Source: Microvirga alba (GTDB taxonomy: Bacteria > Pseudomonadota > Alphaproteobacteria > Rhizobiales > Beijerinckiaceae). Taken from it: a stretch of DNA of 64,000 nt. How positions within the stretch are numbered: the stretch's first letter is position 1; each line of letters starts with the position of its first letter. The stretch lies in assembly GCF_015694465.1 (NCBI RefSeq), contig NZ_JADQDO010000002.1, positions 682,001 through 746,000 on the forward strand, in the 5' to 3' direction. The notes under the pieces are model-generated. The model worked only from the letters and a program-made list of their open reading frames with translations. It was not told where the DNA came from and ran no database searches. Positions 1 to 64,000 of this stretch are shown here, piece after piece. The translations under genes were made by a program, and so were the position numbers.

Positions 1-1092
1 GAACGTGATTTCGTCCACCTGCGGCTTGATGTTGTTCCACTTGAGGTTCTTCAGGCCAGCGACCTGAATCTCGTTGTCGAAGTGGCCGATATTGCAGACG
101 ATCGCCCGGTCCTTCATCGCGCGCATGTGCTCGATGGTGATGACGTCCTTGTTGCCGGTGGCGGTGACGAAGATGTCGGCGCGGGGAGCAGCGTCCTCCA
201 TCGTGGTCACTTCATAGCCTTCCATCGCGGCCTGGAGCGCGCAGATCGGATCGACTTCCGACACCAGCACGCGGCAGCCGGCCTGGCGAAGCGACGCCGC
301 CGAGCCCTTGCCCACGTCGCCGAAGCCGGCGACCATGGCGACCTTGCCGGCCATCATCACGTCCGTGCCGCGACGGATGCCGTCGACGAGCGATTCACGG
401 CAGCCATAGAGGTTGTCGAACTTCGACTTCGTCACCGAGTCGTTGACGTTGATGGCCGGGAAGAGAAGCTTGCCTTCCTTGGCCATGATGTAGAGGCGGT
501 GCACGCCCGTGGTGGTCTCTTCCGAGACGCCCTTGATGGACTTGGCGACTTCCGCGAACCAGCCCTTGGGCTTTTCCTTGAGCAGGCGCTTGATCAGCGC
601 GAAGAGGACTTCCTCTTCTTCCGCGCCGGGCTTCTCGAGGAAGGCCACGTCGCCCTGCTCGGCGCGAAGACCGAGATGGACGAGCATGGTGGCGTCGCCG
701 CCGTCGTCGAGGATCATGTTCGGCACGCCGCCGCCATGCCAGTCGAACAGCTTGGCGGTGTAGTCCCAATACTCGACGAGCGTCTCGCCCTTATAGGCGA
801 AGACCGGGATGCCGGCGGCGGCGATGGCGGCGGCGGCGTGATCCTGGGTCGAATAGATGTTGCACGACACCCAGCGGATGTCCGCGCCGAGATGCTTCAA
901 GGTCTCGATCAGCACGGCGGTCTGGATGGTCATGTGGAGCGAGCCGGCGATGCGCGCGCCCTTCAGGGGCTGCTTCGGGCCGTATTCTTCGCGGATGGCC
1001 ATGAGGCCCGGCATCTCGGTCTCGGCGATCGAGATTTCCTTGCGGCCGAAATCGGCGAGCGAGATGTCCTTGACGATGTAATCCTGAGCCAT
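1..1092 (-). CDS. ahcY: Adenosylhomocysteinase (S-adenosyl-L-homocysteine hydrolase), C-terminus cut by window edge
   Basis: Cytosolic NAD-dependent enzyme that splits S-adenosylhomocysteine into adenosine and homocysteine, removing the inhibitory product of methyltransferases and feeding methionine synthesis. 364 residues are visible, beginning [20 protein letters not shown]. The dinucleotide-binding motif GFGDVGKG lies at residues 256-263, and family stretches such as [12 protein letters not shown] and [14 protein letters not shown] are readable. About 100 C-terminal residues lie beyond base 1. The gene is in frame with no stop up to the edge. Upstream are a hairpin and a palindromic operator, so it is probably transcribed from its own promoter rather than from the HPr operon. 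Identification is secure. Confidence 0.98.
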
Positions 1093-1123
1093 GATGGCCT
1101 CTCCGTGCACCCTTGGGGTTTGA

Positions 1124-1163
1124 ATTGCCGCAGTCTCTAGCAGAGAGCCGCGGCAGAGGCAAT
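1124..1163 (-). promoter_or_regulatory. Hairpin in the ahcY leader
   Basis: An imperfect nested inverted repeat: ATT/AAT at the ends, GCCGC (1127-1131) facing GCGGC (1150-1154), and TCTCT (1134-1138) facing AGAGA (1142-1146). It lies between the palindromic operator and the ahcY start, so it would form in the 5' untranslated RNA. I could not match it to the SAH, SAM-II or SAM/SAH riboswitch consensus. Its role is unknown. Confidence 0.35.
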
Positions 1164-1167
1164 CAAG

Positions 1168-1187
1168 ATATAAAGATGTCTTTATAT
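1168..1187. promoter_or_regulatory. 20-bp palindromic operator upstream of ahcY, SahR-like
   Basis: ATATAAAGATGTCTTTATAT: two perfect 9-bp inverted arms around a 2-bp centre, AT-rich in a GC-rich context, about 75 bp upstream of the ahcY start. The arms resemble the ATAAAGATATCTTTAT-type motif I recall for SahR, an ArsR-family repressor of S-adenosylhomocysteine and methionine metabolism in Proteobacteria. The palindrome is seen directly; the link to SahR is an inference from that recollection and from the position before ahcY. No ArsR-family gene is in the window. Confidence 0.65.
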
Positions 1188-1212
1188 GTTCTGGGACAAG
1201 CGCCACGGGTTG

Positions 1213-1351
1213 GTCATTCCGGGGCGCCCCAGGCGAGCCCGGAACCCATAAACGCCCGCGTGTCAGGAAAAGACGAGGCGGTCCCCACACGGTTTCTTGG
1301 TACCGTCAGCGTTGATGGGTTCCGGGCTCCGCTTCGCGGCCCCGGAATGAC
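1213..1351. repeat. Dispersed palindromic repeat, family A, copy 1
   Basis: Begins GTCATTCCGGGGC and ends GCCCCGGAATGAC, with an inner pair GCCCGGAACCCATAAAC and GTTGATGGGTTCCGGGCTC. The arms are inverted copies around a variable centre of roughly 60 bp. Related copies lie at 8402-8544, 33863-34004 and 37411-37552, all intergenic. This one sits between the 3' end of the HPr gene and the ahcY promoter. It could fold into a long hairpin. Confidence 0.9.
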
Positions 1352-1381
1352 AGAGCGAGAGGTACTAAACCCTTTTGGGTC

Positions 1382-1702
1382 TTACTCGTCTTCGCCGAAC
1401 CGGTTGGCCAAAAGATCGCCGATGGCCTGGAGGCACGCGTCCGCGTCCTCGCCCTTGGCGGTGACGGTGATGGTCGTGCCCTGGGCGGCGGCGAGGGTCA
1501 GAAGACCCATGATCGAGCGGCCGCCGACCGTCTCGCCGCAGCGGGTGACGGTGACCGCGGATTCGAAGCGTTCGACGGTCTGGACGAATTTCGCCGAGGC
1601 GCGGGCGTGCAGGCCGCGGCGGTTGATGATGGGAAGCTCGCGAACCTCGGCTCCCTCGGGGACAGGCGCCGGGGGACAATCCTGATCGAGGGGCTGATCC
1701 AT
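1382..1702 (-). CDS. ptsH: HPr family phosphocarrier protein
   Basis: Small cytosolic phosphocarrier of a phosphotransferase relay. The phosphohistidine site is His32 in NRRGLHARAS, and the HprK target serine is Ser63 in GGRSIMGLL (equivalent to Ser46 of Gram-positive HPr). The start at 1702 (MDQPLDQD, 106 residues) is chosen because GGGAAG stands just upstream; a longer reading would run into the EIIA gene. It has an N-terminal extension of about 17 residues compared with the usual 88-residue HPr. It lies 4 bp downstream of the EIIA gene and is clearly co-transcribed with it. No enzyme I or sugar EIIB/EIIC is nearby, so the role is regulatory rather than sugar import. Confidence 0.95.
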   Translation of the reverse strand: MDQPLDQDCPPAPVPEGAEVRELPIINRRGLHARASAKFVQTVERFESAVTVTRCGETVGGRSIMGLLTLAAAQGTTITVTAKGEDADACLQAIGDLLANRFGEDE

Positions 1703-1706
1703 TTTC

Positions 1707-2108
1707 TTACTTCCCGGACAGAACGCGCGAGGCGACGTTGATGTATTTTCGCCCGGCTTCCTGAGCGTGGAAGACGGCATCGGTCAGGGATTCCTCATCC
1801 CGGACGGAGGCGAGCTTGATGAGCATGGGCAGGTTGATGCCGGCAACGACCTCGACGGCCCCGCCGTTCATGCACGACAGGGCCAGATTCGAGGGCGTTC
1901 CCCCGAACATATCGGTGAGGACCACGACGCCATACCCCGAATTGACCCGGCACACGGCGTCCATGATGTCCTTGCGCCGTGTCTCCATGTCGTCGTCGGG
2001 GCCGATCGTAATCGTTTCAAGTTGCTCTTGAGGACCCACCACATGCTCAAGCGCGGCTTTGAATTCCGTCGCGAGCTGCCCGTGGGTGACGAGCACCATT
2101 CCTATCAT
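1707..2108 (-). CDS. PTS EIIA component, mannose (EIIA-Man) family, regulatory
   Basis: 133-residue cytosolic domain of the EIIA-Man fold that accepts phosphate from HPr. The expected phosphorylated residue is His9 in MVLVTHGQ, and the DMFGGTPSN signature follows near residue 70. No EIIB or EIIC partner is encoded next to it, as is usual for the alphaproteobacterial hprK-EIIA-HPr module, so it probably acts as a signalling protein. The start at 2108 is preferred over an internal ATG at 2099 because the N-terminal MIG completes the first beta strand. The gene sits between hprK (about 90 bp upstream) and HPr. Sometimes named manX or ptsIIA; I leave the symbol open. Confidence 0.92.
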   Translation of the reverse strand: MIGMVLVTHGQLATEFKAALEHVVGPQEQLETITIGPDDDMETRRKDIMDAVCRVNSGYGVVVLTDMFGGTPSNLALSCMNGGAVEVVAGINLPMLIKLASVRDEESLTDAVFHAQEAGRKYINVASRVLSGK

Positions 2109-2197
2109 AATGTTACAGGTCCGATCGCTCCTAGGAGCGGAGCCGCTATTTTGTGCACCGCGAAGCTAAGCGCAAGAGCATTGAGAGGAAAAGTTCA

Positions 2198-2647
2198 TCA
2201 CAGTGTCACGACCGTGTCGCAAACACCACTCAAGCGGCCCAGTACGATGTCTGCGAAGAGTGCCCCACTTTGGGAGAAGACGCGAGGGAGCACGACGCCA
2301 CATAGAACAATGGTGGCATCTTGCGGGTCGGGGTAGCGCGACGAATGTTCGCAGAGGTCGATCACGAGGCGAATGACGGCGGCCTGTTCGAAGGGCTGCC
2401 GGACGATTCCGATGCCCCGCACCTCGATGCACCCGGCGAGAGGGTGTACGGGAGACGCCACGAGACGCCCGTGACGCGGCGCGATGCGTGTCCGGTCGTC
2501 GCTGACCAAGCGGCAAAACCGCCCCTCCCGGCCGGCGTGAAGCAGGATGTCGCGCGCGAATGTCGATTTGCCGGCCCCCGACGCGCCCCGAATCAGAAGC
2601 CCGGCTTCACCCACCACCACGCAGGAGCCGTGAATCGTCTCAGGCAT
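2198..2647 (-). CDS. hprK: HPr kinase/phosphorylase, short alphaproteobacterial form
   Basis: Bifunctional kinase/phosphorylase that modifies the regulatory serine of HPr. Walker A is GASGAGKS at residues 21-28. The protein has 149 residues, about half the length of Firmicutes HprK, because the N-terminal domain is absent; this is normal for Hyphomicrobiales. The start (MPETIHGS at 2647) overlaps the end of chvG by 8 bp, so translation is probably coupled. Longer upstream readings in this frame run through chvG in a frame that is not real. The gene links the ChvG/ChvI sensory system with the PTS relay. Confidence 0.95.
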   Translation of the reverse strand: MPETIHGSCVVVGEAGLLIRGASGAGKSTFARDILLHAGREGRFCRLVSDDRTRIAPRHGRLVASPVHPLAGCIEVRGIGIVRQPFEQAAVIRLVIDLCEHSSRYPDPQDATIVLCGVVLPRVFSQSGALFADIVLGRLSGVCDTVVTL

Positions 2648-4448
2648 GGTCACGGGTTCCCGATCCCTTCTGGGTATCCGTCGGCAGGCGGATGATGAAG
2701 CGGGCCCCGAGGCGTCGGGGTTCGCCGTTCTCATCCGGCGGCCCGAGCCGGTTCTCAGCCCTGATGGTGCCACGATGCGCCTCGACGATCTGGCGCGAAA
2801 TCGACAGGCCGAGGCCCGAATTCTGGCCGAAGCCCTGTTCGGGGCGGTCGGTGTAGAAACGCTCGAAGATCCGGTCGAGGGCATCCGGGTCGATGCCGGG
2901 CCCGCTATCCTCCACCACGATCTCGATATCCGCCTTGCGGCGACGCAGGGTCACTCTCACCGTCTCGTCCGGGGGCGAGAACGAGCGTGCATTGTCGATC
3001 AGGTTGTTGAACACCTGTCCGAGGCGGCTGTCATAGCCTCGAACGACGAACGCGTCGCGGGGCTTGGGCTGACGCTCGACGGTGAGCGCGATCTGCGGAT
3101 CATGCGCGCGACGGCGCTCGTTGGCGACCGAGACCACCGCTTCGAGCAGGCGCACCATGTCGACCGGTTCCGCATCGGCGCGGGCAAGTTCCGCATCGAG
3201 ACGGGACGCGTCGGAGATGTCGCTGATGAGGCGGTCGAGACGCTTCACGTCATGCTGGATAATGGACATCAGCCGCTGGCGGGAATCATCGCTGCGGGCG
3301 AGCGGCAGGGTTTCGACCGCGCTGCGCAGCGAGGTGAGCGGGTTCTTCAATTCGTGCGCCACATCCGCCGCGAAGCTCTCGATGGAATCGATCCGGTTGT
3401 AGAGCGCCTTCGTCATGTCGCGCAGCGCGCCGGAAAGGTGGCCGATCTCATCCGAACGGTTGGTGAAATCAGGGATCTCCTGGCGCGATTTCGTCCCCCA
3501 GCGCACACGCTCGGCTGCTTCCGCCAGACGCCTGACCGGACCGGCGATGGCGCCTGCGAGCAGGAGCGACAGCACGATCATGACCAGGGCCGCCACCAGG
3601 AAGACCTGGAGCAGGGCGAAGCGCTCGGAAGCGATGATCGCGTCGATGTCGCCTTCCTGCGTGGAAAGCAGCAGCACGCCCTGGACCGTGCGGAAGCGCT
3701 GGATCGGCACTGCCACGGACACGATGGTTTCGCCGCGCGCGTTGACGCGCACCACATTCGTCTGCTTGCCGCCATAGGCCTGCTGCACTTCCGGCAGCGT
3801 CTTGCCGTTTGCAGGGCCCGGCTCTTCCAGCACGGTGCCCTTCTTGCGCCTGAACAGCCCGCGAACCGCATTCCAGCCGCGCTCGATATAGCTCGTATCC
3901 TCCTCCGCGACCGGCGGCGGAAGATCGAGGCGCAGGATGTCGCCACGGGAATAGAACGTCCTGGAATCGAGAAGCAGCGAACCTTCGCGGTCGAAGATGC
4001 GGGCGCGGGTGCGCGTCGGCGTCACCAGACGGCGCAGCAGGGGCGCGACCCGTTCGGGACTGATCGAGAATTCGAGGGCGGAGAGATTGTCGTCGTTGAA
4101 GCGCTCCGTCTCGCCCGCCTGCATCTGGAGGAGCTTGTCCGGATCGATGGTGATGGCGTTGGTGTCCACCGTCGCGGAACTGGCGATGGCGCCGGCGATG
4201 ATTTCGCCCTGGATCAGCAGACTCTGCACCCGCGCCTCGATGAGGCCCTCGCGGAACTGATTGAGGTAGAGAAAGCCGACGAGAAGCGCGACCAGCCCGG
4301 CAAGGTTCAGCACCACGATCCGCCGCGTCAGGCTGGACGAGGCGCGCAACGACAGCGTGCGGCCGAAATGCTTCAGCCGCGCCAGGAATCCTTGCGGGGC
4401 GGCGTGGTCGTCGCCGCCCGTCTCGACGTTGATGGAGTCAGCTTTCAT
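2640..4448 (-). CDS. chvG: Two-component sensor histidine kinase ChvG (ExoS)
   Basis: Inner-membrane sensor kinase of 602 residues that phosphorylates ChvI. In Rhizobium, Agrobacterium and Brucella (BvrS) the pair controls acid and envelope responses, exopolysaccharide and host association. Order: cytosolic N-terminus, a first membrane segment near residues 42-62, a large periplasmic domain to about residue 280, a second membrane segment near 280-303, HAMP, then the dimerisation box FAADVAHELKNP with phosphoacceptor His365, and a C-terminal HATPase domain with DSGPGI and GLGLSISR. It lies 23 bp after chvI and overlaps hprK by 8 bp, making one operon chvI-chvG-hprK-EIIA-HPr. Confidence 0.97.
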   Translation of the reverse strand: MKADSINVETGGDDHAAPQGFLARLKHFGRTLSLRASSSLTRRIVVLNLAGLVALLVGFLYLNQFREGLIEARVQSLLIQGEIIAGAIASSATVDTNAITIDPDKLLQMQAGETERFNDDNLSALEFSISPERVAPLLRRLVTPTRTRARIFDREGSLLLDSRTFYSRGDILRLDLPPPVAEEDTSYIERGWNAVRGLFRRKKGTVLEEPGPANGKTLPEVQQAYGGKQTNVVRVNARGETIVSVAVPIQRFRTVQGVLLLSTQEGDIDAIIASERFALLQVFLVAALVMIVLSLLLAGAIAGPVRRLAEAAERVRWGTKSRQEIPDFTNRSDEIGHLSGALRDMTKALYNRIDSIESFAADVAHELKNPLTSLRSAVETLPLARSDDSRQRLMSIIQHDVKRLDRLISDISDASRLDAELARADAEPVDMVRLLEAVVSVANERRRAHDPQIALTVERQPKPRDAFVVRGYDSRLGQVFNNLIDNARSFSPPDETVRVTLRRRKADIEIVVEDSGPGIDPDALDRIFERFYTDRPEQGFGQNSGLGLSISRQIVEAHRGTIRAENRLGPPDENGEPRRLGARFIIRLPTDTQKGSGTRDHA

Positions 4449-4471
4449 GCCGTTCCCAAGGATGCTGAGCG

Positions 4472-5170
4472 TCAGCCTTCCCTGAATCGGTACCCGACGC
4501 CGTAGAGCGTCTCTATCATCTCGAAGTTGTCATCGACAGACTTGAACTTCTTGCGCAGGCGCTTGATGTGGCTGTCGATGGTGCGGTCGTCCACATAGAC
4601 CTGATCGTCATAGGCCGCGTCCATGAGCGCATTGCGGCTTTTGACCACGCCGGGCCGGGTGGCGAGCGCTTGCAGGATGAGGAATTCGGTCACGGTCAAC
4701 GTCACCGGCTCGCCCTTCCAGGTGCAGGCGTGACGCTCCGGGTCCATCTTCAGCTGACCGCGCTCCAGCGCCTTGGCGTCGGCCTCGCGGGGGGCCGTCT
4801 GATCCTTGGGCGCGAAACGGCGCAGGACCGCCTTGACCCGCTCGACCAGGAGACGCTGCGAGAAGGGTTTGCGGATGAAGTCATCCGCGCCCATCTTGAG
4901 GCCGAACAGCTCGTCGATCTCCTCGTCCTTCGAGGTCAGGAAGATCACCGGCAGATCGGATTTCTGGCGCAGGCGACGGAGCAGCTCCATGCCGTCCATG
5001 CGCGGCATCTTGATGTCGAAGATCGCAAGGTCCGGCGGGGCATGCTTCAGGCCATCGAGGGCCGAGGCGCCATCGGTGTAGGTCTGGATCCGGTAGCCTT
5101 CCGCCTCGAGTGCGATCGAAACCGAGGTGAGAATGTTGCGATCGTCATCGACAAGAGCGATCGTTGGCAT
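4472..5170 (-). CDS. chvI: Two-component response regulator ChvI
   Basis: OmpR/PhoB-type DNA-binding regulator of 232 residues. Acidic pocket D8-D9-D10 in ALVDDDRN, phosphoacceptor Asp52 in [13 protein letters not shown], then a C-terminal winged helix ([30 protein letters not shown]). The start at 5170 ([10 protein letters not shown]) is preferred over an ATG 12 codons upstream: GGAAG stands 6-7 bases before it and characterised ChvI orthologs start at the same point. First gene of the operon with chvG and hprK, and divergent from pckA. Confidence 0.97.
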
Positions 5171-5625
5171 GAACTCTTCCTTGCTAGAACTCTGTTTGGC
5201 CGTCATCGGCAGGTCCGGCCTGGCAACGCGGGAGGCCCAAAAATGTGCCCAACTGCGCCTTTCTCATGGCCTAAATAAGGTTCGCGGATGCGAAGTACCA
5301 GAGGCATGCCTTAATCACAGGCTTTAGCGTGCGTTATCACAACCGGAGATGAACGGCCGGGGTCGCTGCAAGCGGGCTGAACGCTATCTCATAATCGCAG
5401 AAATTCGCCGCCGACCCCTCAAGAGGCCTAGCCTGAAGGAAAATAGAATGTCATGGAACGACCTCAGTTGACGGTGACGTCGCCTGAACCAATTTCGTCC
5501 CTTGCGGGAAGGCACGGGCGCGAAAGACTTGGCCGGCGCCACCTGAACGGGAACCACATGGCGGCCATCCGTCGGCGGCACATCCTTGAGGCCGTCCGGC
5601 AGCTGGCGATCAGGAGAAGTCTTTC
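5171..5625. other. Intergenic region between divergent chvI and pckA
   Basis: 455 bp without a convincing gene. It must hold the promoters for the chvI operon (leftward) and pckA (rightward). I found no clear inverted repeat or riboswitch. Short open frames here lack ribosome sites and family features. Confidence 0.6.
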
Positions 5626-7236
5626 GTGGACACTATCGGCGTCTTCAACAGCGCGCATGGCGCTGAGGCTTTCGGCCTTCGCAATCTCAAACGGGTCTAC
5701 TGGAATCTTGAAGCGCCCGCGCTTTACGAGCAGTCCCTGATCCGCAACGAGACCAAGCTCGTCAAGGGTGGCGCGCTGCTCGCCGAGACCGGCGTGCATA
5801 CGGGCCGTTCGCCCAAGGACAAGTTCGTGGTGCGCGACGTCACCACCGAGGACACCGTGTGGTGGGACAATAACGGCTCCATCACCCCCGGCCATTTCGA
5901 CACATTGCTGCATGATTTCCTGGCCCACGCGAAAGGCAAGGAACTGTTCGCGCAGGACCTCTATGGCGGGGCCGATCCGGCCTACCGGGTCAAGGCGCGG
6001 GTTTTCACCGAATTCGCCTGGCACTCCCTGTTCATCCGCAATCTGCTGATCCGTCCGGAACTCACGGAGCTTGCGAGCTACGTGCCGGATCTGACCATCA
6101 TCGACCTGCCCTCGTTCAAGGCCGATCCGGCCCGCCACGGCTGCCGCACGGAAACGGTGATCGCCTGCGACTTCACGCGCAAGATCGTGCTGATCGGCGG
6201 CACGTCCTATGCGGGCGAGATGAAGAAGTCGGTCTTCACCTATCTCAATTTCGCGTTGCCCCCGCAGAACGTCATGCCGATGCATTGCTCCGCCAATGTG
6301 GGCCACGCCAACGACGTCGCCGTGTTCTTCGGCCTGTCCGGCACCGGCAAGACGACGCTTTCCGCCGATCCCAACCGCATCCTGCTCGGTGACGACGAGC
6401 ACGGCTGGGGACCGAACGGCGTCTTCAATTTCGAGGGCGGCTGCTACGCCAAGACCGTCCGCCTGTCCCGCGAGGCGGAGCCCGAGATCTTCGCCACCAC
6501 CGAGCGTTTCGGCACGGTGCTGGAGAACGTGGTGATCGACCCGATCACCCGCGTGCCCGATTTCGACGATGCGTCGAAGACCGAAAACACGCGCTGCGCC
6601 TATCCGCTCGACTTCATTCCCAATGCGAGCGCGACCGGCCGCGCGGGCGTTCCGAAAAACATCGTGATGCTGACCTGCGATGCCTTCGGCGTCCTGCCTC
6701 CCATCGCCAAGCTGACGCCTGCGGAAGCGATGTATCACTTCCTCTCCGGCTACACCGCGAAGGTCGCGGGCACCGAGAAGGGCGTGAAGGACCCGGAGGC
6801 GACGTTCTCGACCTGCTTCGGCGCGCCCTTCATGCCGCGTCATCCCTCGGTCTACGGCAACCTGCTGCGCGATCTCATCGCCAAGCACCATGTGGATTGC
6901 TGGCTGGTCAATACGGGCTGGACGGGTGGCAAGTACGGCACCGGCCGCCGTATGCCGATCCGGGTCACGCGTCGTCTCCTGACGGCGGCCCTCGACGGCT
7001 CGCTCTCCCGCGCCGATTTCCGCCGCGATCCCTATTTGGGCTTCGCGGTGCCGACCTCGGTGCCGGGCGTCGAGCCGCATATCCTTTATCCGGTCAAGAC
7101 CTGGCAGGATAAGGCCGCGTTCGCCCAGACCGCGAAGCGCCTCGTCGACATGTTCAACGAGAACTTCAAGCGCTTCGAGGAGCATGTGGACGCCGACGTG
7201 CGCGCCGCAGCCCCTCAGACATCGATTGCGGCCTGA
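5626..7236 (+). CDS. pckA: Phosphoenolpyruvate carboxykinase (ATP)
   Basis: Gluconeogenic enzyme converting oxaloacetate and ATP to phosphoenolpyruvate, CO2 and ADP. 536 residues, the usual length. Start is GTG at 5626 (read as Met), supported by AGGAG at 5612-5616. Kinase-1a (P-loop) is [11 protein letters not shown] from residue 236, with Lys242. Also visible are the substrate site [10 protein letters not shown], the kinase-2 region [10 protein letters not shown], and YTAKVAGTE. The divergent chvI/chvG/hprK arrangement is conserved in Hyphomicrobiales and suggests coordination of gluconeogenesis with envelope and PTS signalling. A rho-independent terminator follows. Confidence 0.98.
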
Positions 7237-7256
7237 GGCATTCCCTGTATCTTGAA

Positions 7257-7283
7257 AACGGCGGCTTTCGGGCCGCCGTTTTT
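7257..7283 (+). terminator. Rho-independent terminator after pckA
   Basis: AACGGCGGC (7257-7265), 6-base loop, GCCGCCGTT (7272-7280), followed by a T run. Perfect 9-bp stem 20 bases after the pckA stop. Confidence 0.92.
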
Positions 7284-7300
7284 CGTTGAGGGTTCGGAAG

Positions 7301-8395
7301 ATGGACGCTCTTGTCATCGGAGCCGGAATCGTCGGGCTTGCCATCGCCCGCGCGTTGGCTCTGCGCGGTCATAGCGTGATCGTCGCGGAAGCGACGGGCG
7401 GCATCGGCAACGGTGTCTCCTCGCGCAACAGCGAGGTGATCCATGGGGGCATGTACTACCCCACCGGCTCGCTGCGCGCCCGCCACTGTGTCGCTGGGCG
7501 GCGGATGCTCTACGATTTCTGCGAAAGCCACGGCGTGCCGCACGCGAAATGCGGTAAGCTCATCGTGGCGACGAACGAGCGCGAACAGGCCAAGATTGAA
7601 GCCATCTACGCCCAGGGCATTGCCAATGAGGTCGAGGGCCTGTCCTTCCTGACCGGCGAACAGGCGAAAGCGCTTGAACCCAACCTCGCTTGCACCGGCG
7701 CTGTTCTCTCATCCGAAACCGGCATCATCGACAGTCATGCGCTGATGCTGGCGCTCCAGGGCGACTTTGAGGCGGCGGGCGGCATGATCGCCTTCCATGC
7801 CCCGGTCGAGCGTATCACGCGAGCAGGCAATGCTTGGGAGGCCCATGTGGGCGGCGCGGAACCGGCGGTTTTGCCGGTGGACGTCATCATCAACGCGGCT
7901 GGTCTCGGCGCGCAGGCCCTTGGCCATGCGACGGAAGGATACCCCCAGGAACGCGTGCCGCGCCTCGTGCTCGCCAAGGGCAATTATTTCGGCTGCCTCG
8001 GCAAGCCCGCCTTCTCGCACCTGATCTATCCCGCCCCCGTCGATGGCGGCTTGGGCACGCATGTCACCTTCGACCTCAACGGCCGCATGCGCTTCGGGCC
8101 GGATGTGGAATGGATCGAGAGCGAGGTCTACGAGGTCGATCCGCGCCGCGCGGAGAGCTTTTACGCCTCGATCCGGCGCTATTGGCCGGGCCTGCCGGAT
8201 GGGGCCCTGACGCCGGATTATTCCGGCATCCGCCCCAAGCTCACGGGTCCCGGCGAACCGGCGGCGGATTTCGTGATCGATGGCCCAGCCGAGCACGGGG
8301 TTTCCGGCCTCGTCCAGCTTTTCGGCGTCGAGAGCCCCGGCCTGACATCGAGCTTGTCGATTGCGGAGGATGTGGCGGAGCGGCTTCGGACTTGA
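7301..8395 (+). CDS. FAD-dependent oxidoreductase, L-2-hydroxyglutarate dehydrogenase/oxidase (LhgO)-like
   Basis: Flavoprotein of the DAO/L2HGDH family. The N-terminal Rossmann motif GAGIVG spans residues 7-12. SSRNSEVIHGGMYYP, around residues 43-57, is the hallmark stretch of the 2-hydroxyglutarate oxidase branch. A C-terminal GIRPKL and a flavin-facing GLVQLFGVESPGLTSSL follow. Start at ATG 7301 (364 residues) with GAGGG 8 bases upstream; a TTG 5 codons earlier is less likely. It probably oxidises L-2-hydroxyglutarate or a similar 2-hydroxy acid to the keto acid. Substrate is inferred only. It stands alone behind the pckA terminator. Confidence 0.85.
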   Translation: MDALVIGAGIVGLAIARALALRGHSVIVAEATGGIGNGVSSRNSEVIHGGMYYPTGSLRARHCVAGRRMLYDFCESHGVPHAKCGKLIVATNEREQAKIEAIYAQGIANEVEGLSFLTGEQAKALEPNLACTGAVLSSETGIIDSHALMLALQGDFEAAGGMIAFHAPVERITRAGNAWEAHVGGAEPAVLPVDVIINAAGLGAQALGHATEGYPQERVPRLVLAKGNYFGCLGKPAFSHLIYPAPVDGGLGTHVTFDLNGRMRFGPDVEWIESEVYEVDPRRAESFYASIRRYWPGLPDGALTPDYSGIRPKLTGPGEPAADFVIDGPAEHGVSGLVQLFGVESPGLTSSLSIAEDVAERLRT

Positions 8396-8401
8396 CGCTG
8401 T

Positions 8402-8544
8402 GTTATTCCGGGGCGCCGCAGGCGAAGCCCGGAACCCATAAACATGAGAGTATCCGGATAAAGCACTACGGCGCACATCGCGTGTATTCCTGAACCGGCA
8501 GTGTTTATAGGTTCCGGGCTCCGCTTTCGCGGCCCCGGAATGAC
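8402..8544. repeat. Dispersed palindromic repeat, family A, copy 2
   Basis: Left arm GTTATTCCGGGGC (one change from the other copies) with inner GCCCGGAACCCATAAAC; right arm GTTTATAGGTTCCGGGCTC ending GGCCCCGGAATGAC. It fills the space between two convergent genes, where a long hairpin could act as a bidirectional terminator. Confidence 0.9.
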
Positions 8545-8552
8545 GCGAGCGA

Positions 8553-9959
8553 TTATCCCCCGAAAAACACCAACGTCGCGATCAGGAACGTCGGTAGCAA
8601 AATCGCGCCCGACCACAGCATATAGCCGAAGAAGCTCGGCATCTTCACGCCGCCCTCGCGGGCGATGGCGTAGACCATGAAGTTCGGCGCGTTGCCGATA
8701 TACGAATTCGCGCCCATGAACACCGCGCCCGCCGAGACGGCGGCGAGCGTCAGCGCACCCTTGGTCATCAGCGCCTGCGGATCGCCGCCCGCCAGCTCGA
8801 AGAACACCAGATAGGTCGGCGCATTGTCGAGGAACGAGGACAGGCCGCCCGCGAGCCAGAAATACGCGGCGTTGTTGGCGCTGCCGTCTGGATTCGTCAC
8901 CAGCGCCACGAGCGGCGCGAAGGCCCCGCTTGCACCCGCCTTGAGCATCGCGAGCGCGGGAATGATGGTGATGAAGATGCCCGCGAAAAGCTTCGCGACT
9001 TCCAGGATCGGTCCCCACGAAAAACCGTTATCGAAACGGTTCGCTTTGGGGGTCAGCGCGAGCGAGACCGCGGTGACGGCGATCATGATGAGGTCGCGAA
9101 CCATATTGGCGACTTCGATCTCGCTGCCGGCGAGCGTGAAGCGGCCCAGATCCACCGTCGCGCTCATCAAAATCGCGCCGATGATGACTGCGATCAGCAC
9201 GAAATTGATTCCGCCATCGATGCGTACCGGATTGTCCGGCGTCGGATCGGGGCGGGTGCGACCTTCCTTTTTGTAGATGAAGCGATCCACCAGGAAAAAC
9301 AGCGCCAGCAGCAGGCCGCTGACGAAAAGCGTCGACGGCAGGAGATGGCGCGTCGTCCAGAAGAAATCGACGCCGCGCAGGAAGCCGAGGAACAGCGGCG
9401 GATCGCCGAGCGGCGTCAGCGAGCCGCCGACGTTCGACACCAGGAAGATGAAGAACACGACCACATGCACATTGTGTCTGCGGTCGTCATTGGCGCGCAG
9501 CACGGGGCGGATCATCACCATCGACGCGCCGGTCGTGCCGATGAAACTCGCGAGCACCGTCCCGATGGCCAGAAGTACCGTGTTGGTGACGGGCGCGCCG
9601 TGGATGTTGCCGCGCACCAGAATGCCGCCCGCCACCGTGAACAAAGCGAGCAGCAGCAGGATGAAGGGGATGTATTCGAGGAACGCCGTATGGGCGAGCG
9701 TGTGCAAGGCTGTCGTCGGCCCCTCGCTCAGGGCCATGGGAACGAGGACCAGCAGGCCCCACAGGGCCGCGATCTTGCCCTGATGATGTCCCCAGACCTC
9801 CGGCGCGAGCAGCGGAAACAGGGCGATGGACAGGAGAATGCCGGCGAAGGGCAGCGCCCAGATGAAGCCCAAGGACCGCCCGTCGAGTTCCGCCGCGAAG
9901 GCGGCTTCGGGCAAAAGGGTCAGGGCGGCGGCAAGCGCCAGGCTCATCACGCGAAGCAT
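8553..9959 (-). CDS. Sodium:proton antiporter of the NhaD/citrate-transporter (IT) superfamily
   Basis: Polytopic inner-membrane protein of 468 residues with about 12 hydrophobic segments. Begins MLRVMSLALAAALTLLPEAAFAAE, a cleavable-looking signal typical of NhaD-like proteins, followed by membrane segments with the motifs FIGTTGASMVMIRP, NVGGSLTPLGDPPLFLGF and SSFLDNAPTYLVFF, which are characteristic of this family. Start at 9959 chosen because GAGGGGG lies 9 bases upstream; an earlier frame start at 10007 has no such site. Probably exports Na+ in exchange for H+. The ion specificity is inferred from family. It faces the preceding gene tail to tail across a family A repeat. Confidence 0.85.
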   Translation of the reverse strand: MLRVMSLALAAALTLLPEAAFAAELDGRSLGFIWALPFAGILLSIALFPLLAPEVWGHHQGKIAALWGLLVLVPMALSEGPTTALHTLAHTAFLEYIPFILLLLALFTVAGGILVRGNIHGAPVTNTVLLAIGTVLASFIGTTGASMVMIRPVLRANDDRRHNVHVVVFFIFLVSNVGGSLTPLGDPPLFLGFLRGVDFFWTTRHLLPSTLFVSGLLLALFFLVDRFIYKKEGRTRPDPTPDNPVRIDGGINFVLIAVIIGAILMSATVDLGRFTLAGSEIEVANMVRDLIMIAVTAVSLALTPKANRFDNGFSWGPILEVAKLFAGIFITIIPALAMLKAGASGAFAPLVALVTNPDGSANNAAYFWLAGGLSSFLDNAPTYLVFFELAGGDPQALMTKGALTLAAVSAGAVFMGANSYIGNAPNFMVYAIAREGGVKMPSFFGYMLWSGAILLPTFLIATLVFFGG

Positions 9960-10129
9960 GGATTCATCCCCCTCACCGGTTTGGCCGGCGTCGTCGTTGA
10001 TGGTCAAGGTTTAGGGGATGGAGAAAAGGGCCGCAACGGCTTGGCCATTAACCGGCTATTCAGCTTGATGGAAAGATAGTAACAAAAAGTCGTACGAGGG
10101 CGCACAAAAGCGCTTTGGGATAAGGACCG

Positions 10130-10921
10130 ATGTGCCGCTTTCTTGCCTATCGGGGAGAGCCGATCTTCCTCGCTGATCTGGTCTGCGCTCCGGCGCATTC
10201 GCTGGTCCATCAATCGCTTCATGCCGTTGAAGCCAAGACGGGGACCAACGGCGACGGGTTCGGCATTGGCTGGTATGGCGAGCGAAACGAGCCCGGCCTC
10301 TATCGGGAGGTTCGCCCCGCCTGGTCCGACGAGAATTTGCGAAGCCTGTGCGATCAGGTCCGCTCCCGCCTGTTCTTCGCCCATGTGCGCGCGTCCACCG
10401 GCACCTCGACCACCCGCTCGAACTGCCACCCATTCACGCATGGGCGGCACCTGTTCATGCATAACGGGCAGATCGGCGGCTATGGCCGCATCAAGCGCCG
10501 CCTCGAGGCGCTGATCCCCGATGACCTGTACGACACGCGCGTCGGCACCACGGATTCGGAGGCGATCTTCCTTCTTGCGCTCGCCAACGGCCTCGGCGCG
10601 GACCCGGTCGCCGCCATGGCGCGCACCTTGAAGACCGTGCGCTGCCTGATGGACGAGGCGGGGATCGACGAACCGTTCAAGTTCACGGCTGCCTTCACCG
10701 ACGGCGAAAGCCTTTTCGCTTATCGCTGGTCCTGCGATGCCAAGCCGCCGACCCTCTATTTCCGCGAGGAGCGGGGTGGTCTTCTGGTGGTTTCCGAGCC
10801 CATCGACGACAAGGATCGCGGCTGGCGCGAAGTGCCCAAGGGCTGCACCCTCGTCGCACGGGCGGGCGAGGCGGTCCGGGTCGAATGCCTGAACGAGGCG
10901 ATGAGCCGGCTCGCGGCTTAA
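10130..10921 (+). CDS. Class II glutamine amidotransferase (YafJ/EgtC-like)
   Basis: 263-residue N-terminal-nucleophile amidotransferase domain. Cys2 (MCRFLAYRGEP), exposed after Met removal, is the expected catalytic nucleophile. The glutamine-pocket motifs GDGFGIGWYG, HVRASTG and MHNGQI are present. No synthase domain is fused, so the amide acceptor is unknown; YafJ-like proteins are of undefined function. Not in an evident operon: 170 bp upstream is the divergent antiporter, and 168 bp separate it from the penicillin-binding protein. Confidence 0.9.
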   Translation: MCRFLAYRGEPIFLADLVCAPAHSLVHQSLHAVEAKTGTNGDGFGIGWYGERNEPGLYREVRPAWSDENLRSLCDQVRSRLFFAHVRASTGTSTTRSNCHPFTHGRHLFMHNGQIGGYGRIKRRLEALIPDDLYDTRVGTTDSEAIFLLALANGLGADPVAAMARTLKTVRCLMDEAGIDEPFKFTAAFTDGESLFAYRWSCDAKPPTLYFREERGGLLVVSEPIDDKDRGWREVPKGCTLVARAGEAVRVECLNEAMSRLAA

Positions 10922-11089
10922 AACCGGCCCCGCACATCTGAAAAACGAGGCTCGTGGTGGGGCGGCAGCCGCAATCGCGGCAATTTCCCGTGAAACAAGG
11001 TTTAACCGCCCCTTAAACCGCCACAATTACCATGCCTCAGAACATGCCAAGGCTGGACCATACCAGCCGCAGGACAACGGGGTTTTCGA

Positions 11090-13231
11090 GTGGCGAACGG
11101 ACGTGATCGGCGCGAGCCGGTCTTCGACGCGCCCGCAGCCGATGCGGGGGGCCAGGATTTTCACCTCTCGCCAGAGGATCGGGCAGGGGGAACCATGTCG
11201 CGTCGCCGCCGCACCGATGATGACGATGGCGACAAGCCGATCCGTCGCGCGCCCCGCACCAAGAAGGCGAAGCGCAAGCGCGGCCGCTCGTCGGGCCGCT
11301 CCTTTCTGGGCAAGCTGTTTTACGCCGGCGTGGTGCTCTGCCTCTGGGGCGTGATCGCAGTCGGAGGCGTCGTCGCCTATTACGCCGCGCAATTGCCGCC
11401 GATCGATCAGCTCACCGTGCCCAAGCGGCCGCCGAATATTGCTATCCTGGCCAGCGACGGCACGCTCCTTGCCAACCGGGGCGAAATGGGCGGGCGCACG
11501 GTCTCGATCAAGGAATTGCCGCCCTATCTGCCAAAGGCCTTCGTCGCCATCGAGGATCGGCGCTTCTACGACCATTACGGTATCGACCCGGTCGGCATCG
11601 CCCGCGCGGTGTTCCGCAACATCACCCGGCGCGGCGGCGGCATGCAGGGCGGATCGACCCTGACGCAGCAGCTCGCCAAGAACCTGTTCCTGACCCAGGA
11701 GCGGACCGCCTCGCGAAAAATCCAGGAAGCGATCTTGGCGCTCTGGCTGGAGCGCAACTACTCCAAGGACCAGATCCTCGAACTCTACCTGAACCGGGTC
11801 TATTTCGGCGCCGGCTCCTATGGCATCGAGGCGGCGGCCCAGCGCTATTACGGCAAATCCGCCCGCGCGGTCTCCCTCTCGGAGGCAGCGGTGCTCGCTG
11901 GCCTCGTCCAGGCGCCGTCGCGTCTTGCCCCCAACCGCAACCGGGAAGCCGCCCAGGCCCGCGCCGAACTCGTGATCGCGGCCATGAACGAACTCGGCTT
12001 CATCACTCCGGGCATGACCAAGACCGCGCTCGGCGCGCCGGCGCAGCCCCTCAAGCCCCAGGGGGCGGGCTCCGTCAACTACGCCGCCGATTACGTGATG
12101 GACGTGCTCGATGATTTCGTCGGCACGGTGGAATCCGACATCGTGGTCCAGACCACCATCGAGCCCGCCCTGCAAAGCGCCGCCGAGCGGTCGCTGGTGG
12201 ACGAGCTCAACGCCAAGGGGCAGAAGTTCAACGTCGGCCAGGGCGCGTTCGTCGCCCTGCAGCCGGACGGCGCGGTCAGGGCGCTCGTCGGCGGCCGGAA
12301 TTACGAGACGAGCCAGTTCAACCGGGCGACGACCGCCCGCCGCCAACCCGGCTCGTCGTTCAAGCCCTTCGTCTACCTCACCGCCATCGAGCGCGGCCTG
12401 ACCCCCGACACGGTGCGCGAGGATTCGCCCGTCAACTACAAGGGCTGGCAGCCGGAGAACTACGATCGCGGCTATCGCGGCCCACTCACCTTGCGCGACG
12501 CGCTGGCGCTCTCTCTCAACACCATCGCGGTCAAGCTCAACCTGGAGGTCGGCCCGAAGGCGGTGGTACAGACCGCACAACGACTCGGCATCTCCTCGCC
12601 CCTCCAGGCCGTTCCGGCGCTCGCGCTTGGCACCTCTGAGGTGACGCCGCTCGAATTGGTCGCGGCCTACGCCGCCTTTGCCAATGGCGGCACCGGGGTC
12701 ATTCCCTACGTCATCGAGCAGGTGAAGGGCACGGACGGCAAGGTCGTCTACAAGCGCTCAAACGCCGGCGGCTTGGGACGCGTCATCGATCCGAACGCGG
12801 TCGCGATGATGAACGAGATGATGCACAACACCTTTGTCATCGGCACGGCGAAGAAGGCTCAGATCCCCGGTTGGATCATGGCCGGCAAGACCGGAACCAC
12901 GAACGATTACAAGGATGCCTGGTTCGTCGGCTTCACCGGCAATCTGGTGGCGGGCGTCTGGCTGGGAAATGACGACGGGTCGCTGACCAAGCGCGTCACC
13001 GGCGGCAACCTGCCGACCGAAGTCTGGCACGAATTCATGAAGGTGGCGCTGAAGGACAAGCAGCCCGTGCCGCTCCCCGGCAGCGACCGTTTCATGCCGA
13101 GGCCTTCCGATGCACCTCTCGCGGGCCTGTTCGGCACCACGGCCCCCCAACCGCCGGAAAGCGGCTGGGTCGCGCCGGCGCAGAAGCCGAGCCGCCAGAA
13201 AAACCTGCTGGAGCGTTTATTCGGGCTTTAG
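11090..13231 (+). CDS. Class A penicillin-binding protein 1A-type (bifunctional transglycosylase/transpeptidase)
   Basis: Peptidoglycan polymerase and cross-linker anchored by one membrane segment near residues 75-100. The cytosolic N-terminus is very basic (RRRRTD, KKAKRKRGRSSGRS). Glycosyltransferase 51 domain: catalytic Glu155 in AIEDRRFYDHYG and GGSTLTQQLAKNL. Transpeptidase domain: S422-x-x-K425 in PGSSFKPF, SLN in ALSLNTI, and KTGT at 600-603. Start is taken as GTG 11090 because the RREPxFD...LSPEDR leader looks like that of related proteins; ATG 11195 (MSRRRR) behind AGGGGGAA is a good alternative. The 3' end overlaps the convergent gene by 15 bp. 713 residues, lacking the OB insertion of larger PBP1A forms as far as I can see. 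Confidence 0.95.
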   Translation: MANGRDRREPVFDAPAADAGGQDFHLSPEDRAGGTMSRRRRTDDDDGDKPIRRAPRTKKAKRKRGRSSGRSFLGKLFYAGVVLCLWGVIAVGGVVAYYAAQLPPIDQLTVPKRPPNIAILASDGTLLANRGEMGGRTVSIKELPPYLPKAFVAIEDRRFYDHYGIDPVGIARAVFRNITRRGGGMQGGSTLTQQLAKNLFLTQERTASRKIQEAILALWLERNYSKDQILELYLNRVYFGAGSYGIEAAAQRYYGKSARAVSLSEAAVLAGLVQAPSRLAPNRNREAAQARAELVIAAMNELGFITPGMTKTALGAPAQPLKPQGAGSVNYAADYVMDVLDDFVGTVESDIVVQTTIEPALQSAAERSLVDELNAKGQKFNVGQGAFVALQPDGAVRALVGGRNYETSQFNRATTARRQPGSSFKPFVYLTAIERGLTPDTVREDSPVNYKGWQPENYDRGYRGPLTLRDALALSLNTIAVKLNLEVGPKAVVQTAQRLGISSPLQAVPALALGTSEVTPLELVAAYAAFANGGTGVIPYVIEQVKGTDGKVVYKRSNAGGLGRVIDPNAVAMMNEMMHNTFVIGTAKKAQIPGWIMAGKTGTTNDYKDAWFVGFTGNLVAGVWLGNDDGSLTKRVTGGNLPTEVWHEFMKVALKDKQPVPLPGSDRFMPRPSDAPLAGLFGTTAPQPPESGWVAPAQKPSRQKNLLERLFGL

Positions 13232-13693
13232 CGATTTCCGCCGGAAGACGAAAAGCTGGGCCAGCAGGAAGTAGAAAAAGGCGATCCCGCCCCCCACGAC
13301 GATGCCTGTCGCTCCGAGGCAGGCCGAGATGATGGCGAAATCGGAGAGATTGGCTTTCGAGGTGTCGCCAAGAAGGTTGATCGCCCCCGTCGCCGCGATG
13401 GTGATGGCAAGGGCGGCGATTGGAAAGATCGCTCCCACGACCGTGCCAGCGACCAGATAAGGGGTCGGATTGCCCCCCGCGCGACGCGCGACGACGGGGA
13501 GCACAAGGAGCGTCACCAAGGCCGCCCATATCAAAAGTTCCGGCCAGCTGGTGGACAGGATCCCGAGGCCGAAAGCCGGGATCAGGATGCCGAATCCGAG
13601 CGTGCTGACGGTAATGACCGCGAAGATGAACACCGGAACGAGTACACCGCCGAGCAGCAACGCGCGCCACATGAGAAAGCCCCCCAACGACAT
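13217..13693 (-). CDS. Hypothetical integral membrane protein
   Basis: 158 residues with four to five strongly hydrophobic segments (near 8-50, 52-66, 78-103 and 120-150) and a basic tail FRRKSLKPE. I do not recognise a family. ATG at 13693 directly abuts the stop of the upstream transporter gene (0 bp between), so the two are surely co-transcribed and probably translationally coupled. The 3' end overlaps the convergent penicillin-binding protein gene by 15 bp. Confidence 0.8.
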   Translation of the reverse strand: MSLGGFLMWRALLLGGVLVPVFIFAVITVSTLGFGILIPAFGLGILSTSWPELLIWAALVTLLVLPVVARRAGGNPTPYLVAGTVVGAIFPIAALAITIAATGAINLLGDTSKANLSDFAIISACLGATGIVVGGGIAFFYFLLAQLFVFRRKSLKPE

Positions 13694-14881
13694 CTAACCC
13701 TGCCGCGCCCGCTCGGTGCCCAAGAAGACGGCGAGCGCCAGAACGCCTGTCCCCGCAATCGCCAGCGGCAGGGGCAGGGCGGAGGCGCCGAGGTTTTGGC
13801 CAAGCACGATGCCGAGGATGGCGGCCGCCGTCATCTGGCAGATGCCGAGAAGCGATGAGGCCGCTCCCGCCCGATCCGGGAACGGCATCAGCGCGGACGC
13901 CATGGATTGCGGCATGGTGAGGCCGACACCGAGCGCGTAGATCGCCATCGGCCCCGTGATCGCCAAGGAGGAGGTTGCGCCCGAGGCCACGAGCACCACC
14001 ATCGTCATCCCGCCGAGCGCGAGGCTGATGGTTCCGAGTTTGATCGTGCCGTCGAGCCCGCGCCGCCCGACGATGCGCTGCGCCAGCGACGTTCCGGCGA
14101 TGTAACCGACCACCATGAAGGCGAAGGAGAAGGCATAAGGGAGCTGGTCCAGGCCGTAGAGGCCTTGGAGCACGAAGGACGAGCCGGAAATGAAGGCGAA
14201 AAGCCCGCCATAGGCGAGCGTCGAGAGGAGCACGTAGACCCGGTAACCGCGATGCTTCATGAGCGTGCGAAACCCTTTGAGGATCGCGAGAAACGACAGG
14301 GGCAGGTCCGACTTCGCGCGGATCGACTCGGGCAGGCGCCAGGCGACGATTGCGGCGAGCGCTGCACCGCTGAGGATCGTCACGATGAAGTTCATGCGCC
14401 ACCCGCCCGCCTGCGCGACAAGGCCGCCGAAGACGGGAGCGACCGCCGGAACGACACCCATGATCGATCCCATGCGCGACAATTCCTTACCCGCGCGCGT
14501 ACCGTCATAGAGGTCTCTGACAACGGCGCGGGCGAGCACGACGGGGCCGGATGCTCCGAAGGCCTGCACGAAGCGCGCCAGGGTCAGAGCCTCGATGGTG
14601 GGCGCGAGCGCGCAGACCATGCTCGCCAGCGTGAAGAGCCCGAGGCCGAACAGCAGCACCGGCTTGCGGCCGACCCGGTCGGAAACGGGGCCATAGACGA
14701 ATTGCCCCGCCGCGAACCCCAGCAGGAAAGTGGAGAGGGTGAGCTGGGTCTGGCCGGTACTGGCCTTCAGTTCCGCCGCGATGACCGGCAGGGAGGGCAG
14801 ATACATGTCCGTCGAGAGCGGACCCATCGCGGTCAGCAGCGCCAGGACGACAGTAAGAGCGAGAGTGTCGGGCTTGAGCAT
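13694..14881 (-). CDS. MFS multidrug exporter, Bcr/CflA family
   Basis: About 395 residues, 12 membrane segments. Family signatures: GPLSTDMYLPSLPVIA at the first helix, GQFVYGPVSDRVGRKPVLL at the loop 2-3 motif, and RFVQAFGASGPVVLARAVVRD. Probably exports drugs or metabolites by proton antiport across the inner membrane. ATG 14881 is used as the start; TTG 14893 is possible because GGAAGAG lies 10 bases upstream of it. Followed with zero spacing by a small membrane protein gene. Confidence 0.93.
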   Translation of the reverse strand: MLKPDTLALTVVLALLTAMGPLSTDMYLPSLPVIAAELKASTGQTQLTLSTFLLGFAAGQFVYGPVSDRVGRKPVLLFGLGLFTLASMVCALAPTIEALTLARFVQAFGASGPVVLARAVVRDLYDGTRAGKELSRMGSIMGVVPAVAPVFGGLVAQAGGWRMNFIVTILSGAALAAIVAWRLPESIRAKSDLPLSFLAILKGFRTLMKHRGYRVYVLLSTLAYGGLFAFISGSSFVLQGLYGLDQLPYAFSFAFMVVGYIAGTSLAQRIVGRRGLDGTIKLGTISLALGGMTMVVLVASGATSSLAITGPMAIYALGVGLTMPQSMASALMPFPDRAGAASSLLGICQMTAAAILGIVLGQNLGASALPLPLAIAGTGVLALAVFLGTERARQG

Positions 14882-14973
14882 GGAACAATGCAACAGGAAA
14901 GAACTCTTCCGGCCTAAGCCGAAAAGCCCGCGCTGTCACGCCTTCATGCGTTTTTGACGGATGGAGGCAGCCC

Positions 14974-15717
14974 TCATCCGAATCGGTGCAGGGCGCTGCC
15001 GTAGGTCTTCAGCCAGGCCTCGGCCTCGTCCGTGCGGGGGCAGAGCTGGTAGGTCAGCTTCCAGAAGCGCTGGGAATGGTTGAGCTCGCGCAAATGCGCC
15101 ACTTCGTGAGCGGCAAGATAATCGAGCACGAAGGGCGGAGCCATGATGAGGCGCCAGGAGAAGTTCAGCGCCCCGTTGGCCGAGCAGGAGCCCCAGCGGC
15201 TCTTGGTGTCTCGGACGGTGATGCGCCGCGCCGGCACGCCGAGCGCGGCGGTGTGGCGCTTGACCGCCTCGGAGAAATCACGCCGGGCCTCGCCTTGAAG
15301 GAAGTCCTGCACGCGGCGGGTGACATGGGCCGGATCGCCCGTGACCGCGATGATCGGCTCGCCCGCGCTGCCCGTGGTTGCCCGGGTGATGCCGCGAATA
15401 CTCGACCAATGGACGACCTTGTGCGGCACGCCGCGTAAAGGGACGAGCGAACCCGGCTCGAACAGCACCCGTTTGGGCACCTTGGCGAGCCGCGTCGCAA
15501 TCCAGTTGCTGTGACTGTCAGCGAAGCGCTGCGCAAGGCCGATATCGGTGCGCTCGGGGATGGTGAGCACCACTTCGCCCGTGGCGTTCGACACGCGAAG
15601 GGTGATGCGTTTGGCCGTGGGCCGGCGTTTCAAGGCGACCTTGAAGGTCTGGCCTTGATGGGAAACCCTGAGGTGAGGGGGGTCCGCAGGAACGCGGCGG
15701 AACAGGGCGGATCTCAT
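14974..15717 (-). CDS. YgjP-like zinc metallohydrolase (M48-related, DUF45)
   Basis: 247 residues. Zinc-binding helix AAHEVAHLRELNHSQRFW (HExxH plus a downstream His) near the C-terminus, preceded by the family stretch DTKSRWGSCSANGALNFSWRLIMAP. The N-terminal half has LKRRPTAKRITLRV, typical of this family. Start at 15717 (MRSALFRR) because upstream sequence in frame is not conserved-looking and no earlier good start exists. Function of the family is poorly known; a cytosolic peptidase is likely. It lies about 75 bp after phaZ. Confidence 0.9.
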   Translation of the reverse strand: MRSALFRRVPADPPHLRVSHQGQTFKVALKRRPTAKRITLRVSNATGEVVLTIPERTDIGLAQRFADSHSNWIATRLAKVPKRVLFEPGSLVPLRGVPHKVVHWSSIRGITRATTGSAGEPIIAVTGDPAHVTRRVQDFLQGEARRDFSEAVKRHTAALGVPARRITVRDTKSRWGSCSANGALNFSWRLIMAPPFVLDYLAAHEVAHLRELNHSQRFWKLTYQLCPRTDEAEAWLKTYGSALHRFG

Positions 15718-15793
15718 ATCCGCAATCTGCCCCGCCGATGGGTCTTTGTCAGCGCAGCCGTTTGCCGCTGCTAAGAATGGCTTTTGCGCAGGG

Positions 15794-17056
15794 TTATGAT
15801 CTTGACGGCTTCTTTCGGGCCGGCTCTCGCTCGTGCGTCTGAGTGAATTCAACGATTCGAGGAGCAATTTCAGCCCGGAACCGAGAGCCGTTGAAGACGC
15901 CATAATGGCCGACCCCGTCTTGCAGGTGGTAGAGCTTCTTGTCCGATGACAGGTTCGGCGTGAGTTCCAGCGCCGCCAGGGTCTGGCCGACGCCCGAAAT
16001 GTCGTCGCGCTCGCCCTCGATCGCCATGATGGCGCAGCGGCGGATCGCCATGAGATCCACCGGCTTGTCCCGGTGCATCATCTCGCCCTTGGGCAATTCG
16101 TGCCGCACGAAGACCTTGTCGACCGTCTGAAGGTAGAACTCGGCGGTCAGGTCCATGACGGCCATATACTCGTCATAGAAGTCCCGGTGCTTCTCGGCCG
16201 AATCGCCGTCGCCGTCGACGAGATGATTGAACATCTCCCAATGAGCGCTCACATGTCGGTCGAGATTCATAGCCATGAAGCCGGAGAGCTGCAGGAAGCC
16301 TGGATAGACGCTGCGCCAGAAACCCGGATGGGCCGGGGGCACCTTGCTGACGCAATGCTGGCGGAACCATTCGATTCCGCGCTCTTCGGCGAGCTGGTTG
16401 ACCGCCGTCGGCGAGCGCCGGGTGTCGATGGGGCCGCCCATGAGAATCATCGAGCGCGGCGTGCAGGGGTCGTCCTCGGCCTCCATGCGGGCAATCGCGG
16501 CGATCACCGGCACGGCCGGCTGGCACACCGCCATCACATGCAGATCCGGCCCGAAGGAACGGAACATGGCGATCATGTAGTCGATGTAATCGTCGAGATC
16601 GAAGGAGCCTTCCGCCAGTGGCACCATGCGGGCATCCGTCCAATCGGTGATCATGACCTGATGGGTCGGAAGAAACGTCTCGACAGTGCCGCGCAACAGG
16701 GTGGCGTAGTGGCCGGACATGGGGGCGACGATCAGAAGCTTCGGCTGCGCCTTGGCGCGCGGGTGGTCCCGGTCGAAGGAAATGACCTCGCAGAAGGGCC
16801 GCTCCCAGACGATCCGCTCGGTGACAGGGACTGCCTCGCCGTCGATCACGGTGGTGGGAAGGCCGAATTCTGGTTTGCCGTAGCGCCGGGTGGTTCGCTC
16901 GAACAGCTCACACGCCGCCGTTACGGTCCGACCGTAAGGGGTGTTGGTAAACGGGTTGCCCGGACTTTCGAATAACGTTTTCGTGACATCGGTGGCCGCG
17001 CGGGCGGGGCCCAAAAGCCAATGCGCGGTCTCGTACCAATAATAGGATAAGTTCAT
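15794..17056 (-). CDS. phaZ: Intracellular poly(3-hydroxybutyrate) depolymerase
   Basis: 420-residue alpha/beta hydrolase that mobilises stored PHB granules. The nucleophile elbow reads MAVCQPAVPV: a cysteine replaces serine, as in the intracellular PhaZ of Cupriavidus (Cys183). APMSGHYATLLRGTVE and MITDWTDARMVPL are family stretches, and GVGHYGVFNG carries the C-terminal histidine. ATG 17056 (MNLSYYWYE) is preferred because GGGG stands 6 bases upstream; ATG 17062 is the alternative. No PHB synthase or phasin lies nearby. The gene is divergent from regB. Confidence 0.95.
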   Translation of the reverse strand: MNLSYYWYETAHWLLGPARAATDVTKTLFESPGNPFTNTPYGRTVTAACELFERTTRRYGKPEFGLPTTVIDGEAVPVTERIVWERPFCEVISFDRDHPRAKAQPKLLIVAPMSGHYATLLRGTVETFLPTHQVMITDWTDARMVPLAEGSFDLDDYIDYMIAMFRSFGPDLHVMAVCQPAVPVIAAIARMEAEDDPCTPRSMILMGGPIDTRRSPTAVNQLAEERGIEWFRQHCVSKVPPAHPGFWRSVYPGFLQLSGFMAMNLDRHVSAHWEMFNHLVDGDGDSAEKHRDFYDEYMAVMDLTAEFYLQTVDKVFVRHELPKGEMMHRDKPVDLMAIRRCAIMAIEGERDDISGVGQTLAALELTPNLSSDKKLYHLQDGVGHYGVFNGSRFRAEIAPRIVEFTQTHEREPARKKPSRS

Positions 17057-17314
17057 CGTCATCCCCAGGGGCTGGGTACCCTGTTGTCCCCGCAAAGCGA
17101 GTTGGGTTTATCCTCAACCACAGCGTCAAGATGAGAGTTCCCGGATTTAATTGCAATGCCGTTAAGGACGCACCCTGATTCCGTACCCTTCTTCTCCTGA
17201 GAATTGGGTGATTTGCTGGGCTTTTGATCCCGATATGGGAAAAAGGGCTGAAAAAATCGTCGATCTGCACGGACTTTCTTGGCGAATCAACGAATGACCC
17301 TATCCTTGTGAATA

Positions 17315-18700
17315 ATGGTTGATATGGAACGGACGCGCCTGTCCCACGACGCTCGGCACCTGCGGCTCGACACCCTGGTCCGGTTGCGCTGGATCGCGAT
17401 TGCCGGTCAATCGGTCGCCGTGGCAGGGGTGCGGTTCGGTCTGGGTTTCCACCTCCCGTTCGGCTTTTGCTTCCTGGTGATCGCAGCCTCGATCTGGGTC
17501 AATCTGATCCTGCGCATCCGTTACCCGGCCAGTTACCGGCTCCGCGACAACGCCGCGACGGCCCTTCTCGCCTTCGACATCCTGCAGCTCGCGGCCCTGC
17601 TCTACCTGACCGGTGGCCTCACGAACCCGTTTTCGCTGCTGTTTCTCGTGCCCGTCCTGATCTCGGCCGCCTCCCTGACGCCGGAACGGACCCTCGGATT
17701 GGGGCTTCTCGCGGTCGGCGCCGCGACCCTGCTCGTGCTCGCGCACCGGCCGTTGCCCTGGTTTCCCGGCCAGAGCCTGAGCCTGCCCTTTCTCTATGTC
17801 ACCGGAATCTGGACGGCGATCCTGCTCGGCATCGTCTTCACCGGCATCTATGCCTGGCGCGTGGCCGAGGAAGCGCGCCAGCTTGCTCAAGCGCTTGCGG
17901 CGACCGAACTGGTGCTCGCCCGCGAGCAGCACCTGTCCCAGCTCGACGGTCTGGCGGCGGCGGCGGCCCACGAACTCGGCACGCCGCTCGCCACCATCGC
18001 CCTCGTCGCGAAGGAGCTCGACCATGCGATGCCCCAGGAGGGCCCCATCGCGGAGGATTTGAAGCTTTTGCGCGAGCAGGTCGAGCGTTGCCGGACGATC
18101 CTGACCAAGCTGACCTCCATGGATCAGGATCAGGCCGGTTTTCTGGAGACGATTTCGCTCAGCCAGCTGGTCGAGGAGATCGTCGCGCCGCATCGTCCCC
18201 TTGGCCTCCCCATCGATGTCGTCTGCCAGGGCGAGGGACGCGAGCCGCTCGCGCGCAGAAGCCCCGGCGTGGTCTACGGATTGTCCAACATTCTCGACAA
18301 CGCCGCCGATTTCGCCCGGAGCCGCGTCACGATTACGGCGGCATGGACGCCGCTGGAGGTCTCGATCACGATCAGCGATGACGGGCCGGGCTATGCGCCC
18401 GACATCCTGCTGCGCGTCGGCGAGCCCTATGTCACGACGCGAAACGCCGCGAAGCGATCCGAGCTGGGCGAGGAATTCGGCGGGTCGGGTTTAGGGCTGG
18501 GGCTGTTCATTGCCAAGACCCTGCTCGAACGCTCCGGAGCGCAATTGACCCTCACGAACGCGGTTCCGCCCGCTTCCGGGGCCGTCGCACGGATCGTTTG
18601 GCCGCGTCATGCGTTTGACCAGGGTGCGGCAATATCGCCGCAGGGAGTTTCTGAAGCGGCTCTCGAAGACGAGGGGAAGAATTCCCATATGAGTGAGTGA
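17315..18700 (+). CDS. regB: Redox-sensing histidine kinase RegB/ActS/PrrB
   Basis: 461-residue membrane kinase of the global redox system controlling aerobic/anaerobic respiration and carbon or nitrogen assimilation genes in alphaproteobacteria. About six membrane segments (25-190); the ubiquinone-binding motif GGLTNPF is at 100-106. Phosphoacceptor His219 lies in AAAAHELGTPLAT; the redox-active cysteine equivalent is Cys259 in ERCRTIL. HATPase motifs NILDNAADFA, DDGPGY and GSGLGLGLFIAK follow. The start at 17315 lacks a strong ribosome site; ATG 17324 is also possible. The regA gene follows 56 bp later, as in most relatives. Confidence 0.95.
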   Translation: MVDMERTRLSHDARHLRLDTLVRLRWIAIAGQSVAVAGVRFGLGFHLPFGFCFLVIAASIWVNLILRIRYPASYRLRDNAATALLAFDILQLAALLYLTGGLTNPFSLLFLVPVLISAASLTPERTLGLGLLAVGAATLLVLAHRPLPWFPGQSLSLPFLYVTGIWTAILLGIVFTGIYAWRVAEEARQLAQALAATELVLAREQHLSQLDGLAAAAAHELGTPLATIALVAKELDHAMPQEGPIAEDLKLLREQVERCRTILTKLTSMDQDQAGFLETISLSQLVEEIVAPHRPLGLPIDVVCQGEGREPLARRSPGVVYGLSNILDNAADFARSRVTITAAWTPLEVSITISDDGPGYAPDILLRVGEPYVTTRNAAKRSELGEEFGGSGLGLGLFIAKTLLERSGAQLTLTNAVPPASGAVARIVWPRHAFDQGAAISPQGVSEAALEDEGKNSHMSE

Positions 18701-18756
18701 GCTTTCCAGGCTCACTTCGCGCAAGGAGTCTTCTCAGGATGCAGGGAGATGTTCTG

Positions 18757-19314
18757 ATGGCCGACGCGCCCGTTGCGTTTGAGGACCGTGTCGACAAGAG
18801 CCTCTTGATCGTGGACGACGACCGGCCGTTTTCCACCCGTCTTGCTCGCGCGATGGAAATGCGCGGCTATCAGGTCCGCGTCGCGGAGAGCGTGGCCGAT
18901 GGATTGGCCGCGATCGAATCGGACGCCCCCGCCTTTGCCGTCATCGACATGCGGCTTGGCGACGGCAACGGGCTCGACGTGATCGAGCGATTGAAGAACC
19001 GGCGCCCCGATGCGCGCGGCGTTATTCTCACCGGCTACGGCAACATCGCCACCGCCGTGACCGCCGTGAAGATGGGTGCGTTCGACTATCTCGCCAAACC
19101 GGCCGATGCGGACGAGATCCACTCGGCGCTGATGGCCCAACCCGGTGAGCGGGCGACCCCGCCGGAAAACCCGATGTCCGCCGACCGGGTGCGTTGGGAG
19201 CATATCCAACGGGTTTACGAACTCTGCGGCCGCAACGTCTCGGAGACGGCGCGTCGCCTCAACATGCACCGCCGTACGCTGCAGCGGATCTTGGCGAAGC
19301 GCGCGCCGCGCTAG
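18757..19314 (+). CDS. regA: Response regulator RegA/ActR/PrrA
   Basis: 185-residue DNA-binding regulator phosphorylated by RegB. Receiver domain with LLIVDDDRPF, phosphoacceptor Asp64 in FAVIDMRLGDGNG, and LTGYGNIATAVTAVKMGAFDYLAKPA. The Fis-type C-terminal helix-turn-helix VRWEHIQRVYELCGRNVSETARRLNMHRRTLQRIL is almost invariant in the family. ATG 18757 is chosen with AGGGAG 8 bases upstream; that gives the family's usual length of about 184. ATG 18739 behind AAGGAG is an alternative. Confidence 0.97.
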   Translation: MADAPVAFEDRVDKSLLIVDDDRPFSTRLARAMEMRGYQVRVAESVADGLAAIESDAPAFAVIDMRLGDGNGLDVIERLKNRRPDARGVILTGYGNIATAVTAVKMGAFDYLAKPADADEIHSALMAQPGERATPPENPMSADRVRWEHIQRVYELCGRNVSETARRLNMHRRTLQRILAKRAPR

Positions 19315-19338
19315 GGCGATCTCAATATGGCCCGGAAA

Positions 19339-19374
19339 TGAAAAGGCCGACCTCGTTTCGGAGGCCGGCCGATC
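19339..19374 (-). terminator. Terminator-like hairpin after the RTX gene
   Basis: Read on the minus strand: GGCCGGCCTC, short loop, GAGGTCGGCC (one mismatch in a 10-bp stem) and then TTTTC. It lies 23 bp after the stop of the calcium-binding protein gene and also just after regA on the other strand. Confidence 0.7.
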
Positions 19375-19396
19375 GTTTGGCAGGGTATGTCGCTGC

Positions 19397-20788
19397 TTAG
19401 AGATAGAAATCGGTCGCCATCAACATGGCAGCCTTCATGGCGGTGAGAGTGATTTTGCCCTCCGACGGCAAGAGAATTTCCGCACTGCCAGCGGCATTGT
19501 CGCGAATCGTCAGCGCAGCAAAATCCTTGAGGTGGAAGCTGGTCAGGTCGATCTTGTCGCCTTGGCTGCGCGAGAAGTCACCGATTGTGTCGAAACCATC
19601 TCCTGCGGCGAAGACGAATCGATCAGCGCCGCCTCCACCGAAGATCAGGTCGTTGCCCGCGCCACCGTGGATCGTGTCGTTCCCACCGACGACCAAATTA
19701 CCCTGGACGCCTAGGAAATCGCCGTAGATTTCGTCATTACCGGCACCACCGAATATCAGATCGTTGCCGCCCCGTGCATTTCCGGATGCATCGCGAGCAT
19801 CTCCAAAGATTTGCTCATTGCCAAAGCTGCCATAGATGGTGTCGTTTCCGCCAACGGTATTGCCCGACATCGTCCCCGCATCGCCGGCCGGGCCGCCAGA
19901 GACAGCGCCAATCAGCGTGGTGCCAGCCTTGGCGTAGATCACGTCGTTGCCGCCTTGGGCATATCCGGACATGCTGCTGGCGTCGCCATAGGCATTGCCA
20001 CCGTAAATTACGTCGTCGCCACCGCGCGTGAAATCGCTCATGAATTCTGCGTCGCCGGCGACATGGGCGTTCTGGCTCTCTGTGGCATAGATTAGATCAT
20101 TGCCGCCAACCGCGTGGCCCAGCATCTTCACGGCATCACCGTAAAGGAACTCCGCTCCGAAATCGTACGAAGTCCCGGAAAAGAGCTTGTCATTGCCGCC
20201 GCGGGTATAACCATCCATGAGATACGCATCGCCGCGCAACTGGTCGTTGCCTGCACCACCGTGCAGATAGTCGTCGCCGCCGACGGCCTTGTCATGCATC
20301 TGCGTCGCGTCGCCGATCAGGACGTCGTTACCGTTGCCTCCGTACAGCTTGTCGTTGCCGCCACGAGTCGAGTTCCACATGTAGGAGGCATCACCCACAA
20401 TGATGTCGTCGCCATCCTCGCCGAAGAGCACGTCGGCGCCGCCCTTCGCGTAGTTCTTCATCGTGTAGCCGTCGCCGTAGAGAGCATCGGAACCGGCGCC
20501 GCCCTTGAGGACGTCATTCCCGCCTCTGGCGTAACGCAAGAGTGAGAAGGCGTCGCCATAAAGGTAATCCTTGCCGGCTCCGCCATAGAGGTAGTCAGCG
20601 CCGCCGATACCGGCTGCAGTGATTGTCAACGCATCGCCGAATAGCTTGTCGTTATCGCCGAGGCCGAACAGCTTGTCGTTGCCGCCGTAGCCAAAGTTCA
20701 AAGTACCTGCCGTATCCCCATAAATCGAATCTGGGAGCTCGGTGCCGATTAGAATATCAATGCCGCGTGTGCCAACGATCGTCGCCAT
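19397..20788 (-). CDS. RTX-type calcium-binding repeat protein, probable type I secretion substrate
   Basis: 463 residues, Gly/Asp rich, no N-terminal signal peptide. After a short start (MATIVGTRGIDILIGT) the protein is a run of RTX nonapeptides (GGNDxLxGG, AGNDxLYGD). A clear 27-residue period recurs about ten times, built of three nonapeptides, one of which is the variant GDAxxMxxx (with AYLM, TQM, EFM, GTM). It ends with the serralysin-like cap GGGGADRFVFAAGDGFDTIGDF and a hydrophobic tail. RTX proteins fold on calcium outside the cell and are exported by type I systems through C-terminal signals. No type I secretion genes are near. ATG at 20788 has AAGGATACATTC upstream. Function beyond calcium binding is unknown; adhesin or surface-layer roles are possible. 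Confidence 0.88.
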   Translation of the reverse strand: MATIVGTRGIDILIGTELPDSIYGDTAGTLNFGYGGNDKLFGLGDNDKLFGDALTITAAGIGGADYLYGGAGKDYLYGDAFSLLRYARGGNDVLKGGAGSDALYGDGYTMKNYAKGGADVLFGEDGDDIIVGDASYMWNSTRGGNDKLYGGNGNDVLIGDATQMHDKAVGGDDYLHGGAGNDQLRGDAYLMDGYTRGGNDKLFSGTSYDFGAEFLYGDAVKMLGHAVGGNDLIYATESQNAHVAGDAEFMSDFTRGGDDVIYGGNAYGDASSMSGYAQGGNDVIYAKAGTTLIGAVSGGPAGDAGTMSGNTVGGNDTIYGSFGNEQIFGDARDASGNARGGNDLIFGGAGNDEIYGDFLGVQGNLVVGGNDTIHGGAGNDLIFGGGGADRFVFAAGDGFDTIGDFSRSQGDKIDLTSFHLKDFAALTIRDNAAGSAEILLPSEGKITLTAMKAAMLMATDFYL

Positions 20789-20960
20789 GAATGTATCCTT
20801 GAAAGGTATATACCGATTTACCTGCTTGCGTCTTTTGCACGAAATATCGTATCAGTAAAGAGATAACGTAGTGTATTGACTCGGATTCATCGTTCTCGAT
20901 GAGGAATGCGCCGGAATATCTCCAAGAATGCCCTAAGGTTCCGGCTTCCCAGCAAAGACT

Positions 20961-21458
20961 TCAAAGCCGTCCGTCGAACACCGCGTCGGGATCAGCAAGC
21001 GCGTGCAGCGTCATCGCCGCCGCGTGGGCGAAACGTAAGGTCACCGCCTTTCGGCGGGCGCCGGCGAGCGGGTGATGAACCGACTCCCGCAGGATCGCCG
21101 CGCCGAAACTGTCGGCGACGATGAGGCCGCGATCCTCCGGCAGGATGTCGAGGGGCAGGCTCTCCGGCACTGCGAAATAGAACCGGTCGCAGAAATCCTG
21201 ATAATCGGGCCATTTCCGGTCGGCGCGAAAATCGGCGACGCTCGACTTGATCTCGACGATGGTGAGCACGCCATTGGCGGAGAGCGCGATGACATCCGCA
21301 CGTCGGCCGCTGGCCAGCGTGAATTCGGGAATCGTCACATGGCCGAGCTGCGCGAAGAGACGGCGCACGCCGCGCTGGATGCCGGCCGCTGTCGCCGACT
21401 GCCGGCCGTCCGGCGGAAGAAGCGGCTGAGGGTTAAGGATCGTGGATGAATCGGACAT
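20961..21458 (-). CDS. mmcB: MmcB family DNA repair protein
   Basis: 165-residue protein with a nuclease-like core: IPEFTLASGRRADVIALSANGVLTIVEIKSS carries the D...ExK pattern of PD-(D/E)xK enzymes, followed by DFRADRKWPDYQDFCDRFYFAVPE. In Caulobacter, MmcB supports mitomycin C resistance by an ImuB/DnaE2-linked route; here that role is inferred from family. Start at 21458 (MSDSSTIL); an in-frame start 32 codons earlier would cross a terminator hairpin. I did not find a GTTC-N7-GTTC LexA box directly upstream. Confidence 0.88.
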   Translation of the reverse strand: MSDSSTILNPQPLLPPDGRQSATAAGIQRGVRRLFAQLGHVTIPEFTLASGRRADVIALSANGVLTIVEIKSSVADFRADRKWPDYQDFCDRFYFAVPESLPLDILPEDRGLIVADSFGAAILRESVHHPLAGARRKAVTLRFAHAAAMTLHALADPDAVFDGRL

Positions 21459-21517
21459 GGATTTCAGACTACGCAGCCGCGCGCTGCCTGCAAATGCCAT
21501 CTTTGTCGCGCTGAAAT

Positions 21518-21543
21518 GAGAGGCCGTCCTTCGACGGCCTCTC
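21518..21543 (-). terminator. Hairpin terminator after the alpha/beta hydrolase gene
   Basis: GAGAGGCCGTC (21518-21528), 4-base loop, GACGGCCTCTC (21533-21543): a perfect 11-bp stem 27 bp after the hydrolase stop. The T run on the minus strand is weak (ATTTC). Confidence 0.75.
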
Positions 21544-21569
21544 GACGTCATCAATGCCGAAGATTGCTT

Positions 21570-22445
21570 TCAGCGGGCGGCAATCCACCGAAGGAGTTCT
21601 GCATCGAACGCCGCGCTCTCCTCCAGTTGTGGGGTGTGGCCGCTTCGGTCGAACACCCTGACCGTCAGGTCCCGGAAGCTCTGCCGATAGGGTTCCCACG
21701 CATGGTAAGGCGCGACCAGATAGTCGAACCGGCCAAGCGCGATGAACACCGGAATGTCGAGATCATCGAGACCCTTCGTGACATCGATGTCGCGAAAGAC
21801 CTCGCCCCATAAGGTGTCGAACATATCCATGTTCACATGGACGCCGCTCCACAACGCGGAAGCATCGAAGGTGTGGTCATACCAGCTTCGCGCGCCCATC
21901 CGCACGCAATAGGTGACGAAGCGTGTCTCCGGCGATGCCGCGATCTCCGCGGGCAGCGATTGAAGATCGCTCTCCAGCCTGGCCTTCCGTTCCGGGCAGA
22001 CCGCCTCCTGCCAATGCTGCTCCGTCATTGCCGCGTGAGCCGGGCTGTGGCTCGGGCCGGTACCGATCAGAACGACATGGGACACGTGCCGCGAATAGCG
22101 CTTTGCGTATTCCAACGCCATGTATCCGTGACCGGAATGGCCGATGATGACCATGTCCGTGAGCCCCAGATGCCCCCGAATCCGCTCGATATCGTCGAGA
22201 ACGATGTCGAGATCGTATTCCGACTTCGCCACATTCTTCGAAGAATGTGCGAACCCGCGATGGTCGACGAAGACCAGTTTCAACGTCTTTCGCAGACCGG
22301 CCGAGAAGGTTCTCGGATAGTAGACGGAACTGCCGATCACGAGGGCTGGCTTGCCTTCGCCTTCGATAGAATAGCCCAGCGTAAAAATTCCGGAACGAAC
22401 CGTTCCGCGCGCGACCACATCCTTGGTCGCCCCAAGCGTAGACAT
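21570..22445 (-). CDS. Alpha/beta hydrolase, proline iminopeptidase-like
   Basis: 291-residue alpha/beta hydrolase fold. Oxyanion-region strand LVFVDHRGFAHSS, nucleophile Ser104 in IIGHSGHGYMALEYA, late Asp in FIALGRFDYLVAP and catalytic His in FDRSGHTPQLEES. The layout resembles prolyl aminopeptidases and related esterases; the substrate is not deducible. ATG 22445 is chosen with GAGG 9 bases upstream; the 72-codon extension in frame looks non-coding. Single-gene unit with its own terminator. Confidence 0.88.
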   Translation of the reverse strand: MSTLGATKDVVARGTVRSGIFTLGYSIEGEGKPALVIGSSVYYPRTFSAGLRKTLKLVFVDHRGFAHSSKNVAKSEYDLDIVLDDIERIRGHLGLTDMVIIGHSGHGYMALEYAKRYSRHVSHVVLIGTGPSHSPAHAAMTEQHWQEAVCPERKARLESDLQSLPAEIAASPETRFVTYCVRMGARSWYDHTFDASALWSGVHVNMDMFDTLWGEVFRDIDVTKGLDDLDIPVFIALGRFDYLVAPYHAWEPYRQSFRDLTVRVFDRSGHTPQLEESAAFDAELLRWIAAR

Positions 22446-22677
22446 GGGTAGTACCTCAACAAACGATATCTGGCCGAAACAGGCGTTTCGGCACGAAAAG
22501 GGCATGACAAAGGGCCCGGCGCTCCGGGTCCAATGCCTGTGATTTTCGTTCCAGGGTAGCGTCGCTAACGTACGAGGGGCACGGATGGTGACCTCTGTTG
22601 AGGGGAATCGACGTATTGTTGTTGCAAGACGAGCGATTGGGTTCAAGGCCCCATCCTTCACCCGTCTCCGCGAGAAT

Positions 22678-23232
22678 CTAATGCAGCATCAGATTCTGCG
22701 GAGCGAGATCGTCGAGAATCTCGCGCAAGGCCTCCAGATGCGGATCGAAGGCAAGGGCGATCTGAAAGGCCGCGCGGGCCTCGTTGAGATGACCGTGCCG
22801 GAGACAGATCTGGCCAAATCCGGAGATGGCGCCGAAATGGCGGGGTTCCAGCTCGAGCGTGCGCTTGATGTCCTCCAGGCTGTCCGCGTCACGCTGCTCG
22901 ATGGAGGCGAGGGTCGCGCGTTTGTTCCAGGCCTCGGGCCAGTCGGGATAGCGCGCGACGAGCTCGTCGAGCAGCGGGCCAGCCTCGTGGAGCGAACCCG
23001 CGCCCATGGCCTCGATGGCCGCCGCCATGATTTCCTCCGCCGCCCGGTCCTCGTGCGACACCCAGAGCGCCCAGATCTGATCCTCGATTTCCTCGGCGGA
23101 GCGGCCGGATCGAGGCTGCGACAACTCGCGAAACAGAACCGCCAGCCGGCGCGGCAATCCGGGCGCGGGTCTGCGTGAGGGCAGATCGACGACGAGCTGG
23201 AACAACGAATCGAACGGAAGAGATGATGTCAT
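22678..23232 (-). CDS. TPR-repeat protein
   Basis: 184-residue soluble protein. C-terminal half holds at least three tetratricopeptide-like units (WNKRATLASIEQRDADSLEDIKR, FGAISGFGQICLRHGHLNEARAAF). The N-terminal part includes LPRRLAVLFRELSQPRSGRSAEEIEDQIWALWVSH. TPRs mediate protein contacts. Similar small TPR proteins of unknown role are common in Hyphomicrobiales. ATG 23232 (MTSSLPFDSL) is favoured; ATG 23256 (MREDRS) is equally open. Confidence 0.82.
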   Translation of the reverse strand: MTSSLPFDSLFQLVVDLPSRRPAPGLPRRLAVLFRELSQPRSGRSAEEIEDQIWALWVSHEDRAAEEIMAAAIEAMGAGSLHEAGPLLDELVARYPDWPEAWNKRATLASIEQRDADSLEDIKRTLELEPRHFGAISGFGQICLRHGHLNEARAAFQIALAFDPHLEALREILDDLAPQNLMLH

Positions 23233-23394
23233 CGGCAATGATCGATCCTCCCTCATCTGCGATCCCAGGAAGGGGAGATAGAGTCGAAGGCCCCGCCGAC
23301 GAGAGGAAAAGAGGTCGCGGGCTCAACCAAGCGCTCAGCGCGTCGGTGGAGGGCCTTTATCCTTCTGCTCGCACATGCCTTTTCGTGTGAGAGG

Positions 23395-23424
23395 GGATTC
23401 CACTTTTTGCGGATCATGCTCTAA
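23395..23424. repeat. Dispersed repeat, family B, copy 1 (short)
   Basis: GGATTCC followed by CACTTTTTGC and the core GGATCATGCTCTAA. The GATCATGCTCTA core, read in the other orientation as TAGAGCATGATC, recurs at 36536-36610, 55249-55300 and 61563-61668. This copy lies 34 bp upstream of the ABC-like gene, so it may overlap its promoter. Confidence 0.7.
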
Positions 23425-23457
23425 CGTCAGCTCGTTTGAACGACCCTGGGAGCTCTC

Positions 23458-25992
23458 ATGGAGCGGGATCCGCTGCGCCTCGCCTGGAAGACGAAACCGC
23501 TTCGGCATGTTTTCGGGTTCCTGCTTCTGACGATCGCCGGACTTTTCCTTCTTCTCGGCTTCGATCTCGTCCGCATCGTTGTGGACCGCGCGCTGGCGGG
23601 TGGCGAGGTGCTGGAGGCGACCTCGGCTTTCCTGCGCATCGCCATCACTCCCTTCGGAACCGTGCGGGCGGAACCGTTGGTGCTTTTTCCGGGCTTCGCG
23701 CTTAATCGCTCGGCTTTCGCGATAGCCTCCATCGGCGGCGTGGTTTTGGTGCCGCTCCTCATCGCCCTCACCCTGACCGTCCTCGACTGGATTGCGGTCG
23801 GCATCGGCGCGGCGGTTCTGGCCCGAATTCGGGCGGCCATTCTGGACGCGGTGCTCAAGGCCCCGCCCTCGGCGCAGGACGAGGTCGAAACGATGACCGC
23901 CCTCGGCAGCGTCACACTGGCCCGTGAAGGCAGCATTCTCGGGTCCGCGCTGTTCGTCCCGGTCAGGCTGGGCGGCATGGTTGGGCTCGCGGTCGCCTAT
24001 GTGCTGGCCACCGATTGGCGGCTCGGCGCGGCGCTCACCGTCGTTCTGGCCCTCGGGGGCGTGGTGAATGCCCACCGCCTGGCCTTGCGGGTGAACGCGG
24101 TCAAGGCCCGGCACCGGGACGGCGAGACCACCGAAGCGGCTTTGGCCGACCTGCGGCACCGCGTGCCTGCGGTGAGGGCTCATGGAACGGGCCCCTATGA
24201 GCGGGACCGGGTGCGCCGGGCTATGGTTTCAGGCCACCGACCCGTCGAAACGCGGGAGCGACGTCTCGCGCTGACCGAATCGCTCGCCGCGACCGTCCTC
24301 ATGCTCGCGCCCTTGACCGTTCTGGCCCTCGGCGTCTGGCTCACGCCGGACCGTCCGGTGACGGCGGGCGCGTTCGCCGCCAGCATCCTCGCAGCCGGCC
24401 TCGCCGCGTTCGGCGTCCGCGAGTTGATCCTGTGGCAGCGTCTCGCCAATCGCGCCCACGCGCTTCTGTCGGACGTCGCCCAGGGCTTGATCGCCCTGCA
24501 TCCGCACGATCAGCCCAAAACCCCCGCGCCCCTGCCGAAGAGCGGCGCCCTGGTCGCGCAAGGCGTGTCGGCCTATGACCCCGCGACCGGCACCCGGATC
24601 ACCGGCGTAAACCTCGACCTCGCCTTTCCGTCCCATGTGGCCCTTGTGGGCGACGGGGATTCGGGTCCGCGCGTCTTTGCGGCCCTCATCGGCGGTCAGC
24701 TCCAGCCCTCCACCGGGCATCTGGCTTTCGGTGGCGCCGATCTGGCCGCCATCGACCCCATCGAGCGCGTCCACCGCATTGCTCTCGCAGGCGAAACAAT
24801 CCTGATCCCCGGCACTTTGCGCGAAAATCTCCTCTACGGCGCGGCCGCCCCGGAACAGGACATCGAGCGGCGCCTGTCGGAGGCCATCGCGGTCGCCGGC
24901 CTCGACCGGCTGACCCATGCGCGGGGCCTTTCGGGCACCCTCAACCCGAAGCGCGAGCCGGAGATCGCCGCCGCTCTCGTGGAGTCCCGCCGCGCCGTCC
25001 AGACGGCCCTCGCGCGCGAGGCGCTCGACCACTTCGTCGACCCCTTCAACGCCGAGCGCTACAATCGCTACGCGACGTTGGGCGAAAACCTTCTGTTCGG
25101 GAAGGCGATCGGTGACACCTTCCGGGAGGATCGGCTGTCGGGCCATCCCTTCGTGCGGGCGATCCTGGAAGCCGAGGACCTGACCAAGCCGCTCGCGCGG
25201 ATCGGCCTGTCGATCGCCACCAGCATGATCGAAATCTTCGCCGAGATCCCCGACGGCCACCCGCTTTTCGAGCGTTTCGGCTTCTTTTCCGCGACCGACC
25301 GCACCTATTTCGAGGATCTGGTCGAACGGCGAACCGAAAGACGGCGCGGCGTGCAGACCGGGCGCGACCAGGAGCGCCTGATCGGCCTTGCCTTGCGCTA
25401 CAACGAGAGCAGACACCGCCTGGGCCTTCTCGACGAGGCCATGGAGGCACGCATTCTGAGCGCGCGCGCGGATTTCACCCGCATGTTGCCGGTCAGCCTC
25501 CAGCCCGCCATCGAATTCTATGACCAGAACCGTTTCTGCGCGGCGGCCAGCGTTCAGGACAATGTGCTGTTCGGGCGCATCGCCTCCGATCAGGCGGGGG
25601 CCGCCGATGCTGTGCAGAGCGTGATCCGCCGGGTGCTCACCGAGCGCGGCCTCGATGCCGAGGTGTCGCGCATCGGCCTCAACATGCCCATCGACATCCA
25701 GGGCAACGATCTCACCTTGAGCGAGATCGCTGCGGTCGATCTGGTGCGCTGCCTTGTGCGGCAGCCGGATATTCTCGTCGTGCAGCGCGCGCTCGACGGC
25801 CTGCCGGGTCCCGCCGCCGACAAGCTTGTCGCGAACCTGCGCCGCTCGCGGGTGGGACAGGGCCTGATCCTTGTGACGCCGGAAGTCACCGCGGCGATGG
25901 ATCAACCGCCTTTCGACACCGTTATTCGTTTCGAACGCGGAGAGCCGGTGGCGGAGAGTCGCGTCCGGGAGCGCGAGGCGGTCCCGGCGTGA
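23458..25992 (+). CDS. ABC exporter-like membrane protein with degenerate nucleotide-binding domain
   Basis: 844 residues. Residues 18-330 hold an exporter-type membrane domain with about five to six hydrophobic segments and a long coupling region. From about 365 an ABC-ATPase fold begins (GVSAYDPATGTRITGVNLDLAFPSHVALVGDG...). The P-loop equivalent is G398-DGDSGPRV: Pro404 and Arg405 replace the catalytic Lys and Ser. The signature region reads LTLSEIAAVD (749-760) instead of LSGGQ. Walker B reads PDILVVQRALDGL, with Gln776 and Arg777 replacing Asp and Glu. The normal ~230-residue ATPase is stretched to about 480 by an insertion (roughly 455-700). The motif ENLLYG/ENLLFG/DNVLFG, normally once per domain, occurs three times. 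ATP hydrolysis is therefore very unlikely. An MBL hydrolase gene follows about 100 bp downstream on the same strand. Confidence 0.85.
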   Translation: MERDPLRLAWKTKPLRHVFGFLLLTIAGLFLLLGFDLVRIVVDRALAGGEVLEATSAFLRIAITPFGTVRAEPLVLFPGFALNRSAFAIASIGGVVLVPLLIALTLTVLDWIAVGIGAAVLARIRAAILDAVLKAPPSAQDEVETMTALGSVTLAREGSILGSALFVPVRLGGMVGLAVAYVLATDWRLGAALTVVLALGGVVNAHRLALRVNAVKARHRDGETTEAALADLRHRVPAVRAHGTGPYERDRVRRAMVSGHRPVETRERRLALTESLAATVLMLAPLTVLALGVWLTPDRPVTAGAFAASILAAGLAAFGVRELILWQRLANRAHALLSDVAQGLIALHPHDQPKTPAPLPKSGALVAQGVSAYDPATGTRITGVNLDLAFPSHVALVGDGDSGPRVFAALIGGQLQPSTGHLAFGGADLAAIDPIERVHRIALAGETILIPGTLRENLLYGAAAPEQDIERRLSEAIAVAGLDRLTHARGLSGTLNPKREPEIAAALVESRRAVQTALAREALDHFVDPFNAERYNRYATLGENLLFGKAIGDTFREDRLSGHPFVRAILEAEDLTKPLARIGLSIATSMIEIFAEIPDGHPLFERFGFFSATDRTYFEDLVERRTERRRGVQTGRDQERLIGLALRYNESRHRLGLLDEAMEARILSARADFTRMLPVSLQPAIEFYDQNRFCAAASVQDNVLFGRIASDQAGAADAVQSVIRRVLTERGLDAEVSRIGLNMPIDIQGNDLTLSEIAAVDLVRCLVRQPDILVVQRALDGLPGPAADKLVANLRRSRVGQGLILVTPEVTAAMDQPPFDTVIRFERGEPVAESRVREREAVPA

Positions 25993-26089
25993 CAGTTTTT
26001 AGCCTTGACCGCCCTCGCAACTCGCGGTCACCTGCCTTGGTGTGCGCTATCGCACATCGAACGGGTGCCAGATTGGCGATGATGCTAAA

Positions 26090-26992
26090 ATGACTAGGCG
26101 AGCTGCATCGGTTGACGCGCTCCAGATCAGATTCTGGGGGGTCCGTGGCTCGACCTGTGCGTCAGGCCCGCAATTCGTCGAGTTCGGCGGCCATACTCCG
26201 TGTGTCGAGGTGCGGTGCGGCGAGCGCCTTTTCATCCTCGACGCCGGAACCGGGCTCTCCGCCTTGGGGGCCTCACTCGGCGCTGCGGCCCCGGCGAAGG
26301 TCGATATTCTTCTCAGTCACCTGCATCTGGACCATGTGAGCGGCCTGCCGTTCTTCAAGCCGGCGCTGCTCGGCAAGGACCGTGTTGTCCGCACGTATTG
26401 CGGCAATCTCGACGGTGAAAGCGCCAAGGCCTCGCTCGACCGGCTCTATTCGCCTCCGCTCTTTCCGATCCGCCTCGAACAGCTTCCGACCCGATTCGAG
26501 CATCACGGCTTCAAGGCGGGTGAAACCCTGACTTTCGACGATGGCATCAGCGTCGGAACCCATCCTTTGAATCATCCGGGCGGGGCGACCGGTTTCCGTT
26601 TCCATCACCGAGGCAGAAGCGTTTGCTACATCAGCGACGTGGAGCATAGCGACCCTTGGCCGGATCAGGGCCTCGCCGCTTTCATCCGCAACGCCGACCT
26701 GATGATTTACGACGGCATGTTCTCGGACACGGAATACAGTCATTGCCAGGGCTGGGGTCATTCGACCTGGCAGAAGGGCGTCGAACTCGCCCAGGCCGCC
26801 GGGGTGAAGGCCCTGGCGATCTTCCATCTCTATCCCGGCCACGACGACGCGTTCCTGAAAGCCGCCGAGAAGGAGATGCAAGCCGTGATGCCGACAGCCT
26901 TCATTGCCCGCGAGCGCCAGGGCATCGCGCTTGCTCCTGCTAGGGAAGCGGTTGCGGATCGGATGCAGGCCGCTAAGGTGCCCGCGATCTAA
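26090..26992 (+). CDS. MBL-fold metallohydrolase
   Basis: 300-residue metallo-beta-lactamase-fold protein. Metal motif SHLHLDHVSG (HxHxDH), preceded by FWGVRGSTCASGP and CVEVRCGERLFILDAGTGL, then HPLNHPGGATGFRF, CYISDVEHSD and AIFHLYPGHDD give the later ligands. The WGVRGS start and overall layout match phosphodiesterase-like MBL proteins (cyclic-nucleotide or phosphonate-related). The substrate is not known. ATG 26090 is used; a GTG at 26042 is less likely. It follows the degenerate ABC-like gene in the same direction, and a functional link is possible. Confidence 0.88.
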   Translation: MTRRAASVDALQIRFWGVRGSTCASGPQFVEFGGHTPCVEVRCGERLFILDAGTGLSALGASLGAAAPAKVDILLSHLHLDHVSGLPFFKPALLGKDRVVRTYCGNLDGESAKASLDRLYSPPLFPIRLEQLPTRFEHHGFKAGETLTFDDGISVGTHPLNHPGGATGFRFHHRGRSVCYISDVEHSDPWPDQGLAAFIRNADLMIYDGMFSDTEYSHCQGWGHSTWQKGVELAQAAGVKALAIFHLYPGHDDAFLKAAEKEMQAVMPTAFIARERQGIALAPAREAVADRMQAAKVPAI

Positions 26993-27011
26993 CAGACGCG
27001 GGTCTTCTTCA

Positions 27012-28019
27012 ATGTCAGCTCCCATCCTCGTCACGGGCGCGGCCGGTTTCATCGGCTTCCACGTGGCGCAGCGCCTCCTGAAGGCAGGCCACCATGTAGT
27101 CGGCGTCGACAGCTTCACGCCTTATTACGACGTGGCGTTGAAAGAGGCCCGCTTCGCCAACCTGACCCCGCACAACACGTTTCTCGGCGAGCGCCTCGAT
27201 CTCGCCGACGCGCAGGCGACCAAAGACCTGTTCCAGCGCCATCGGTTCAAGCGGGTGATCCACCTCGCGGCACAGCCCGGCGTGCGGTTCGTCGATCCGC
27301 AGCCCTATGTGACGTCCAACCTCGTCGCCTTCACCAACATGCTCGAGGCTTGCCGTCATGGCGGCATCGAGCATCTGGTTTATGCCTCGTCGAGCTCGGT
27401 CTATGGCGCGAACCGCAAGCTGCCGTTCTCGGAGCACGACGCGGCGGACCACCCGATCAGCCTCTATGCCGCGACGAAAAAGGCGAACGAGATGATGGCG
27501 CATTCCTATGCCCATCTCTTCGGCTTGCCCTCCACCGGGCTTCGCTTCTTCACGGTCTATGGCCCCTGGGGACGGCCGGACATGGCGGTCTACACCTTTA
27601 CCCGCGCCATCGCCGAGGGCCGCGAGATTCAGGTCGCGAACGCGGGCAAGGTCTGGCGCGACTTCACCTATGTGGACGACATCGTGGAAGGCATCGTGCG
27701 CCTCGTCGGGAGGGCGGCCTCACCCGATCCGGCCTGGAACGCTGAAAACCCCGATCCGGCGACCAGCGCCGCGCCGCACCGGGTCTACAATATCGGCAAC
27801 GACAACCCGGAAGAGGTGAACCGCCTCATCGCGCTCATCGAGGATGCGCTCGGCCGAAAAGCGATCCGGGTCGACAAGCCCCTGCCTCCCGGCGACGTGC
27901 TGGAAACCCGCGCCGACGTCTCGGATCTGCGCCGCGACGTGGGCTTCGCGCCCTCGATCTCCCTGGAGGAGGGGGTGCGCCGCTTCGTGGCGTGGTACAA
28001 GACTTACCACGGCGCCTGA
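27012..28019 (+). CDS. lpsL: UDP-glucuronate 4-epimerase-type SDR (LpsL-like)
   Basis: 335-residue NAD-dependent sugar epimerase converting UDP-glucuronate to UDP-galacturonate for surface polysaccharide. Nucleotide-binding GAAGFIGFHVA at the N-terminus, the family stretch VDSFTPYYDVALKEAR, AAQPGVRFV, the catalytic YAATKK (YxxxK) and GPWGRPDMA. Start ATG 27012 (MSAPILVTG), 20 bp after the MBL gene. Next gene starts 2 bases after its stop, so it is operonic with the WecA-like transferase. The epimerase subtype is assigned by overall likeness; related CapI/WbpP enzymes are alternatives. Confidence 0.88.
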   Translation: MSAPILVTGAAGFIGFHVAQRLLKAGHHVVGVDSFTPYYDVALKEARFANLTPHNTFLGERLDLADAQATKDLFQRHRFKRVIHLAAQPGVRFVDPQPYVTSNLVAFTNMLEACRHGGIEHLVYASSSSVYGANRKLPFSEHDAADHPISLYAATKKANEMMAHSYAHLFGLPSTGLRFFTVYGPWGRPDMAVYTFTRAIAEGREIQVANAGKVWRDFTYVDDIVEGIVRLVGRAASPDPAWNAENPDPATSAAPHRVYNIGNDNPEEVNRLIALIEDALGRKAIRVDKPLPPGDVLETRADVSDLRRDVGFAPSISLEEGVRRFVAWYKTYHGA

Positions 28020-28020
28020 C

Positions 28021-29049
28021 ATGATCTCCGCTCACCTTCCGATTCTCATCACTCTGTCTATCGTTCTCATCGCCTCGGCTGCCTTGTCGGCTCTGCTGAT
28101 CGTCGTCTTGAAGCCGCTGCTGATCCGCTACGCCCTGGCGCGTCCCAACGCGCGCTCCAGCCATAAGGTGCCGACGCCGCAAGGGGGCGGCATCGCAATC
28201 ATCGTCGCGACCGTGATCGTCTTGATCGCGGTGGCCGCCGCTCTGGGAGCCTCCTCAAGCACTTTTGCGATCCTCGCAACCTCGACGATCGTGCTGGCGT
28301 TCGTGGGGGCCATCGACGACATCCGCCCGCTGCCGGCAGGACCGCGCCTTGCGCTTCAGGTCATCGCCGTGGCGGCGGTTGTGCTGACGAGTGACGCGCG
28401 CGTTTTCCCCGACGCTATTCCTCTCGGTCTTGAGCGCGCGTTCCTCATCCTGGCCGGGGTCTGGTTCGTGAACCTCGTCAATTTCATGGATGGACTCGAC
28501 TGGATCACCGTGGCCGAAATGGTGCCGATCACCGCTTTTCTGGCGCTCCTCGGTGTGTTCGGCCCGCTGTCGCCGCTGGCGGCCCTCGCCGCCGCCGCTC
28601 TATGCGGCGCGCTTCTCGGCTTCGCGCCTTTCAACAAGCCGGTTGCCCGCCTTTTCATGGGCGATGTCGGCTCGCTCCCCATCGGGTTGCTGGTCGGCTG
28701 GCTGCTGCTGCAACTCGCCGGGACCGGTGCGCTGGCGGCGGCGATCCTTTTGCCGCTCTATCACCTGATGGATGCCACCATAACCCTGCTGCGGCGCTTG
28801 GCGCGACGCGAGAAAGTGTGGGAGGCCCATCGCAGCCATTTCTACCAGCGGGCCACCGATAACGGCTTCTCGGCCCTGTCGGTGAGCGGGCATGTCTTTG
28901 CGCTCAACATCATGCTTGGCGGTCTCGCGGCGGTGACGATCATCTGGCCGTCCGCTCTTGCCCAGGCGGCGAGTCTGGTCGCGGGCGTCGCTCTCGTCAG
29001 TCTGCTGCTCAGGCATTTCTCGACACGCCGCCCGGAGGTTTCGCGATGA
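28021..29049 (+). CDS. Polyprenyl-phosphate sugar-phosphate transferase, MraY/WecA (glycosyltransferase 4) family
   Basis: 342-residue integral membrane enzyme with about ten hydrophobic segments that attaches the first sugar phosphate to undecaprenyl phosphate to begin O-antigen or capsule repeat synthesis. Family motifs: RPNARSSHKVPTPQGGG near residue 40, FVGAIDD, NFMDGLDWITV and FMGDVGSLPIG, and a cytosolic loop RREKVWEAHRSHFYQRA. The YQRA ending resembles the WbpL/WecA-like branch in polysaccharide clusters. ATG 28021 is 2 bp after the epimerase stop. Confidence 0.92.
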   Translation: MISAHLPILITLSIVLIASAALSALLIVVLKPLLIRYALARPNARSSHKVPTPQGGGIAIIVATVIVLIAVAAALGASSSTFAILATSTIVLAFVGAIDDIRPLPAGPRLALQVIAVAAVVLTSDARVFPDAIPLGLERAFLILAGVWFVNLVNFMDGLDWITVAEMVPITAFLALLGVFGPLSPLAALAAAALCGALLGFAPFNKPVARLFMGDVGSLPIGLLVGWLLLQLAGTGALAAAILLPLYHLMDATITLLRRLARREKVWEAHRSHFYQRATDNGFSALSVSGHVFALNIMLGGLAAVTIIWPSALAQAASLVAGVALVSLLLRHFSTRRPEVSR

Positions 29050-29978
29050 ACGCTCCCCTGATTGCGCTGACCGGTGCGACCGGCTTCATCGGCCGTCATC
29101 TGCTCAGCGAGTTGCCGAAGCGCGGCTATCGGGTGCGCGTGCTGCTGCGCCGTCCCTCGGAGGTGCCACCGGGCGCGTCGAGCGCGGTCATCGGCGACAT
29201 CGCCTCGCCGCAGAACATGTCAGCCGCCTTGCGCGACGTGGATGCGGTGATCCATTCGGCGGGCCTGGCTCATGCCATGTCGGGACGGCCGGAAGACGAT
29301 TACCGCGCCATCAACACGCAGGGCACCATCGCCTTGGCGCAAGGAGCGGAGCGGGCGGGCGTGAAACGCTTTGTCTTCCTCTCCTCCATCCGCGCCCAGA
29401 GCGGACCGACGGCCGCAATCGTCCTGACCGAAGACCAGGAGCCGTGCCCCACCGATGCCTATGGTCGCTCCAAGCTTGAAGCCGAACAGGGATTGAGCGC
29501 GCTGTCGATCGACTGGGCGGCTTTGCGGCCGGTGCTCGTCTATGGGCCTGGGGTGAAGGGCAACATGGCGGCGCTGTTGGCGCTCGCGCAGTCGCGCTGG
29601 CCTCTGCCCCTCGGCGGGCTCAAAGCTGAGCGCTCGCTGCTCTCGCTCGACAATCTGGCGGCAGCGGTGGACACGGTGCTGAAGGCGCAAGGACCTCTCA
29701 GGCGGCCCTTCATCGTGGCCGATCCGGAGCCGGTGACGGTGCCGCAGATCGTGGCCGCCCTTCGCGCCGGTCTCGGGCGTAGTCCGGGGTTGATCCCGGT
29801 GCCGTCGCTTTTCTTGAAAGGCGCGGCAGCGCTCACGGGGCGGACGGAAGCCTATGAGCGGCTCGCGGGCTCGCTCGTCGCGAGCCCGAAGGCGTTGAAC
29901 CAGCTTGGCTGGGAGCCGGTTACCGCGACGCGAGACGCGCTGGCGCAGCTGGCTCGGGAGCTTGCTCGCGGCGCTTGA
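29046..29978 (+). CDS. NAD-dependent sugar epimerase/dehydratase (extended SDR)
   Basis: 310 residues. Rossmann motif TGATGFIGRHLL at residues 9-20, HSAGLAHAM, FLSSIRAQSG and catalytic YGRSK (YxxxK). Resembles the WbpV/WbpK-type epimerases that supply the sugar used by WecA-like transferases such as WbpL. The exact sugar is unknown. Its ATG overlaps the preceding stop by 4 bases (ATGA), indicating translational coupling. Its 3' end overlaps the convergent CapD-type gene by 59 bp. Confidence 0.88.
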   Translation: MNAPLIALTGATGFIGRHLLSELPKRGYRVRVLLRRPSEVPPGASSAVIGDIASPQNMSAALRDVDAVIHSAGLAHAMSGRPEDDYRAINTQGTIALAQGAERAGVKRFVFLSSIRAQSGPTAAIVLTEDQEPCPTDAYGRSKLEAEQGLSALSIDWAALRPVLVYGPGVKGNMAALLALAQSRWPLPLGGLKAERSLLSLDNLAAAVDTVLKAQGPLRRPFIVADPEPVTVPQIVAALRAGLGRSPGLIPVPSLFLKGAAALTGRTEAYERLAGSLVASPKALNQLGWEPVTATRDALAQLARELARGA

Positions 29979-31875
29979 ATTCGGGAATCGCGTCCTCGAA
30001 CACCCGCTCCGCCGCCTTGCGGTCGCCCGCAGCCAGGGTCTCGACCAGAGTCTCAAGCCAGCGATCGACCTTGGCGCGGTCGGCAAAAACGGGCTTTGCC
30101 GCCATCACTCCGTCGATTCCGATTTCGGCGCGCGGCTCCTCGCGAGCGAAGAGGATTTCGTGCAGGCGCTCGCCGGGGCGCGTGCCGGTGACGGAAATCT
30201 CGATGTCTTCCCCCGGCTCGAAGCCCGCGAGACGGATCATGCGCTCGGCGAGTTCATAGATGCGCACCGGCTGGCCCATCTTGAGCACATAGACGGACGC
30301 GCGCTCATCGTTGTTGGCCCCGTCCGTCTGCAGCCGGCCCTCGTCATCCGCGTGAGAGGCGGAGGTGAGCACCAGATCGGCCGCTTCGCGCATGGTCATG
30401 AAATAGCGCACCATGTCGGGATGGGTGACGGTGACCGGCCCGCCGCGCGCGATCTGCGCCTTGAATTTCGGCACCACCGAGCCGACCGAGCCGAGCACGT
30501 TGCCGAACCGCACGGCGATGATGCGCGTCGCGCCGTTGCGGCCCATGAATTCCGCGTCGAGCGCCTGCCCGTACATCTCGGCCAGGCGCTTCGTCGCGCC
30601 GAGCATGGAGACCGGATCGATGGCCTTGTCGGTCGAAATGATGACGATGGCGCCTGCCCCCGCCTCGACCGCCGCATCGGCCACGTTCACCGAGCCGAAC
30701 ACGTTGGTCTTGATGCCCTCGGTCCAATCCTTCTCGAGATAGGGCACGTGCTTGAGGGCTGCGGCGTGGAACACCACGTCCGGGCGAAATTCGTTCATGA
30801 CGTCGAAGATGCGGTCGCGGTCGCGCACATCGGCGATGACGCCGTCCACCTTCGTGTCGCTCGCCAGGATGCTCGGATTTTCCAGAATGCCGTGCAGGGA
30901 CGGCTCGGAGAATTCGACGATGAGGAGGTCACTCGCCCCGAAGGCGACGACACGGTTGCAGATTTCTGAACCGATGGAGCCGCCGCCGCCCGTCACCAGA
31001 ACGCGCTTGCCGCGGATGAAATGCTCCAGCCGCTGCCGGTCGATCTGCACCGTCGGGCGCAGGAGCAGGTCTTCGATTTCGAGCGGCGCGAGTTCGGCGT
31101 CGCGCATGCCTTCCCCTAAGCTCGTGACTCGCACCAGCGGCAGGCCGAGGCGTCGGGCGCGCGCGATCAGCATGTCCGGATGGGCCTCGGGAGCCAGCGC
31201 GCTCGGGGTCGCGACGAGGCGGCGGATCGGGGTGCCACGCTCCTGGAAGTCCTGAATGACCTGATCGAGATCGACGAAGGTGCCGAGCACCGGCACGCCG
31301 CGGATCGACTGGCCGAGGTCGTCGGCGCGATAGGACAGAACGCCCTTCGGCTGAAGCTTCTTGACGGTCCCGGTCTCGATGGCGCGCAACATCACCTCGA
31401 TGTCGGTGCCGCGTCCGAGCAGCAGGATCGGGGTGTTGGCGTCCCGCTCCAGCGTATTGCGGGAACGGGCGTATTTTACATACCGGAAGGCCAGGCGCGG
31501 ACCGCCCAGAAGGAACATCTGGATCAGCCAGTACAGCGCGATCGTGATTTTGCCGAAGAAGAGACTGGAGAGCTGCGTCGAGACCAGGATGTAGTCGATG
31601 ACGAGCAGCGTCAGGGCCAAAACGCTCGTCGCGCGGAAGATATTGAACAGATCGGGCAGCGAGGCAAAGCGCCACTTCGAGCGATAAAGCTGGAAGAACC
31701 AGTAGACCACGCCCGCGAAGGCCACGAAGGGAGGCAGGAAGAGCGGCAGATGGCTGATGCGTTCCTGAAGAAGAGATCCTTCAAAACGCACGAAGAACGT
31801 CGCCATGACGGCGACCGCCGTCATCACGAGATCATGGAAGATGATGAGTGTTTTCTTGAAATCCTGGCGATTCAT
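29920..31875 (-). CDS. Membrane-bound nucleoside-diphosphate-sugar 4,6-dehydratase, CapD/WbpM/PglF family
   Basis: 651-residue inner-membrane enzyme that makes UDP-4-keto-6-deoxy sugars for polysaccharide. Four membrane segments in the first 130 residues, a CoA-binding-like domain (ILLLGRGTDIEVM), then the dehydratase domain with TGGGGSIGSEICN. The catalytic STDKAIDPVSMLGATKR has Met in place of Tyr, as in WbpM/PglF. It ends with a Pro/Ala-rich tail. ATG 31875 (MNRQDFKKT) is used; GTG 31887 is possible. It supplies substrate for the neighbouring WecA-like and epimerase genes on the other strand. Confidence 0.94.
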   Translation of the reverse strand: MNRQDFKKTLIIFHDLVMTAVAVMATFFVRFEGSLLQERISHLPLFLPPFVAFAGVVYWFFQLYRSKWRFASLPDLFNIFRATSVLALTLLVIDYILVSTQLSSLFFGKITIALYWLIQMFLLGGPRLAFRYVKYARSRNTLERDANTPILLLGRGTDIEVMLRAIETGTVKKLQPKGVLSYRADDLGQSIRGVPVLGTFVDLDQVIQDFQERGTPIRRLVATPSALAPEAHPDMLIARARRLGLPLVRVTSLGEGMRDAELAPLEIEDLLLRPTVQIDRQRLEHFIRGKRVLVTGGGGSIGSEICNRVVAFGASDLLIVEFSEPSLHGILENPSILASDTKVDGVIADVRDRDRIFDVMNEFRPDVVFHAAALKHVPYLEKDWTEGIKTNVFGSVNVADAAVEAGAGAIVIISTDKAIDPVSMLGATKRLAEMYGQALDAEFMGRNGATRIIAVRFGNVLGSVGSVVPKFKAQIARGGPVTVTHPDMVRYFMTMREAADLVLTSASHADDEGRLQTDGANNDERASVYVLKMGQPVRIYELAERMIRLAGFEPGEDIEISVTGTRPGERLHEILFAREEPRAEIGIDGVMAAKPVFADRAKVDRWLETLVETLAAGDRKAAERVFEDAIPEFKRREQAPEPAAPARLASR

Positions 31876-31965
31876 AGGCCCTGCCACCTTGCGAAAGGCG
31901 GTATCAGCCGCGCTTTTGCCTTTGTCAATCTGAGGTAGGCTGCGGTCTTGTGCTCCAAGAGCCGG

Positions 31966-32751
31966 TTATCGGGGCTCCGGCAGCGCGCTTTCCGCGACCA
32001 CCACGAGGCCGCCTTCCGCATGGGAAACATGGGCGCGGATGCCGAAACTGGCGGCCAGTTGCGCCTCGGTGAACACCTCGGCCGGAGCGGCATGGGCCTG
32101 GACCCGGCCCTGGTCGAGAAGCACGATCGCGTCGGCGAAACGGGCCGCGAGCGTCAGGTTGTGCATGACGGCGACCACATTCGCACCGGCCTTGGCGTGG
32201 GCTCTCAGGACCTGGAGAACCGTGAGCTCATGGCGCGGGTCGAGCGCGGCGACGGGCTCGTCCACCAGGAGCACGGGAGCCTTCGTCGCCAGCGCCCGGG
32301 CCAGGAGCACGCGCGCGCGCTCGCCGCCGGAGAGTTCGGTCGCGGGTCTGTCCTCGAAACCCTTCAGGTCGGCCGCCGCGATGGCATCCGCCACAGCCTC
32401 GCGCCCGGCGGCGGACAGAGAATCGGGTTGTTCGCCGTGCGGCAAACGGCCCAGGGCGACGACGTTCGTCACCGGCAGGGGCCAGGCGACGCTGCCGCCC
32501 TGCGGCAAATAGGCGATGGTCCGGGCCCGCTCGGACGCGCGCATCCGGACGACGGGTGCGCCGTCGAGCGTGACATGGCCCGCGGCGGGCGCAATCAACC
32601 CGGCCAGCGCCCGCAACAAGGTCGTCTTGCCCGCCCCGTTGGGGCCGACGATGACGGTCAGGCGTCCCGGTCCCAGAATCAGATCGACGGCGTCCAGCGC
32701 CCGGCGGCGTCCGAGATCGACACAGAGGGATGTTGCGGCAAGGCGCATCAT
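31966..32751 (-). CDS. ABC transporter ATP-binding protein of the iron/B12/heme importer family
   Basis: 261-residue importer ATPase. Walker A GPNGAGKTT, Q-loop YLPQGG, signature ELSGGERARVLLARAL, Walker B PVLLVDEPVAALD and H-loop VMHNL are all intact. It resembles FecE/HmuV/BtuD. The MMRL start at 32751 overlaps the permease stop by 4 bases. A periplasmic binding protein and a TonB receptor are absent from the window, so the substrate (iron chelate, heme or cobalamin) cannot be assigned. Confidence 0.93.
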   Translation of the reverse strand: MMRLAATSLCVDLGRRRALDAVDLILGPGRLTVIVGPNGAGKTTLLRALAGLIAPAAGHVTLDGAPVVRMRASERARTIAYLPQGGSVAWPLPVTNVVALGRLPHGEQPDSLSAAGREAVADAIAAADLKGFEDRPATELSGGERARVLLARALATKAPVLLVDEPVAALDPRHELTVLQVLRAHAKAGANVVAVMHNLTLAARFADAIVLLDQGRVQAHAAPAEVFTEAQLAASFGIRAHVSHAEGGLVVVAESALPEPR

Positions 32752-33752
32752 GCGGGGGTCTCCGCAAGCTCGGCCTTTCGCCTCGCGATGACCCAGAGAA
32801 AGAACGGCACGCCGAGGAGCGCGGTCAGAACGCCGATCTTGACCTCGACGCTCGATGGAATGAGCCGCACCGCGCAATCGGCAGCGAGCAGAAGGATTGC
32901 CCCGATGAGGCCCGCTGGCAGCAATGTCCGCGCGGGGTCGTAGCCGACGAAGGGGCGCACCAGATGCGGGGCGACGAGGCCGACGAAGCCGATGGAGCCC
33001 GCGACCGCCACCGACGCCCCCGTACCGACGGCGGCGCCCCCGACGATCAGAAGCCTGAGCAGGGGCATATTCACTCCAAGGCTCCTGGCCGTCTCCTCCC
33101 CCAGTGCCAGGGCCCGCAGGCCGGACGAGGCGGAGAGGATCATCAAGGACGCAACGACAATGAAGGGGAGCGCCAGAACGACATGGGTGCTGGACCGGTC
33201 CTCGAAGGAGCCGAGAAGCCAGAACACGATCTCGGTCACGGCGAACGGGTTGGGCGAGAGGCTGATGGCAAGCGCCGTGCCCGCGCCCGCAAGGCTTCCG
33301 ACCGCAAGCCCGGCGAGAACCAGCACCACGACCGTCGCGTTGCGGCCCGCGACCGTCACCACGAGCGCAATGGAAAGAAGCGCGCCGATGATGGCGGCGA
33401 TCGGCAACACCCAGGACAAGGCCCCGACCACGCCGAAATAGAGCACGATCACCGCTCCCAAAGCGGCAGCCTGGGGCGCGCCGAACACGGCCGTGTCGGC
33501 GAGTGGATTGCGCAAAAGCCCCTGCAAACTCGCCCCCGTGAGCCCGAAGATCCAGCCGACCATGAGCGCGAGCAGAGTGCGCGGCAGGCGGATTTCGCGC
33601 ACGACGATGCTCGCCGAGCCCTGATCCGAGACAAGCGCCTTCGCCGCCATCAAGGGCGAAATCGGGGCGGGGCCGATGGCGAGCGACGCGATGGCGAGCA
33701 TCGCGAGCAGGGCCGCCAGGCCGAGGTTCAAAGGCGAGGGTGTACGGGACAT
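32748..33752 (-). CDS. ABC importer permease, FecCD/BtuC family
   Basis: 334-residue inner-membrane protein with about nine to ten helices. Family motifs: IRLPRTLLALMVGWIFGLTGASLQGLLRNPLADT, GSIGFVGLVAPHLVRPFVGYD and the C-terminal GVLTALLGVPFFLWVIARRK. Forms the channel for the adjacent ATPase in iron, heme or B12 uptake. ATG 33752 (MSRTPSPLN) is chosen; the track back to 33788 has no better site. No cobalamin riboswitch or Fur/Irr box is obvious upstream, where a family A repeat lies. Confidence 0.93.
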   Translation of the reverse strand: MSRTPSPLNLGLAALLAMLAIASLAIGPAPISPLMAAKALVSDQGSASIVVREIRLPRTLLALMVGWIFGLTGASLQGLLRNPLADTAVFGAPQAAALGAVIVLYFGVVGALSWVLPIAAIIGALLSIALVVTVAGRNATVVVLVLAGLAVGSLAGAGTALAISLSPNPFAVTEIVFWLLGSFEDRSSTHVVLALPFIVVASLMILSASSGLRALALGEETARSLGVNMPLLRLLIVGGAAVGTGASVAVAGSIGFVGLVAPHLVRPFVGYDPARTLLPAGLIGAILLLAADCAVRLIPSSVEVKIGVLTALLGVPFFLWVIARRKAELAETPA

Positions 33753-34112
33753 GCGCCGGATAGGTTGCTTCCGCCTCCGCGATAGCAAGTGTGGGGGCGG
33801 GAGTCACCTTTGGCCATCGCTAGCGCCCGCACTTCACCCCCTGTCGCAACGCTCCCTTCTTCGTCATTCCGGGGCGCCGCAGGCGAGCCCGGAACCCATA
33901 GCCGCTGGCGGGGCAGGACGAGGTATCCGCTCCCGCTTGGCATTCTCCGGAACCGTCAGTGTTTATAGGTTCCGGGCTCTCGCTGCCGCTCGCCCCGGAA
34001 TGACGGCGGAGGGCTCGGCCGTGACGAAGCGTGAGAATGTCGGTTCGATCTTGTCCGTCTTCCGTGCTACGAACCGGGTCAACCAAACGCCATCGCCAGA
34101 CCGGAGCGCGGC
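33753..34112. other. Divergent intergenic region holding a family A repeat
   Basis: 360 bp between the importer permease and the aminotransferase, both transcribed outward. The family A repeat occupies 33863-34004. The flanks (about 110 bp each) must hold the two promoters. No further element seen. Confidence 0.6.
33863..34004. repeat. Dispersed palindromic repeat, family A, copy 3
   Basis: Starts GTCATTCCGGGGCG and ends CGCCCCGGAATGAC, with inner arms GCCCGGAACCCATA and TATAGGTTCCGGGCTC. Unlike copies 2 and 4, it lies between two divergent genes rather than convergent ones, so terminator function cannot be its only role. Confidence 0.9.
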
Positions 34113-35267
34113 ATGAACCCGATCTTCGCCAACATCCCCACCACCATCTTCGAGGTGATGTCGGGGCTTGCCCGGGAGACCGGCGCGGTCAATCTCGGCC
34201 AAGGTTTTCCCGACGATCCCGGCCCCGAGGACGTCCGGCGAAAAGCCGCTGATGCGGTGCTCAACGGCTACAACCAATATCCGCCCATGATGGGGTTGCC
34301 GGAGCTGCGCGGGGCCATCGCCGCCCATTACAAGCGCTGGCAGGGCGTCGATCTCGACCCGACGAGCGAAGTCATGGTGACGTCGGGCGCGACGGAGGCG
34401 CTCGCCGGAGCGATCCTCGCCCTGGTCGAGCCCGGCGACGAGGTGGTGCTGTTCGAGCCCATGTATGACGCCTATCTGCCGCTGGTGCGGCTGGCGGGAG
34501 GCATTCCGAAATTCGTGACGCTCCAGCCGCCGCATTTCCGGCTGACGGAGGAGGCACTCGCCAAGGCGTTTTCGCCCAAGACCAAGGCGGTTCTGTTCAA
34601 CAACCCGCTCAACCCCACGGCGACGATCTTTTCGCCCGAGGATCTTGCTCTGCTTGCGGATTTCTGCCGCCGCTACGACGCCATCGTCATCTCGGACGAG
34701 GTGTGGGAGCATGTGGTTTTCGACGGACGCCGCCATCAGACCGTGCTCGGTCTTCCGGGCATGCGCGACCGCTCGGTGAAGATCGGCTCGGCGGGCAAGA
34801 TTTTCAGCCTCACCGGCTGGAAGGTTGGCTTCGTCTGCGCCGCGCCGCATCTGATGAAAGTGCTGGCGAAGGCCCACCAATTCCTCACCTTCACCACCGC
34901 TCCCAACCTCCAGACCGCCGTGGCCTACGGCTTGGGGAAGGACGACGGTTATTTCGAGACCATGCGGCGCGATTTCACCCGCAGCCGAGACCGCTTCACG
35001 GCGGGGCTCAAGACCCTGGGTTTCGACGTCATCCCCAGCCAGGGCACTTACTTTCTCAACATCGACATCGCGCCTTTGGGTGAGACGGATGATGTCGCCT
35101 TCTGCCGCCGCCTCGTGACGGATTTCGGCGTCGCGGCGATCCCGGTTTCGGCCTTTTATGCGGAAGGCGCGGTGAAGAACGTGGTGCGTTTCTGCTTCGC
35201 CAAGAAGGACGAGACCCTGGACGCCGGGCTCGAGCGGCTGGCGAAAGTGGCCAAAAAGGCAGCCTGA
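34113..35267 (+). CDS. Pyridoxal-phosphate aminotransferase, class I/II fold type I
   Basis: 384-residue aminotransferase. Substrate and cofactor stretches NLGQGFPDDPGPEDV, GYNQYPPMMGLPELR, TSGATEAL, NNPLNPTAT and SDEVWEHVVFDG, and the Schiff-base Lys229 in SAGKIFSLTGWKVGF. The closest families are the YbdL-like methionine/kynurenine-type and N-succinyldiaminopimelate aminotransferase-like enzymes. The substrate cannot be told apart by eye. Stands alone between the importer genes and the polyamine-binding protein. Confidence 0.9.
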   Translation: MNPIFANIPTTIFEVMSGLARETGAVNLGQGFPDDPGPEDVRRKAADAVLNGYNQYPPMMGLPELRGAIAAHYKRWQGVDLDPTSEVMVTSGATEALAGAILALVEPGDEVVLFEPMYDAYLPLVRLAGGIPKFVTLQPPHFRLTEEALAKAFSPKTKAVLFNNPLNPTATIFSPEDLALLADFCRRYDAIVISDEVWEHVVFDGRRHQTVLGLPGMRDRSVKIGSAGKIFSLTGWKVGFVCAAPHLMKVLAKAHQFLTFTTAPNLQTAVAYGLGKDDGYFETMRRDFTRSRDRFTAGLKTLGFDVIPSQGTYFLNIDIAPLGETDDVAFCRRLVTDFGVAAIPVSAFYAEGAVKNVVRFCFAKKDETLDAGLERLAKVAKKAA

Positions 35268-35376
35268 GCAAAAACCCCTTGGGGAGCACCGTTTTGCGCC
35301 CCTCTTCAACATTGTTTCTTTTCGCGGAACCTCTTAGCCTCTCGAGGTCTCTAACCCCTTGGGAGTTCCGCTTGCG

Positions 35377-36462
35377 ATGATCCGCACTCTCGTATCAGCC
35401 ATCCTCAGCCTTGGCCTCGTGACCGCCGCGTCCGCTCAGCAGCGTACCGTCAACGTCTATAACTGGTCCGATTACGTGGACCCCAAGGCGCTGGACGAGT
35501 TTACGAAGACGACCGGCATCAAGGTCGTCTACGACACCTATGACAACAATGAGATCGTCGAGACGAAACTGCTCGCAGGCAAGTCGGGCTACGACATCGT
35601 TGTCCCCTCAGGACCGTTCCTGCAGCGCCTGATCGGCGCCAAGATCTTCCAGAAGCTCGACAAGGCGAAGCTGCCGAACCTCTCCAACCAATGGCCGGAG
35701 ATCACGCAGCGCCTGTCCGTGTTCGATCCGGGCAACCAATACGCCGTCAACTATATGTGGGGCACCACGGGCATCGGCATCAACGCCAAGAAGGTCAAGG
35801 CGATCCTCGGCGACATGCCGCTCAACACCTGGGATCTGGTGCTCAAGCCCGAGATTTCCTCGAAACTGAAGGCCTGCGGCATCTACATGCTCGATTCGCC
35901 GGAAGATCTCTTCCCCGGCGTGCTCGCCTACCTCGGAATCAACCCGGATTCGAAGCGGACCGAGGATCTGAACCGGGCCGGCGACGCCCTGTTTCGCATT
36001 CGCGGCAATATCCAGAAGTATCATTCGTCCGAGTACATCAACGCGCTCGCCAACGGCGATATCTGCGTGGCGGTGGGCTACTCGGGCGACATGATCCAGG
36101 CCATGAAGCGCGCCGAGGAAGCCAAGAACGGCGTCGAGGTCTCCTACATCATCCCGCGTGAAGGCGCGCTGATGTGGTTCGACAGCTTCGCCATCCCGAC
36201 CGACGCGAAGAACGTGGCCGAGGCGCATGAATTCATCAATTTCATGATGCGCCCCGAAATTGCCGCCATGAACACGAATTTTGTCTCCTACGCGTCGGGC
36301 AACCTTGCCGCGAAGCAGTTCGTGAAGCCCGAAATCCTCAAGGATCCGGGCATCTACCCGGACGACGCGACGTTCAAGCGGCTGTTCACCAACACCGCCT
36401 ATGACGAGCGCGCACAACGGACCGTCACCCGGTTGTGGACGCGGGTGAAGACCGGCCGTTAA
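35377..36462 (+). CDS. Periplasmic polyamine (spermidine/putrescine)-binding protein, PotD/PotF family
   Basis: 361 residues with an export signal MIRTLVSAILSLGLVTAASA. The mature part opens with VNVYNWSDYVDPKALDEFTKTTGIKV, a hallmark of PotF-like proteins, and contains YMWGTTGIGINAKKV, DSPEDLFPGVLAYLGINPDS and GYSGDMIQA. It binds putrescine or related polyamines for an ABC importer. The importer genes potGHI are not adjacent, so this protein is an orphan here or serves a transporter elsewhere. ATG 35377 with GGGAG about 11 bases upstream. A strong terminator follows. Confidence 0.92.
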   Translation: MIRTLVSAILSLGLVTAASAQQRTVNVYNWSDYVDPKALDEFTKTTGIKVVYDTYDNNEIVETKLLAGKSGYDIVVPSGPFLQRLIGAKIFQKLDKAKLPNLSNQWPEITQRLSVFDPGNQYAVNYMWGTTGIGINAKKVKAILGDMPLNTWDLVLKPEISSKLKACGIYMLDSPEDLFPGVLAYLGINPDSKRTEDLNRAGDALFRIRGNIQKYHSSEYINALANGDICVAVGYSGDMIQAMKRAEEAKNGVEVSYIIPREGALMWFDSFAIPTDAKNVAEAHEFINFMMRPEIAAMNTNFVSYASGNLAAKQFVKPEILKDPGIYPDDATFKRLFTNTAYDERAQRTVTRLWTRVKTGR

Positions 36463-36505
36463 TCCGCCGCTCAGGATCCGTCCCGGATCATAGCAATGGG
36501 CCTTC

Positions 36506-36529
36506 CTGCTCCGCCTCCGGGCGGAGCAG
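36506..36529 (+). terminator. Rho-independent terminator after the polyamine-binding protein
   Basis: CTGCTCCGCC, loop TCCG, GGCGGAGCAG (perfect 10-bp stem), followed by TCGTTTG. It lies 44 bp after the stop. Confidence 0.85.
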
Positions 36530-36535
36530 TCGTTT

Positions 36536-36610
36536 GAGAGCATGATCGGAACAAGCGGGAACCGGTTGTTCGCAAGGACTCATGCGGCAACAAGAAATCG
36601 AGAGCTTGAT
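36536..36610 (+). repeat. Dispersed repeat, family B, copy 2
   Basis: Starts GAGAGCATGATC and ends near GAGAGCTTGAT. Its reverse complement aligns along nearly its whole length with 61596-61668, sharing GCGAACA, CCGGTTTCC/CCGGTTCCC, GCTTGTTC and GATCATGCTCT. It lies between the terminator and the SIMPL gene. The two copies are inverted relative to each other about 25 kb apart. Confidence 0.85.
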
Positions 36611-36649
36611 CGTGTTTCAATGGTCAAGCTCCAGGAGATGAAACCAACC

Positions 36650-37372
36650 ATGCGCATCCTTATGGCGGCGGCTTTGGCCGCCTTTACCCTGGCCACCCCC
36701 GCCTTTGCCGAAACCGCCCCGCCGCCGGTTGCAACGATCAGCGTGATGGGGACCGGCGAAGTTCAACTCAAGCCCGATTTCGCCCGTATCATGGTGACCG
36801 TTGGCACCCAGGCCGACACCGTGGCGGCGGCGGCGAGCGCCAACCGCACCGCGACGGAACGGGTTCTGGCCCGTATCCAGGGCCTCGGGATCAAGAAAGA
36901 GGACATCCAGACCGCGAATTTTCAGGTCTTCCAGACCCCGCAGCAGATCGGACCGGACGGCAAGGAGGTGAAGGCTCCGCGCTTCTCGGCCAATCACCAG
37001 CTGCGAATCATCACCCGCGACCTTGACGGCGTCGGGCGTCTCGCCGGCGAGCTCCTCGCCAGCGGCGACCTGACCTTCCAATCCGTGAGCTGGAGTCTCG
37101 ACCGGCAGGAAGAGGGCGGCGACCGGGCCCGCGAGGCCGCCGTGCGCGACGCCAAGCGCCAGGCCGAGGTCTATGCCGGCGCGGCGGGCGTCGGCCTGGG
37201 CCGCTTGCTCGAGATCAGGGACGGATCGGCTCAGCCTTATGAGCCGCAGCCCGAGATGCGGATGTCGTTGGCTATGGCCAAGGGTGCGGAAAGCGTGCCG
37301 GTCGTGCCCCCGGCGACGATCCGCTACACGGCAAGCGTCCAGCTCGTCTGGGAAATGGCCCCGAAGCCTTGA
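36650..37372 (+). CDS. SIMPL domain (DUF541) periplasmic protein
   Basis: 240 residues with signal peptide MRILMAAALAAFTLATPAFAE. SIMPL/BP26-like core: ISVMGTGEVQLKPDFARIMVTVGTQADTVAAA at the start, VGRLAGELLASGDLTFQSVSWSL in the middle and AVRDAKRQAEVYAGAAGVGLGRLLEI towards the end. Related proteins are Brucella BP26 (Omp28) and E. coli YggE, linked to oxidative-stress tolerance and possibly oligomeric periplasmic channels. ATG 36650 with AGGAG about 11 bases upstream. Confidence 0.92.
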   Translation: MRILMAAALAAFTLATPAFAETAPPPVATISVMGTGEVQLKPDFARIMVTVGTQADTVAAAASANRTATERVLARIQGLGIKKEDIQTANFQVFQTPQQIGPDGKEVKAPRFSANHQLRIITRDLDGVGRLAGELLASGDLTFQSVSWSLDRQEEGGDRAREAAVRDAKRQAEVYAGAAGVGLGRLLEIRDGSAQPYEPQPEMRMSLAMAKGAESVPVVPPATIRYTASVQLVWEMAPKP

Positions 37373-37410
37373 TGTCGTGCCCCTTTTCTAAGGAGCGGAC
37401 GCCCACTCCC

Positions 37411-37552
37411 GTCATTCCGGGGCGAGCGAAGCGAGAGCCCGGAACCCATAAACGCTGAGTTTGTCAAAAACCTGCACCGACAGCCGTCGCCTCTCATCCT
37501 GACTCGCCAGCGTCTATGGGTTCCGGGCTCCGCTAAGCGGCCCCGGAATGAC
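37411..37552. repeat. Dispersed palindromic repeat, family A, copy 4
   Basis: Starts GTCATTCCGGGGCGAGCG, with inner GCCCGGAACCCATAAACGCTG. Ends with GTCTATGGGTTCCGGGCTC and GCCCCGGAATGAC (via GCTAAGCGG). Lies between the convergent SIMPL and ptsN genes. Confidence 0.9.
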
Positions 37553-37611
37553 ACTGGTGCACCGGTGTCGACCGGATGGGAATGACGACAAGAAAAGTTG
37601 GGCAGGCGGCC

Positions 37612-38070
37612 TTAAGCCGCCTGCGGCAGCTCGGTCATGATCGCGTAGAGGGCATCCTTTTCCCGCGTCGCGCGGACTCGGTCCACAAGGCCGGGCTCGC
37701 GCAAAACCCGGGCGACCCGCGCCAGGGCCTTGAGGTGATCGGCGCCGGCCCCTTCCGGGGCCAGGAGCAGGAAAAGAATATCGACCTGCTGCCCGTCCAG
37801 GGCCTCGAAGTCGATGGGCTTCTCGAGTCGCGCCACCAGACCGAAAATCTTGGTCAGGCCCGGGAGCTTGCCGTGCGGAATGGCGATTCCCTCGCCGATT
37901 CCGGTCGAGCCAAGGCGCTCGCGTTGCAGAAGGGCCTCGAAGATGGTGCCTTCATCGAGACCGGTGAGACGGGCCGCGTGGGCCGCCAGCTCCTGCAAAG
38001 CCTGCTTCTTGCCGTTGACGCGCAACGCCGGCAACACGGCCTGGGAGTCTAGAAAGTCGAGCAAAGGCAT
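37612..38070 (-). CDS. ptsN: PTS IIA-like nitrogen-regulatory protein PtsN (EIIA-Ntr)
   Basis: 152-residue cytosolic EIIA of the fructose/mannitol fold, the output of the PTS-Ntr relay (EI-Ntr, NPr/HPr, PtsN) that tunes potassium, nitrogen and carbon metabolism. Phosphoacceptor His66 in GEGIAIPHGKL, with family stretches IFEALLQRERLGSTGI and VDILFLLLAPEG. Last gene of rpoN-hpf-ptsN, a gene order conserved across Proteobacteria. Together with the HPr, EIIA-Man and HprK genes at the left end, the window holds most of a regulatory PTS except enzyme I. Confidence 0.97.
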   Translation of the reverse strand: MPLLDFLDSQAVLPALRVNGKKQALQELAAHAARLTGLDEGTIFEALLQRERLGSTGIGEGIAIPHGKLPGLTKIFGLVARLEKPIDFEALDGQQVDILFLLLAPEGAGADHLKALARVARVLREPGLVDRVRATREKDALYAIMTELPQAA

Positions 38071-38150
38071 CGATCACGCTGCATCTGTTGTGAAGCCGAT
38101 ACGGTCTTGCGCCGTTCCAAGCAATTCTCAGGCCAAAGGGACATGGCCCG

Positions 38151-38726
38151 TCAAGGTTGGGCCAGCGGCGGATCGACCCATCCGATCGCTCCGTCGCCGC
38201 GGCGATATACGACGTTCACGCGTCCGGTGCTAGCGTGGATAAATACGAGGGCCGTCGCGCCCGTCAGATCGAGCCGGATCACCGCGTCACTGACCGACAA
38301 GCGGTGCAACGGCTTCGTGGTCTCGGCGATGACGACGGGATGGTAGGCCTCTTCCTCCACGGCTTCGTCTGACGGCGTCTCGAAGACGGAATCGGGAGCC
38401 TGAAGGCTGACATTGCGGCCGTTCGACTGGGGCGCGTGCTCCTTGAGTCGCTGCCGGTAGCGGCGCAGGCGTTTTTCGATGCGCTCGGCGGTCTGGTCGA
38501 AGCTGGCATAGGCGTCCTGGGCCGCGCCGGTCGCCTCGAGCATCATGCCCGAATCCAGATGGAGCACGCAATCCGTGCGAAAACCCGTGCCGTCACGGGT
38601 CACGGTCACATGGCCTGAATAACCTCCGTTGAAATATTTTGTCAGGGCACTGGCCACACGCGCCTCGACCTGGGACCTAAGGGCTTCGCCGATATCGAGA
38701 TTCTTACCGGATACCCTCAATGTCAT
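38151..38726 (-). CDS. hpf: Ribosome hibernation-promoting factor, long form
   Basis: 191 residues. The N-terminal HPF/RaiA domain (MTLRVSGKNLDIGEALRSQVE...KYFNGGYSGHVTVTRDG) binds the 30S subunit. A linker follows. The C-terminal dimerisation domain (HPVVIAETTKPLHRLSVSDAVIRLDLTGATALVFIHASTGRVNVVYRR) identifies the long form that makes 100S ribosome dimers in stationary phase. ATG 38726 is favoured by AGGAGG 8 bases upstream over the ATG at 38756. Placed between rpoN and ptsN, the classic ORF3 position. Confidence 0.97.
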   Translation of the reverse strand: MTLRVSGKNLDIGEALRSQVEARVASALTKYFNGGYSGHVTVTRDGTGFRTDCVLHLDSGMMLEATGAAQDAYASFDQTAERIEKRLRRYRQRLKEHAPQSNGRNVSLQAPDSVFETPSDEAVEEEAYHPVVIAETTKPLHRLSVSDAVIRLDLTGATALVFIHASTGRVNVVYRRGDGAIGWVDPPLAQP

Positions 38727-38831
38727 ATCGACTTCCTCCTGCTTCTTGTTGAGCACCAGTTTCCGAATTTCCTGACGCTACGTCAGATGATGATGTTTCC
38801 TGCGCTCAATACAAGCCTCGATCTTTTCGCC

Positions 38832-40259
38832 TCACACGCGCCCCGCCTGGAACTTCCTCATCCTGCGGCGATCCGCCGATGAGGGAATTTGAAGAATCTC
38901 CCGATACTTGGCGACGGTACGCCGGGCGATCTCGATGCCATCGACCTTCAATTTTTGGGCAATTGCATCGTCCGAGAGCACAGCCCCCGGCATTTCCGCC
39001 GCGACGAGCTGCTTGATTCGATGGCGCACGGCTTCGGCGGAATGACCGGCTTGGCCGAGGCCGACGGTGAAGAAATACTTCATCGCAATGGACCCCCGCG
39101 CCGTGCCGACGGCCTTGTTGGCCACCACGCGCGACACGGTGGATTCATGCATGTCGATTTTTTCCGCCACGTCCTTGAGGGTCAGGGGACGCAGGGCGGC
39201 GACGCCCTCACGGAAGAACCCCTCCTGCTGGCGCACGATCTCGGTCGCGACCTTGAGGATCGTCTGTGCCCGCTGGTCGAGGCTGCGGGTAAGCCAGCTT
39301 GCGCTTTGCAGGCACTCCGACAGGAAATTCTTATCGGTGGCGTTGCGAACCGATTGCGCGACCCGGGTGTAATAGGAGCGGTCGAGCAGGATGCGGGGCA
39401 GGGTATCGGGATTGAGCTCGACGATGAAGCCGCCCTCGGGCGCGGGACGCACCCAGACGTCGGGAATGAGCACATCGACCCGCGTTGGCGCGAAAGCCAG
39501 ACCGGGCTTCGGCTCGAGACGGCGGATTTCCGCCAGCATGTCGGCGAGGTCTTCCTCATCGACCCCACAGAGGCGTCTGAGGGTCGCAAAGTCACGCTTG
39601 GCGACGAGATCGAGGCGGCCGAGGAGAATCTCCATCGCCGGATCGAGACGGTTGCGCTCCTTCAACTGCAGCGACAGGCATTCGGACAGGTTGCGTGCGC
39701 CGATGCCGGGCGGATCGAAGCTCTGGATCAGCGCGACCATGCCCTCCACCTGCTGCGGCGCGACCTGGAGCCTCGTGGCGATCTCCGCCACATCGTCGGT
39801 CAGGTAGCCCGCCTCGTTGAGGCTGTGGATCAGGTGCTGGCCGATGGCCCGGGCCTGCGGGTCCGCGGTCGCGAGATCGAGCTGCGTTTCGAGATGCTCG
39901 GCCAGGCTGACGGAGCGGGCGAGGGTTGCTTCGAGGTCGGCCCCGAGCTCGCTCGCGGCCGCACCTGAAGTGCGCACGGAAGCCCCTGACGCGGCAGTGG
40001 GGCTGGGTGCGGGGGTCGGGCGGGGAACGATACGCGGCGTGGTCGGCTCGCTGGCGGCGCTTGGTTTTGCCGGGGAGGCGCGTGCGGCCGCGCTCCGGCC
40101 TTCGGCTTCCTGCAGCAAGGGATTGCGCTCAAGCTCCGCTTCCACATAGGCGGCAAGCTCGAGATGGGAGAGCTGCAGGAGCTTGATGGATTGAAGCAAT
40201 TGGGGAGTCATGACCAGGGATTGCCCCTGACGAAGCTCCAGCCGTTGCATTGAATTCAT
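38832..40259 (-). CDS. rpoN: RNA polymerase sigma-54 factor
   Basis: 475-residue alternative sigma factor for activator-dependent promoters (nitrogen and other functions). Region I: MQRLELRQGQSLVMTPQLLQSIKLLQLS. An acidic/Pro-rich linker follows, then the core-binding region and helix-turn-helix (KIDMHESTVSRVVANKAV). The RpoN box is within ARRTVAKYREIL near the C-terminus. Start taken at ATG 40259 (MNSMQRLEL); ATG 40250 also fits. The usual upstream partner lptB is not adjacent but about 20 kb away on the other strand; a metallophosphoesterase gene sits upstream instead. Confidence 0.97.
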   Translation of the reverse strand: MNSMQRLELRQGQSLVMTPQLLQSIKLLQLSHLELAAYVEAELERNPLLQEAEGRSAAARASPAKPSAASEPTTPRIVPRPTPAPSPTAASGASVRTSGAAASELGADLEATLARSVSLAEHLETQLDLATADPQARAIGQHLIHSLNEAGYLTDDVAEIATRLQVAPQQVEGMVALIQSFDPPGIGARNLSECLSLQLKERNRLDPAMEILLGRLDLVAKRDFATLRRLCGVDEEDLADMLAEIRRLEPKPGLAFAPTRVDVLIPDVWVRPAPEGGFIVELNPDTLPRILLDRSYYTRVAQSVRNATDKNFLSECLQSASWLTRSLDQRAQTILKVATEIVRQQEGFFREGVAALRPLTLKDVAEKIDMHESTVSRVVANKAVGTARGSIAMKYFFTVGLGQAGHSAEAVRHRIKQLVAAEMPGAVLSDDAIAQKLKVDGIEIARRTVAKYREILQIPSSADRRRMRKFQAGRV

Positions 40260-40391
40260 GACGGCATCCAGCAAACCTCTGCGTGGTCGGACCACGCCCT
40301 GTTAGGTGTACTGCGCCATCCGCCCGCCGTCAAAAGGCAAGGAGCCTGACCGCATGGCAAAAATCTTGCCGGACAATCGTAGCAGCTGCGT

Positions 40392-42215
40392 TCACGACGC
40401 GGCCGTTTCACCGGCAATGTCGACCCGCTCGGGAGGCATCATACAGAGCCGTCCGCCGGAATCCGCGCCCAGCGTGTGCAGGTAGAAATGCGTCGGTGCG
40501 TCGTTTTTCGCCTCCATGACGGGCGACGGGGCCGAGACGATGCGGATGCCGCCGCATTCGCCGATCCAGTCGATGTGGCGATGGCCGTGCATCGCGACGG
40601 CGCGGCCTTCAAGTGGCCGGAGCTGACGCAGAAACCAGCTGCCGTTGATCAAAGCCGTCCCGATCCGCTCCGAGAAGGCTTTCGCGGGCTTCGGATATTC
40701 CACGAGATGATGGTGGAGCGCCACGACCCAACGGGCTCGGGGGAATTGGCAAATAACGGCCGCGAGACCATGCGCTTGCTCGGCCGGGACGAGGCCGAGG
40801 GCGTTCGTGAAGGAGAAATGCGTCTCGGCGTTCGAGTTCAGCAGCACCACGCCAAGCCCGTCGTCTGAGCTGGGCTGCAACACCATCGGAAAGGCCTCGG
40901 CCCAAATTTTCGCCAGGCCAGACGAGAGGCGCATCGTCCCCGCATCCGCGAAGGCGGCGATCGCGGCGCGGTGTGGCGCTAGCGCGACCGAGAGCGTGTC
41001 CCCGAGTTGTCCGCTCGTAGGATCGACAACCCGGACGCGATCCCCCTGCACCGCGGCGATGGCCGAGAGCGCGCGCATCTGGCGCAGCCGCTTGCCGGGG
41101 CTCAGCGGAAGATCGAGACGCGCCGGATTGGCGCGATCGACCACATTCACATCATGATTGCCGGGGAGCAAAAGCATCCGCTCCGCGAGCCGCGGATGGC
41201 GGTCGAGCGCCGTGAAAAACTCCGCCCATTCGGCGGAGCGGCCGGCATCCGTCACGTCGCCGGTAACGAGAATGATATCGATTGGATTGTTCGCGTGGAT
41301 CTCATCCAGTCGGGCAAGAACACGGGCCAATCGATTGTTCCCGCGCGGGCCGCCGCGCCCGCTCTCGATACGAAACCCGTAACGCTCGCCCACCACATGG
41401 AGGTCCGAGAGGTGAGCGATGCGCCATGTTGGACGGCCCGACGGCAGGGCGAAGCTCGCCAGGTCGCGAGGTTGCTGCATCGTGGCGTCGGCGATGCCCC
41501 AGAGAAGAGCGGCAACCGCCGAATAGGAGCCCAGCAGGACGATGGTGTTCGCAAGCGCCGGCACGATGAGTCGGTGCGGGGTCGTGAGATCGACGACCTC
41601 GCCGATCCAGCGTGACGATGGCCAGGCCAAAGCGGCGGCGCACAAACCGAATCCGCAGGCCACGAATCCGGCACCGAGCGCCGTGGCGGCGCGCAGGCGC
41701 TCCAGCCGCCGCGCATCAACTTTTGGCGCCAGCCTGAGCTCGACCAGATGCCGCAACCCTTCGCGACAGAGGGCATAGCCTGGCTGAACGGCGAGGGAGT
41801 TCAGGGACCAGAAGCCGCGCTCTGCCGCCCGGACGAGCGGCCGACCGCCCAGCCATCCGAATCCGACAGCCAGTGCGAGAAGAGTAAAGGCCCACACTCC
41901 CCCGAGCGATGCCGCAAATGCCCGGGAAAGAGACCCAAACCACGCGGAGACGATCAAGGGAGCAATGCCGAGCAGGATCCCCGGCAGAATGATCAGAACA
42001 ATCCAGGCCAGTGCGAGCCTCGGCAGGTTGACTTCGGCGAGCAGGCTTCCGGCGATGGCAAGGAGCGACCGCTGCTTCGTGCTGGAGGTGTCATCCTCCA
42101 CATCACCGAGGCGCGGGTCGATGATGGGATTGTCGATGATGGGATTCATGGGACCGCGGGCCTGCCCAGAACCAAGCCACCTGCGACCGAGTTCCGTGGG
42201 TTGGCGCTCGCTCAT
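40392..42215 (-). CDS. Membrane-anchored metallophosphoesterase
   Basis: 607 residues. Residues 25-260 hold four to five membrane segments and a cytosolic loop. The C-terminal half is a calcineurin-like phosphoesterase with all signature blocks: IAHLSDLHVVG (D-x-H), VTGDVTDAG (GD), LPGNHDVN (GNHD), VALHHHLVEYPK and MHGHRHIDW (GHxH). Likely hydrolyses a phosphoester or pyrophosphate at the membrane (a UDP-sugar or lipid pyrophosphate is possible); the substrate is unknown. GGAAG lies 7-10 bases before ATG 42215. It occupies the position where lptB normally precedes rpoN. Confidence 0.88.
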   Translation of the reverse strand: MSERQPTELGRRWLGSGQARGPMNPIIDNPIIDPRLGDVEDDTSSTKQRSLLAIAGSLLAEVNLPRLALAWIVLIILPGILLGIAPLIVSAWFGSLSRAFAASLGGVWAFTLLALAVGFGWLGGRPLVRAAERGFWSLNSLAVQPGYALCREGLRHLVELRLAPKVDARRLERLRAATALGAGFVACGFGLCAAALAWPSSRWIGEVVDLTTPHRLIVPALANTIVLLGSYSAVAALLWGIADATMQQPRDLASFALPSGRPTWRIAHLSDLHVVGERYGFRIESGRGGPRGNNRLARVLARLDEIHANNPIDIILVTGDVTDAGRSAEWAEFFTALDRHPRLAERMLLLPGNHDVNVVDRANPARLDLPLSPGKRLRQMRALSAIAAVQGDRVRVVDPTSGQLGDTLSVALAPHRAAIAAFADAGTMRLSSGLAKIWAEAFPMVLQPSSDDGLGVVLLNSNAETHFSFTNALGLVPAEQAHGLAAVICQFPRARWVVALHHHLVEYPKPAKAFSERIGTALINGSWFLRQLRPLEGRAVAMHGHRHIDWIGECGGIRIVSAPSPVMEAKNDAPTHFYLHTLGADSGGRLCMMPPERVDIAGETAAS

Positions 42216-42359
42216 TTCAGGCCTTCCGCCGGACGAGGGCGTCCGCAACGTGATCCCGGAAACACAAAGCAGGCAACGTCTTCGTGGGACGTCACATACG
42301 CCAGGCCAAGATAGTCCATTTTCTGTTGTGAGTCATACGCGCTCGTCGCTGCGCGCCAT

Positions 42360-45300
42360 TCAGAACCGCGAGGTGAAATTCGCCTTCAACCCGTGATCCT
42401 GAGCGCGCGGTCCGATCTGGCCGGAATAAGCCATGCCCAGGCTCGTGGTCCTGCCGGCCTGCCAGTTGAGCTCCGCTTCCGCGACCAGCGCATTCCGGTC
42501 GATGGGTGTGCCCGACACCGCAAAGGCCGACGCGCCTCCCGCAAAGGCCAATAGAGCGTCGGGCTCCACATCGCCATAGGCTCGCCGCCAGCCCACGAGG
42601 CCCCGCAGGGCCAGCGGAAGGCTCTTGTCCAGGCGAGCCTCGGCGCGCACGCCCATGGTCGTCGTGGCGAGGTCGTAGTCCCGCGCGAGACCCGTGAGCG
42701 CCGCATCCCCACCGTTCTCGACAAAGCGGTTCGTGTGCAGGCGCAGCACGGAAGCGCCGAGGAAGGGCTCGATTTGCATGCGGGCGACATCGAAGCGATA
42801 GCCCACCTCGCCAAAAGCCTGCACCGTCGAGCCATCGTAGGAGGCGCTCGTCTGATCGGAGAAGCCGGGGAAGGTGATGGTTCGCTGGGTATCGATGTCG
42901 TGACCCGCGTACGAGGCGCCGAGCCGCAGGTTGACCGCCCGCCACTGCGTCGAGCCGTAGAGCGCTCCAAAGATGCTCTCGTTCGCCCCCGAGGACAGGC
43001 GGCCGTCGACATCGAAGGAGGTCCGCGTGAGGCCGCCCGCGAACCCGATGCGGTATTTCTGGTTGAGGGTGGCATCGGCCCCAAGGACGAACCCGCCGGT
43101 GGATTCCTCGAGCGTCGCGGCATTGCCGTTCCCGCGCGTCCGGCTCCAGGAGCCGAAGCCCTCGCCCCAGATGTCGAAGCGGTTGGGATCGACGACCGGC
43201 ACCACCACCGCCACGGGATACGCGCCCATCCAGGGCCGATCTGCGGCGAAGGTCTCTCCGTAGAAGCCTTGAACGAAACGCGCGGGGTTTCCGTATAGCG
43301 GCTGGCGCAGGCGGGACAGGATGGCGTTCTGCATCAGCCGGGCATCGCCATAGGCGGAGGTGACGGCTGAGGCGTGCGCCTCGCCCGACAACGCATCGAA
43401 GGCCAGACGGGCGCCGGGCAGGCTTGAGCCCAGGACGGTGTCGTAGAGCCGGTTTCCGGCTCCGAGCGCCTCGATCCCGGCAGCAGTTCGATACTGGTTC
43501 CTCGTCAGCGCCGCCGACGAGAACGAATCCGCCTTGCGCCGCAGCGTCAAAGTCACGGCGTCCTCGGTATAACCGAGCGTCGGCGTCACAAAGGCGAAGT
43601 CGGCGCTCGACGTTCCCTCAAAGGTCCCGGAAACGCCGCCGGAAGCCGTCAGGATGAAGTAGGGACTATCGGCGCGAAAGATCGCTCCCCGATCGGGCAG
43701 AACGTTCACGATGCCCCCGGACAAGATCGCCTGCCCCGTGGCGGCAATGCGGTCGGATTGGCCGGCGGCGTTGGCCTCGAACGCGTAAACAGACCCTTGA
43801 AGGAAACGCACATTGCCGGCGACATGGAGCGTGCCGATGCTCGCGTTGCCGGGGGCGATCATTGAGCCGCTCTGCGCCGTCAAGCCGCCGATCGTTCCGC
43901 TCCCCGACAGGACCGCGCCGCCGGCGACCGTGACAGCGGAATTGGCGAGCGAACCATTGACTGCGAGCTGCCCCGCTTGAACGAAGGTGGGACCGGACAG
44001 GGAGCTGAAGCCCGTCAGATCGAGCAGCCCGATCCCGGTTTTCTTGAGCGCGCCCGATCCCGTCAGCGGCGCCGAGAGAGAGATGGTCGGATTCGGCGTA
44101 TCGAGCGTGCCGCCGGACGGGCCGACTTCAACGAGAGAGACATTGACCGGCCCCGCCAGGGACCAGGTTCCGAGATCGAGGGTAAGGCGCTGAATACCGT
44201 CGAGGCCGCCGGTCAAACGGGAGCCGCCCCGCAAAACGACGCTCGTATATCCGGATGTCCTTGTCTCGCGATCCAAAAGATTTCCGGTCGCTTCACTGCC
44301 GTCGAGCGTCAACGTGACAATGCCGTCTTGGCCATTGTCACCGCGCGCCACGTTGAGAAGACTTCCGACTCCGAGAAGATTGGAACCGCGGATGTCGAAA
44401 GTCGCCCTCTGACCAGCCAGATCGAAGGCGGCGTCGAACATCGACGCGCCGCTCGTTACCGAAGAATTGCCGATGGCGACCGACGCATTGCCGATGGTTT
44501 TCACGCCCGCGCCGCTGCTATTGATGCGGCTTCCTTCAAGCTCCAGCGACGCCGCCGTTACGTACATGCCTGCGCTCCCTGCGCCGGTGGTCGTCACGGA
44601 AACATTGCTGGCCGAGAGTGCGCCGCCATAAGTCGCGGCGAGGCCCGGTGCTTGTACGCCGGAAGTCTTGATCGCGCCGCCGATGAGCGAAATCGTGCCG
44701 CGTCCGTCGGCGAGAGCAGCCGCGATTCCGTCCGCCTTCGTCGCCGCATCGGTCCGTCCAGTCACAAGACTGCCGAGACCGAAGGCATAAATCGCCTCCC
44801 CGGTCCCGCTCGTTTCAACGGAGCCGCCGAGCAGACGCACCGTGCCGCCCGACAGCGCGGCGATACCCGCAGCGCCCTGGCCTGAGGTCGTCACCTGTGC
44901 CGCGCTCTCGACAACGCTGTCATTGCCGATGGAGCGGATTCCCTGAGCGTATGCTCCGGCGGTTGCGATCGTGCCGCCCGTCAGGGAGACGAAGCCCGCG
45001 TTGACCGCCTGCGCGCCATAGGACGCCTGACCCGATGTGCTGACATTCGCGCGGCCTGTGATGGAACTTCTGGTTCCATTCGACAGGAGACCCGCTGCGG
45101 ACGCTCCTGAAGTGGTGACCGAAGCGTCTCTGAGAATGACGGAGCCGCCCGCATCGGCGAATGCGCCGGCAGCGTCGTTGCCGCTTGTTCGAACGGATCC
45201 TGCGCTCTTGATCTGTGAACCAGCGCCGGTGGATAACAGGCCGTGCGATCTGGCTCCGCTGGTCGAGATCAGCCCTCCCGCCTGCTCCGTGAAACCGGAG

Positions 45301-46181
45301 AATCGCGCAAGGACGCCGACGGAATCCGCTCCGCTCGTGAACGTATCGGCCGATGAGGTAATCCGCGTGCCGATCCCTTCCGAAAGAAGCCCGGCGGCGG
45401 ACGCGCCGGAGGTCGAAATCGTCCCTGCCATCAGGTTGAGCGCGCCGCCCCCTTGAGCGAAAGCGCCATGACTGTAATCCGCCGTCGTCGTGACATTGAT
45501 CGCGCTTCGAATCGAGCTCCCGATGCCGAAGGCATAAAGGCCGTATCCCGCGATGCCCGATACGTTGATCGTTCCGCCATTGAGGACAATAACGCCGCCG
45601 TTGGTCGCAGCCGCGCCATTCGCGTTGGGGCCGGAAACCATAATGATGGCGCGACTGTCGATTTTGCTGTCGTTGCCGTCCGCCAGCAGACCATAAGCCG
45701 AAGAGCCTGACGTCCGCAGGAGCCCGCCGGTCAAGTTGACGATGCCGCCGGCCCGCGCGAATACCGCGTGAGCTTCGTCTCCCGTCGTCGTCGCATCCGT
45801 GCTGCTCGTCACGCTGCTGCCGGCGCCAAACGCATAGAGCCCCAAGGCCGATCGGCCGACAGTGTTTATCGAGCCGAAGGCCAGATCAATCGCCCCGGCC
45901 TGTTCGGCGAGGGCGCCATGCGCATAGTCGCCTGTGGTGGTGATGACGCTCGGCCCACCCTGAACCTGACCGCCGTCATGGGCCCGCAGAGCGGGTTGGG
46001 AATTGGTGGTGACCGAGGCAGGGACAGATTTCGTCTCGCCGGAACCGGCGTCGATCTGTTGCGCCTGCGCGTAGGAAGGATACGTGAGGACAAAAACGTT
46101 GGCGGAAATAGCGGACAGAAAATTCAGTCGCACGGAACGGGCGGCGCAACGATGTTTCTTGTCCTTGCGGCCCCTCAGCAT
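42360..46181 (-). CDS. Autotransporter (type Va secretion) with repetitive passenger
   Basis: 1273 residues. The long basic-hydrophobic leader (MLRGRKDKKHRCAARS then LNFLSAISANVFVLTYPSYAQA) is typical of autotransporters. Passenger of about 900 residues: a beta-helix of some 12 or more repeats of roughly 40-45 residues with the pattern TTGxxAHGxxA, GGxIxLxGGTIxTSG, AxGLxAxGxGSxIxS. A later part contains the autotransporter-associated repeat GSGALKKTGIGLLDLTG. The last ~280 residues form the 12-strand beta barrel (from FDIWGEGFGSWSRTRG) ending in aromatic FTSRF. The passenger is probably surface-displayed, as an adhesin or autoaggregation factor; that is inferred. ATG 46181 is used; ATG 46220 is possible. 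Confidence 0.92.
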   Translation of the reverse strand: MLRGRKDKKHRCAARSVRLNFLSAISANVFVLTYPSYAQAQQIDAGSGETKSVPASVTTNSQPALRAHDGGQVQGGPSVITTTGDYAHGALAEQAGAIDLAFGSINTVGRSALGLYAFGAGSSVTSSTDATTTGDEAHAVFARAGGIVNLTGGLLRTSGSSAYGLLADGNDSKIDSRAIIMVSGPNANGAAATNGGVIVLNGGTINVSGIAGYGLYAFGIGSSIRSAINVTTTADYSHGAFAQGGGALNLMAGTISTSGASAAGLLSEGIGTRITSSADTFTSGADSVGVLARFSGFTEQAGGLISTSGARSHGLLSTGAGSQIKSAGSVRTSGNDAAGAFADAGGSVILRDASVTTSGASAAGLLSNGTRSSITGRANVSTSGQASYGAQAVNAGFVSLTGGTIATAGAYAQGIRSIGNDSVVESAAQVTTSGQGAAGIAALSGGTVRLLGGSVETSGTGEAIYAFGLGSLVTGRTDAATKADGIAAALADGRGTISLIGGAIKTSGVQAPGLAATYGGALSASNVSVTTTGAGSAGMYVTAASLELEGSRINSSGAGVKTIGNASVAIGNSSVTSGASMFDAAFDLAGQRATFDIRGSNLLGVGSLLNVARGDNGQDGIVTLTLDGSEATGNLLDRETRTSGYTSVVLRGGSRLTGGLDGIQRLTLDLGTWSLAGPVNVSLVEVGPSGGTLDTPNPTISLSAPLTGSGALKKTGIGLLDLTGFSSLSGPTFVQAGQLAVNGSLANSAVTVAGGAVLSGSGTIGGLTAQSGSMIAPGNASIGTLHVAGNVRFLQGSVYAFEANAAGQSDRIAATGQAILSGGIVNVLPDRGAIFRADSPYFILTASGGVSGTFEGTSSADFAFVTPTLGYTEDAVTLTLRRKADSFSSAALTRNQYRTAAGIEALGAGNRLYDTVLGSSLPGARLAFDALSGEAHASAVTSAYGDARLMQNAILSRLRQPLYGNPARFVQGFYGETFAADRPWMGAYPVAVVVPVVDPNRFDIWGEGFGSWSRTRGNGNAATLEESTGGFVLGADATLNQKYRIGFAGGLTRTSFDVDGRLSSGANESIFGALYGSTQWRAVNLRLGASYAGHDIDTQRTITFPGFSDQTSASYDGSTVQAFGEVGYRFDVARMQIEPFLGASVLRLHTNRFVENGGDAALTGLARDYDLATTTMGVRAEARLDKSLPLALRGLVGWRRAYGDVEPDALLAFAGGASAFAVSGTPIDRNALVAEAELNWQAGRTTSLGMAYSGQIGPRAQDHGLKANFTSRF

Positions 46182-46496
46182 CGAATCACTGTTTATTCCT
46201 GTGCCCTGACGCGGGAGCATTGTCGTTCAGTGAATTAACAGATCATTAAGGTTAATAAAATTCTAATTTTGTTGTTTTTGTTAGTTAAATCATCACTCGA
46301 CCGATCAAGGACGTTGCGGAAGCGCATCGTCGTTGCATCGCTTGGGAGCGTTCAAGACGAGTAAAAGCCCCCATGTTGCAGCTGTTGCTTTCGGGCAGGT
46401 CCTTGATCAACCTGACGTTCTCACTTCCAGGCTGCGTTTCGCGGCGGATCTGAATACCGTTTTGCAGGTGAGCATTTTCACGCAGGAGAACCCTCA
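46182..46496. other. AT-rich promoter region between the autotransporter and VOC genes
   Basis: 315 bp, divergent. The part near 46230-46290 is sharply AT-rich for this genome and holds a small palindrome AAAATTCTAATTTT (46257-46270). It probably carries promoter elements for the autotransporter. No gene seen. Confidence 0.5.
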
Positions 46497-46910
46497 ATGC
46501 CGCGTCTGAACGGAGTTCTTGAAACGGCCTTGTATGCGGATGAACTTCCCCGGGCGCGGGCCTTCTACGAGACGGTCTTGCAGCTCAAGCCCCTCTTTGC
46601 CGATCAACGGCTCTGCGCCTACGGCGTTGCGGGACGCAGCGTTCTTCTGTTGTTTCAACGGGGCGCCTCGACCGAACCCACGGAGCTCCCCGGCGGCACC
46701 ATCCCTCCCCATGACGGAAGCGGGCCCCAGCACATCGCGCTGGCGGTGGATGCGGATGAACTCGATGCGTGGGAGGAGCGTCTGACAACTCACGGCGTCG
46801 CAATCGAGGGACGCACGAGCTGGATGAGAGGCGGCAAGAGCATCTATTTCCGCGATCCCGATGGCCACCTTCTGGAACTCGCGACGCCGGGGCTATGGCA
46901 AATCTACTGA
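46497..46910 (+). CDS. VOC (glyoxalase/bleomycin resistance/dioxygenase) family protein
   Basis: 137 residues forming a paired beta-alpha-beta-beta-beta module: GVLETALYADELPRARAFYETVLQLKP at the start and GKSIYFRDPDGHLLELATPGLW at the end. QHIALAVDADELDAWEERL carries a metal-ligand histidine, and the final Glu in LLELA is another. Function among glyoxalases, ring-cleavage or resistance proteins is open. AGGAG stands about 9 bases before ATG 46497. Confidence 0.9.
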   Translation: MPRLNGVLETALYADELPRARAFYETVLQLKPLFADQRLCAYGVAGRSVLLLFQRGASTEPTELPGGTIPPHDGSGPQHIALAVDADELDAWEERLTTHGVAIEGRTSWMRGGKSIYFRDPDGHLLELATPGLWQIY

Positions 46911-47045
46911 GAGGCGGCGTTGTCCGGCGAAGACGTCACCCGTGGTTGGTCAGCCTCGCGCCGCAAGAAAGCAATCATCTGATCGACTCGATTGCGGCTG
47001 CATCTCTGACAATTCGGGCGAGCCCTGTTCGAACAGGCCGGAGCC

Positions 47046-47768
47046 TTAGGGCTTCAACTCCCATGCCTTGAGTTTCTTGCGGGCTGTTCCGAAATCGCCG
47101 AGCTGGTAAACGGACGCTCCCGAGGGCGAGAACGTGAACGCGTCGAACGGTTCGGAGATCATCGTCTTCAGGTAATCCCGGGAGGCGATGCCGACGGTGA
47201 CGTGCGGATTGAAATTCTTGCCGGTTGCCTTCGGAACGAACGCTGCGACATAGTCGATCGTCGGCTTGTTGATACCGGGTTCCGCCGGCGTGGTCACGAA
47301 TGCCGCGGCACTGCCCGTTTTTGTCGTGAAAGGGGCAACTGCGTCGATCAATTCTTGTTGCAGCCGAAGCAGATCGTCCGTCGGCTCGACGACGATCCCC
47401 GCAAGGCCAATGTTCTTCCAGGGAATGTCATAGTATTTGGTCGCCTTTAGGTTCCAGCTGGCCGCCTTCTCGTTGGCCAGAATCCTGTCGACTGCGGCGT
47501 AGACTTTATCGAGGTCTGATGTGTGTACGTATCGCTGCAGGATCGAGATGTGCGGGTGGTGCGTCGCGCCCAGAGCGAAGCCCTTTGGAAAAACTTTGAG
47601 CAGGCGGGCGTTGACGGCCTCGGCCCGCTGAATCATCGTCGCGTCCGGTTCAAGCGCGATGTCGATAGCCGTCAAGGAATTTGGCTTCGTGCTGGCTCCC
47701 TCCGCATAACCGAGCATCGATGCCAGGCCGATGCCGAGCGCCACCAGGACCTTCATTGATCGAAGCAT
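47046..47768 (-). CDS. Exported 2H phosphoesterase-superfamily protein
   Basis: 240 residues. Start ATG 47768 with AGGAG 6 bases upstream; the first ~25 residues (MLRSMKVLVALGIGLASMLGYAEGA) are a signal peptide. Two catalytic-type motifs spaced as in the 2H family: HPHISIL and NPHVTVGI (HxS/T). 2H proteins ligate or hydrolyse 2'-3' or cyclic phosphoesters. Exported members are uncommon, so a periplasmic phosphodiesterase of unknown substrate is inferred. Lies about 80 bp downstream of an exported HAD phosphatase on the same strand, so the two are probably co-expressed. Confidence 0.75.
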   Translation of the reverse strand: MLRSMKVLVALGIGLASMLGYAEGASTKPNSLTAIDIALEPDATMIQRAEAVNARLLKVFPKGFALGATHHPHISILQRYVHTSDLDKVYAAVDRILANEKAASWNLKATKYYDIPWKNIGLAGIVVEPTDDLLRLQQELIDAVAPFTTKTGSAAAFVTTPAEPGINKPTIDYVAAFVPKATGKNFNPHVTVGIASRDYLKTMISEPFDAFTFSPSGASVYQLGDFGTARKKLKAWELKP

Positions 47769-47847
47769 ATGAAACTCCTGTCGTCGGCAACCCGCCCGCC
47801 GCGACTCGCGCTGCGTATCCAAGAGCTGCGCATCCAAGACAAGACGG

Positions 47848-48906
47848 CTAATCGAACGGAAAGATCCGCTTCCAGTCGTTCTTCATGCTGATGACCGGCC
47901 AGCTGTTCTTCTTTGCTTCGTCGTAGAGCGCCTGGGTGAAGGTGCCGATCTTGCTGGCGGGCAGGCCCGTTGCCGGGCCGTAGGCATATTCGCGCGCAGC
48001 GTCGTCGTGCAGCACGAGCATGTTCAGCCGCGTGCCCGCGCCTGCTGCGGTCCATTCCAGCATCTGCCGGTCGCCGACCGAGTTGCCGAACGCCGCAAAG
48101 GGCCGCCGACCGATGATGAGGTGAATGCCTTCGGGCTTGCCCGCGTGGTCATCGTTGAGCAGCAGCTTCGGCTCCTTGGTCAGGAACGGCTTGCCGTCCT
48201 TGGCATAGCCGAATTTCGTCCCGCCCACGCTGCCGACCACCTGCTCGGGTGGAATACCGTAGACCTGCTCGGAATAAACGCGCACGAAATCCTGCCCGCC
48301 GCCGGTCACGATGTAAGTCTTGTAGCCGTTGTCGCGGAAAGCGCGCAGCACTTCGAGCATCGGTTGATAAACCAGCTCGGTATAGGGGCGCTTCCAGCGC
48401 GGATGCCGGGCGGTCGCGAGCCACTTTTTTACATCGGCCTCGAAATCCTCCACGCTCATGCCGGTGAGCGTCGCGGCGAGGATTTTTTCGAGATCCGGCA
48501 GCGAAAGCTTCGCCATCGCCTCCCGGTTGCCGGAGAGAACGGTCTTGAAGGGTTCGACTGATTTGAGTTCCGGCTTTTCCGCGACCACGGCCGGGACGCG
48601 GTCGAGGCAATAAGCGACCTGCGTATAGATCGGATGCTCCACCCAGAGCGTGCCGTCCTGGTCGAACACGGCGATCCGCTCCTCCGGGGCGACATAGCCA
48701 GGGCTTGCGCGGTCGGTCGTGGTGCGCACGAAGTCGAGAATCGCCTGCTTCGCCGCACCGTCGTTCCACGACGGCAACGGCTCAGCCGGGGTCTGCGCGG
48801 GCGCAAAGGCGGGAAGGAGTGTTCCGGACAAGGCCGGAATCGCCGCCGCGCCCAATAGCAGCGCGCGGCGGCTGATGCCGTAAGAGGCTTTCGGTGCCAT
48901 GGTCAT
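47848..48906 (-). CDS. Exported HAD-superfamily phosphatase (phosphoserine-phosphatase-like)
   Basis: 352 residues. The N-terminus KASYGISRRALLLGAAAIPALSGTLLPAFA has a twin-arginine-like SRR and hydrophobic core, suggesting Tat or Sec export. HAD motif I is AVFDQDGTLWVEHP (nucleophile Asp), motif II is YIVTGGGQDFVR and motif IV is FAAFGNSVGDRQML. A periplasmic acid phosphatase acting on an unknown phosphoester is likely. ATG 48906 with AAGG about 6 bases upstream; ATG 48900 is possible. Followed by the exported 2H phosphoesterase gene. Confidence 0.87.
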   Translation of the reverse strand: MTMAPKASYGISRRALLLGAAAIPALSGTLLPAFAPAQTPAEPLPSWNDGAAKQAILDFVRTTTDRASPGYVAPEERIAVFDQDGTLWVEHPIYTQVAYCLDRVPAVVAEKPELKSVEPFKTVLSGNREAMAKLSLPDLEKILAATLTGMSVEDFEADVKKWLATARHPRWKRPYTELVYQPMLEVLRAFRDNGYKTYIVTGGGQDFVRVYSEQVYGIPPEQVVGSVGGTKFGYAKDGKPFLTKEPKLLLNDDHAGKPEGIHLIIGRRPFAAFGNSVGDRQMLEWTAAGAGTRLNMLVLHDDAAREYAYGPATGLPASKIGTFTQALYDEAKKNSWPVISMKNDWKRIFPFD

Positions 48907-49459
48907 GGGCGGCGACCTTTATGACAGAACGAACCATCGGCGCGCGACGCCGCCTCGAACACAGTTCAAATGTGCCTGCCGCGCATGGCGCGGGCGCTGA
49001 CAAAAATCAAAGGCGTTGGGAGTTCCATGAGGTGCAGCTTGCACCGGAAGTGGCCGCCACCGAGCGGTTCACCGGCTATGGTCCCAGACAATCGCAAGGT
49101 CGATGTCGGCCCAAGCGGAAATTTCGCTAAATCGAGTACCAGCTGATCGAGTTCGTCGACCCGGCAACTCGGATGATTTTCCTAGAAAGAAATAGGCCAG
49201 CAAAGCGAGTCAGCAAATTACAAATCAAACTCCAAGAAAGTACGAAGCTGAACAGTTTCCGTTGAGTTCTTGATGCCAAGCTGGGGCTATCTGCTAGGAT
49301 CAAGGCTAAGTTTAATGCGAGTGAAGTAATCTACGCCTTTCGAGTTAGATTTTCAGCCGATCTCAATCTAAAATTTAGAAACATACTTCCCTTTGGCATT
49401 TTGCGAATAGCGGTTCTAAGAGCAGGATTGGGTGCTTTCTACTTCTTGGGATGATTCTT
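48907..49459. other. Intergenic stretch without a supported gene
   Basis: About 550 bp. The right half (49130-49440) is clearly more AT-rich than its surroundings. Short frames exist but have no family features or ribosome sites. It separates the HAD gene from the Gly-rich protein gene and probably contains both promoters. The base composition suggests a relic of acquired DNA. Confidence 0.5.
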
Positions 49460-49777
49460 ATGCGCCCTTGGACAAAAATTCTTATCAGCGCGGCCGCGTT
49501 CTGTGCTCTGAGTGGCTCATATGCTTTGCCAGCCCAAGCCATGGGGAAATGGCACCGCTCATGGGTATCGTGGGGTGACCACGGCAGCCAAGGCGGCAAT
49601 GGCGGTGGCGGCCAGGGCAGCCAAGGCGTCGGGCAAGGGGGCTCTAACGGCAGCGGGCACAGCGGGTCGAGCAGGGGCGCTCCTGGACCGGTTGCCGGCG
49701 CTGGCCTGCCCTTCCTGCTGATCGCAGGCGGGTATGCTCTGCTTCGCCGCTACCGCAACATCAGCAAAGCGGAATAA
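49460..49777 (+). CDS. Small Gly-rich secreted protein with C-terminal GAGLP sorting-like signal
   Basis: 105 residues. Signal peptide MRPWTKILISAAAFCALSGSYALPAQA, then a low-complexity stretch of Gly, Ser, Gln and Asn, with GGNGGGG and GSGHSGSS. The tail is PGPVAGAGLPFLLIAGGYALLRRYR: a Pro/Gly motif, a membrane helix and a basic end, the tripartite layout of PEP-CTERM-like sorting signals. The GAGLP variant is one I have seen in Bradyrhizobium-type proteins. Expected to be surface-processed; no sorting enzyme (exosortase) is in the window. ATG 49460 has GGGA about 8 bases upstream; ATG 49451 is the alternative. Confidence 0.7.
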   Translation: MRPWTKILISAAAFCALSGSYALPAQAMGKWHRSWVSWGDHGSQGGNGGGGQGSQGVGQGGSNGSGHSGSSRGAPGPVAGAGLPFLLIAGGYALLRRYRNISKAE

Positions 49778-49799
49778 CTAATTGCTGCCTTTTGCTGAG

Positions 49800-49915
49800 G
49801 CTGCGGCTGATCGAGTTCGAAGAAATGAAACGGCCCGCCATCGATGCGTCAGAAGCCCCAGCGGTTCGCGATGGCAGCCCAAAAGGCTCGCGAGCCGGTC
49901 GGGTCATCGGAACGC
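49800..49915 (-). pseudogene. Frameshifted fragment of an amine oxidase gene
   Basis: About 115 bp aligning with 52345-52460 inside the intact amine oxidase gene, in the same orientation. A run of 32 identical bases (TCGAAGAAATGAAACGGCCC and on to GATGCG) is followed by a 2-base deletion (GCG against GCGCG) and then decaying similarity (CAGCGGTTCGCG, GAGCCGGTC). It corresponds to the stretch around GLLTRIDGGPFHFFELDQP of the enzyme. The deletion breaks the frame, so this is a relic, tucked between the Gly-rich and outer-membrane protein genes. Confidence 0.8.
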
Positions 49916-49936
49916 CGCATCGGCTCTTATCAGACC

Positions 49937-50698
49937 CTAGAAATGATAGTTCACTCCGCCTCGAACGAGATTGGTCTTCAAATGGCTGGTCTCGGTTATG
50001 GTGGTTGCCGCAGCGGGCGACCAGGTCTTGGTTGTTTCGCCAAACCCGAGGTGGAGACCCTCGATTTTCGCGCTCCATCCAGGCGCGAGCATCACCTCCA
50101 CGCCACCGCCGAGAACCCATCCATTCTTGAGCTCGTTCCAGCTCGCGCTTGCAGCGCCAATGGGTGCAACGGCAACGGCCTTGGTTTCGAGCCTCGCATA
50201 CGCATAACCGCCCGTCACATAGGCAAGCCAGTTTCCCGCACTATACCCGAGACGACCACGCACGGTTCCGAACCAGGAAAGATCCTGAGTGTAGCTCGCG
50301 TCGATCGCCGCGCCACAGAAGCCGGTTGGACAAGTCGCGGCCTTTCTTCCGTGGCCACCCGCCAACTGGAAATCAGTCTCCGCGCCGAGGACAATCGCTC
50401 CCGCTTGCCAGTCGTAGCCGGCGCCGATGCCACCGATCAGGCCAGAGAACCGGTTCGGCACAGCTCCGAAAACCGGGCCATGATTATAGCGAAAATCCGA
50501 GGTCGCTTTTGAAAAGCCGCCCCCGGCATTGATTCCGAGATGGAAACCAGACCAGAGAGGAGTTGGATCGAAGATCGGGTTTGCCGCCGGTGACGCGACA
50601 TCTGCAGCCAGCGCGCTTCCACCGACCGCGGTAAACGCGAGAATCCCTGCGGAGAGCAACAGCCCTTGCTTCCTAGCTCCTGCCTTTCGTCGGACCAA
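49937..50698 (-). CDS. Outer-membrane beta-barrel protein (Omp25/porin-like)
   Basis: 253 residues. Export signal within the first 31 residues (ending GGSALAAD). The barrel is an eight-stranded Omp_b-brl type: LWSGFHLGINAGGGFSK, GLIGGIGAGYDWQAGAIVLGAETDFQ, TVRGRLGYSAGNWLAYVTGGYAYARL and a C-terminal LVRGGVNYHF with terminal Phe for BAM recognition. Similar proteins (Omp25/Omp31 in Brucella, and Ropb-like) shape the cell surface. The start appears to be TTG at 50698, backed by AAGGGGG six bases upstream. Confidence 0.9.
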   Translation of the reverse strand: MVRRKAGARKQGLLLSAGILAFTAVGGSALAADVASPAANPIFDPTPLWSGFHLGINAGGGFSKATSDFRYNHGPVFGAVPNRFSGLIGGIGAGYDWQAGAIVLGAETDFQLAGGHGRKAATCPTGFCGAAIDASYTQDLSWFGTVRGRLGYSAGNWLAYVTGGYAYARLETKAVAVAPIGAASASWNELKNGWVLGGGVEVMLAPGWSAKIEGLHLGFGETTKTWSPAAATTITETSHLKTNLVRGGVNYHF

Positions 50699-50785
50699 TT
50701 TTGCCCCCTTGTCGTTTGAAGTTTCGTAAGAGTTTGCCAGACAATGCTTGTTGGGATGGTCCGGTCCTGAAAACCGGAGCCGCGC

Positions 50786-51223
50786 TCAGTATTTCATCTC
50801 GATCTGGATGTTGACCGGCTTTGCGTTCACCGGGAAAGAGGCGCTCGAAAAGCTCGGCGGACCAAATGTGATCGATGGGTTGCGGGAGAAGCCAACCCCC
50901 TGCTTGGGTTGCCCGAACAACCCGGTTTCCAGTGTCTTCTCGTTGTTCTGCGCGTGAAAAACGGCAATTGCGTAGGATCCGTCAGGAACGGAATTGAAAG
51001 CGCAATGAGCCTTCCCGGCATTGATATTGCTGACGACTTCGCGCAGTTCGCGTCCGGGCACCCGGAACCCATCAGCGGAGGCGAACAAACCACAGCGGAT
51101 AACGCCGACGTCGTTGCGCAAACCGTTGATGTTGACATTGATCGGGCCGGCATAGGCACAGGCTGGAGCAGTGAGAGCGAGGAGCGTCCCGAATACTTGA
51201 ACCAGGCACGAATGAGCGCGCAT
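50786..51223 (-). CDS. DUF2141 exported protein
   Basis: 145 residues. Signal peptide of about 25 residues ending ACAYAG. The mature part shows the DUF2141 pattern INVNINGLRNDVGVIRCGLFASADGF, AHCAFNSVPDGSYAIAVFHAQNNEKTLETGLFGQPKQGVGFSRN. Predicted beta-sandwich of unknown function, found across Proteobacteria. ATG 51223 with AAGGA 7 bases upstream. Its gene is 16 bp after the DUF4188 gene, so both probably form one transcript. Confidence 0.87.
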   Translation of the reverse strand: MRAHSCLVQVFGTLLALTAPACAYAGPINVNINGLRNDVGVIRCGLFASADGFRVPGRELREVVSNINAGKAHCAFNSVPDGSYAIAVFHAQNNEKTLETGLFGQPKQGVGFSRNPSITFGPPSFSSASFPVNAKPVNIQIEMKY

Positions 51224-51239
51224 GGAAGGTTCCTTCATC

Positions 51240-51746
51240 TCAATGCCCATTTCGGTAAAGCTCGTCTTCCGACACTGGAGCGGGAGAGCTTGCTTGCCCG
51301 TCGCGCGCTGCCCGTAATCGTGCGGAAAACATAGATCCCTTCGCGGGTGCTTCCGGCGCGAATTTTCGAAGTCCTAGTTGCGCCGGCACGTTGACCGATA
51401 CGGTCTCCATTCCCCCCTGCATGAAATACGCTTCGTGCCAGAAGCCGGTCCCTTTCGGGTCTCTGAGGAACGTTTGCCACCACTGACGGTGGGGTTCGCT
51501 TCTTGCCCAGGTCTCAAGGCTCTCGAAGCTCCGCCAATACTGACGCATCCCGATATGGAGAGGAAAAAGGGAATAGATGATGTTATCGTGTGCCAGCAGG
51601 CCATCCGGCGGATTGTCGGCAACGGCCCAGATTTTAGGTCCGAACCGGAGCAGTGTCGGCACCCCGCGAAGTGTATTCACCCGCATCCCGAGATAAAGAA
51701 CGACCAGATCAGGATAGTCCGCCAAATTGACGGTACATCGGTCCAT
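51240..51746 (-). CDS. DUF4188 family (monooxygenase-like) protein
   Basis: 168 residues. Family stretches LVVLYLGMRVNTLRGVPTLLRFGPKIWAV, LHIGMRQYWRSFESLETWARSEPHRQWWQTFLRD and GFWHEAYFMQGGMETV, with several His/Trp/Tyr that could line a ferredoxin-like cavity. Members are annotated as monooxygenase or phenylacetaldoxime dehydratase-like, without firm function. Start ATG 51746 (MDRCTVNL). Likely co-transcribed with the DUF2141 gene downstream. Confidence 0.82.
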   Translation of the reverse strand: MDRCTVNLADYPDLVVLYLGMRVNTLRGVPTLLRFGPKIWAVADNPPDGLLAHDNIIYSLFPLHIGMRQYWRSFESLETWARSEPHRQWWQTFLRDPKGTGFWHEAYFMQGGMETVSVNVPAQLGLRKFAPEAPAKGSMFSARLRAARDGQASSPAPVSEDELYRNGH

Positions 51747-52010
51747 TTCTTCGCTGCCCCTTTGGCGGGAATGGATTAATATTCTTATTTTGTAGTTCGG
51801 ACCATTGCAGGGGAATTTACGTTAGGTCAACCCCGCGTGCGTGAGGGGTCCTTGGCACGTGATGTCTGGTTTCGCCGAACGGCATGACAGCTGTGAGCTT
51901 CCGCGCATGGCAAAACCGGACCGTATCCGCCGCCCCAGGTCACGAACGGACGTAGAGCAAATCTTTCCAAAGACCTCCCCGGGCATTCCCGCTCAATGCG
52001 CCAAGCCCTC

Positions 52011-53303
52011 TCAGGCCCGCGTCTTCAGCCGTTCCACAATCTCCCCCGCCGCCCGCGCGCCTTCTTCCCACGCGCCTCCGGCAGTGCCCCATTGGGCGCG
52101 CGATAGCGCCTCGCCCGCAAACCAGATCCGCTCGCCGACCGACTCTTTCAGTTGGTCGCGGACAGCCACAAGTCCCGGCGGCACCACGGCCCAGGAAGCG
52201 CGCGACCACGGGTCGTGCCGCCAGGTCGTGCTGCGGCAAACGTTTAAGTTGCGGATAGCCTTGTGCCCGAAATGCTCGGCCAGAACCGCCCGCGCGAAGC
52301 GTCCCGGCGCATCGGCGTCCCGGTGGTCGAGGAGGGCGGCTGTGGGCTGGTCGAGCTCGAAGAAATGAAACGGCCCGCCATCGATGCGCGTCAGAAGCCC
52401 CGGCGGTTCGCGGTGCTTGCCGACGAGGCTCGCCAGCCGGTCCGGCCCGCGAAACGGCGAATCCGGCCAATGCAGGACGACGTGCTCGTAGACCCCTTGC
52501 GCGAAGCCGTAGATCGCCGCCGCGACCGGCTGCGGCAGGGCGGGGGCGAAACGGATCACGTCCTTCTGCAACAGGGCCATCGGCGTCGTTACGATGACGG
52601 CCTTTGCGTGCAGCGTCCCGGCTGAACTCTCCACCCGCACGCCCTGTCCCGACCAGTCGAGGGCATGGACGGCGGTGCCGAGCCGGATCGGCAGGCCTTT
52701 GCCGAGACGCGCGATATAGGCCCCGAGGCCGCCGGCAATGAAGAGGTTGTCGGCATATTCCATGCTCGGAAAATCGTGCAGGCTCACCTCGTCGAGCGGG
52801 CGGCCCGAGATGAGACCGTGGATCGCGGCGACGCGCGGGCCAAAGCGCCCGAGCGGCGGCAGCACCTTTCCGGCGGGCTGGTCCTCAGGCGCACGGGCCG
52901 CTTGCGTCAGGGCCCGGTCGGCAATGGCGAAGGCCCGGCCGAACGCCTCGCTCTCGGAGAGGCTCGCCTGCCGCCCCTTGATGAAGAGACGCCCCTCCAC
53001 CGGCGCGCGGCGAAGCAGCTCGCCCCGTTCGCGCCCGAGTTTCACCAACGGATTGATCGGCCCGGCATGAAGCCAATGGGCCCCGAGATCGACGGGATGG
53101 CCGCTCAACGAAACCGTCAGGGTGCGGCCGCCGATGCGGTGCCGCGCTTCGAGCATGCTCACGCTCAGGCCCGCCGCGAGAAGCCGCCGCGCAGCGCTGA
53201 TGCCGGCCGAACCCGCGCCGACGATCACCACGTCGGGGTCTTGCGACAGCTTGGCAGGGTGCACAGCCTCCTCCACCCCTCGTCTTGCGGCGAGGTCAAT
53301 CAT
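52011..53303 (-). CDS. Flavin-containing amine oxidase
   Basis: 430-residue FAD enzyme of the monoamine/polyamine oxidase fold. Dinucleotide motif VVIVGAGSAGISAARRL at residues 25-41, then LEARHRIGGRT, the GG doublet that contacts FAD. The C-terminal FAD block is RIWFAGEALSRAQWGTAGGAWEEGARAA. It oxidises a primary or secondary amine to an imine; the substrate is not deducible, and with no signal peptide it is cytosolic. ATG 53303. A broken copy of part of the gene lies at 49800-49915. Confidence 0.92.
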   Translation of the reverse strand: MIDLAARRGVEEAVHPAKLSQDPDVVIVGAGSAGISAARRLLAAGLSVSMLEARHRIGGRTLTVSLSGHPVDLGAHWLHAGPINPLVKLGRERGELLRRAPVEGRLFIKGRQASLSESEAFGRAFAIADRALTQAARAPEDQPAGKVLPPLGRFGPRVAAIHGLISGRPLDEVSLHDFPSMEYADNLFIAGGLGAYIARLGKGLPIRLGTAVHALDWSGQGVRVESSAGTLHAKAVIVTTPMALLQKDVIRFAPALPQPVAAAIYGFAQGVYEHVVLHWPDSPFRGPDRLASLVGKHREPPGLLTRIDGGPFHFFELDQPTAALLDHRDADAPGRFARAVLAEHFGHKAIRNLNVCRSTTWRHDPWSRASWAVVPPGLVAVRDQLKESVGERIWFAGEALSRAQWGTAGGAWEEGARAAGEIVERLKTRA

Positions 53304-53398
53304 AAGTAATGTCCGCCCTTCATGTCAGGAGAGTTCATGCCAGGACAGGTTTTCAGGCCGCTTTGCGCCGTGTCGAGGCCCCGTGCGGGAGTTGCCGA

Positions 53399-54115
53399 AT
53401 GCTGATTCAGGCGGTTTATGCGGCGGCGCGACAGGTCTTTTCGCCCGCTTTGCGGCGTATCTTGTGGAAATCGCTCGCCCTCACGGCGGCTTTGCTCGCG
53501 CTCGTCTGGGTCGGGCTGACGCGCCTTTTCAGTTATTTCCTGCAAAACCACACCATCAGCGCGGATTATCCCTTCCTCGACGGCTTCGCCTCGTTCGTAG
53601 CCGGGGCCGGCCTGATCGTGGCGTTGATCTATCTCCTGCCCGCCATCTCGGCCATCGTCGCGGGCTACTTCCTCGATGACGTGGCGGATGTGGTGGAGCG
53701 CAGCGACTTTCCCGCCGATCCGCCGGGGCGGGCGCTGCCCATGGGCCACGCCGTTCTCTACGGCCTGCGCTTCGCGGGGCTCTCGCTGCTGGTGAACCTC
53801 GTCGCGCTGTTGGTGTTCTTCATTCCCGGCGTGAATTTCAGCGTGTTCTTCATCGCCAACGCCTATCTGCTCGGCCGGGAATATTTCGAGCTGGCGGCCG
53901 GTCGCTTCCAGTCGCCGGGGCAAGCCGCACAGATGCGGGTCGAGAACCGGGGCACGGTATTCGCCGCGGGCTTCATCGTCGCCGGGCTCGTCGTCGTGCC
54001 GATCCTGAACCTGCTCACCCCGATTTTCGGCGTGGCGCTGATGGTCCATCTGCATAAACGCCTCGCGGCCCGTGCATTGGCTGCAGACATGGGAATCCGG
54101 TCTGCGCCAAAATAG
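53399..54115 (+). CDS. EI24/CysZ-like membrane protein
   Basis: 238 residues with four to five membrane segments (near 22-45, 60-88, 122-150 and 185-220). ADYPFLDGFASFVAGAGLIVALIYLLPAISAIVAGYFLDDVADVVE and NFSVFFIANAYLLGREYFELAAGRF match the EI24 domain of the CysZ sulfate transporter family, as does the end RLAARALAADMG. A sulfate or small-solute channel is possible. ATG 53399 with CGGGAG 8 bases upstream. Divergent from the amine oxidase; convergent with the NDUFA9-like gene. Confidence 0.85.
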   Translation: MLIQAVYAAARQVFSPALRRILWKSLALTAALLALVWVGLTRLFSYFLQNHTISADYPFLDGFASFVAGAGLIVALIYLLPAISAIVAGYFLDDVADVVERSDFPADPPGRALPMGHAVLYGLRFAGLSLLVNLVALLVFFIPGVNFSVFFIANAYLLGREYFELAAGRFQSPGQAAQMRVENRGTVFAAGFIVAGLVVVPILNLLTPIFGVALMVHLHKRLAARALAADMGIRSAPK

Positions 54116-54119
54116 GACT

Positions 54120-54146
54120 TTCCAGAGCCGCGAATGGGCTCTGGAA
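54120..54146. terminator. Hairpin between convergent genes
   Basis: TTCCAGAGCC (54120-54129), short loop, GGCTCTGGAA (54137-54146): perfect 10-bp stem directly after the CysZ-like gene and just before the end of the NDUFA9-like gene. No T run on either side. Confidence 0.65.
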
Positions 54147-54166
54147 GGCTGTCCGGGCCGTTAATC

Positions 54167-55180
54167 TCAGGCGTTGGAGCCGGTCGAGCGCTTGAGGTCG
54201 AACTGGCCGGTCTTGCGGAAGCGGATCAGATAGGCCGGCGCGATTGCCTCGATATTCGTCGGGCTGATGCCCTGAGCCTCCAGCGTCCGGCCTTCGCGGA
54301 TGGCGCTCTCGGACACCACGTTGTCCTTCTCCAGAAGGATCGCCTGATCGCGGGTCATGGCGAATTCGCGCGGCAACAGGCCGAGGCTGAGCGTGTCGAG
54401 GAAGCCCATCAGGCTCCCTTGCGCGCGGCCGACCGCATTCGGCAGGGGCAGGATCAGACGTTTGCGCTCGGTCACGTCGAGCACATATTGCACCAGCGCC
54501 TCGAGGGTGCGGATTTCCGGCCCGCCGCATTCATAGATCTGGCCGCCCGGCACCGTGCCGTCCACGGCTCTGGCGATCAGTTCGGCGACATCGCCCGCAT
54601 AGACGGGCTGGAAGCGGGTATCCGCGCCCGCCAACGGCAGGACCGGGAGCATCCGGGCAAGCGAAGCGAAACGGTTGAAGAAGTTGTCGCCCGGCCCGAA
54701 CATTAGCGAGGGGCGCACGATGATCGCGTCGGGGCGAGCCTCGAGAAGCCCGGCCTCGCCTGCCGCCTTCGAGCGGGCATAGGCCGATTCGGAATTCGCA
54801 TCAGCGCCGATCGCCGAGACATGGACGATGTTCGCGCGGGGCGGAGCGGACTGCGCGATCAGGCGAGGCCCCTGCGCCTGGAGCGAATCGAATTTCTGGC
54901 GGCCGGTTTCCTGCAAAATGCCGACCAGGTTGACGACGTGATCGGCTCTTGCCACCGCATGGGCCACGGAAGCGGGATCGCGCAAATTAGCCTGGATCGG
55001 CTGAATCTGCCCGACGGTGCCGAGCGGCTGCAGGAAATTCGCCAGATCAGGCCGGCGGCTCGCCACCCGGATGCGATAACCGCGCTTGGCCAGAGCCTGC
55101 ACCACCTGGCGGCCGAGAAAGCCCGAACCGCCGAAAACCGTGACCAGTTGCTGGGCTGGCGTGCGAATGGCGCCGATCAT
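54167..55180 (-). CDS. NDUFA9-like NAD(P)-binding epimerase
   Basis: 337-residue atypical SDR. Rossmann motif TVFGGSGFLGRQVVQALAKRGYRIRVASRRPD from residue 14, VVNLVGILQETG, NIVHVSAIGADANSESAYARSKAAGE (YxxxK) and IVRPSLMFGPGDNFFNRFA. This subgroup resembles the NDUFA9 accessory subunit of complex I and binds NADPH. In alphaproteobacteria it is often annotated as a complex I accessory protein; its bacterial role is not settled. ATG 55180. Confidence 0.92.
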   Translation of the reverse strand: MIGAIRTPAQQLVTVFGGSGFLGRQVVQALAKRGYRIRVASRRPDLANFLQPLGTVGQIQPIQANLRDPASVAHAVARADHVVNLVGILQETGRQKFDSLQAQGPRLIAQSAPPRANIVHVSAIGADANSESAYARSKAAGEAGLLEARPDAIIVRPSLMFGPGDNFFNRFASLARMLPVLPLAGADTRFQPVYAGDVAELIARAVDGTVPGGQIYECGGPEIRTLEALVQYVLDVTERKRLILPLPNAVGRAQGSLMGFLDTLSLGLLPREFAMTRDQAILLEKDNVVSESAIREGRTLEAQGISPTNIEAIAPAYLIRFRKTGQFDLKRSTGSNA

Positions 55181-55248
55181 GAGAAGCCTCCTGTCCCTCC
55201 ACCAACGTGGATAAACGGACCTTGGACGTGGAAATTTTAAAACGTCTC

Positions 55249-55300
55249 TAGAGCATGATCCTCAAAAGGGAAATCCGGATTTTCCGGGAAGACCATGCTC
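55249..55300. repeat. Dispersed repeat, family B, copy 3
   Basis: TAGAGCATGATC at the left and GACCATGCTC at the right, inner arms GAAATCCGGA and TTTTCCGGG: an imperfect palindrome. It shares the TAGAGCATGATC core with the copies at 23395, 36536 and 61563. It lies between the NDUFA9-like gene promoter and tRNA-Leu. Confidence 0.75.
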
Positions 55301-55456
55301 CCCTTGAAGGGGCTGGGGCGGGGGCGCACCGCCCGCCCGCTCTCGCCACAGGCCGCCCCTTGCGTAGGGGCTTTCAAAAAGGAATGCACGGAAGATCGTT
55401 TTCCCCGATTGACGCGCCGCCCCGTCCGCCTTAAACGAAGCTCGCCGACAAGGCAT

Positions 55457-55541
55457 GCCCAGGTGGCGGAATTGGTAGACGCACTGCTTTCAGGTAGCAG
55501 CGGGTAACACCGTGGAGGTTCGAGTCCTCTCCTGGGCACCA
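55457..55541 (+). tRNA. tRNA-Leu (anticodon CAG)
   Basis: 85 nt including the encoded CCA. Acceptor stem GCCCAGG pairs with CCTGGGC (55531-55537). D-arm TGGCGGAATTGGTA. Anticodon stem CTGCT/AGCAG around the loop TTCAGGT puts CAG at 55491-55493. A long variable arm (class II) precedes the T-arm GAGGTTCGAGTCCTC. Fully consistent with leucine tRNA reading CUG. No integrase gene lies beside it. Confidence 0.97.
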
Positions 55542-55661
55542 ACCCTTTCAAGGGTTAGTACATAGAATTCAACATCTTAGGTTCGAGATGGTGGCACTCG
55601 TAGCGATGCACGGGTGATACGCCATGCCTCGGACTTTTTTGTTTTTGGGCTTTCGAGGTGA

Positions 55662-55763
55662 ATGTCAAAGAGTGAGGCGATGAGAGGCGGACCGCAGGTC
55701 TCACTCAATCTCACCGCCATCATCATCATCCTGATCGGCACTGCACGACAGGTGCTCGGCTAA
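55662..55763 (+). CDS. Possible 33-residue membrane peptide
   Basis: Reads MSKSEAMRGGPQVSLNLTA followed by IIIILIGTARQVLG and a stop. The core is a short hydrophobic helix with a basic residue after it. GAGGTGA just before the ATG is a good anti-Shine-Dalgarno match but sits only about 3 bases away. An internal ATG at 55680 would leave 27 residues. Speculative. A chance frame cannot be excluded. Confidence 0.25.
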   Translation: MSKSEAMRGGPQVSLNLTAIIIILIGTARQVLG

Positions 55764-55804
55764 GCCAAGCAGCCTTCGTGGAATGACCAAGAGTTCCTAG
55801 ATAC

Positions 55805-55860
55805 AGGGCAGGTGGCTGAGTCGGTAATTCTATTGCTCTCAGCTCAGAGATACCCGGCTT
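55805..55860 (+). other. tRNA-Leu-like remnant
   Basis: CAGGTGGCTGAGTCGGTA (from 55809) matches the tRNA-Leu D-arm stretch CAGGTGGCGGAATTGGTA 55460-55477 at 15 of 18 positions. TTGCTCTCAGCTCAGAG then parallels the anticodon arm CTGCTTTCAGGTAGCAG, including CAG. No acceptor stem or T-arm can be built downstream, so it is at most a decayed 5' half copy. Confidence 0.35.
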
Positions 55861-55984
55861 TGTGACCAGAGCAATCTTCAGTGCACTCATGGGCCCCGAA
55901 ATAGCGGTCACTGGCGACCACAGGACTTCCGAGGTCTAGCGAGAATGCCAAAGCGGTGAAAGCGCTGGTGACGTGCCTGGTTGG

Positions 55985-56776
55985 TTAGCTCTTAACGGCT
56001 TCTTGCACTACTTCGACCTCGTGAACCTCAGAACCAACCACAATGTTGATCCGATAAGTCTTCGGCGCATCGCTTCCGTCGGACTGAGGCGGCTCAAAGT
56101 GCAATTGGCCACCATACCATTCACCTGGAAGAAGCGTGTTGTCCTTGATTACCGCCTGTTCAAGGCTTGAGAGGTTCTGACGTCCTTGCTCAATCGTGCT
56201 GGCGATCATCGCCTCGTTCTGTGCCGAGGCGTTCGCCTGAGCAATCGCATTGGCGGTCGGGTCAAAATAGGACGACGTGACTGTGCTGACGCGGTTGTAT
56301 GAGCCATAGGGGGTGTGGGTCGTTGAATACACATTAGCCCGAGCCGTGCCATATCCCGCTTGCGAGGCAGCCGCAGCATTCGCACCAGCTGCGAGACCGA
56401 CGAGAATGGCTCGTGCAACTTGCTTATTCCGCTCCTCTGCCACGAGACTCTCGTAGGTCTTCACCGGAAGAGCCAAAACCCTGCCATCCGCAGCTTTCTG
56501 GTGAACAGAGATATTGCTTACCGCAAATTCAAGCGGGTTTTTGGTGAGATTGTTGATACCTACTACAAAGACCGGGCGAGCCCCAGATTGGAACTCGCGA
56601 GATGCCGGACTAACGAGAACGATGGAGTTCTTACGATTCGATACGATAGCTTGGCGACCGTCTCGGATCAGCGCCTGTTGATTGCTTTTCGCCTGAAAGC
56701 GGACTGTTTCGGTGCTGACACAAGCAAGCAAAAGCGGCGCGATAGCAAATACCGCGATCAAATTCTTCGTTTTCAT
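55985..56776 (-). CDS. Hypothetical lipoprotein
   Basis: 263 residues. Lipobox LLLAC at residues 15-19 in MKTKNLIAVFAIAPLLLACVST predicts Cys19 lipidation. The mature part has a beta-rich domain (IVLVSPASREFQSGARPVFVVGINNLTKNPLEFAVSNISV), an Ala-rich middle (LVGLAAGANAAAASQAGYGTARANVYSTT) and an acidic end. I do not recognise a family with certainty. The lower GC than neighbours and position after the tRNA suggest acquired DNA. Probably attached to the inner or outer membrane. Confidence 0.8.
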   Translation of the reverse strand: MKTKNLIAVFAIAPLLLACVSTETVRFQAKSNQQALIRDGRQAIVSNRKNSIVLVSPASREFQSGARPVFVVGINNLTKNPLEFAVSNISVHQKAADGRVLALPVKTYESLVAEERNKQVARAILVGLAAGANAAAASQAGYGTARANVYSTTHTPYGSYNRVSTVTSSYFDPTANAIAQANASAQNEAMIASTIEQGRQNLSSLEQAVIKDNTLLPGEWYGGQLHFEPPQSDGSDAPKTYRINIVVGSEVHEVEVVQEAVKS

Positions 56777-57177
56777 TGAGTCCCCCGTATTTCCCTAAGG
56801 GAACCCAACTCAAACCCGCTCGGCAAGACCTAGCTTAAAATCGCGTTAACGTCGCGTTGAGTTGACCACAGAAAAATCGAGCAGAGATGACGAGGCGCAA
56901 CTTCTATGATTACAGGACGTGTGCTTCTGATCAGGTTTCTTCGAGACCGTTATAAAGCATGCCTTGGAGCGCCCGCTGCCGGTACCTAAGTCCTCTCGTG
57001 GACGCCAGCAGCACCCTAACATGTTGATTAGCAAAGAAATTCGGCAAAATCAGTGGCCTCAAGCTGCCCGAGTGGTCCCGGCAAGCATCCCAAAATCGAT
57101 TGAACGATGGGGTTTGCGGGGCTGAGGACAATCCCCATCGGGTTTGCATCGTTACGGCGGGAAGGCGCGAGCTGCGT
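56777..57177. other. Intergenic stretch without a supported gene
   Basis: 401 bp between the lipoprotein promoter side and the cupin gene's 3' end. Small frames on the minus strand (such as 56931-57149) show no family feature. A small dyad CCCTAAGGG lies close upstream of the lipoprotein gene. Nothing else seen. Confidence 0.45.
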
Positions 57178-57645
57178 TCACTGCGACTTGCTCGGGTCGT
57201 CGGCCGGGTTGACGTATTTGATGACGAAGGGCCCTTCCGAGTTGATCTGCACGATGGTTCTCGTGCTCATGAAGGCATAGTGGTTCATGTTGGCCGGAAG
57301 ATCGACGAAGCCGCCGCTTCCGAGGTTTTCGGTCTTTGCCTCGTCGAGCTTGTCGCCCATGCCGACATGGAAATTGCCGGAGATAACGGTGATCAACTCG
57401 GCGGTCGGGTGGCTATGCGCCGGGATCTTGTAGCCCGGAGGAACTTTCAGCCGCATCGTGAACGGCCCAGCCTTGGTGGGATCGCCCGAGAGGACCGCGG
57501 CCTCGGCGCCTTTCGGCAGGACCGGCGGGGCGGGCATCCATTTGATCTGGTCGGGTTTCACGGGGTGCCCGGCCTGGCGGTCCTGGGCGAGCAGGCTGCC
57601 TGTCGTGGCGAGGAGAAAGGCAGCGGTGACGATAAGGGGGCGCAT
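57178..57645 (-). CDS. Exported cupin-domain protein
   Basis: 155 residues. Signal peptide MRPLIVTAAFLLATTGSLLA. Single cupin: PGYKIPAHSHPTAELITVISGNFHVGMG gives the HxH...E metal-ligand pattern, and VDLPANMNHYAF supplies the second motif. Periplasmic metal-binding cupin of unknown substrate. ATG 57645 with GGAGG 6 bases upstream; the ORF extending further upstream is not real. Divergent from cytochrome b561. Confidence 0.9.
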   Translation of the reverse strand: MRPLIVTAAFLLATTGSLLAQDRQAGHPVKPDQIKWMPAPPVLPKGAEAAVLSGDPTKAGPFTMRLKVPPGYKIPAHSHPTAELITVISGNFHVGMGDKLDEAKTENLGSGGFVDLPANMNHYAFMSTRTIVQINSEGPFVIKYVNPADDPSKSQ

Positions 57646-57945
57646 GGCGAACCTCCGTTCCTGAATTCTGATGGCTCCAACTGGCCGACCTTTGCCGCCA
57701 AGGCCGGAAACTCGAGCCTCGCTGGGATAGCGGCGATGCTGCCGATCAAGGGCCTTCAGGAAAACGCACCAATCTGAGACCCGGCTGCCGCGATGCTCGG
57801 ACTGCCTGTACAATCGCCAGAGAGGGAATGAGTTGCGCGGCGCGGGATAGTTCTCCGCGAGTCCTTCCACCTTAGAACCATTACAAACATGTAATTTGCT
57901 GCGTCGCACTAACTGGGTCAGCATCGGGGTCTCATGGAGGTTCCC
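57646..57945. promoter_or_regulatory. Divergent promoter region with an inverted repeat
   Basis: 300 bp between the cupin gene and cytochrome b561. The clearest element is TTACA-AACA-TGTAA at 57881-57894, a 5-bp dyad about 50-65 bp before the b561 start and 236 bp before the cupin start. Such a dyad suits a dimeric regulator; which one cannot be said. Confidence 0.4.
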
Positions 57946-58455
57946 GTGACTCGTTATCCCCGCGCTCTCGTTGTTCTGCATTGGCTCGTCGCTCTTCTTA
58001 TCGTCGCCGCCTGGTTTACGGGCGAGGGGGGACGGAGTGTTCGGGTGAATCCGCCGGTTCTGCATTTTGCCTTCGGGCTCTCGGTGCTGGCGCTGGTCGT
58101 GCCGCGCCTCGCCATCCGGCTCGTCAGGGGCGCGCCGGCGCTGCCCGAGACCATGAGTCCGCTCATGAAGGCGGCGGCGAAGCTTGGGCACGGGGTGTTC
58201 TACCTGTTCATGATCGGCCTGCCGCTTTCCGGCTGGTATGCGGCCTCGCGCATGGGCGTGCCGGTCAGCATTCTGGGTTACACGCTGCCGAATCTCACGA
58301 GCGCCGTGCAGGGTCCGGCGGGGCTGATCGGGGATCTGCACGAGAAGGGCGGGACGATCATTCTGATCCTCGCCGGTCTCCATGTCCTCATCGCCCTGTG
58401 GCACCATTTCGTCCTGCGGGACGGCTTACTCAAGCGCATGAGCTTTTCTGCCTGA
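57946..58455 (+). CDS. Cytochrome b561 (di-heme membrane electron carrier)
   Basis: 169 residues, four membrane helices, CybB/YodB type. His12 in ALVVLHWLVAL and the His in PPVLHFAFGLSVLAL are heme ligands, with two more in LGHGVFYLFMIGLPLSGWY and LAGLHVLIALWHHFVL. It carries electrons between quinol and periplasmic partners or superoxide. GTG 57946 is preferred because GGAGG stands 5 bases before it; ATG 57934 upstream is the alternative and would overlap that ribosome site. Confidence 0.9.
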   Translation: MTRYPRALVVLHWLVALLIVAAWFTGEGGRSVRVNPPVLHFAFGLSVLALVVPRLAIRLVRGAPALPETMSPLMKAAAKLGHGVFYLFMIGLPLSGWYAASRMGVPVSILGYTLPNLTSAVQGPAGLIGDLHEKGGTIILILAGLHVLIALWHHFVLRDGLLKRMSFSA

Positions 58456-58584
58456 GGCAGCCCAGACGTCACCGTTGAGAAAGCCTCGCCCCAATGGGGC
58501 TTTTTCTCGTGCGTTGCTGCGCCAGCTCAGACAGGGTACAGCCCCGTCCAGGATATTTGGATTTTTGCACTTTTGGATCTCTCG

Positions 58585-59199
58585 ATGACAACGCGCTTCC
58601 ATCGCGGCGACCTGCCCGCGGATTACCAGCCCGGCCCGGCGATTGCGATCGACACGGAGACCTTGGGCCTCAACCCGCACCGGGACCGGCTCTGCGTGGT
58701 GCAGATCTCGAAGGGCGACGGCACCGCGGATGTGGTGCAAATTCTGAAAGACGGTCCGCGCCCCGAGAATCTGATCCGCGTGCTCACTGACGAGAGCGTG
58801 GTCAAGATCTTCCACTTCGCCCGCTTCGATCTCGCGGTTCTGTTCCACACCTTCGGGGTGATGCCGCGCCCGGTCTATTGCACCAAGATCGCCTCGCGGC
58901 TGGTGCGCACCTATACGGACCGGCACGGGTTGAAGGATCTGGTGCGGGAGTTGCTCGGGGTCGATCTCTCCAAGCAGCAGCAATCCTCCGATTGGGGCGC
59001 GGACACGCTGACCCAGGCGCAACTCGATTACGCGGCGTCCGACGTGCTGCATCTGCACGCCCTGAGAGAGAAGCTCGACCGGATGCTGGAGCGGGAGAAC
59101 CGGCTCGGCATCGCCCACCAGTGCTTTGATTTCCTGCCGACCCGCGCGCAGCTCGACCTGATCGGCTGGCCGGAGACCGACATCTTCGCCCATAGTTGA
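58585..59199 (+). CDS. rnd: Ribonuclease D-type 3'-5' exonuclease
   Basis: 204-residue DEDDy exonuclease domain only, without the HRDC tails of E. coli RNase D. Catalytic acids appear in AIDTETLGL (D, E), FHFARFDLAVL (D) and DYAASDVLHLHALR (Y...D). Acts in tRNA or stable RNA 3' maturation. Start ATG 58585. A TTG 4 codons earlier is less likely. It precedes lptC-lptA-lptB, an arrangement conserved in Hyphomicrobiales. Confidence 0.92.
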   Translation: MTTRFHRGDLPADYQPGPAIAIDTETLGLNPHRDRLCVVQISKGDGTADVVQILKDGPRPENLIRVLTDESVVKIFHFARFDLAVLFHTFGVMPRPVYCTKIASRLVRTYTDRHGLKDLVRELLGVDLSKQQQSSDWGADTLTQAQLDYAASDVLHLHALREKLDRMLERENRLGIAHQCFDFLPTRAQLDLIGWPETDIFAHS

Positions 59200-59303
59200 C
59201 GAGGTCTTAAACTTTCCCCCATAAAACCTATATCCGTCATAACATCGCCACGGCTTTCCGCCATGGCACCGTTCCCAATGCGAGACGGAAGGGGCTTTAC
59301 AAA

Positions 59304-60041
59304 TTGGCGGGAAGCAGAGGCATCACGAGAGGTGACCGCCTGGCTGAAAAGTCGGGCGCGCGTTTGCGCGACTTCTCCAAGGCGCATCGCCACTCCCGCA
59401 GAGTCCGTTTCGCCAAGAGGGCGATTCCCCTCGGCGCGTTTGTGGCAATCGTCATCATCGGCCTGATCGCGTATCTCGACCCCTTTCGCACCATCAAGGG
59501 CCTGACCCTGGGGCCGATCTCGGTCAGCGGCACCAATGTGACGATGGAAAGCCCGAAGCTGACCGGATTCCGCAATGACAATCGCCCCTACGAGGTCACG
59601 GCCAGCGCCGCCACGCAGGATGTGCGCAAGCCGAATTTCGTCGAGCTGAAGGATCTGCGCGCCCGCATCGTCACCGACGACAAGGGCGGCGCCGCGCGGC
59701 TCGAAGCCCTCATCGGCGTCCTCGACACCCAGAAGGAGCAGATGAATCTGCGCCATGAGGTGCGCGTTCGTACGGATGCGGGCCAGGAGGTGCAGTTGCG
59801 CTCCGCCTTCGTGGATTTCAAGGCCGGGACCGTTCTGTCCGAGGAGCCCGTCACCGTGTCCCTCGGCAACGGCCTTATCGAGGCCATGGGCCTCGAGGTG
59901 CTCGAAAACGGCAAGGTCATGCACTTCAAGGGCCGGGTCCGCACCACCTTCGAGCCCCGCGAATCGTCCACCTCTCCCGCTTCTCCTGCCGGATCGAGCT
60001 TGCTGGCTCCCCCGGCGCAACCGACAAGTTTCCGGCCATGA
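59304..60041 (+). CDS. lptC: LPS export ABC transporter periplasmic protein LptC
   Basis: 245 residues: a basic cytosolic N-terminus, one membrane helix around 40-58 (AIPLGAFVAIVIIGLIAYL), then a periplasmic beta-jellyroll LptC/YrbK domain (ISVSGTNVTMESPKLTGF, FVDFKAGTVLSEEPVTVSLGNGLIEAMGLEVLENGKVMHFKGRVRTTF). Receives LPS from LptB2FG and passes it to LptA. Start appears to be TTG 59304 behind GGAAGGGG. Overlaps lptA by 4 bases (ATGA). Confidence 0.92.
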   Translation: MAGSRGITRGDRLAEKSGARLRDFSKAHRHSRRVRFAKRAIPLGAFVAIVIIGLIAYLDPFRTIKGLTLGPISVSGTNVTMESPKLTGFRNDNRPYEVTASAATQDVRKPNFVELKDLRARIVTDDKGGAARLEALIGVLDTQKEQMNLRHEVRVRTDAGQEVQLRSAFVDFKAGTVLSEEPVTVSLGNGLIEAMGLEVLENGKVMHFKGRVRTTFEPRESSTSPASPAGSSLLAPPAQPTSFRP

Positions 60042-60673
60042 TGACCCTGAAATCCGCTGCGCTCGCGAGCGCCTTCCTCCTCTCCGCGCCGCTTTGGGTC
60101 GAGGCCGCGCAGGCGCAGGCGCAAGCAAACGGCAAGGGGGCCGTCGGCTTCGGCAATTTCGGAGCGAGCAAGGAGCCGATCAAGATCGACGCCGACCGCC
60201 TCGACGTGTTCGACAAGGAAGGTCGCGCGGTCTTTTCAGGCAACGTGGTCGCCGTCCAGGGCGACGCCACCATGAACTGCAGCCTCATGACGGTGCTCTA
60301 CGAGCAGAAGAAGGGTCAGGGCGGTTCGGCGCAACCTGCAGCGGCGGGGCCGCAGACGGATGACAGCTCGATCAAGAAGATCGACTGCAAGGGCCCGGTC
60401 ACGATCGTGTCCAAGACCCAGGTCGCCACCGGCAACGACGCCACTTTCGACCGCGTGGCGAACAAGATTCTTTTGATCGGCAACGCGGTCCTCAGCGACG
60501 GGCCGAACGTCACGCGCGGCGAGCGCGTGGTGTATGACCTCAATACCGGCGTCGCCAATGTGGAAAACGCCCCCGGCGGGCGCGTGCGCGCGCTGTTCGT
60601 GCCGGGCAGCGGCTCGCAGGATGCCGGACAGGCCGGCGCGAAGGCCAAGCCCCAGAAACCGGCGACGAACTGA
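60038..60673 (+). CDS. lptA: LPS export periplasmic bridge protein LptA (OstA-like)
   Basis: 211 residues with a signal peptide ending near AAQAQAQA. OstA/LptA domain: EPIKIDADRLDVFDKEGRAVFSGNVVAVQGDATMNCSLMTVLYE and VNGN-like ATGNDATFDRVANKILLIGNAVLSDGPNVTRGERVVYDL. Forms the periplasmic bridge carrying LPS to LptD. Contains a low-complexity linker (GGSAQPAAAGPQTDD) inside the domain. Coupled to lptC by the ATGA overlap. Confidence 0.93.
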   Translation: MMTLKSAALASAFLLSAPLWVEAAQAQAQANGKGAVGFGNFGASKEPIKIDADRLDVFDKEGRAVFSGNVVAVQGDATMNCSLMTVLYEQKKGQGGSAQPAAAGPQTDDSSIKKIDCKGPVTIVSKTQVATGNDATFDRVANKILLIGNAVLSDGPNVTRGERVVYDLNTGVANVENAPGGRVRALFVPGSGSQDAGQAGAKAKPQKPATN

Positions 60674-60720
60674 GTCGGAATGCCCGCTCACCTCGATCCC
60701 TCCATCGCAGCGATTGTCCC

Positions 60721-61560
60721 TTGAAATTCTTCTTCAACCGTTCCCCCGCCGCGCCACTGAATGGGCGCGCTCTCAATGTGGATCTCGCCGAGTCCGGATT
60801 CCTCGACCGGCTGCAGAGTGAGACCACGTTCGGCGGTCCCGGCGTGCTGGCGGTGAAGGGTCTGCAGAAAAGCTATCGCGGCCGCACCGTGGTGCATGAC
60901 GCGGCGCTGAACGTGCGTGCTGGCGAAGCGGTCGGCCTGCTCGGCCCCAACGGCGCGGGCAAAACCACGATCTTCTACATGATCACCGGCCTCGTCTCGG
61001 CGGATCGTGGCCTCATCAGCCTCGATGGGCATGATGTGACACAGTTGCCGATGTATCGCCGCGCCCGCCTCGGCATCGGCTATCTGCCGCAGGAAGCCTC
61101 GATCTTTCGCGGCCTCAACGTGGAAGACAACATCCGCGCCGTGCTCGAAATCGTCGAGCCGAGCCGCAAGGAGCGCGAGCGCAAGCTCGACGCGTTGCTT
61201 GAAGAGTTCAACATCACGCGCCTGCGCAAATCGCCCTCCATCGCTCTGTCGGGCGGTGAGCGGCGGCGCTGCGAAATCGCCCGCGCGCTTGCCGGCGAGC
61301 CGACCTTCATGCTGCTCGACGAGCCTTTCGCGGGCATCGACCCGATCGCGGTCGGCGACATTCAGAATCTCGTGCGGCACCTGACGCGGCGCGGCATCGG
61401 CGTGCTCATCACGGACCACAATGTCCGCGAGACGCTCGGCCTGATCGACCGCGCCTACATCATCCATTCCGGCCGCGTGCTCACCGAGGGCCACCCCGAC
61501 GCCATCGTGGCGAACGAGGAAGTGCGCCGGCTTTATCTCGGCGAGGATTTCCGCCTCTAA
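60721..61560 (+). CDS. lptB: LPS export ABC transporter ATPase LptB
   Basis: 279 residues, with an extra ~40-residue N-terminus relative to E. coli LptB (241). Walker A GPNGAGKTT, Q-loop YLPQEAS, signature ALSGGERRRCEIARAL, Walker B FMLLDEPFAGID and H-loop ITDHNV. Powers LPS extraction with LptF/LptG, whose genes are elsewhere. Start is TTG 60721. The gene normally just upstream of rpoN; here rpoN lies 20 kb away on the other strand. Confidence 0.96.
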   Translation: MKFFFNRSPAAPLNGRALNVDLAESGFLDRLQSETTFGGPGVLAVKGLQKSYRGRTVVHDAALNVRAGEAVGLLGPNGAGKTTIFYMITGLVSADRGLISLDGHDVTQLPMYRRARLGIGYLPQEASIFRGLNVEDNIRAVLEIVEPSRKERERKLDALLEEFNITRLRKSPSIALSGGERRRCEIARALAGEPTFMLLDEPFAGIDPIAVGDIQNLVRHLTRRGIGVLITDHNVRETLGLIDRAYIIHSGRVLTEGHPDAIVANEEVRRLYLGEDFRL

Positions 61561-61562
61561 AG

Positions 61563-61668
61563 CTCCTTTCCGATTCAATCGGATCGGAAAGGGCTCGAGA
61601 GCTTGATTTCTTATTGCCGCATGATCCTGGCGAACACCCGGTTTCCGCTTGTTCTGATCATGCTCTAA
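61563..61668. repeat. Dispersed repeat, family B, copy 4 with an adjoining hairpin
   Basis: Left part: CCTTTCCGA (61565-61573) and TCGGAAAGG (61584-61592), a 9-bp stem just after the lptB stop that may end transcription. Right part 61596-61668, from CGAGAGCTTGAT to GATCATGCTCTAA, is the inverted counterpart of 36536-36610. The last bases of the repeat overlap the stop codon of the HerA-like gene. Confidence 0.85.
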
Positions 61669-63218
61669 GCGTCCGAACCGAGTGCGAACAAATCCTGGCT
61701 GGCTGCGGGGAGCGGCTCCTCGAACGCGTTCGGATCGCCCGGACCCGTCTCCCAACCGAGATCCGGCAGCGCGATGATGCGAAGCCCGCGCGGATCGTTG
61801 CGGGTCACCACGATGTTGCGGGTTTCCATATAGGCCACAAGACGGCGCGCGCGGCCCGGCGAACGGCTGCCGCAGGCGCGCGCGATCTCGCCATCGGGCG
61901 GGCAAGGCGCGCTCTCCATCGCCGCGCGGGCGAAGAGCAGATAGACGCCCTGGATGTCTTCTTCCAGATCGGCCGCGAAGGCCACTGCGCGGTCCCACTC
62001 CGATCCTTCCGCCGTTGCCGTATCGACGCCGGCGCGGGCCACCGCGAGACGGCGGCGGAAGGCGGGCAGGTTCAACGGCTCACCACCGACGCGGCGGATG
62101 CGGCAGCGGACCAGGAAGTCCTGATAAAGCACGGCAACCGTGCGGAACGCAGCCTCGGGATCCTCGAGAATTTCGCGCAAGATGGCATCGAGCGCTGCGG
62201 CGCGCTCGGCCTTCGACTCTTCCGTGACCTCCGGCGGCGCCTCGGGGGCTGCGGCGGGGCGCGTCCGGGCGAGCTGGGCCAGAAGATCGTTGGTGGCGGG
62301 CGGCGGCGGGGGGGGCGCGCGGCGCTGGATGACGGGACGCGACGCGATCTCAGCCTCGCCCGCTTTGAAAATCAGGTCGCGCGCATCTTCCGTGGGCTGA
62401 TCCGGCAGAGGCAGGAGCTTGAAGCTGCCGCTGCGCGCCGAGGTTTCGACCGCGCCGATGCGAATCGGCACCGGACGGCGCGACAGGGCGGGACCGAGGG
62501 CCACGAAATGCCCGCGCTCCAGATCGCGGAACATCTCGGCCTGGCGGCGTTCCATGCCCAAAAGGTCCGCCGCACGGGCCATGTCGATGTCGAGGAAGGT
62601 GCGGCCCATGAGGAAGTTGGAGGCTTCCGCCGCGACGTTCTTGGCGAGCTTCGCCAGACGCTGGGTCGCGATGATCCCGGCAAGCCCGCGCTTACGGCCA
62701 CGGCACATGAGGTTGGTCATGGCCCCGAGCGAGACTTTTCGGGCCTCGTCGGAAACTTCGCCTGCGGCGGCGGGCGCGAAAAGCTGAGCCTCGTCCACGA
62801 CCACGAGCATCGGATACCAGAGGTCACGCTCCGCATCGAAGAGGCCGCCCAGAAAGGCCGCCGCGCAGCGCATCTGCGCTTCCGTGTCGAGCCCCTCAAG
62901 GCTGAGCACCACCGAGACGCGGTGCTGACGCACCCGTGCGGCGATGCGCTGAAGATCACCCTCGCTGCGCGCGGCGTCGACCACCACATGGCCGAATTTG
63001 TCGGCCAGCGTGACGAAATCGCCCTCGGGGTCGATCACCGCCTGCTGCACGAGGGGCGCGCTCTGCTCCAGCAGACGGCGCAGGAGGTGCGACTTGCCGG
63101 AGCCGGAATTGCCCTGGACGAGCAGGCGCGTCGCCAGAAGCTCCTCGAGATCGAGAAGGGCCGAGCCGCCGGACGCCGCCCCGGAGGACGCGATTCCCAT
63201 GTCGATGCCGACCTTCAT
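61665..63218 (-). CDS. HerA/FtsK-superfamily ATPase (DUF87-type)
   Basis: 517 residues. Walker A GNSGSGKS at 36-43, the sensor stretch VIDPEGDF, Walker B MLVVVDEAQLFAP and the arginine-finger region RGRKRGLAGIIATQRLAKL: a HerA-like ATPase core. A Pro-rich linker RRAPPPPPPATND follows, then a helical C-terminal domain. The usual nuclease partner NurA is not encoded here. Possibly a DNA translocase or repair factor. Its stop codon lies inside the family B repeat. Confidence 0.88.
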   Translation of the reverse strand: MKVGIDMGIASSGAASGGSALLDLEELLATRLLVQGNSGSGKSHLLRRLLEQSAPLVQQAVIDPEGDFVTLADKFGHVVVDAARSEGDLQRIAARVRQHRVSVVLSLEGLDTEAQMRCAAAFLGGLFDAERDLWYPMLVVVDEAQLFAPAAAGEVSDEARKVSLGAMTNLMCRGRKRGLAGIIATQRLAKLAKNVAAEASNFLMGRTFLDIDMARAADLLGMERRQAEMFRDLERGHFVALGPALSRRPVPIRIGAVETSARSGSFKLLPLPDQPTEDARDLIFKAGEAEIASRPVIQRRAPPPPPPATNDLLAQLARTRPAAAPEAPPEVTEESKAERAAALDAILREILEDPEAAFRTVAVLYQDFLVRCRIRRVGGEPLNLPAFRRRLAVARAGVDTATAEGSEWDRAVAFAADLEEDIQGVYLLFARAAMESAPCPPDGEIARACGSRSPGRARRLVAYMETRNIVVTRNDPRGLRIIALPDLGWETGPGDPNAFEEPLPAASQDLFALGSDA

Positions 63219-63456
63219 TCCTGTCCCGATTCCGTCCTTCGATGGTGATGACGGTTTCTCCTAGCACGGCAAAAGCCGGGAAAGGGCAACAACGACTCCG
63301 CCTGTCCACAATCTTGCCGCGCGGCGGCGGGGGACGTGAGGTCGCAGGCGCCGCCAATTCCCCTCCCCGCAAGGGAGAGGCAAAGGGGTCGCGCCACCCG
63401 AAACGCCACCGCCAGCGACGCGATGCCCCATCCTGTTGCTGAAGGCGCTTCCTAAA

Positions 63457-63470
63457 TGACTGGCCAGTCA
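63457..63470. promoter_or_regulatory. Perfect palindrome before tetR, probable autoregulatory operator
   Basis: TGACTGGCCAGTCA, a perfect 14-bp dyad followed by GTCAT, which repeats the half site. It lies 15-29 bp upstream of the tetR start, so TetR probably represses itself here. The divergent HerA-like gene starts about 240 bp away. Confidence 0.75.
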
Positions 63471-63485
63471 GTCATGTGATGGAAG

Positions 63486-64000
63486 ATGCCCCGCGCGCCG
63501 AAATCGCCAGTGCTCGCCAGGACGAAACCGCTTCGCAAGCGAGCCTTCGCTCGCCGCCGGGCACCGGCTCGCAGCGAGGAGGACCGGCAGGTCAAATTTC
63601 TACGCATTCTCGATGCCGCCCTCGACGTGTTCTCCGAAAAAGGATTCGCGCGGAGCCGGCTGGAGGATGTCGCGGCGCGGGCGGGAATCGCCAAGGGCAC
63701 GATCTATCTGTACGTGCCGTCGAAACAGGGATTGTTCGAGGCGCTCATACGCTCAGGGATAGGCAGCGCTGTCGAAGAGATCGAACAGCGCCTGGCCGCT
63801 TTCGACGCCTCCGCCGAGGACCGCTTGCGCGCCCTGTTCCGCTTCTTCAACAAGGAAGTGCTCGGCACCCGCCGCCGCAACATCGTGCGGCTTCTGATCG
63901 TGGAAGCGGAGCGCATTCCGGCATTGGCCGATTTCTATCACCGCGAGGTGCTGACGCGCGCGCTGGGGCTGCTGCGCCGGATCGCGCGGGACGCGGTCGA
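63486..64000 (+). CDS. TetR/AcrR family transcriptional regulator, truncated by window end
   Basis: 171 residues visible from MPRAPKSPVLARTKPLRKRA. A basic leader of about 35 residues precedes the helix-turn-helix FLRILDAALDVFSEKGFARSRLEDVAARAGIAKGTIYLYVPSKQGLFEALI. The ligand domain contains EIEQRLAAFDASAEDRLRALFRFFNKEVLGTRRRNIVRLLIVEAERIP, resembling AcrR/TtgR-like regulators of efflux pumps. Its own operator is likely the palindrome just upstream. The regulated pump, if any, would lie beyond base 64000. Confidence 0.92.
   Translation, partial: MPRAPKSPVLARTKPLRKRAFARRRAPARSEEDRQVKFLRILDAALDVFSEKGFARSRLEDVAARAGIAKGTIYLYVPSKQGLFEALIRSGIGSAVEEIEQRLAAFDASAEDRLRALFRFFNKEVLGTRRRNIVRLLIVEAERIPALADFYHREVLTRALGLLRRIARDAV

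Follow-up and report, generated by a model that had tools for sequence, protein, structure and literature searches.

An exporter-fold ABC protein of Microvirga without ATP-hydrolysis residues is a derived relative of a CNB-linked family and a candidate component of a cyclic-nucleotide pathway

The window analysed here, a 64,000-nucleotide stretch of the Microvirga alba genome, encodes an 844-residue protein with the predicted fold of an ABC-exporter half-transporter and without the residues of ATP hydrolysis. On balance, this protein and its close homologues (the 844-type) are probably not pumps; with a metallohydrolase encoded directly downstream, they would scaffold or regulate, at the membrane, a predicted cyclic-nucleotide pathway. 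We infer the cyclic-nucleotide role from gene linkage, gene fusion and sequence homology. The gene, its domains and motif sites, the hydrolase gene and a paralogue in the same genome are as follows.

23458–25992, forward strand: ABC-exporter-like pseudo-ATPase, 844 residues (open frame, homologues, AlphaFold2)
23458–24525, forward strand: exporter-type transmembrane domain (TMD), predicted, residues 1–356 (AlphaFold2 helices, PDB alignments)
24526–25977, forward strand: enlarged nucleotide-binding domain (NBD), predicted, residues 357–840 (AlphaFold2, repeat comparison)
24574–24576, forward strand: A-loop Tyr373 (aromatic in 215/221 among the matches listed; spacing of 25 to Walker A, counted on the sequence)
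24649–24675, forward strand: degenerate Walker A, GDGDSGPRV, residues 398–406 (Lys in 0/221 among the matches listed)
24823–24840, forward strand: core of repeat 1, ENLLYG, residues 456–461 (profile segment comparison)
24940–25509, forward strand: inserted stretch between repeats 1 and 3, residues 495–684, holding repeat 2 and connecting helices (AlphaFold2, segment comparison; also in the 905-type paralogue and wider relatives)
25084–25101, forward strand: core of repeat 2, ENLLFG, residues 543–548 (profile segment comparison)
25558–25575, forward strand: core of repeat 3, DNVLFG, residues 701–706 (profile segment comparison)
25711–25725, forward strand: degenerate signature, LTLSE, residues 752–756 (motif reading, homologue alignment)
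25777–25794, forward strand: degenerate Walker B, VVQRAL, residues 774–779 (motif reading, homologue alignment)
26090–26992 (ORF opening at 26042), forward strand: MBL-fold metallohydrolase (PF12706), likely a phosphodiesterase (Pfam, Foldseek, loci comparison)
Locus L011, 7270–9987, same genome: 905-type paralogue, 905 residues, 30% identity to the 844-type

The frame at 23458–25992 is uninterrupted over 844 codons, as an initial annotation of this DNA had reported. The host genome comprises 25 contigs and 4.42 Mb, and the nearest named protein among the matches listed is from Microvirga terricola (83% identity). An AlphaFold2 model from an 80-row alignment reached a pLDDT of 88.7 and a pTM of 0.75, and the solved exporters BmrCD, TAP, TmrAB, PCAT1 and MsbA align to this model over almost the full length. 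Together, the predicted model and PDB alignments give the TMD and NBD of a type I ABC exporter, in keeping with the fold markers named in the initial annotation. While the protein thus resembles MsbA, BmrCD and TmrAB over almost the whole exporter, it differs from such exporters in lacking the hydrolysis motifs and in an NBD of about twice the normal size with a triplicated helical segment. An active ABC ATPase would have a Walker A sequence GxxGxGK[ST], a Walker B Asp with a catalytic Glu, an LSGGQ signature and an H-loop His; the window protein has no Walker A Lys, no LSGGQ, no Walker B Asp or Glu and no H-loop His. As initially annotated, all of the catalytic motifs are altered, with GDGDSGPRV, LTLSE and VVQRAL standing at their sites.

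The extent of this loss was assessed in an alignment of 393 sequences, for which three protein searches listed 355 proteins and contributed 338 (17 proteins shorter than 790 residues were left out), the other 55 sequences coming from genome loci. The 844-type set among the matches listed numbered 221, and neither the Walker A Lys nor the catalytic Glu was present in its Microvirga-type (0/103), intermediate (0/5) or Methylobacterium-type (0/113) members. Among the same 221, the Walker B Asp was seen in two, the H-loop His in nine and S-x-G in one. The altered P-loop is itself conserved among the matches listed: Gly403 is kept in 101/103 Microvirga-type and 112/113 Methylobacterium-type proteins, and Arg405 in 91/103 and 105/113. 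The 905-type proteins listed (120) had no Lys and no catalytic Glu (0/120 each) and a Walker B Asp throughout (120/120), while the 52 distant relatives aligned had Lys in 25, Glu in 24, and Lys, Ser/Thr, Asp and Glu together in three. Close homologues that retain Walker residues would have pointed to recent decay, and none with the Walker A Lys or the catalytic Glu was found among the 221 listed. As read from the alignment, the motif loss is old and shared across the 844-type, and the case for regarding these proteins as ATPase-dead is strong.

An aromatic residue stands at the A-loop position in 215 of the 221 listed 844-type proteins, so nucleotide binding without hydrolysis is possible. The 844-type could then bind an adenine nucleotide, with binding alone switching its conformation, and act as a ligand-gated regulator or channel like CFTR or SUR. 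In line with this idea, Arg405 is a new conserved residue of the P-loop, and the five commonest residues at the A-loop position of the listed 905-type proteins include no aromatic, which sets the 844-type apart. We nevertheless regard this alternative as unlikely: the P-loop Lys, the signature and the two acids of Walker B have all been lost, and the contacts to phosphate and Mg with them. CFTR and SUR still bind ATP and have at least one competent site each, and neither is known to be linked to genes for cyclic-nucleotide-binding (CNB) domains, cyclases or phosphodiesterases.

The initial annotation had proposed looking for a conserved genomic partner, and the MBL gene proved to be one: among 80 named 844-type loci, 75 carry it in the same orientation no more than about 4 kb downstream of the ABC gene (74 of 80 by a stricter full-ORF match). 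Its product has the MBL fold and the HxHxDH metal site of a class II phosphodiesterase (PDE), the site being invariant in 30/30 aligned MBL proteins. The best Foldseek match was YhfI (E=1.5e-14), and structure comparison also showed a resemblance to RNase Z, Apyc1 and PDE1, with VIA-align ranks so close together that they assign neither a class II PDE nor an RNase Z identity. YhfI is described as preferring cAMP and cGMP (PMC9117128), and PDEs of PF12706 are termed atypical class II PDEs (PMC9293780). The window enzyme is alike in fold and HxHxDH site to YhfI and Rv1339 (atypical class II, MBL-fold PDEs of PF12706) and to Apyc1, but differs from them in scoring under the curated family cut-off (NCBIfam NF041851, 48 bits against 400) and in the adjoining ABC gene. 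It is likely a phosphodiesterase, with cyclic nucleotides as its predicted substrates.

Other genes surround this pair. A YkuD-domain protein lies between the ABC and MBL genes at L084 (12706–13926) and L103; its score against NF040599 (peptidoglycan amidase-like) was 209 bits with a cut-off of 365, which hints at an envelope link. In the window, a histidine kinase and response regulator (17315–19314) occur upstream, as in most Microvirga loci and Enterovirga, and an RTX nonapeptide-repeat protein (HemolysinCabind) is encoded on the reverse strand at 19397–20788; a second RTX-like protein was recognised by eye near the 905-type paralogue (L011, 14718–17405). Neither ABC protein, nor the MBL enzyme, gave a PADLOC match. 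Five PADLOC models (TIR effectors and Pycsar proteins) did match the CNB protein encoded next to the 905-type gene; these matches were ascribed to its generic CNB domain, and anti-phage defence was rejected.

Epimerase, GT4-type transferase, SDR and Polysacc_synt_2 genes at 26904–31887 of the window form an apparent polysaccharide module. Polysaccharide genes adjoin the 844-type in Microvirga, and divergent glycosyltransferases lie beside many loci of the wider family, as might be expected if the 844-type were an export or assembly factor for envelope polysaccharide whose expression or activity alone was regulated by the cyclic-nucleotide genes. Such a role appears improbable, given that these neighbours are not kept at Methylobacterium 844-type loci, where the MBL gene mostly is, and that the protein lacks an ATP engine for export.

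It is improbable that the 844-type forms half of a heterodimeric exporter in which a partner supplies the ATPase. Exporters with such a fold act as dimers, and degenerate sites are described as frequent among ABC proteins, full-length and heterodimeric alike (PMC7756269). The 905-type paralogue, which co-occurs in 48/48 genomes of the genus, would be the candidate partner. At L011 (7270–10430) it too has neither the Lys of Walker A nor the catalytic Glu, and it is followed directly by a CNB gene, with divergent glycosyltransferase genes nearby; among the listed 905-type proteins both residues are missing throughout, although the Walker B Asp is universal. TM287/288, TAP and ABCG5/G8 likewise carry altered Walker and signature residues fixed by evolution (PMC7756269), but one of the two sites in their composite dimers is still functional, whereas neither genus paralogue has such a site (Lys 0/120 and 0/221 among the matches listed). 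Moreover, four genomes of genus g169 (G258, G365, G373 and G490) had no 905-type match beside the 844-type among the top candidates scored, three of them (G258, G365 and G373) also having none in a second search, and a canonical exporter gene is absent next to the 844-type, although a competent partner could be encoded elsewhere in the genome. An obligate pairing of the 844-type with the 905-type was disfavoured, both being degenerate and these four genomes showing no 905-type match among the top candidates.

A search of the genus gave a family match in 48/48 genomes, own genome included, with a full-length 844-type gene in 46; in the other two, the gene was split into two pieces (G203) or only the 905-type was present (G206). 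Genes of the 844-type also occur in Methylorubrum, for example in M. populi (L102), whereas M. extorquens was not among the 80 named loci. NG86 was applied to the gene in the window together with 40 loci (a further one, of 41, was removed by a filter). Over 370 pairs with dS of 0.05–0.8, which are not independent of one another, the median dN/dS was 0.20 for the whole gene (maximum 0.54); by region it was 0.26 in the TMD and 0.17 in both the NBD and the inserted stretch. The 844-type is under purifying selection, and its ATPase-dead NBD is more constrained than its TMD, as is described to be usual among ABC proteins (PMC7756269). The matches in G258, G373 and G626 each have one stop in the matched stretch, possibly beyond the natural end. 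That the gene is a decaying pseudogene or a sequencing error, as the joint change of all motifs, these stops and the split G203 gene might suggest, can be set aside as having next to no likelihood, since full-length genes in 46/48 genomes, the dN/dS of 0.20 and a conserved altered P-loop, in a loss that spans Microvirga and Methylobacterium, speak against decay, frameshift and error alike. The absence of Lys or Glu from all 221 listed proteins, the full-length genes of the genus and the low dN/dS together uphold a non-ATPase role under selection, as initially suggested; the role of scaffold, regulator or sensor is plausible.

The enlarged NBD was compared with itself by profile. The segments around the three NLLxG cores are mutually related (segments 1 and 3, E=1.5e-10; segments 2 and 3, E=1.1e-10; more weakly for 1 and 2, E=2e-4, probability 45.6%), while the best of 12 control comparisons, involving three control segments, reached E=0.04. 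From these profiles, the NBD holds its Q-loop/helical-subdomain segment three times, adding about 240–300 residues, in agreement with the internal duplication or insertion of about 250 residues proposed earlier from three xNLLxG motifs. The same layout is present in the 905-type paralogue of the same genome and in class-wide relatives read on the right strand, so the enlargement is old and precedes the loss of the ATP motifs. Internal duplication as the cause of ATPase loss was rejected because the repeats also occur in relatives that retain Lys or Glu; the insertion dates from early in the family and is unconnected with the motif loss.

The enlarged NBD with three NLLxG repeats places the 844-type alongside a wider family of ABC proteins linked to CNB domains. 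Relatives were found in 59/190 genomes of the class, and a search of 398 genomes of the phylum gave matches in 31, all from the same class. In the first 21 loci, a CNB protein of ~150 residues followed the ABC gene in every case (21/21), and an MBL gene was present in none (0/21). Over the alphaproteobacterial wider-family ABC genes examined, a CNB domain was fused or adjacent in 67/67: 12 were fused in one chain (nine genomes), 54 had a same-strand CNB gene no more than 500 bp away and for one the distance was 616 bp, with fusions over-represented, as some loci were chosen for long frames. The single-chain ABC–CNB frames (L238, 8994–12080, and L245–L255) have 1008–1133 residues and come from nine genomes of the class. 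A phosphate-binding-cassette pattern was present in 61/70 CNB domains, the nine exceptions including six of the 12 fusions. The pSymB replicon of Sinorhizobium meliloti carries the ABC and CNB genes side by side, and the annotation of strain RCAM1750 lists the CNB gene as a Crp/Fnr regulator. In the pSymB record of strain 1021 (L264) the ABC frame is broken, and in RCAM1750 (L265) it is one annotated gene. By contrast, CNB was absent from 80/80 844-type loci in the flanking DNA examined. The 844-type is thus a derived relative of the CNB-linked ABC family that is without CNB.

The MBL protein leads to the same family. A search of the order with it gave a match in 45/121 genomes, and 40 of these 45 loci were analysed, leaving out the own locus and four others. 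ABC, CNB and MBL genes occurred together in 28/40, on one strand in 28/28, and both intergenic gaps were below 300 bp in 24 of the 28. A class III cyclase was also present in 21 of these 28 in the stretch analysed (two cyclases of the main cluster were verified by Pfam, the others by similarity). The remaining loci had MBL and cyclase only (5/40) or MBL only (7/40), and MBL and cyclase were same-strand neighbours within 400 bp in 19/40. Near one MBL locus (L207, 8236–9954), a class III cyclase domain is fused to a 2Fe-2S ferredoxin domain, behind an N-terminal part that by eye is hydrophobic, and a DUF3095 protein (L228, 10828–12153) belongs to a cluster present in 6/40 MBL loci. Because many wider relatives of the 844-type belong to gene clusters with predicted roles in the synthesis, binding and breakdown of cyclic nucleotides, the 844-type is likely a signalling or scaffold protein and not a pump.

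The history of the family was examined in a quick FastTree tree of 107 sequences with local support only and a midpoint root without an outgroup. All 844-type sequences fall in one group (SH-like support 100, stem 0.81), which is nested in a cluster of 34 rows that also holds 905-types, from genomes that we take to be Beijerinckiaceae, together with the class member L158 and with L238, in whose genome an MBL gene adjoins the ABC–CNB fusion. The Walker Lys requires nine changes on the tree; the count of CNB changes was not used as evidence, the rows outside the 844-type having been labelled with CNB by group. The tree includes 26 ABC proteins from the order-level operons, and none of them has the Lys: 19 have Arg and seven another residue. 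A Lys-to-Arg change in Walker A is described for ABCG5/G8 as well (PMC7756269). On the simplest reading, the ancestor would have been an ABC–CNB protein, MBL and cyclase genes would have joined it within one order, and a duplication in the Beijerinckiaceae line would have divided the cassette, so that CNB stayed with the 905-type and MBL with the 844-type.

The favoured reading entails a mechanism. In an ancestral cassette, the class III cyclase would produce the cyclic nucleotide, the CNB domain would dock on the NBD and sense it, the MBL enzyme would break it down, and the ABC protein would relay its state across the membrane. In the 844-type, the NBD dimer would no longer cycle on ATP, and its enlarged helical platform would be the surface on which the MBL enzyme docks and is held or controlled at the membrane. 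A more far-reaching version is offered tentatively, as a possibility below an even chance. Alphaproteobacteria may hold such a cassette as a self-contained unit of cyclic-nucleotide-gated ABC proteins, in which nucleotide bound by a CNB domain docked on the NBD or fused to it, and not ATP hydrolysis, switches the fold. The window protein would then be an end point with a dead ATP engine, its fold surviving as a membrane platform for the phosphodiesterase.

Known systems share parts of this arrangement. CFTR and SUR likewise use the ABC architecture as a channel or regulator and not as a pump (PMC7756269). NCBIfam links the CNB proteins of cyc_nuc_ocin (TIGR03896) to transport of the bacteriocin type. 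Against this model, the CNB protein encoded next to the 905-type gene reached 40 bits, far under the cut-off of 161, and some members of the present family also have CNB within the ABC chain itself. The open-licence literature yielded no description of this ABC family, of such ABC–CNB fusions or of an ABC–CNB–MBL–cyclase cluster, and the cyclic-nucleotide gene context of the family (CNB, MBL and cyclase) is a new finding. The Methylorubrum 844-type and the CNB-linked relatives in Sinorhizobium and Rhizobium provide a testable genetic system, and the linkage suggests a partner and a substrate class for an uncharacterised group of MBL enzymes. If the reading is true, this exporter fold, kept under selection without its hydrolysis residues and related to proteins fused to CNB domains, would illustrate how a machine built to run on ATP comes to serve in second-messenger signalling.
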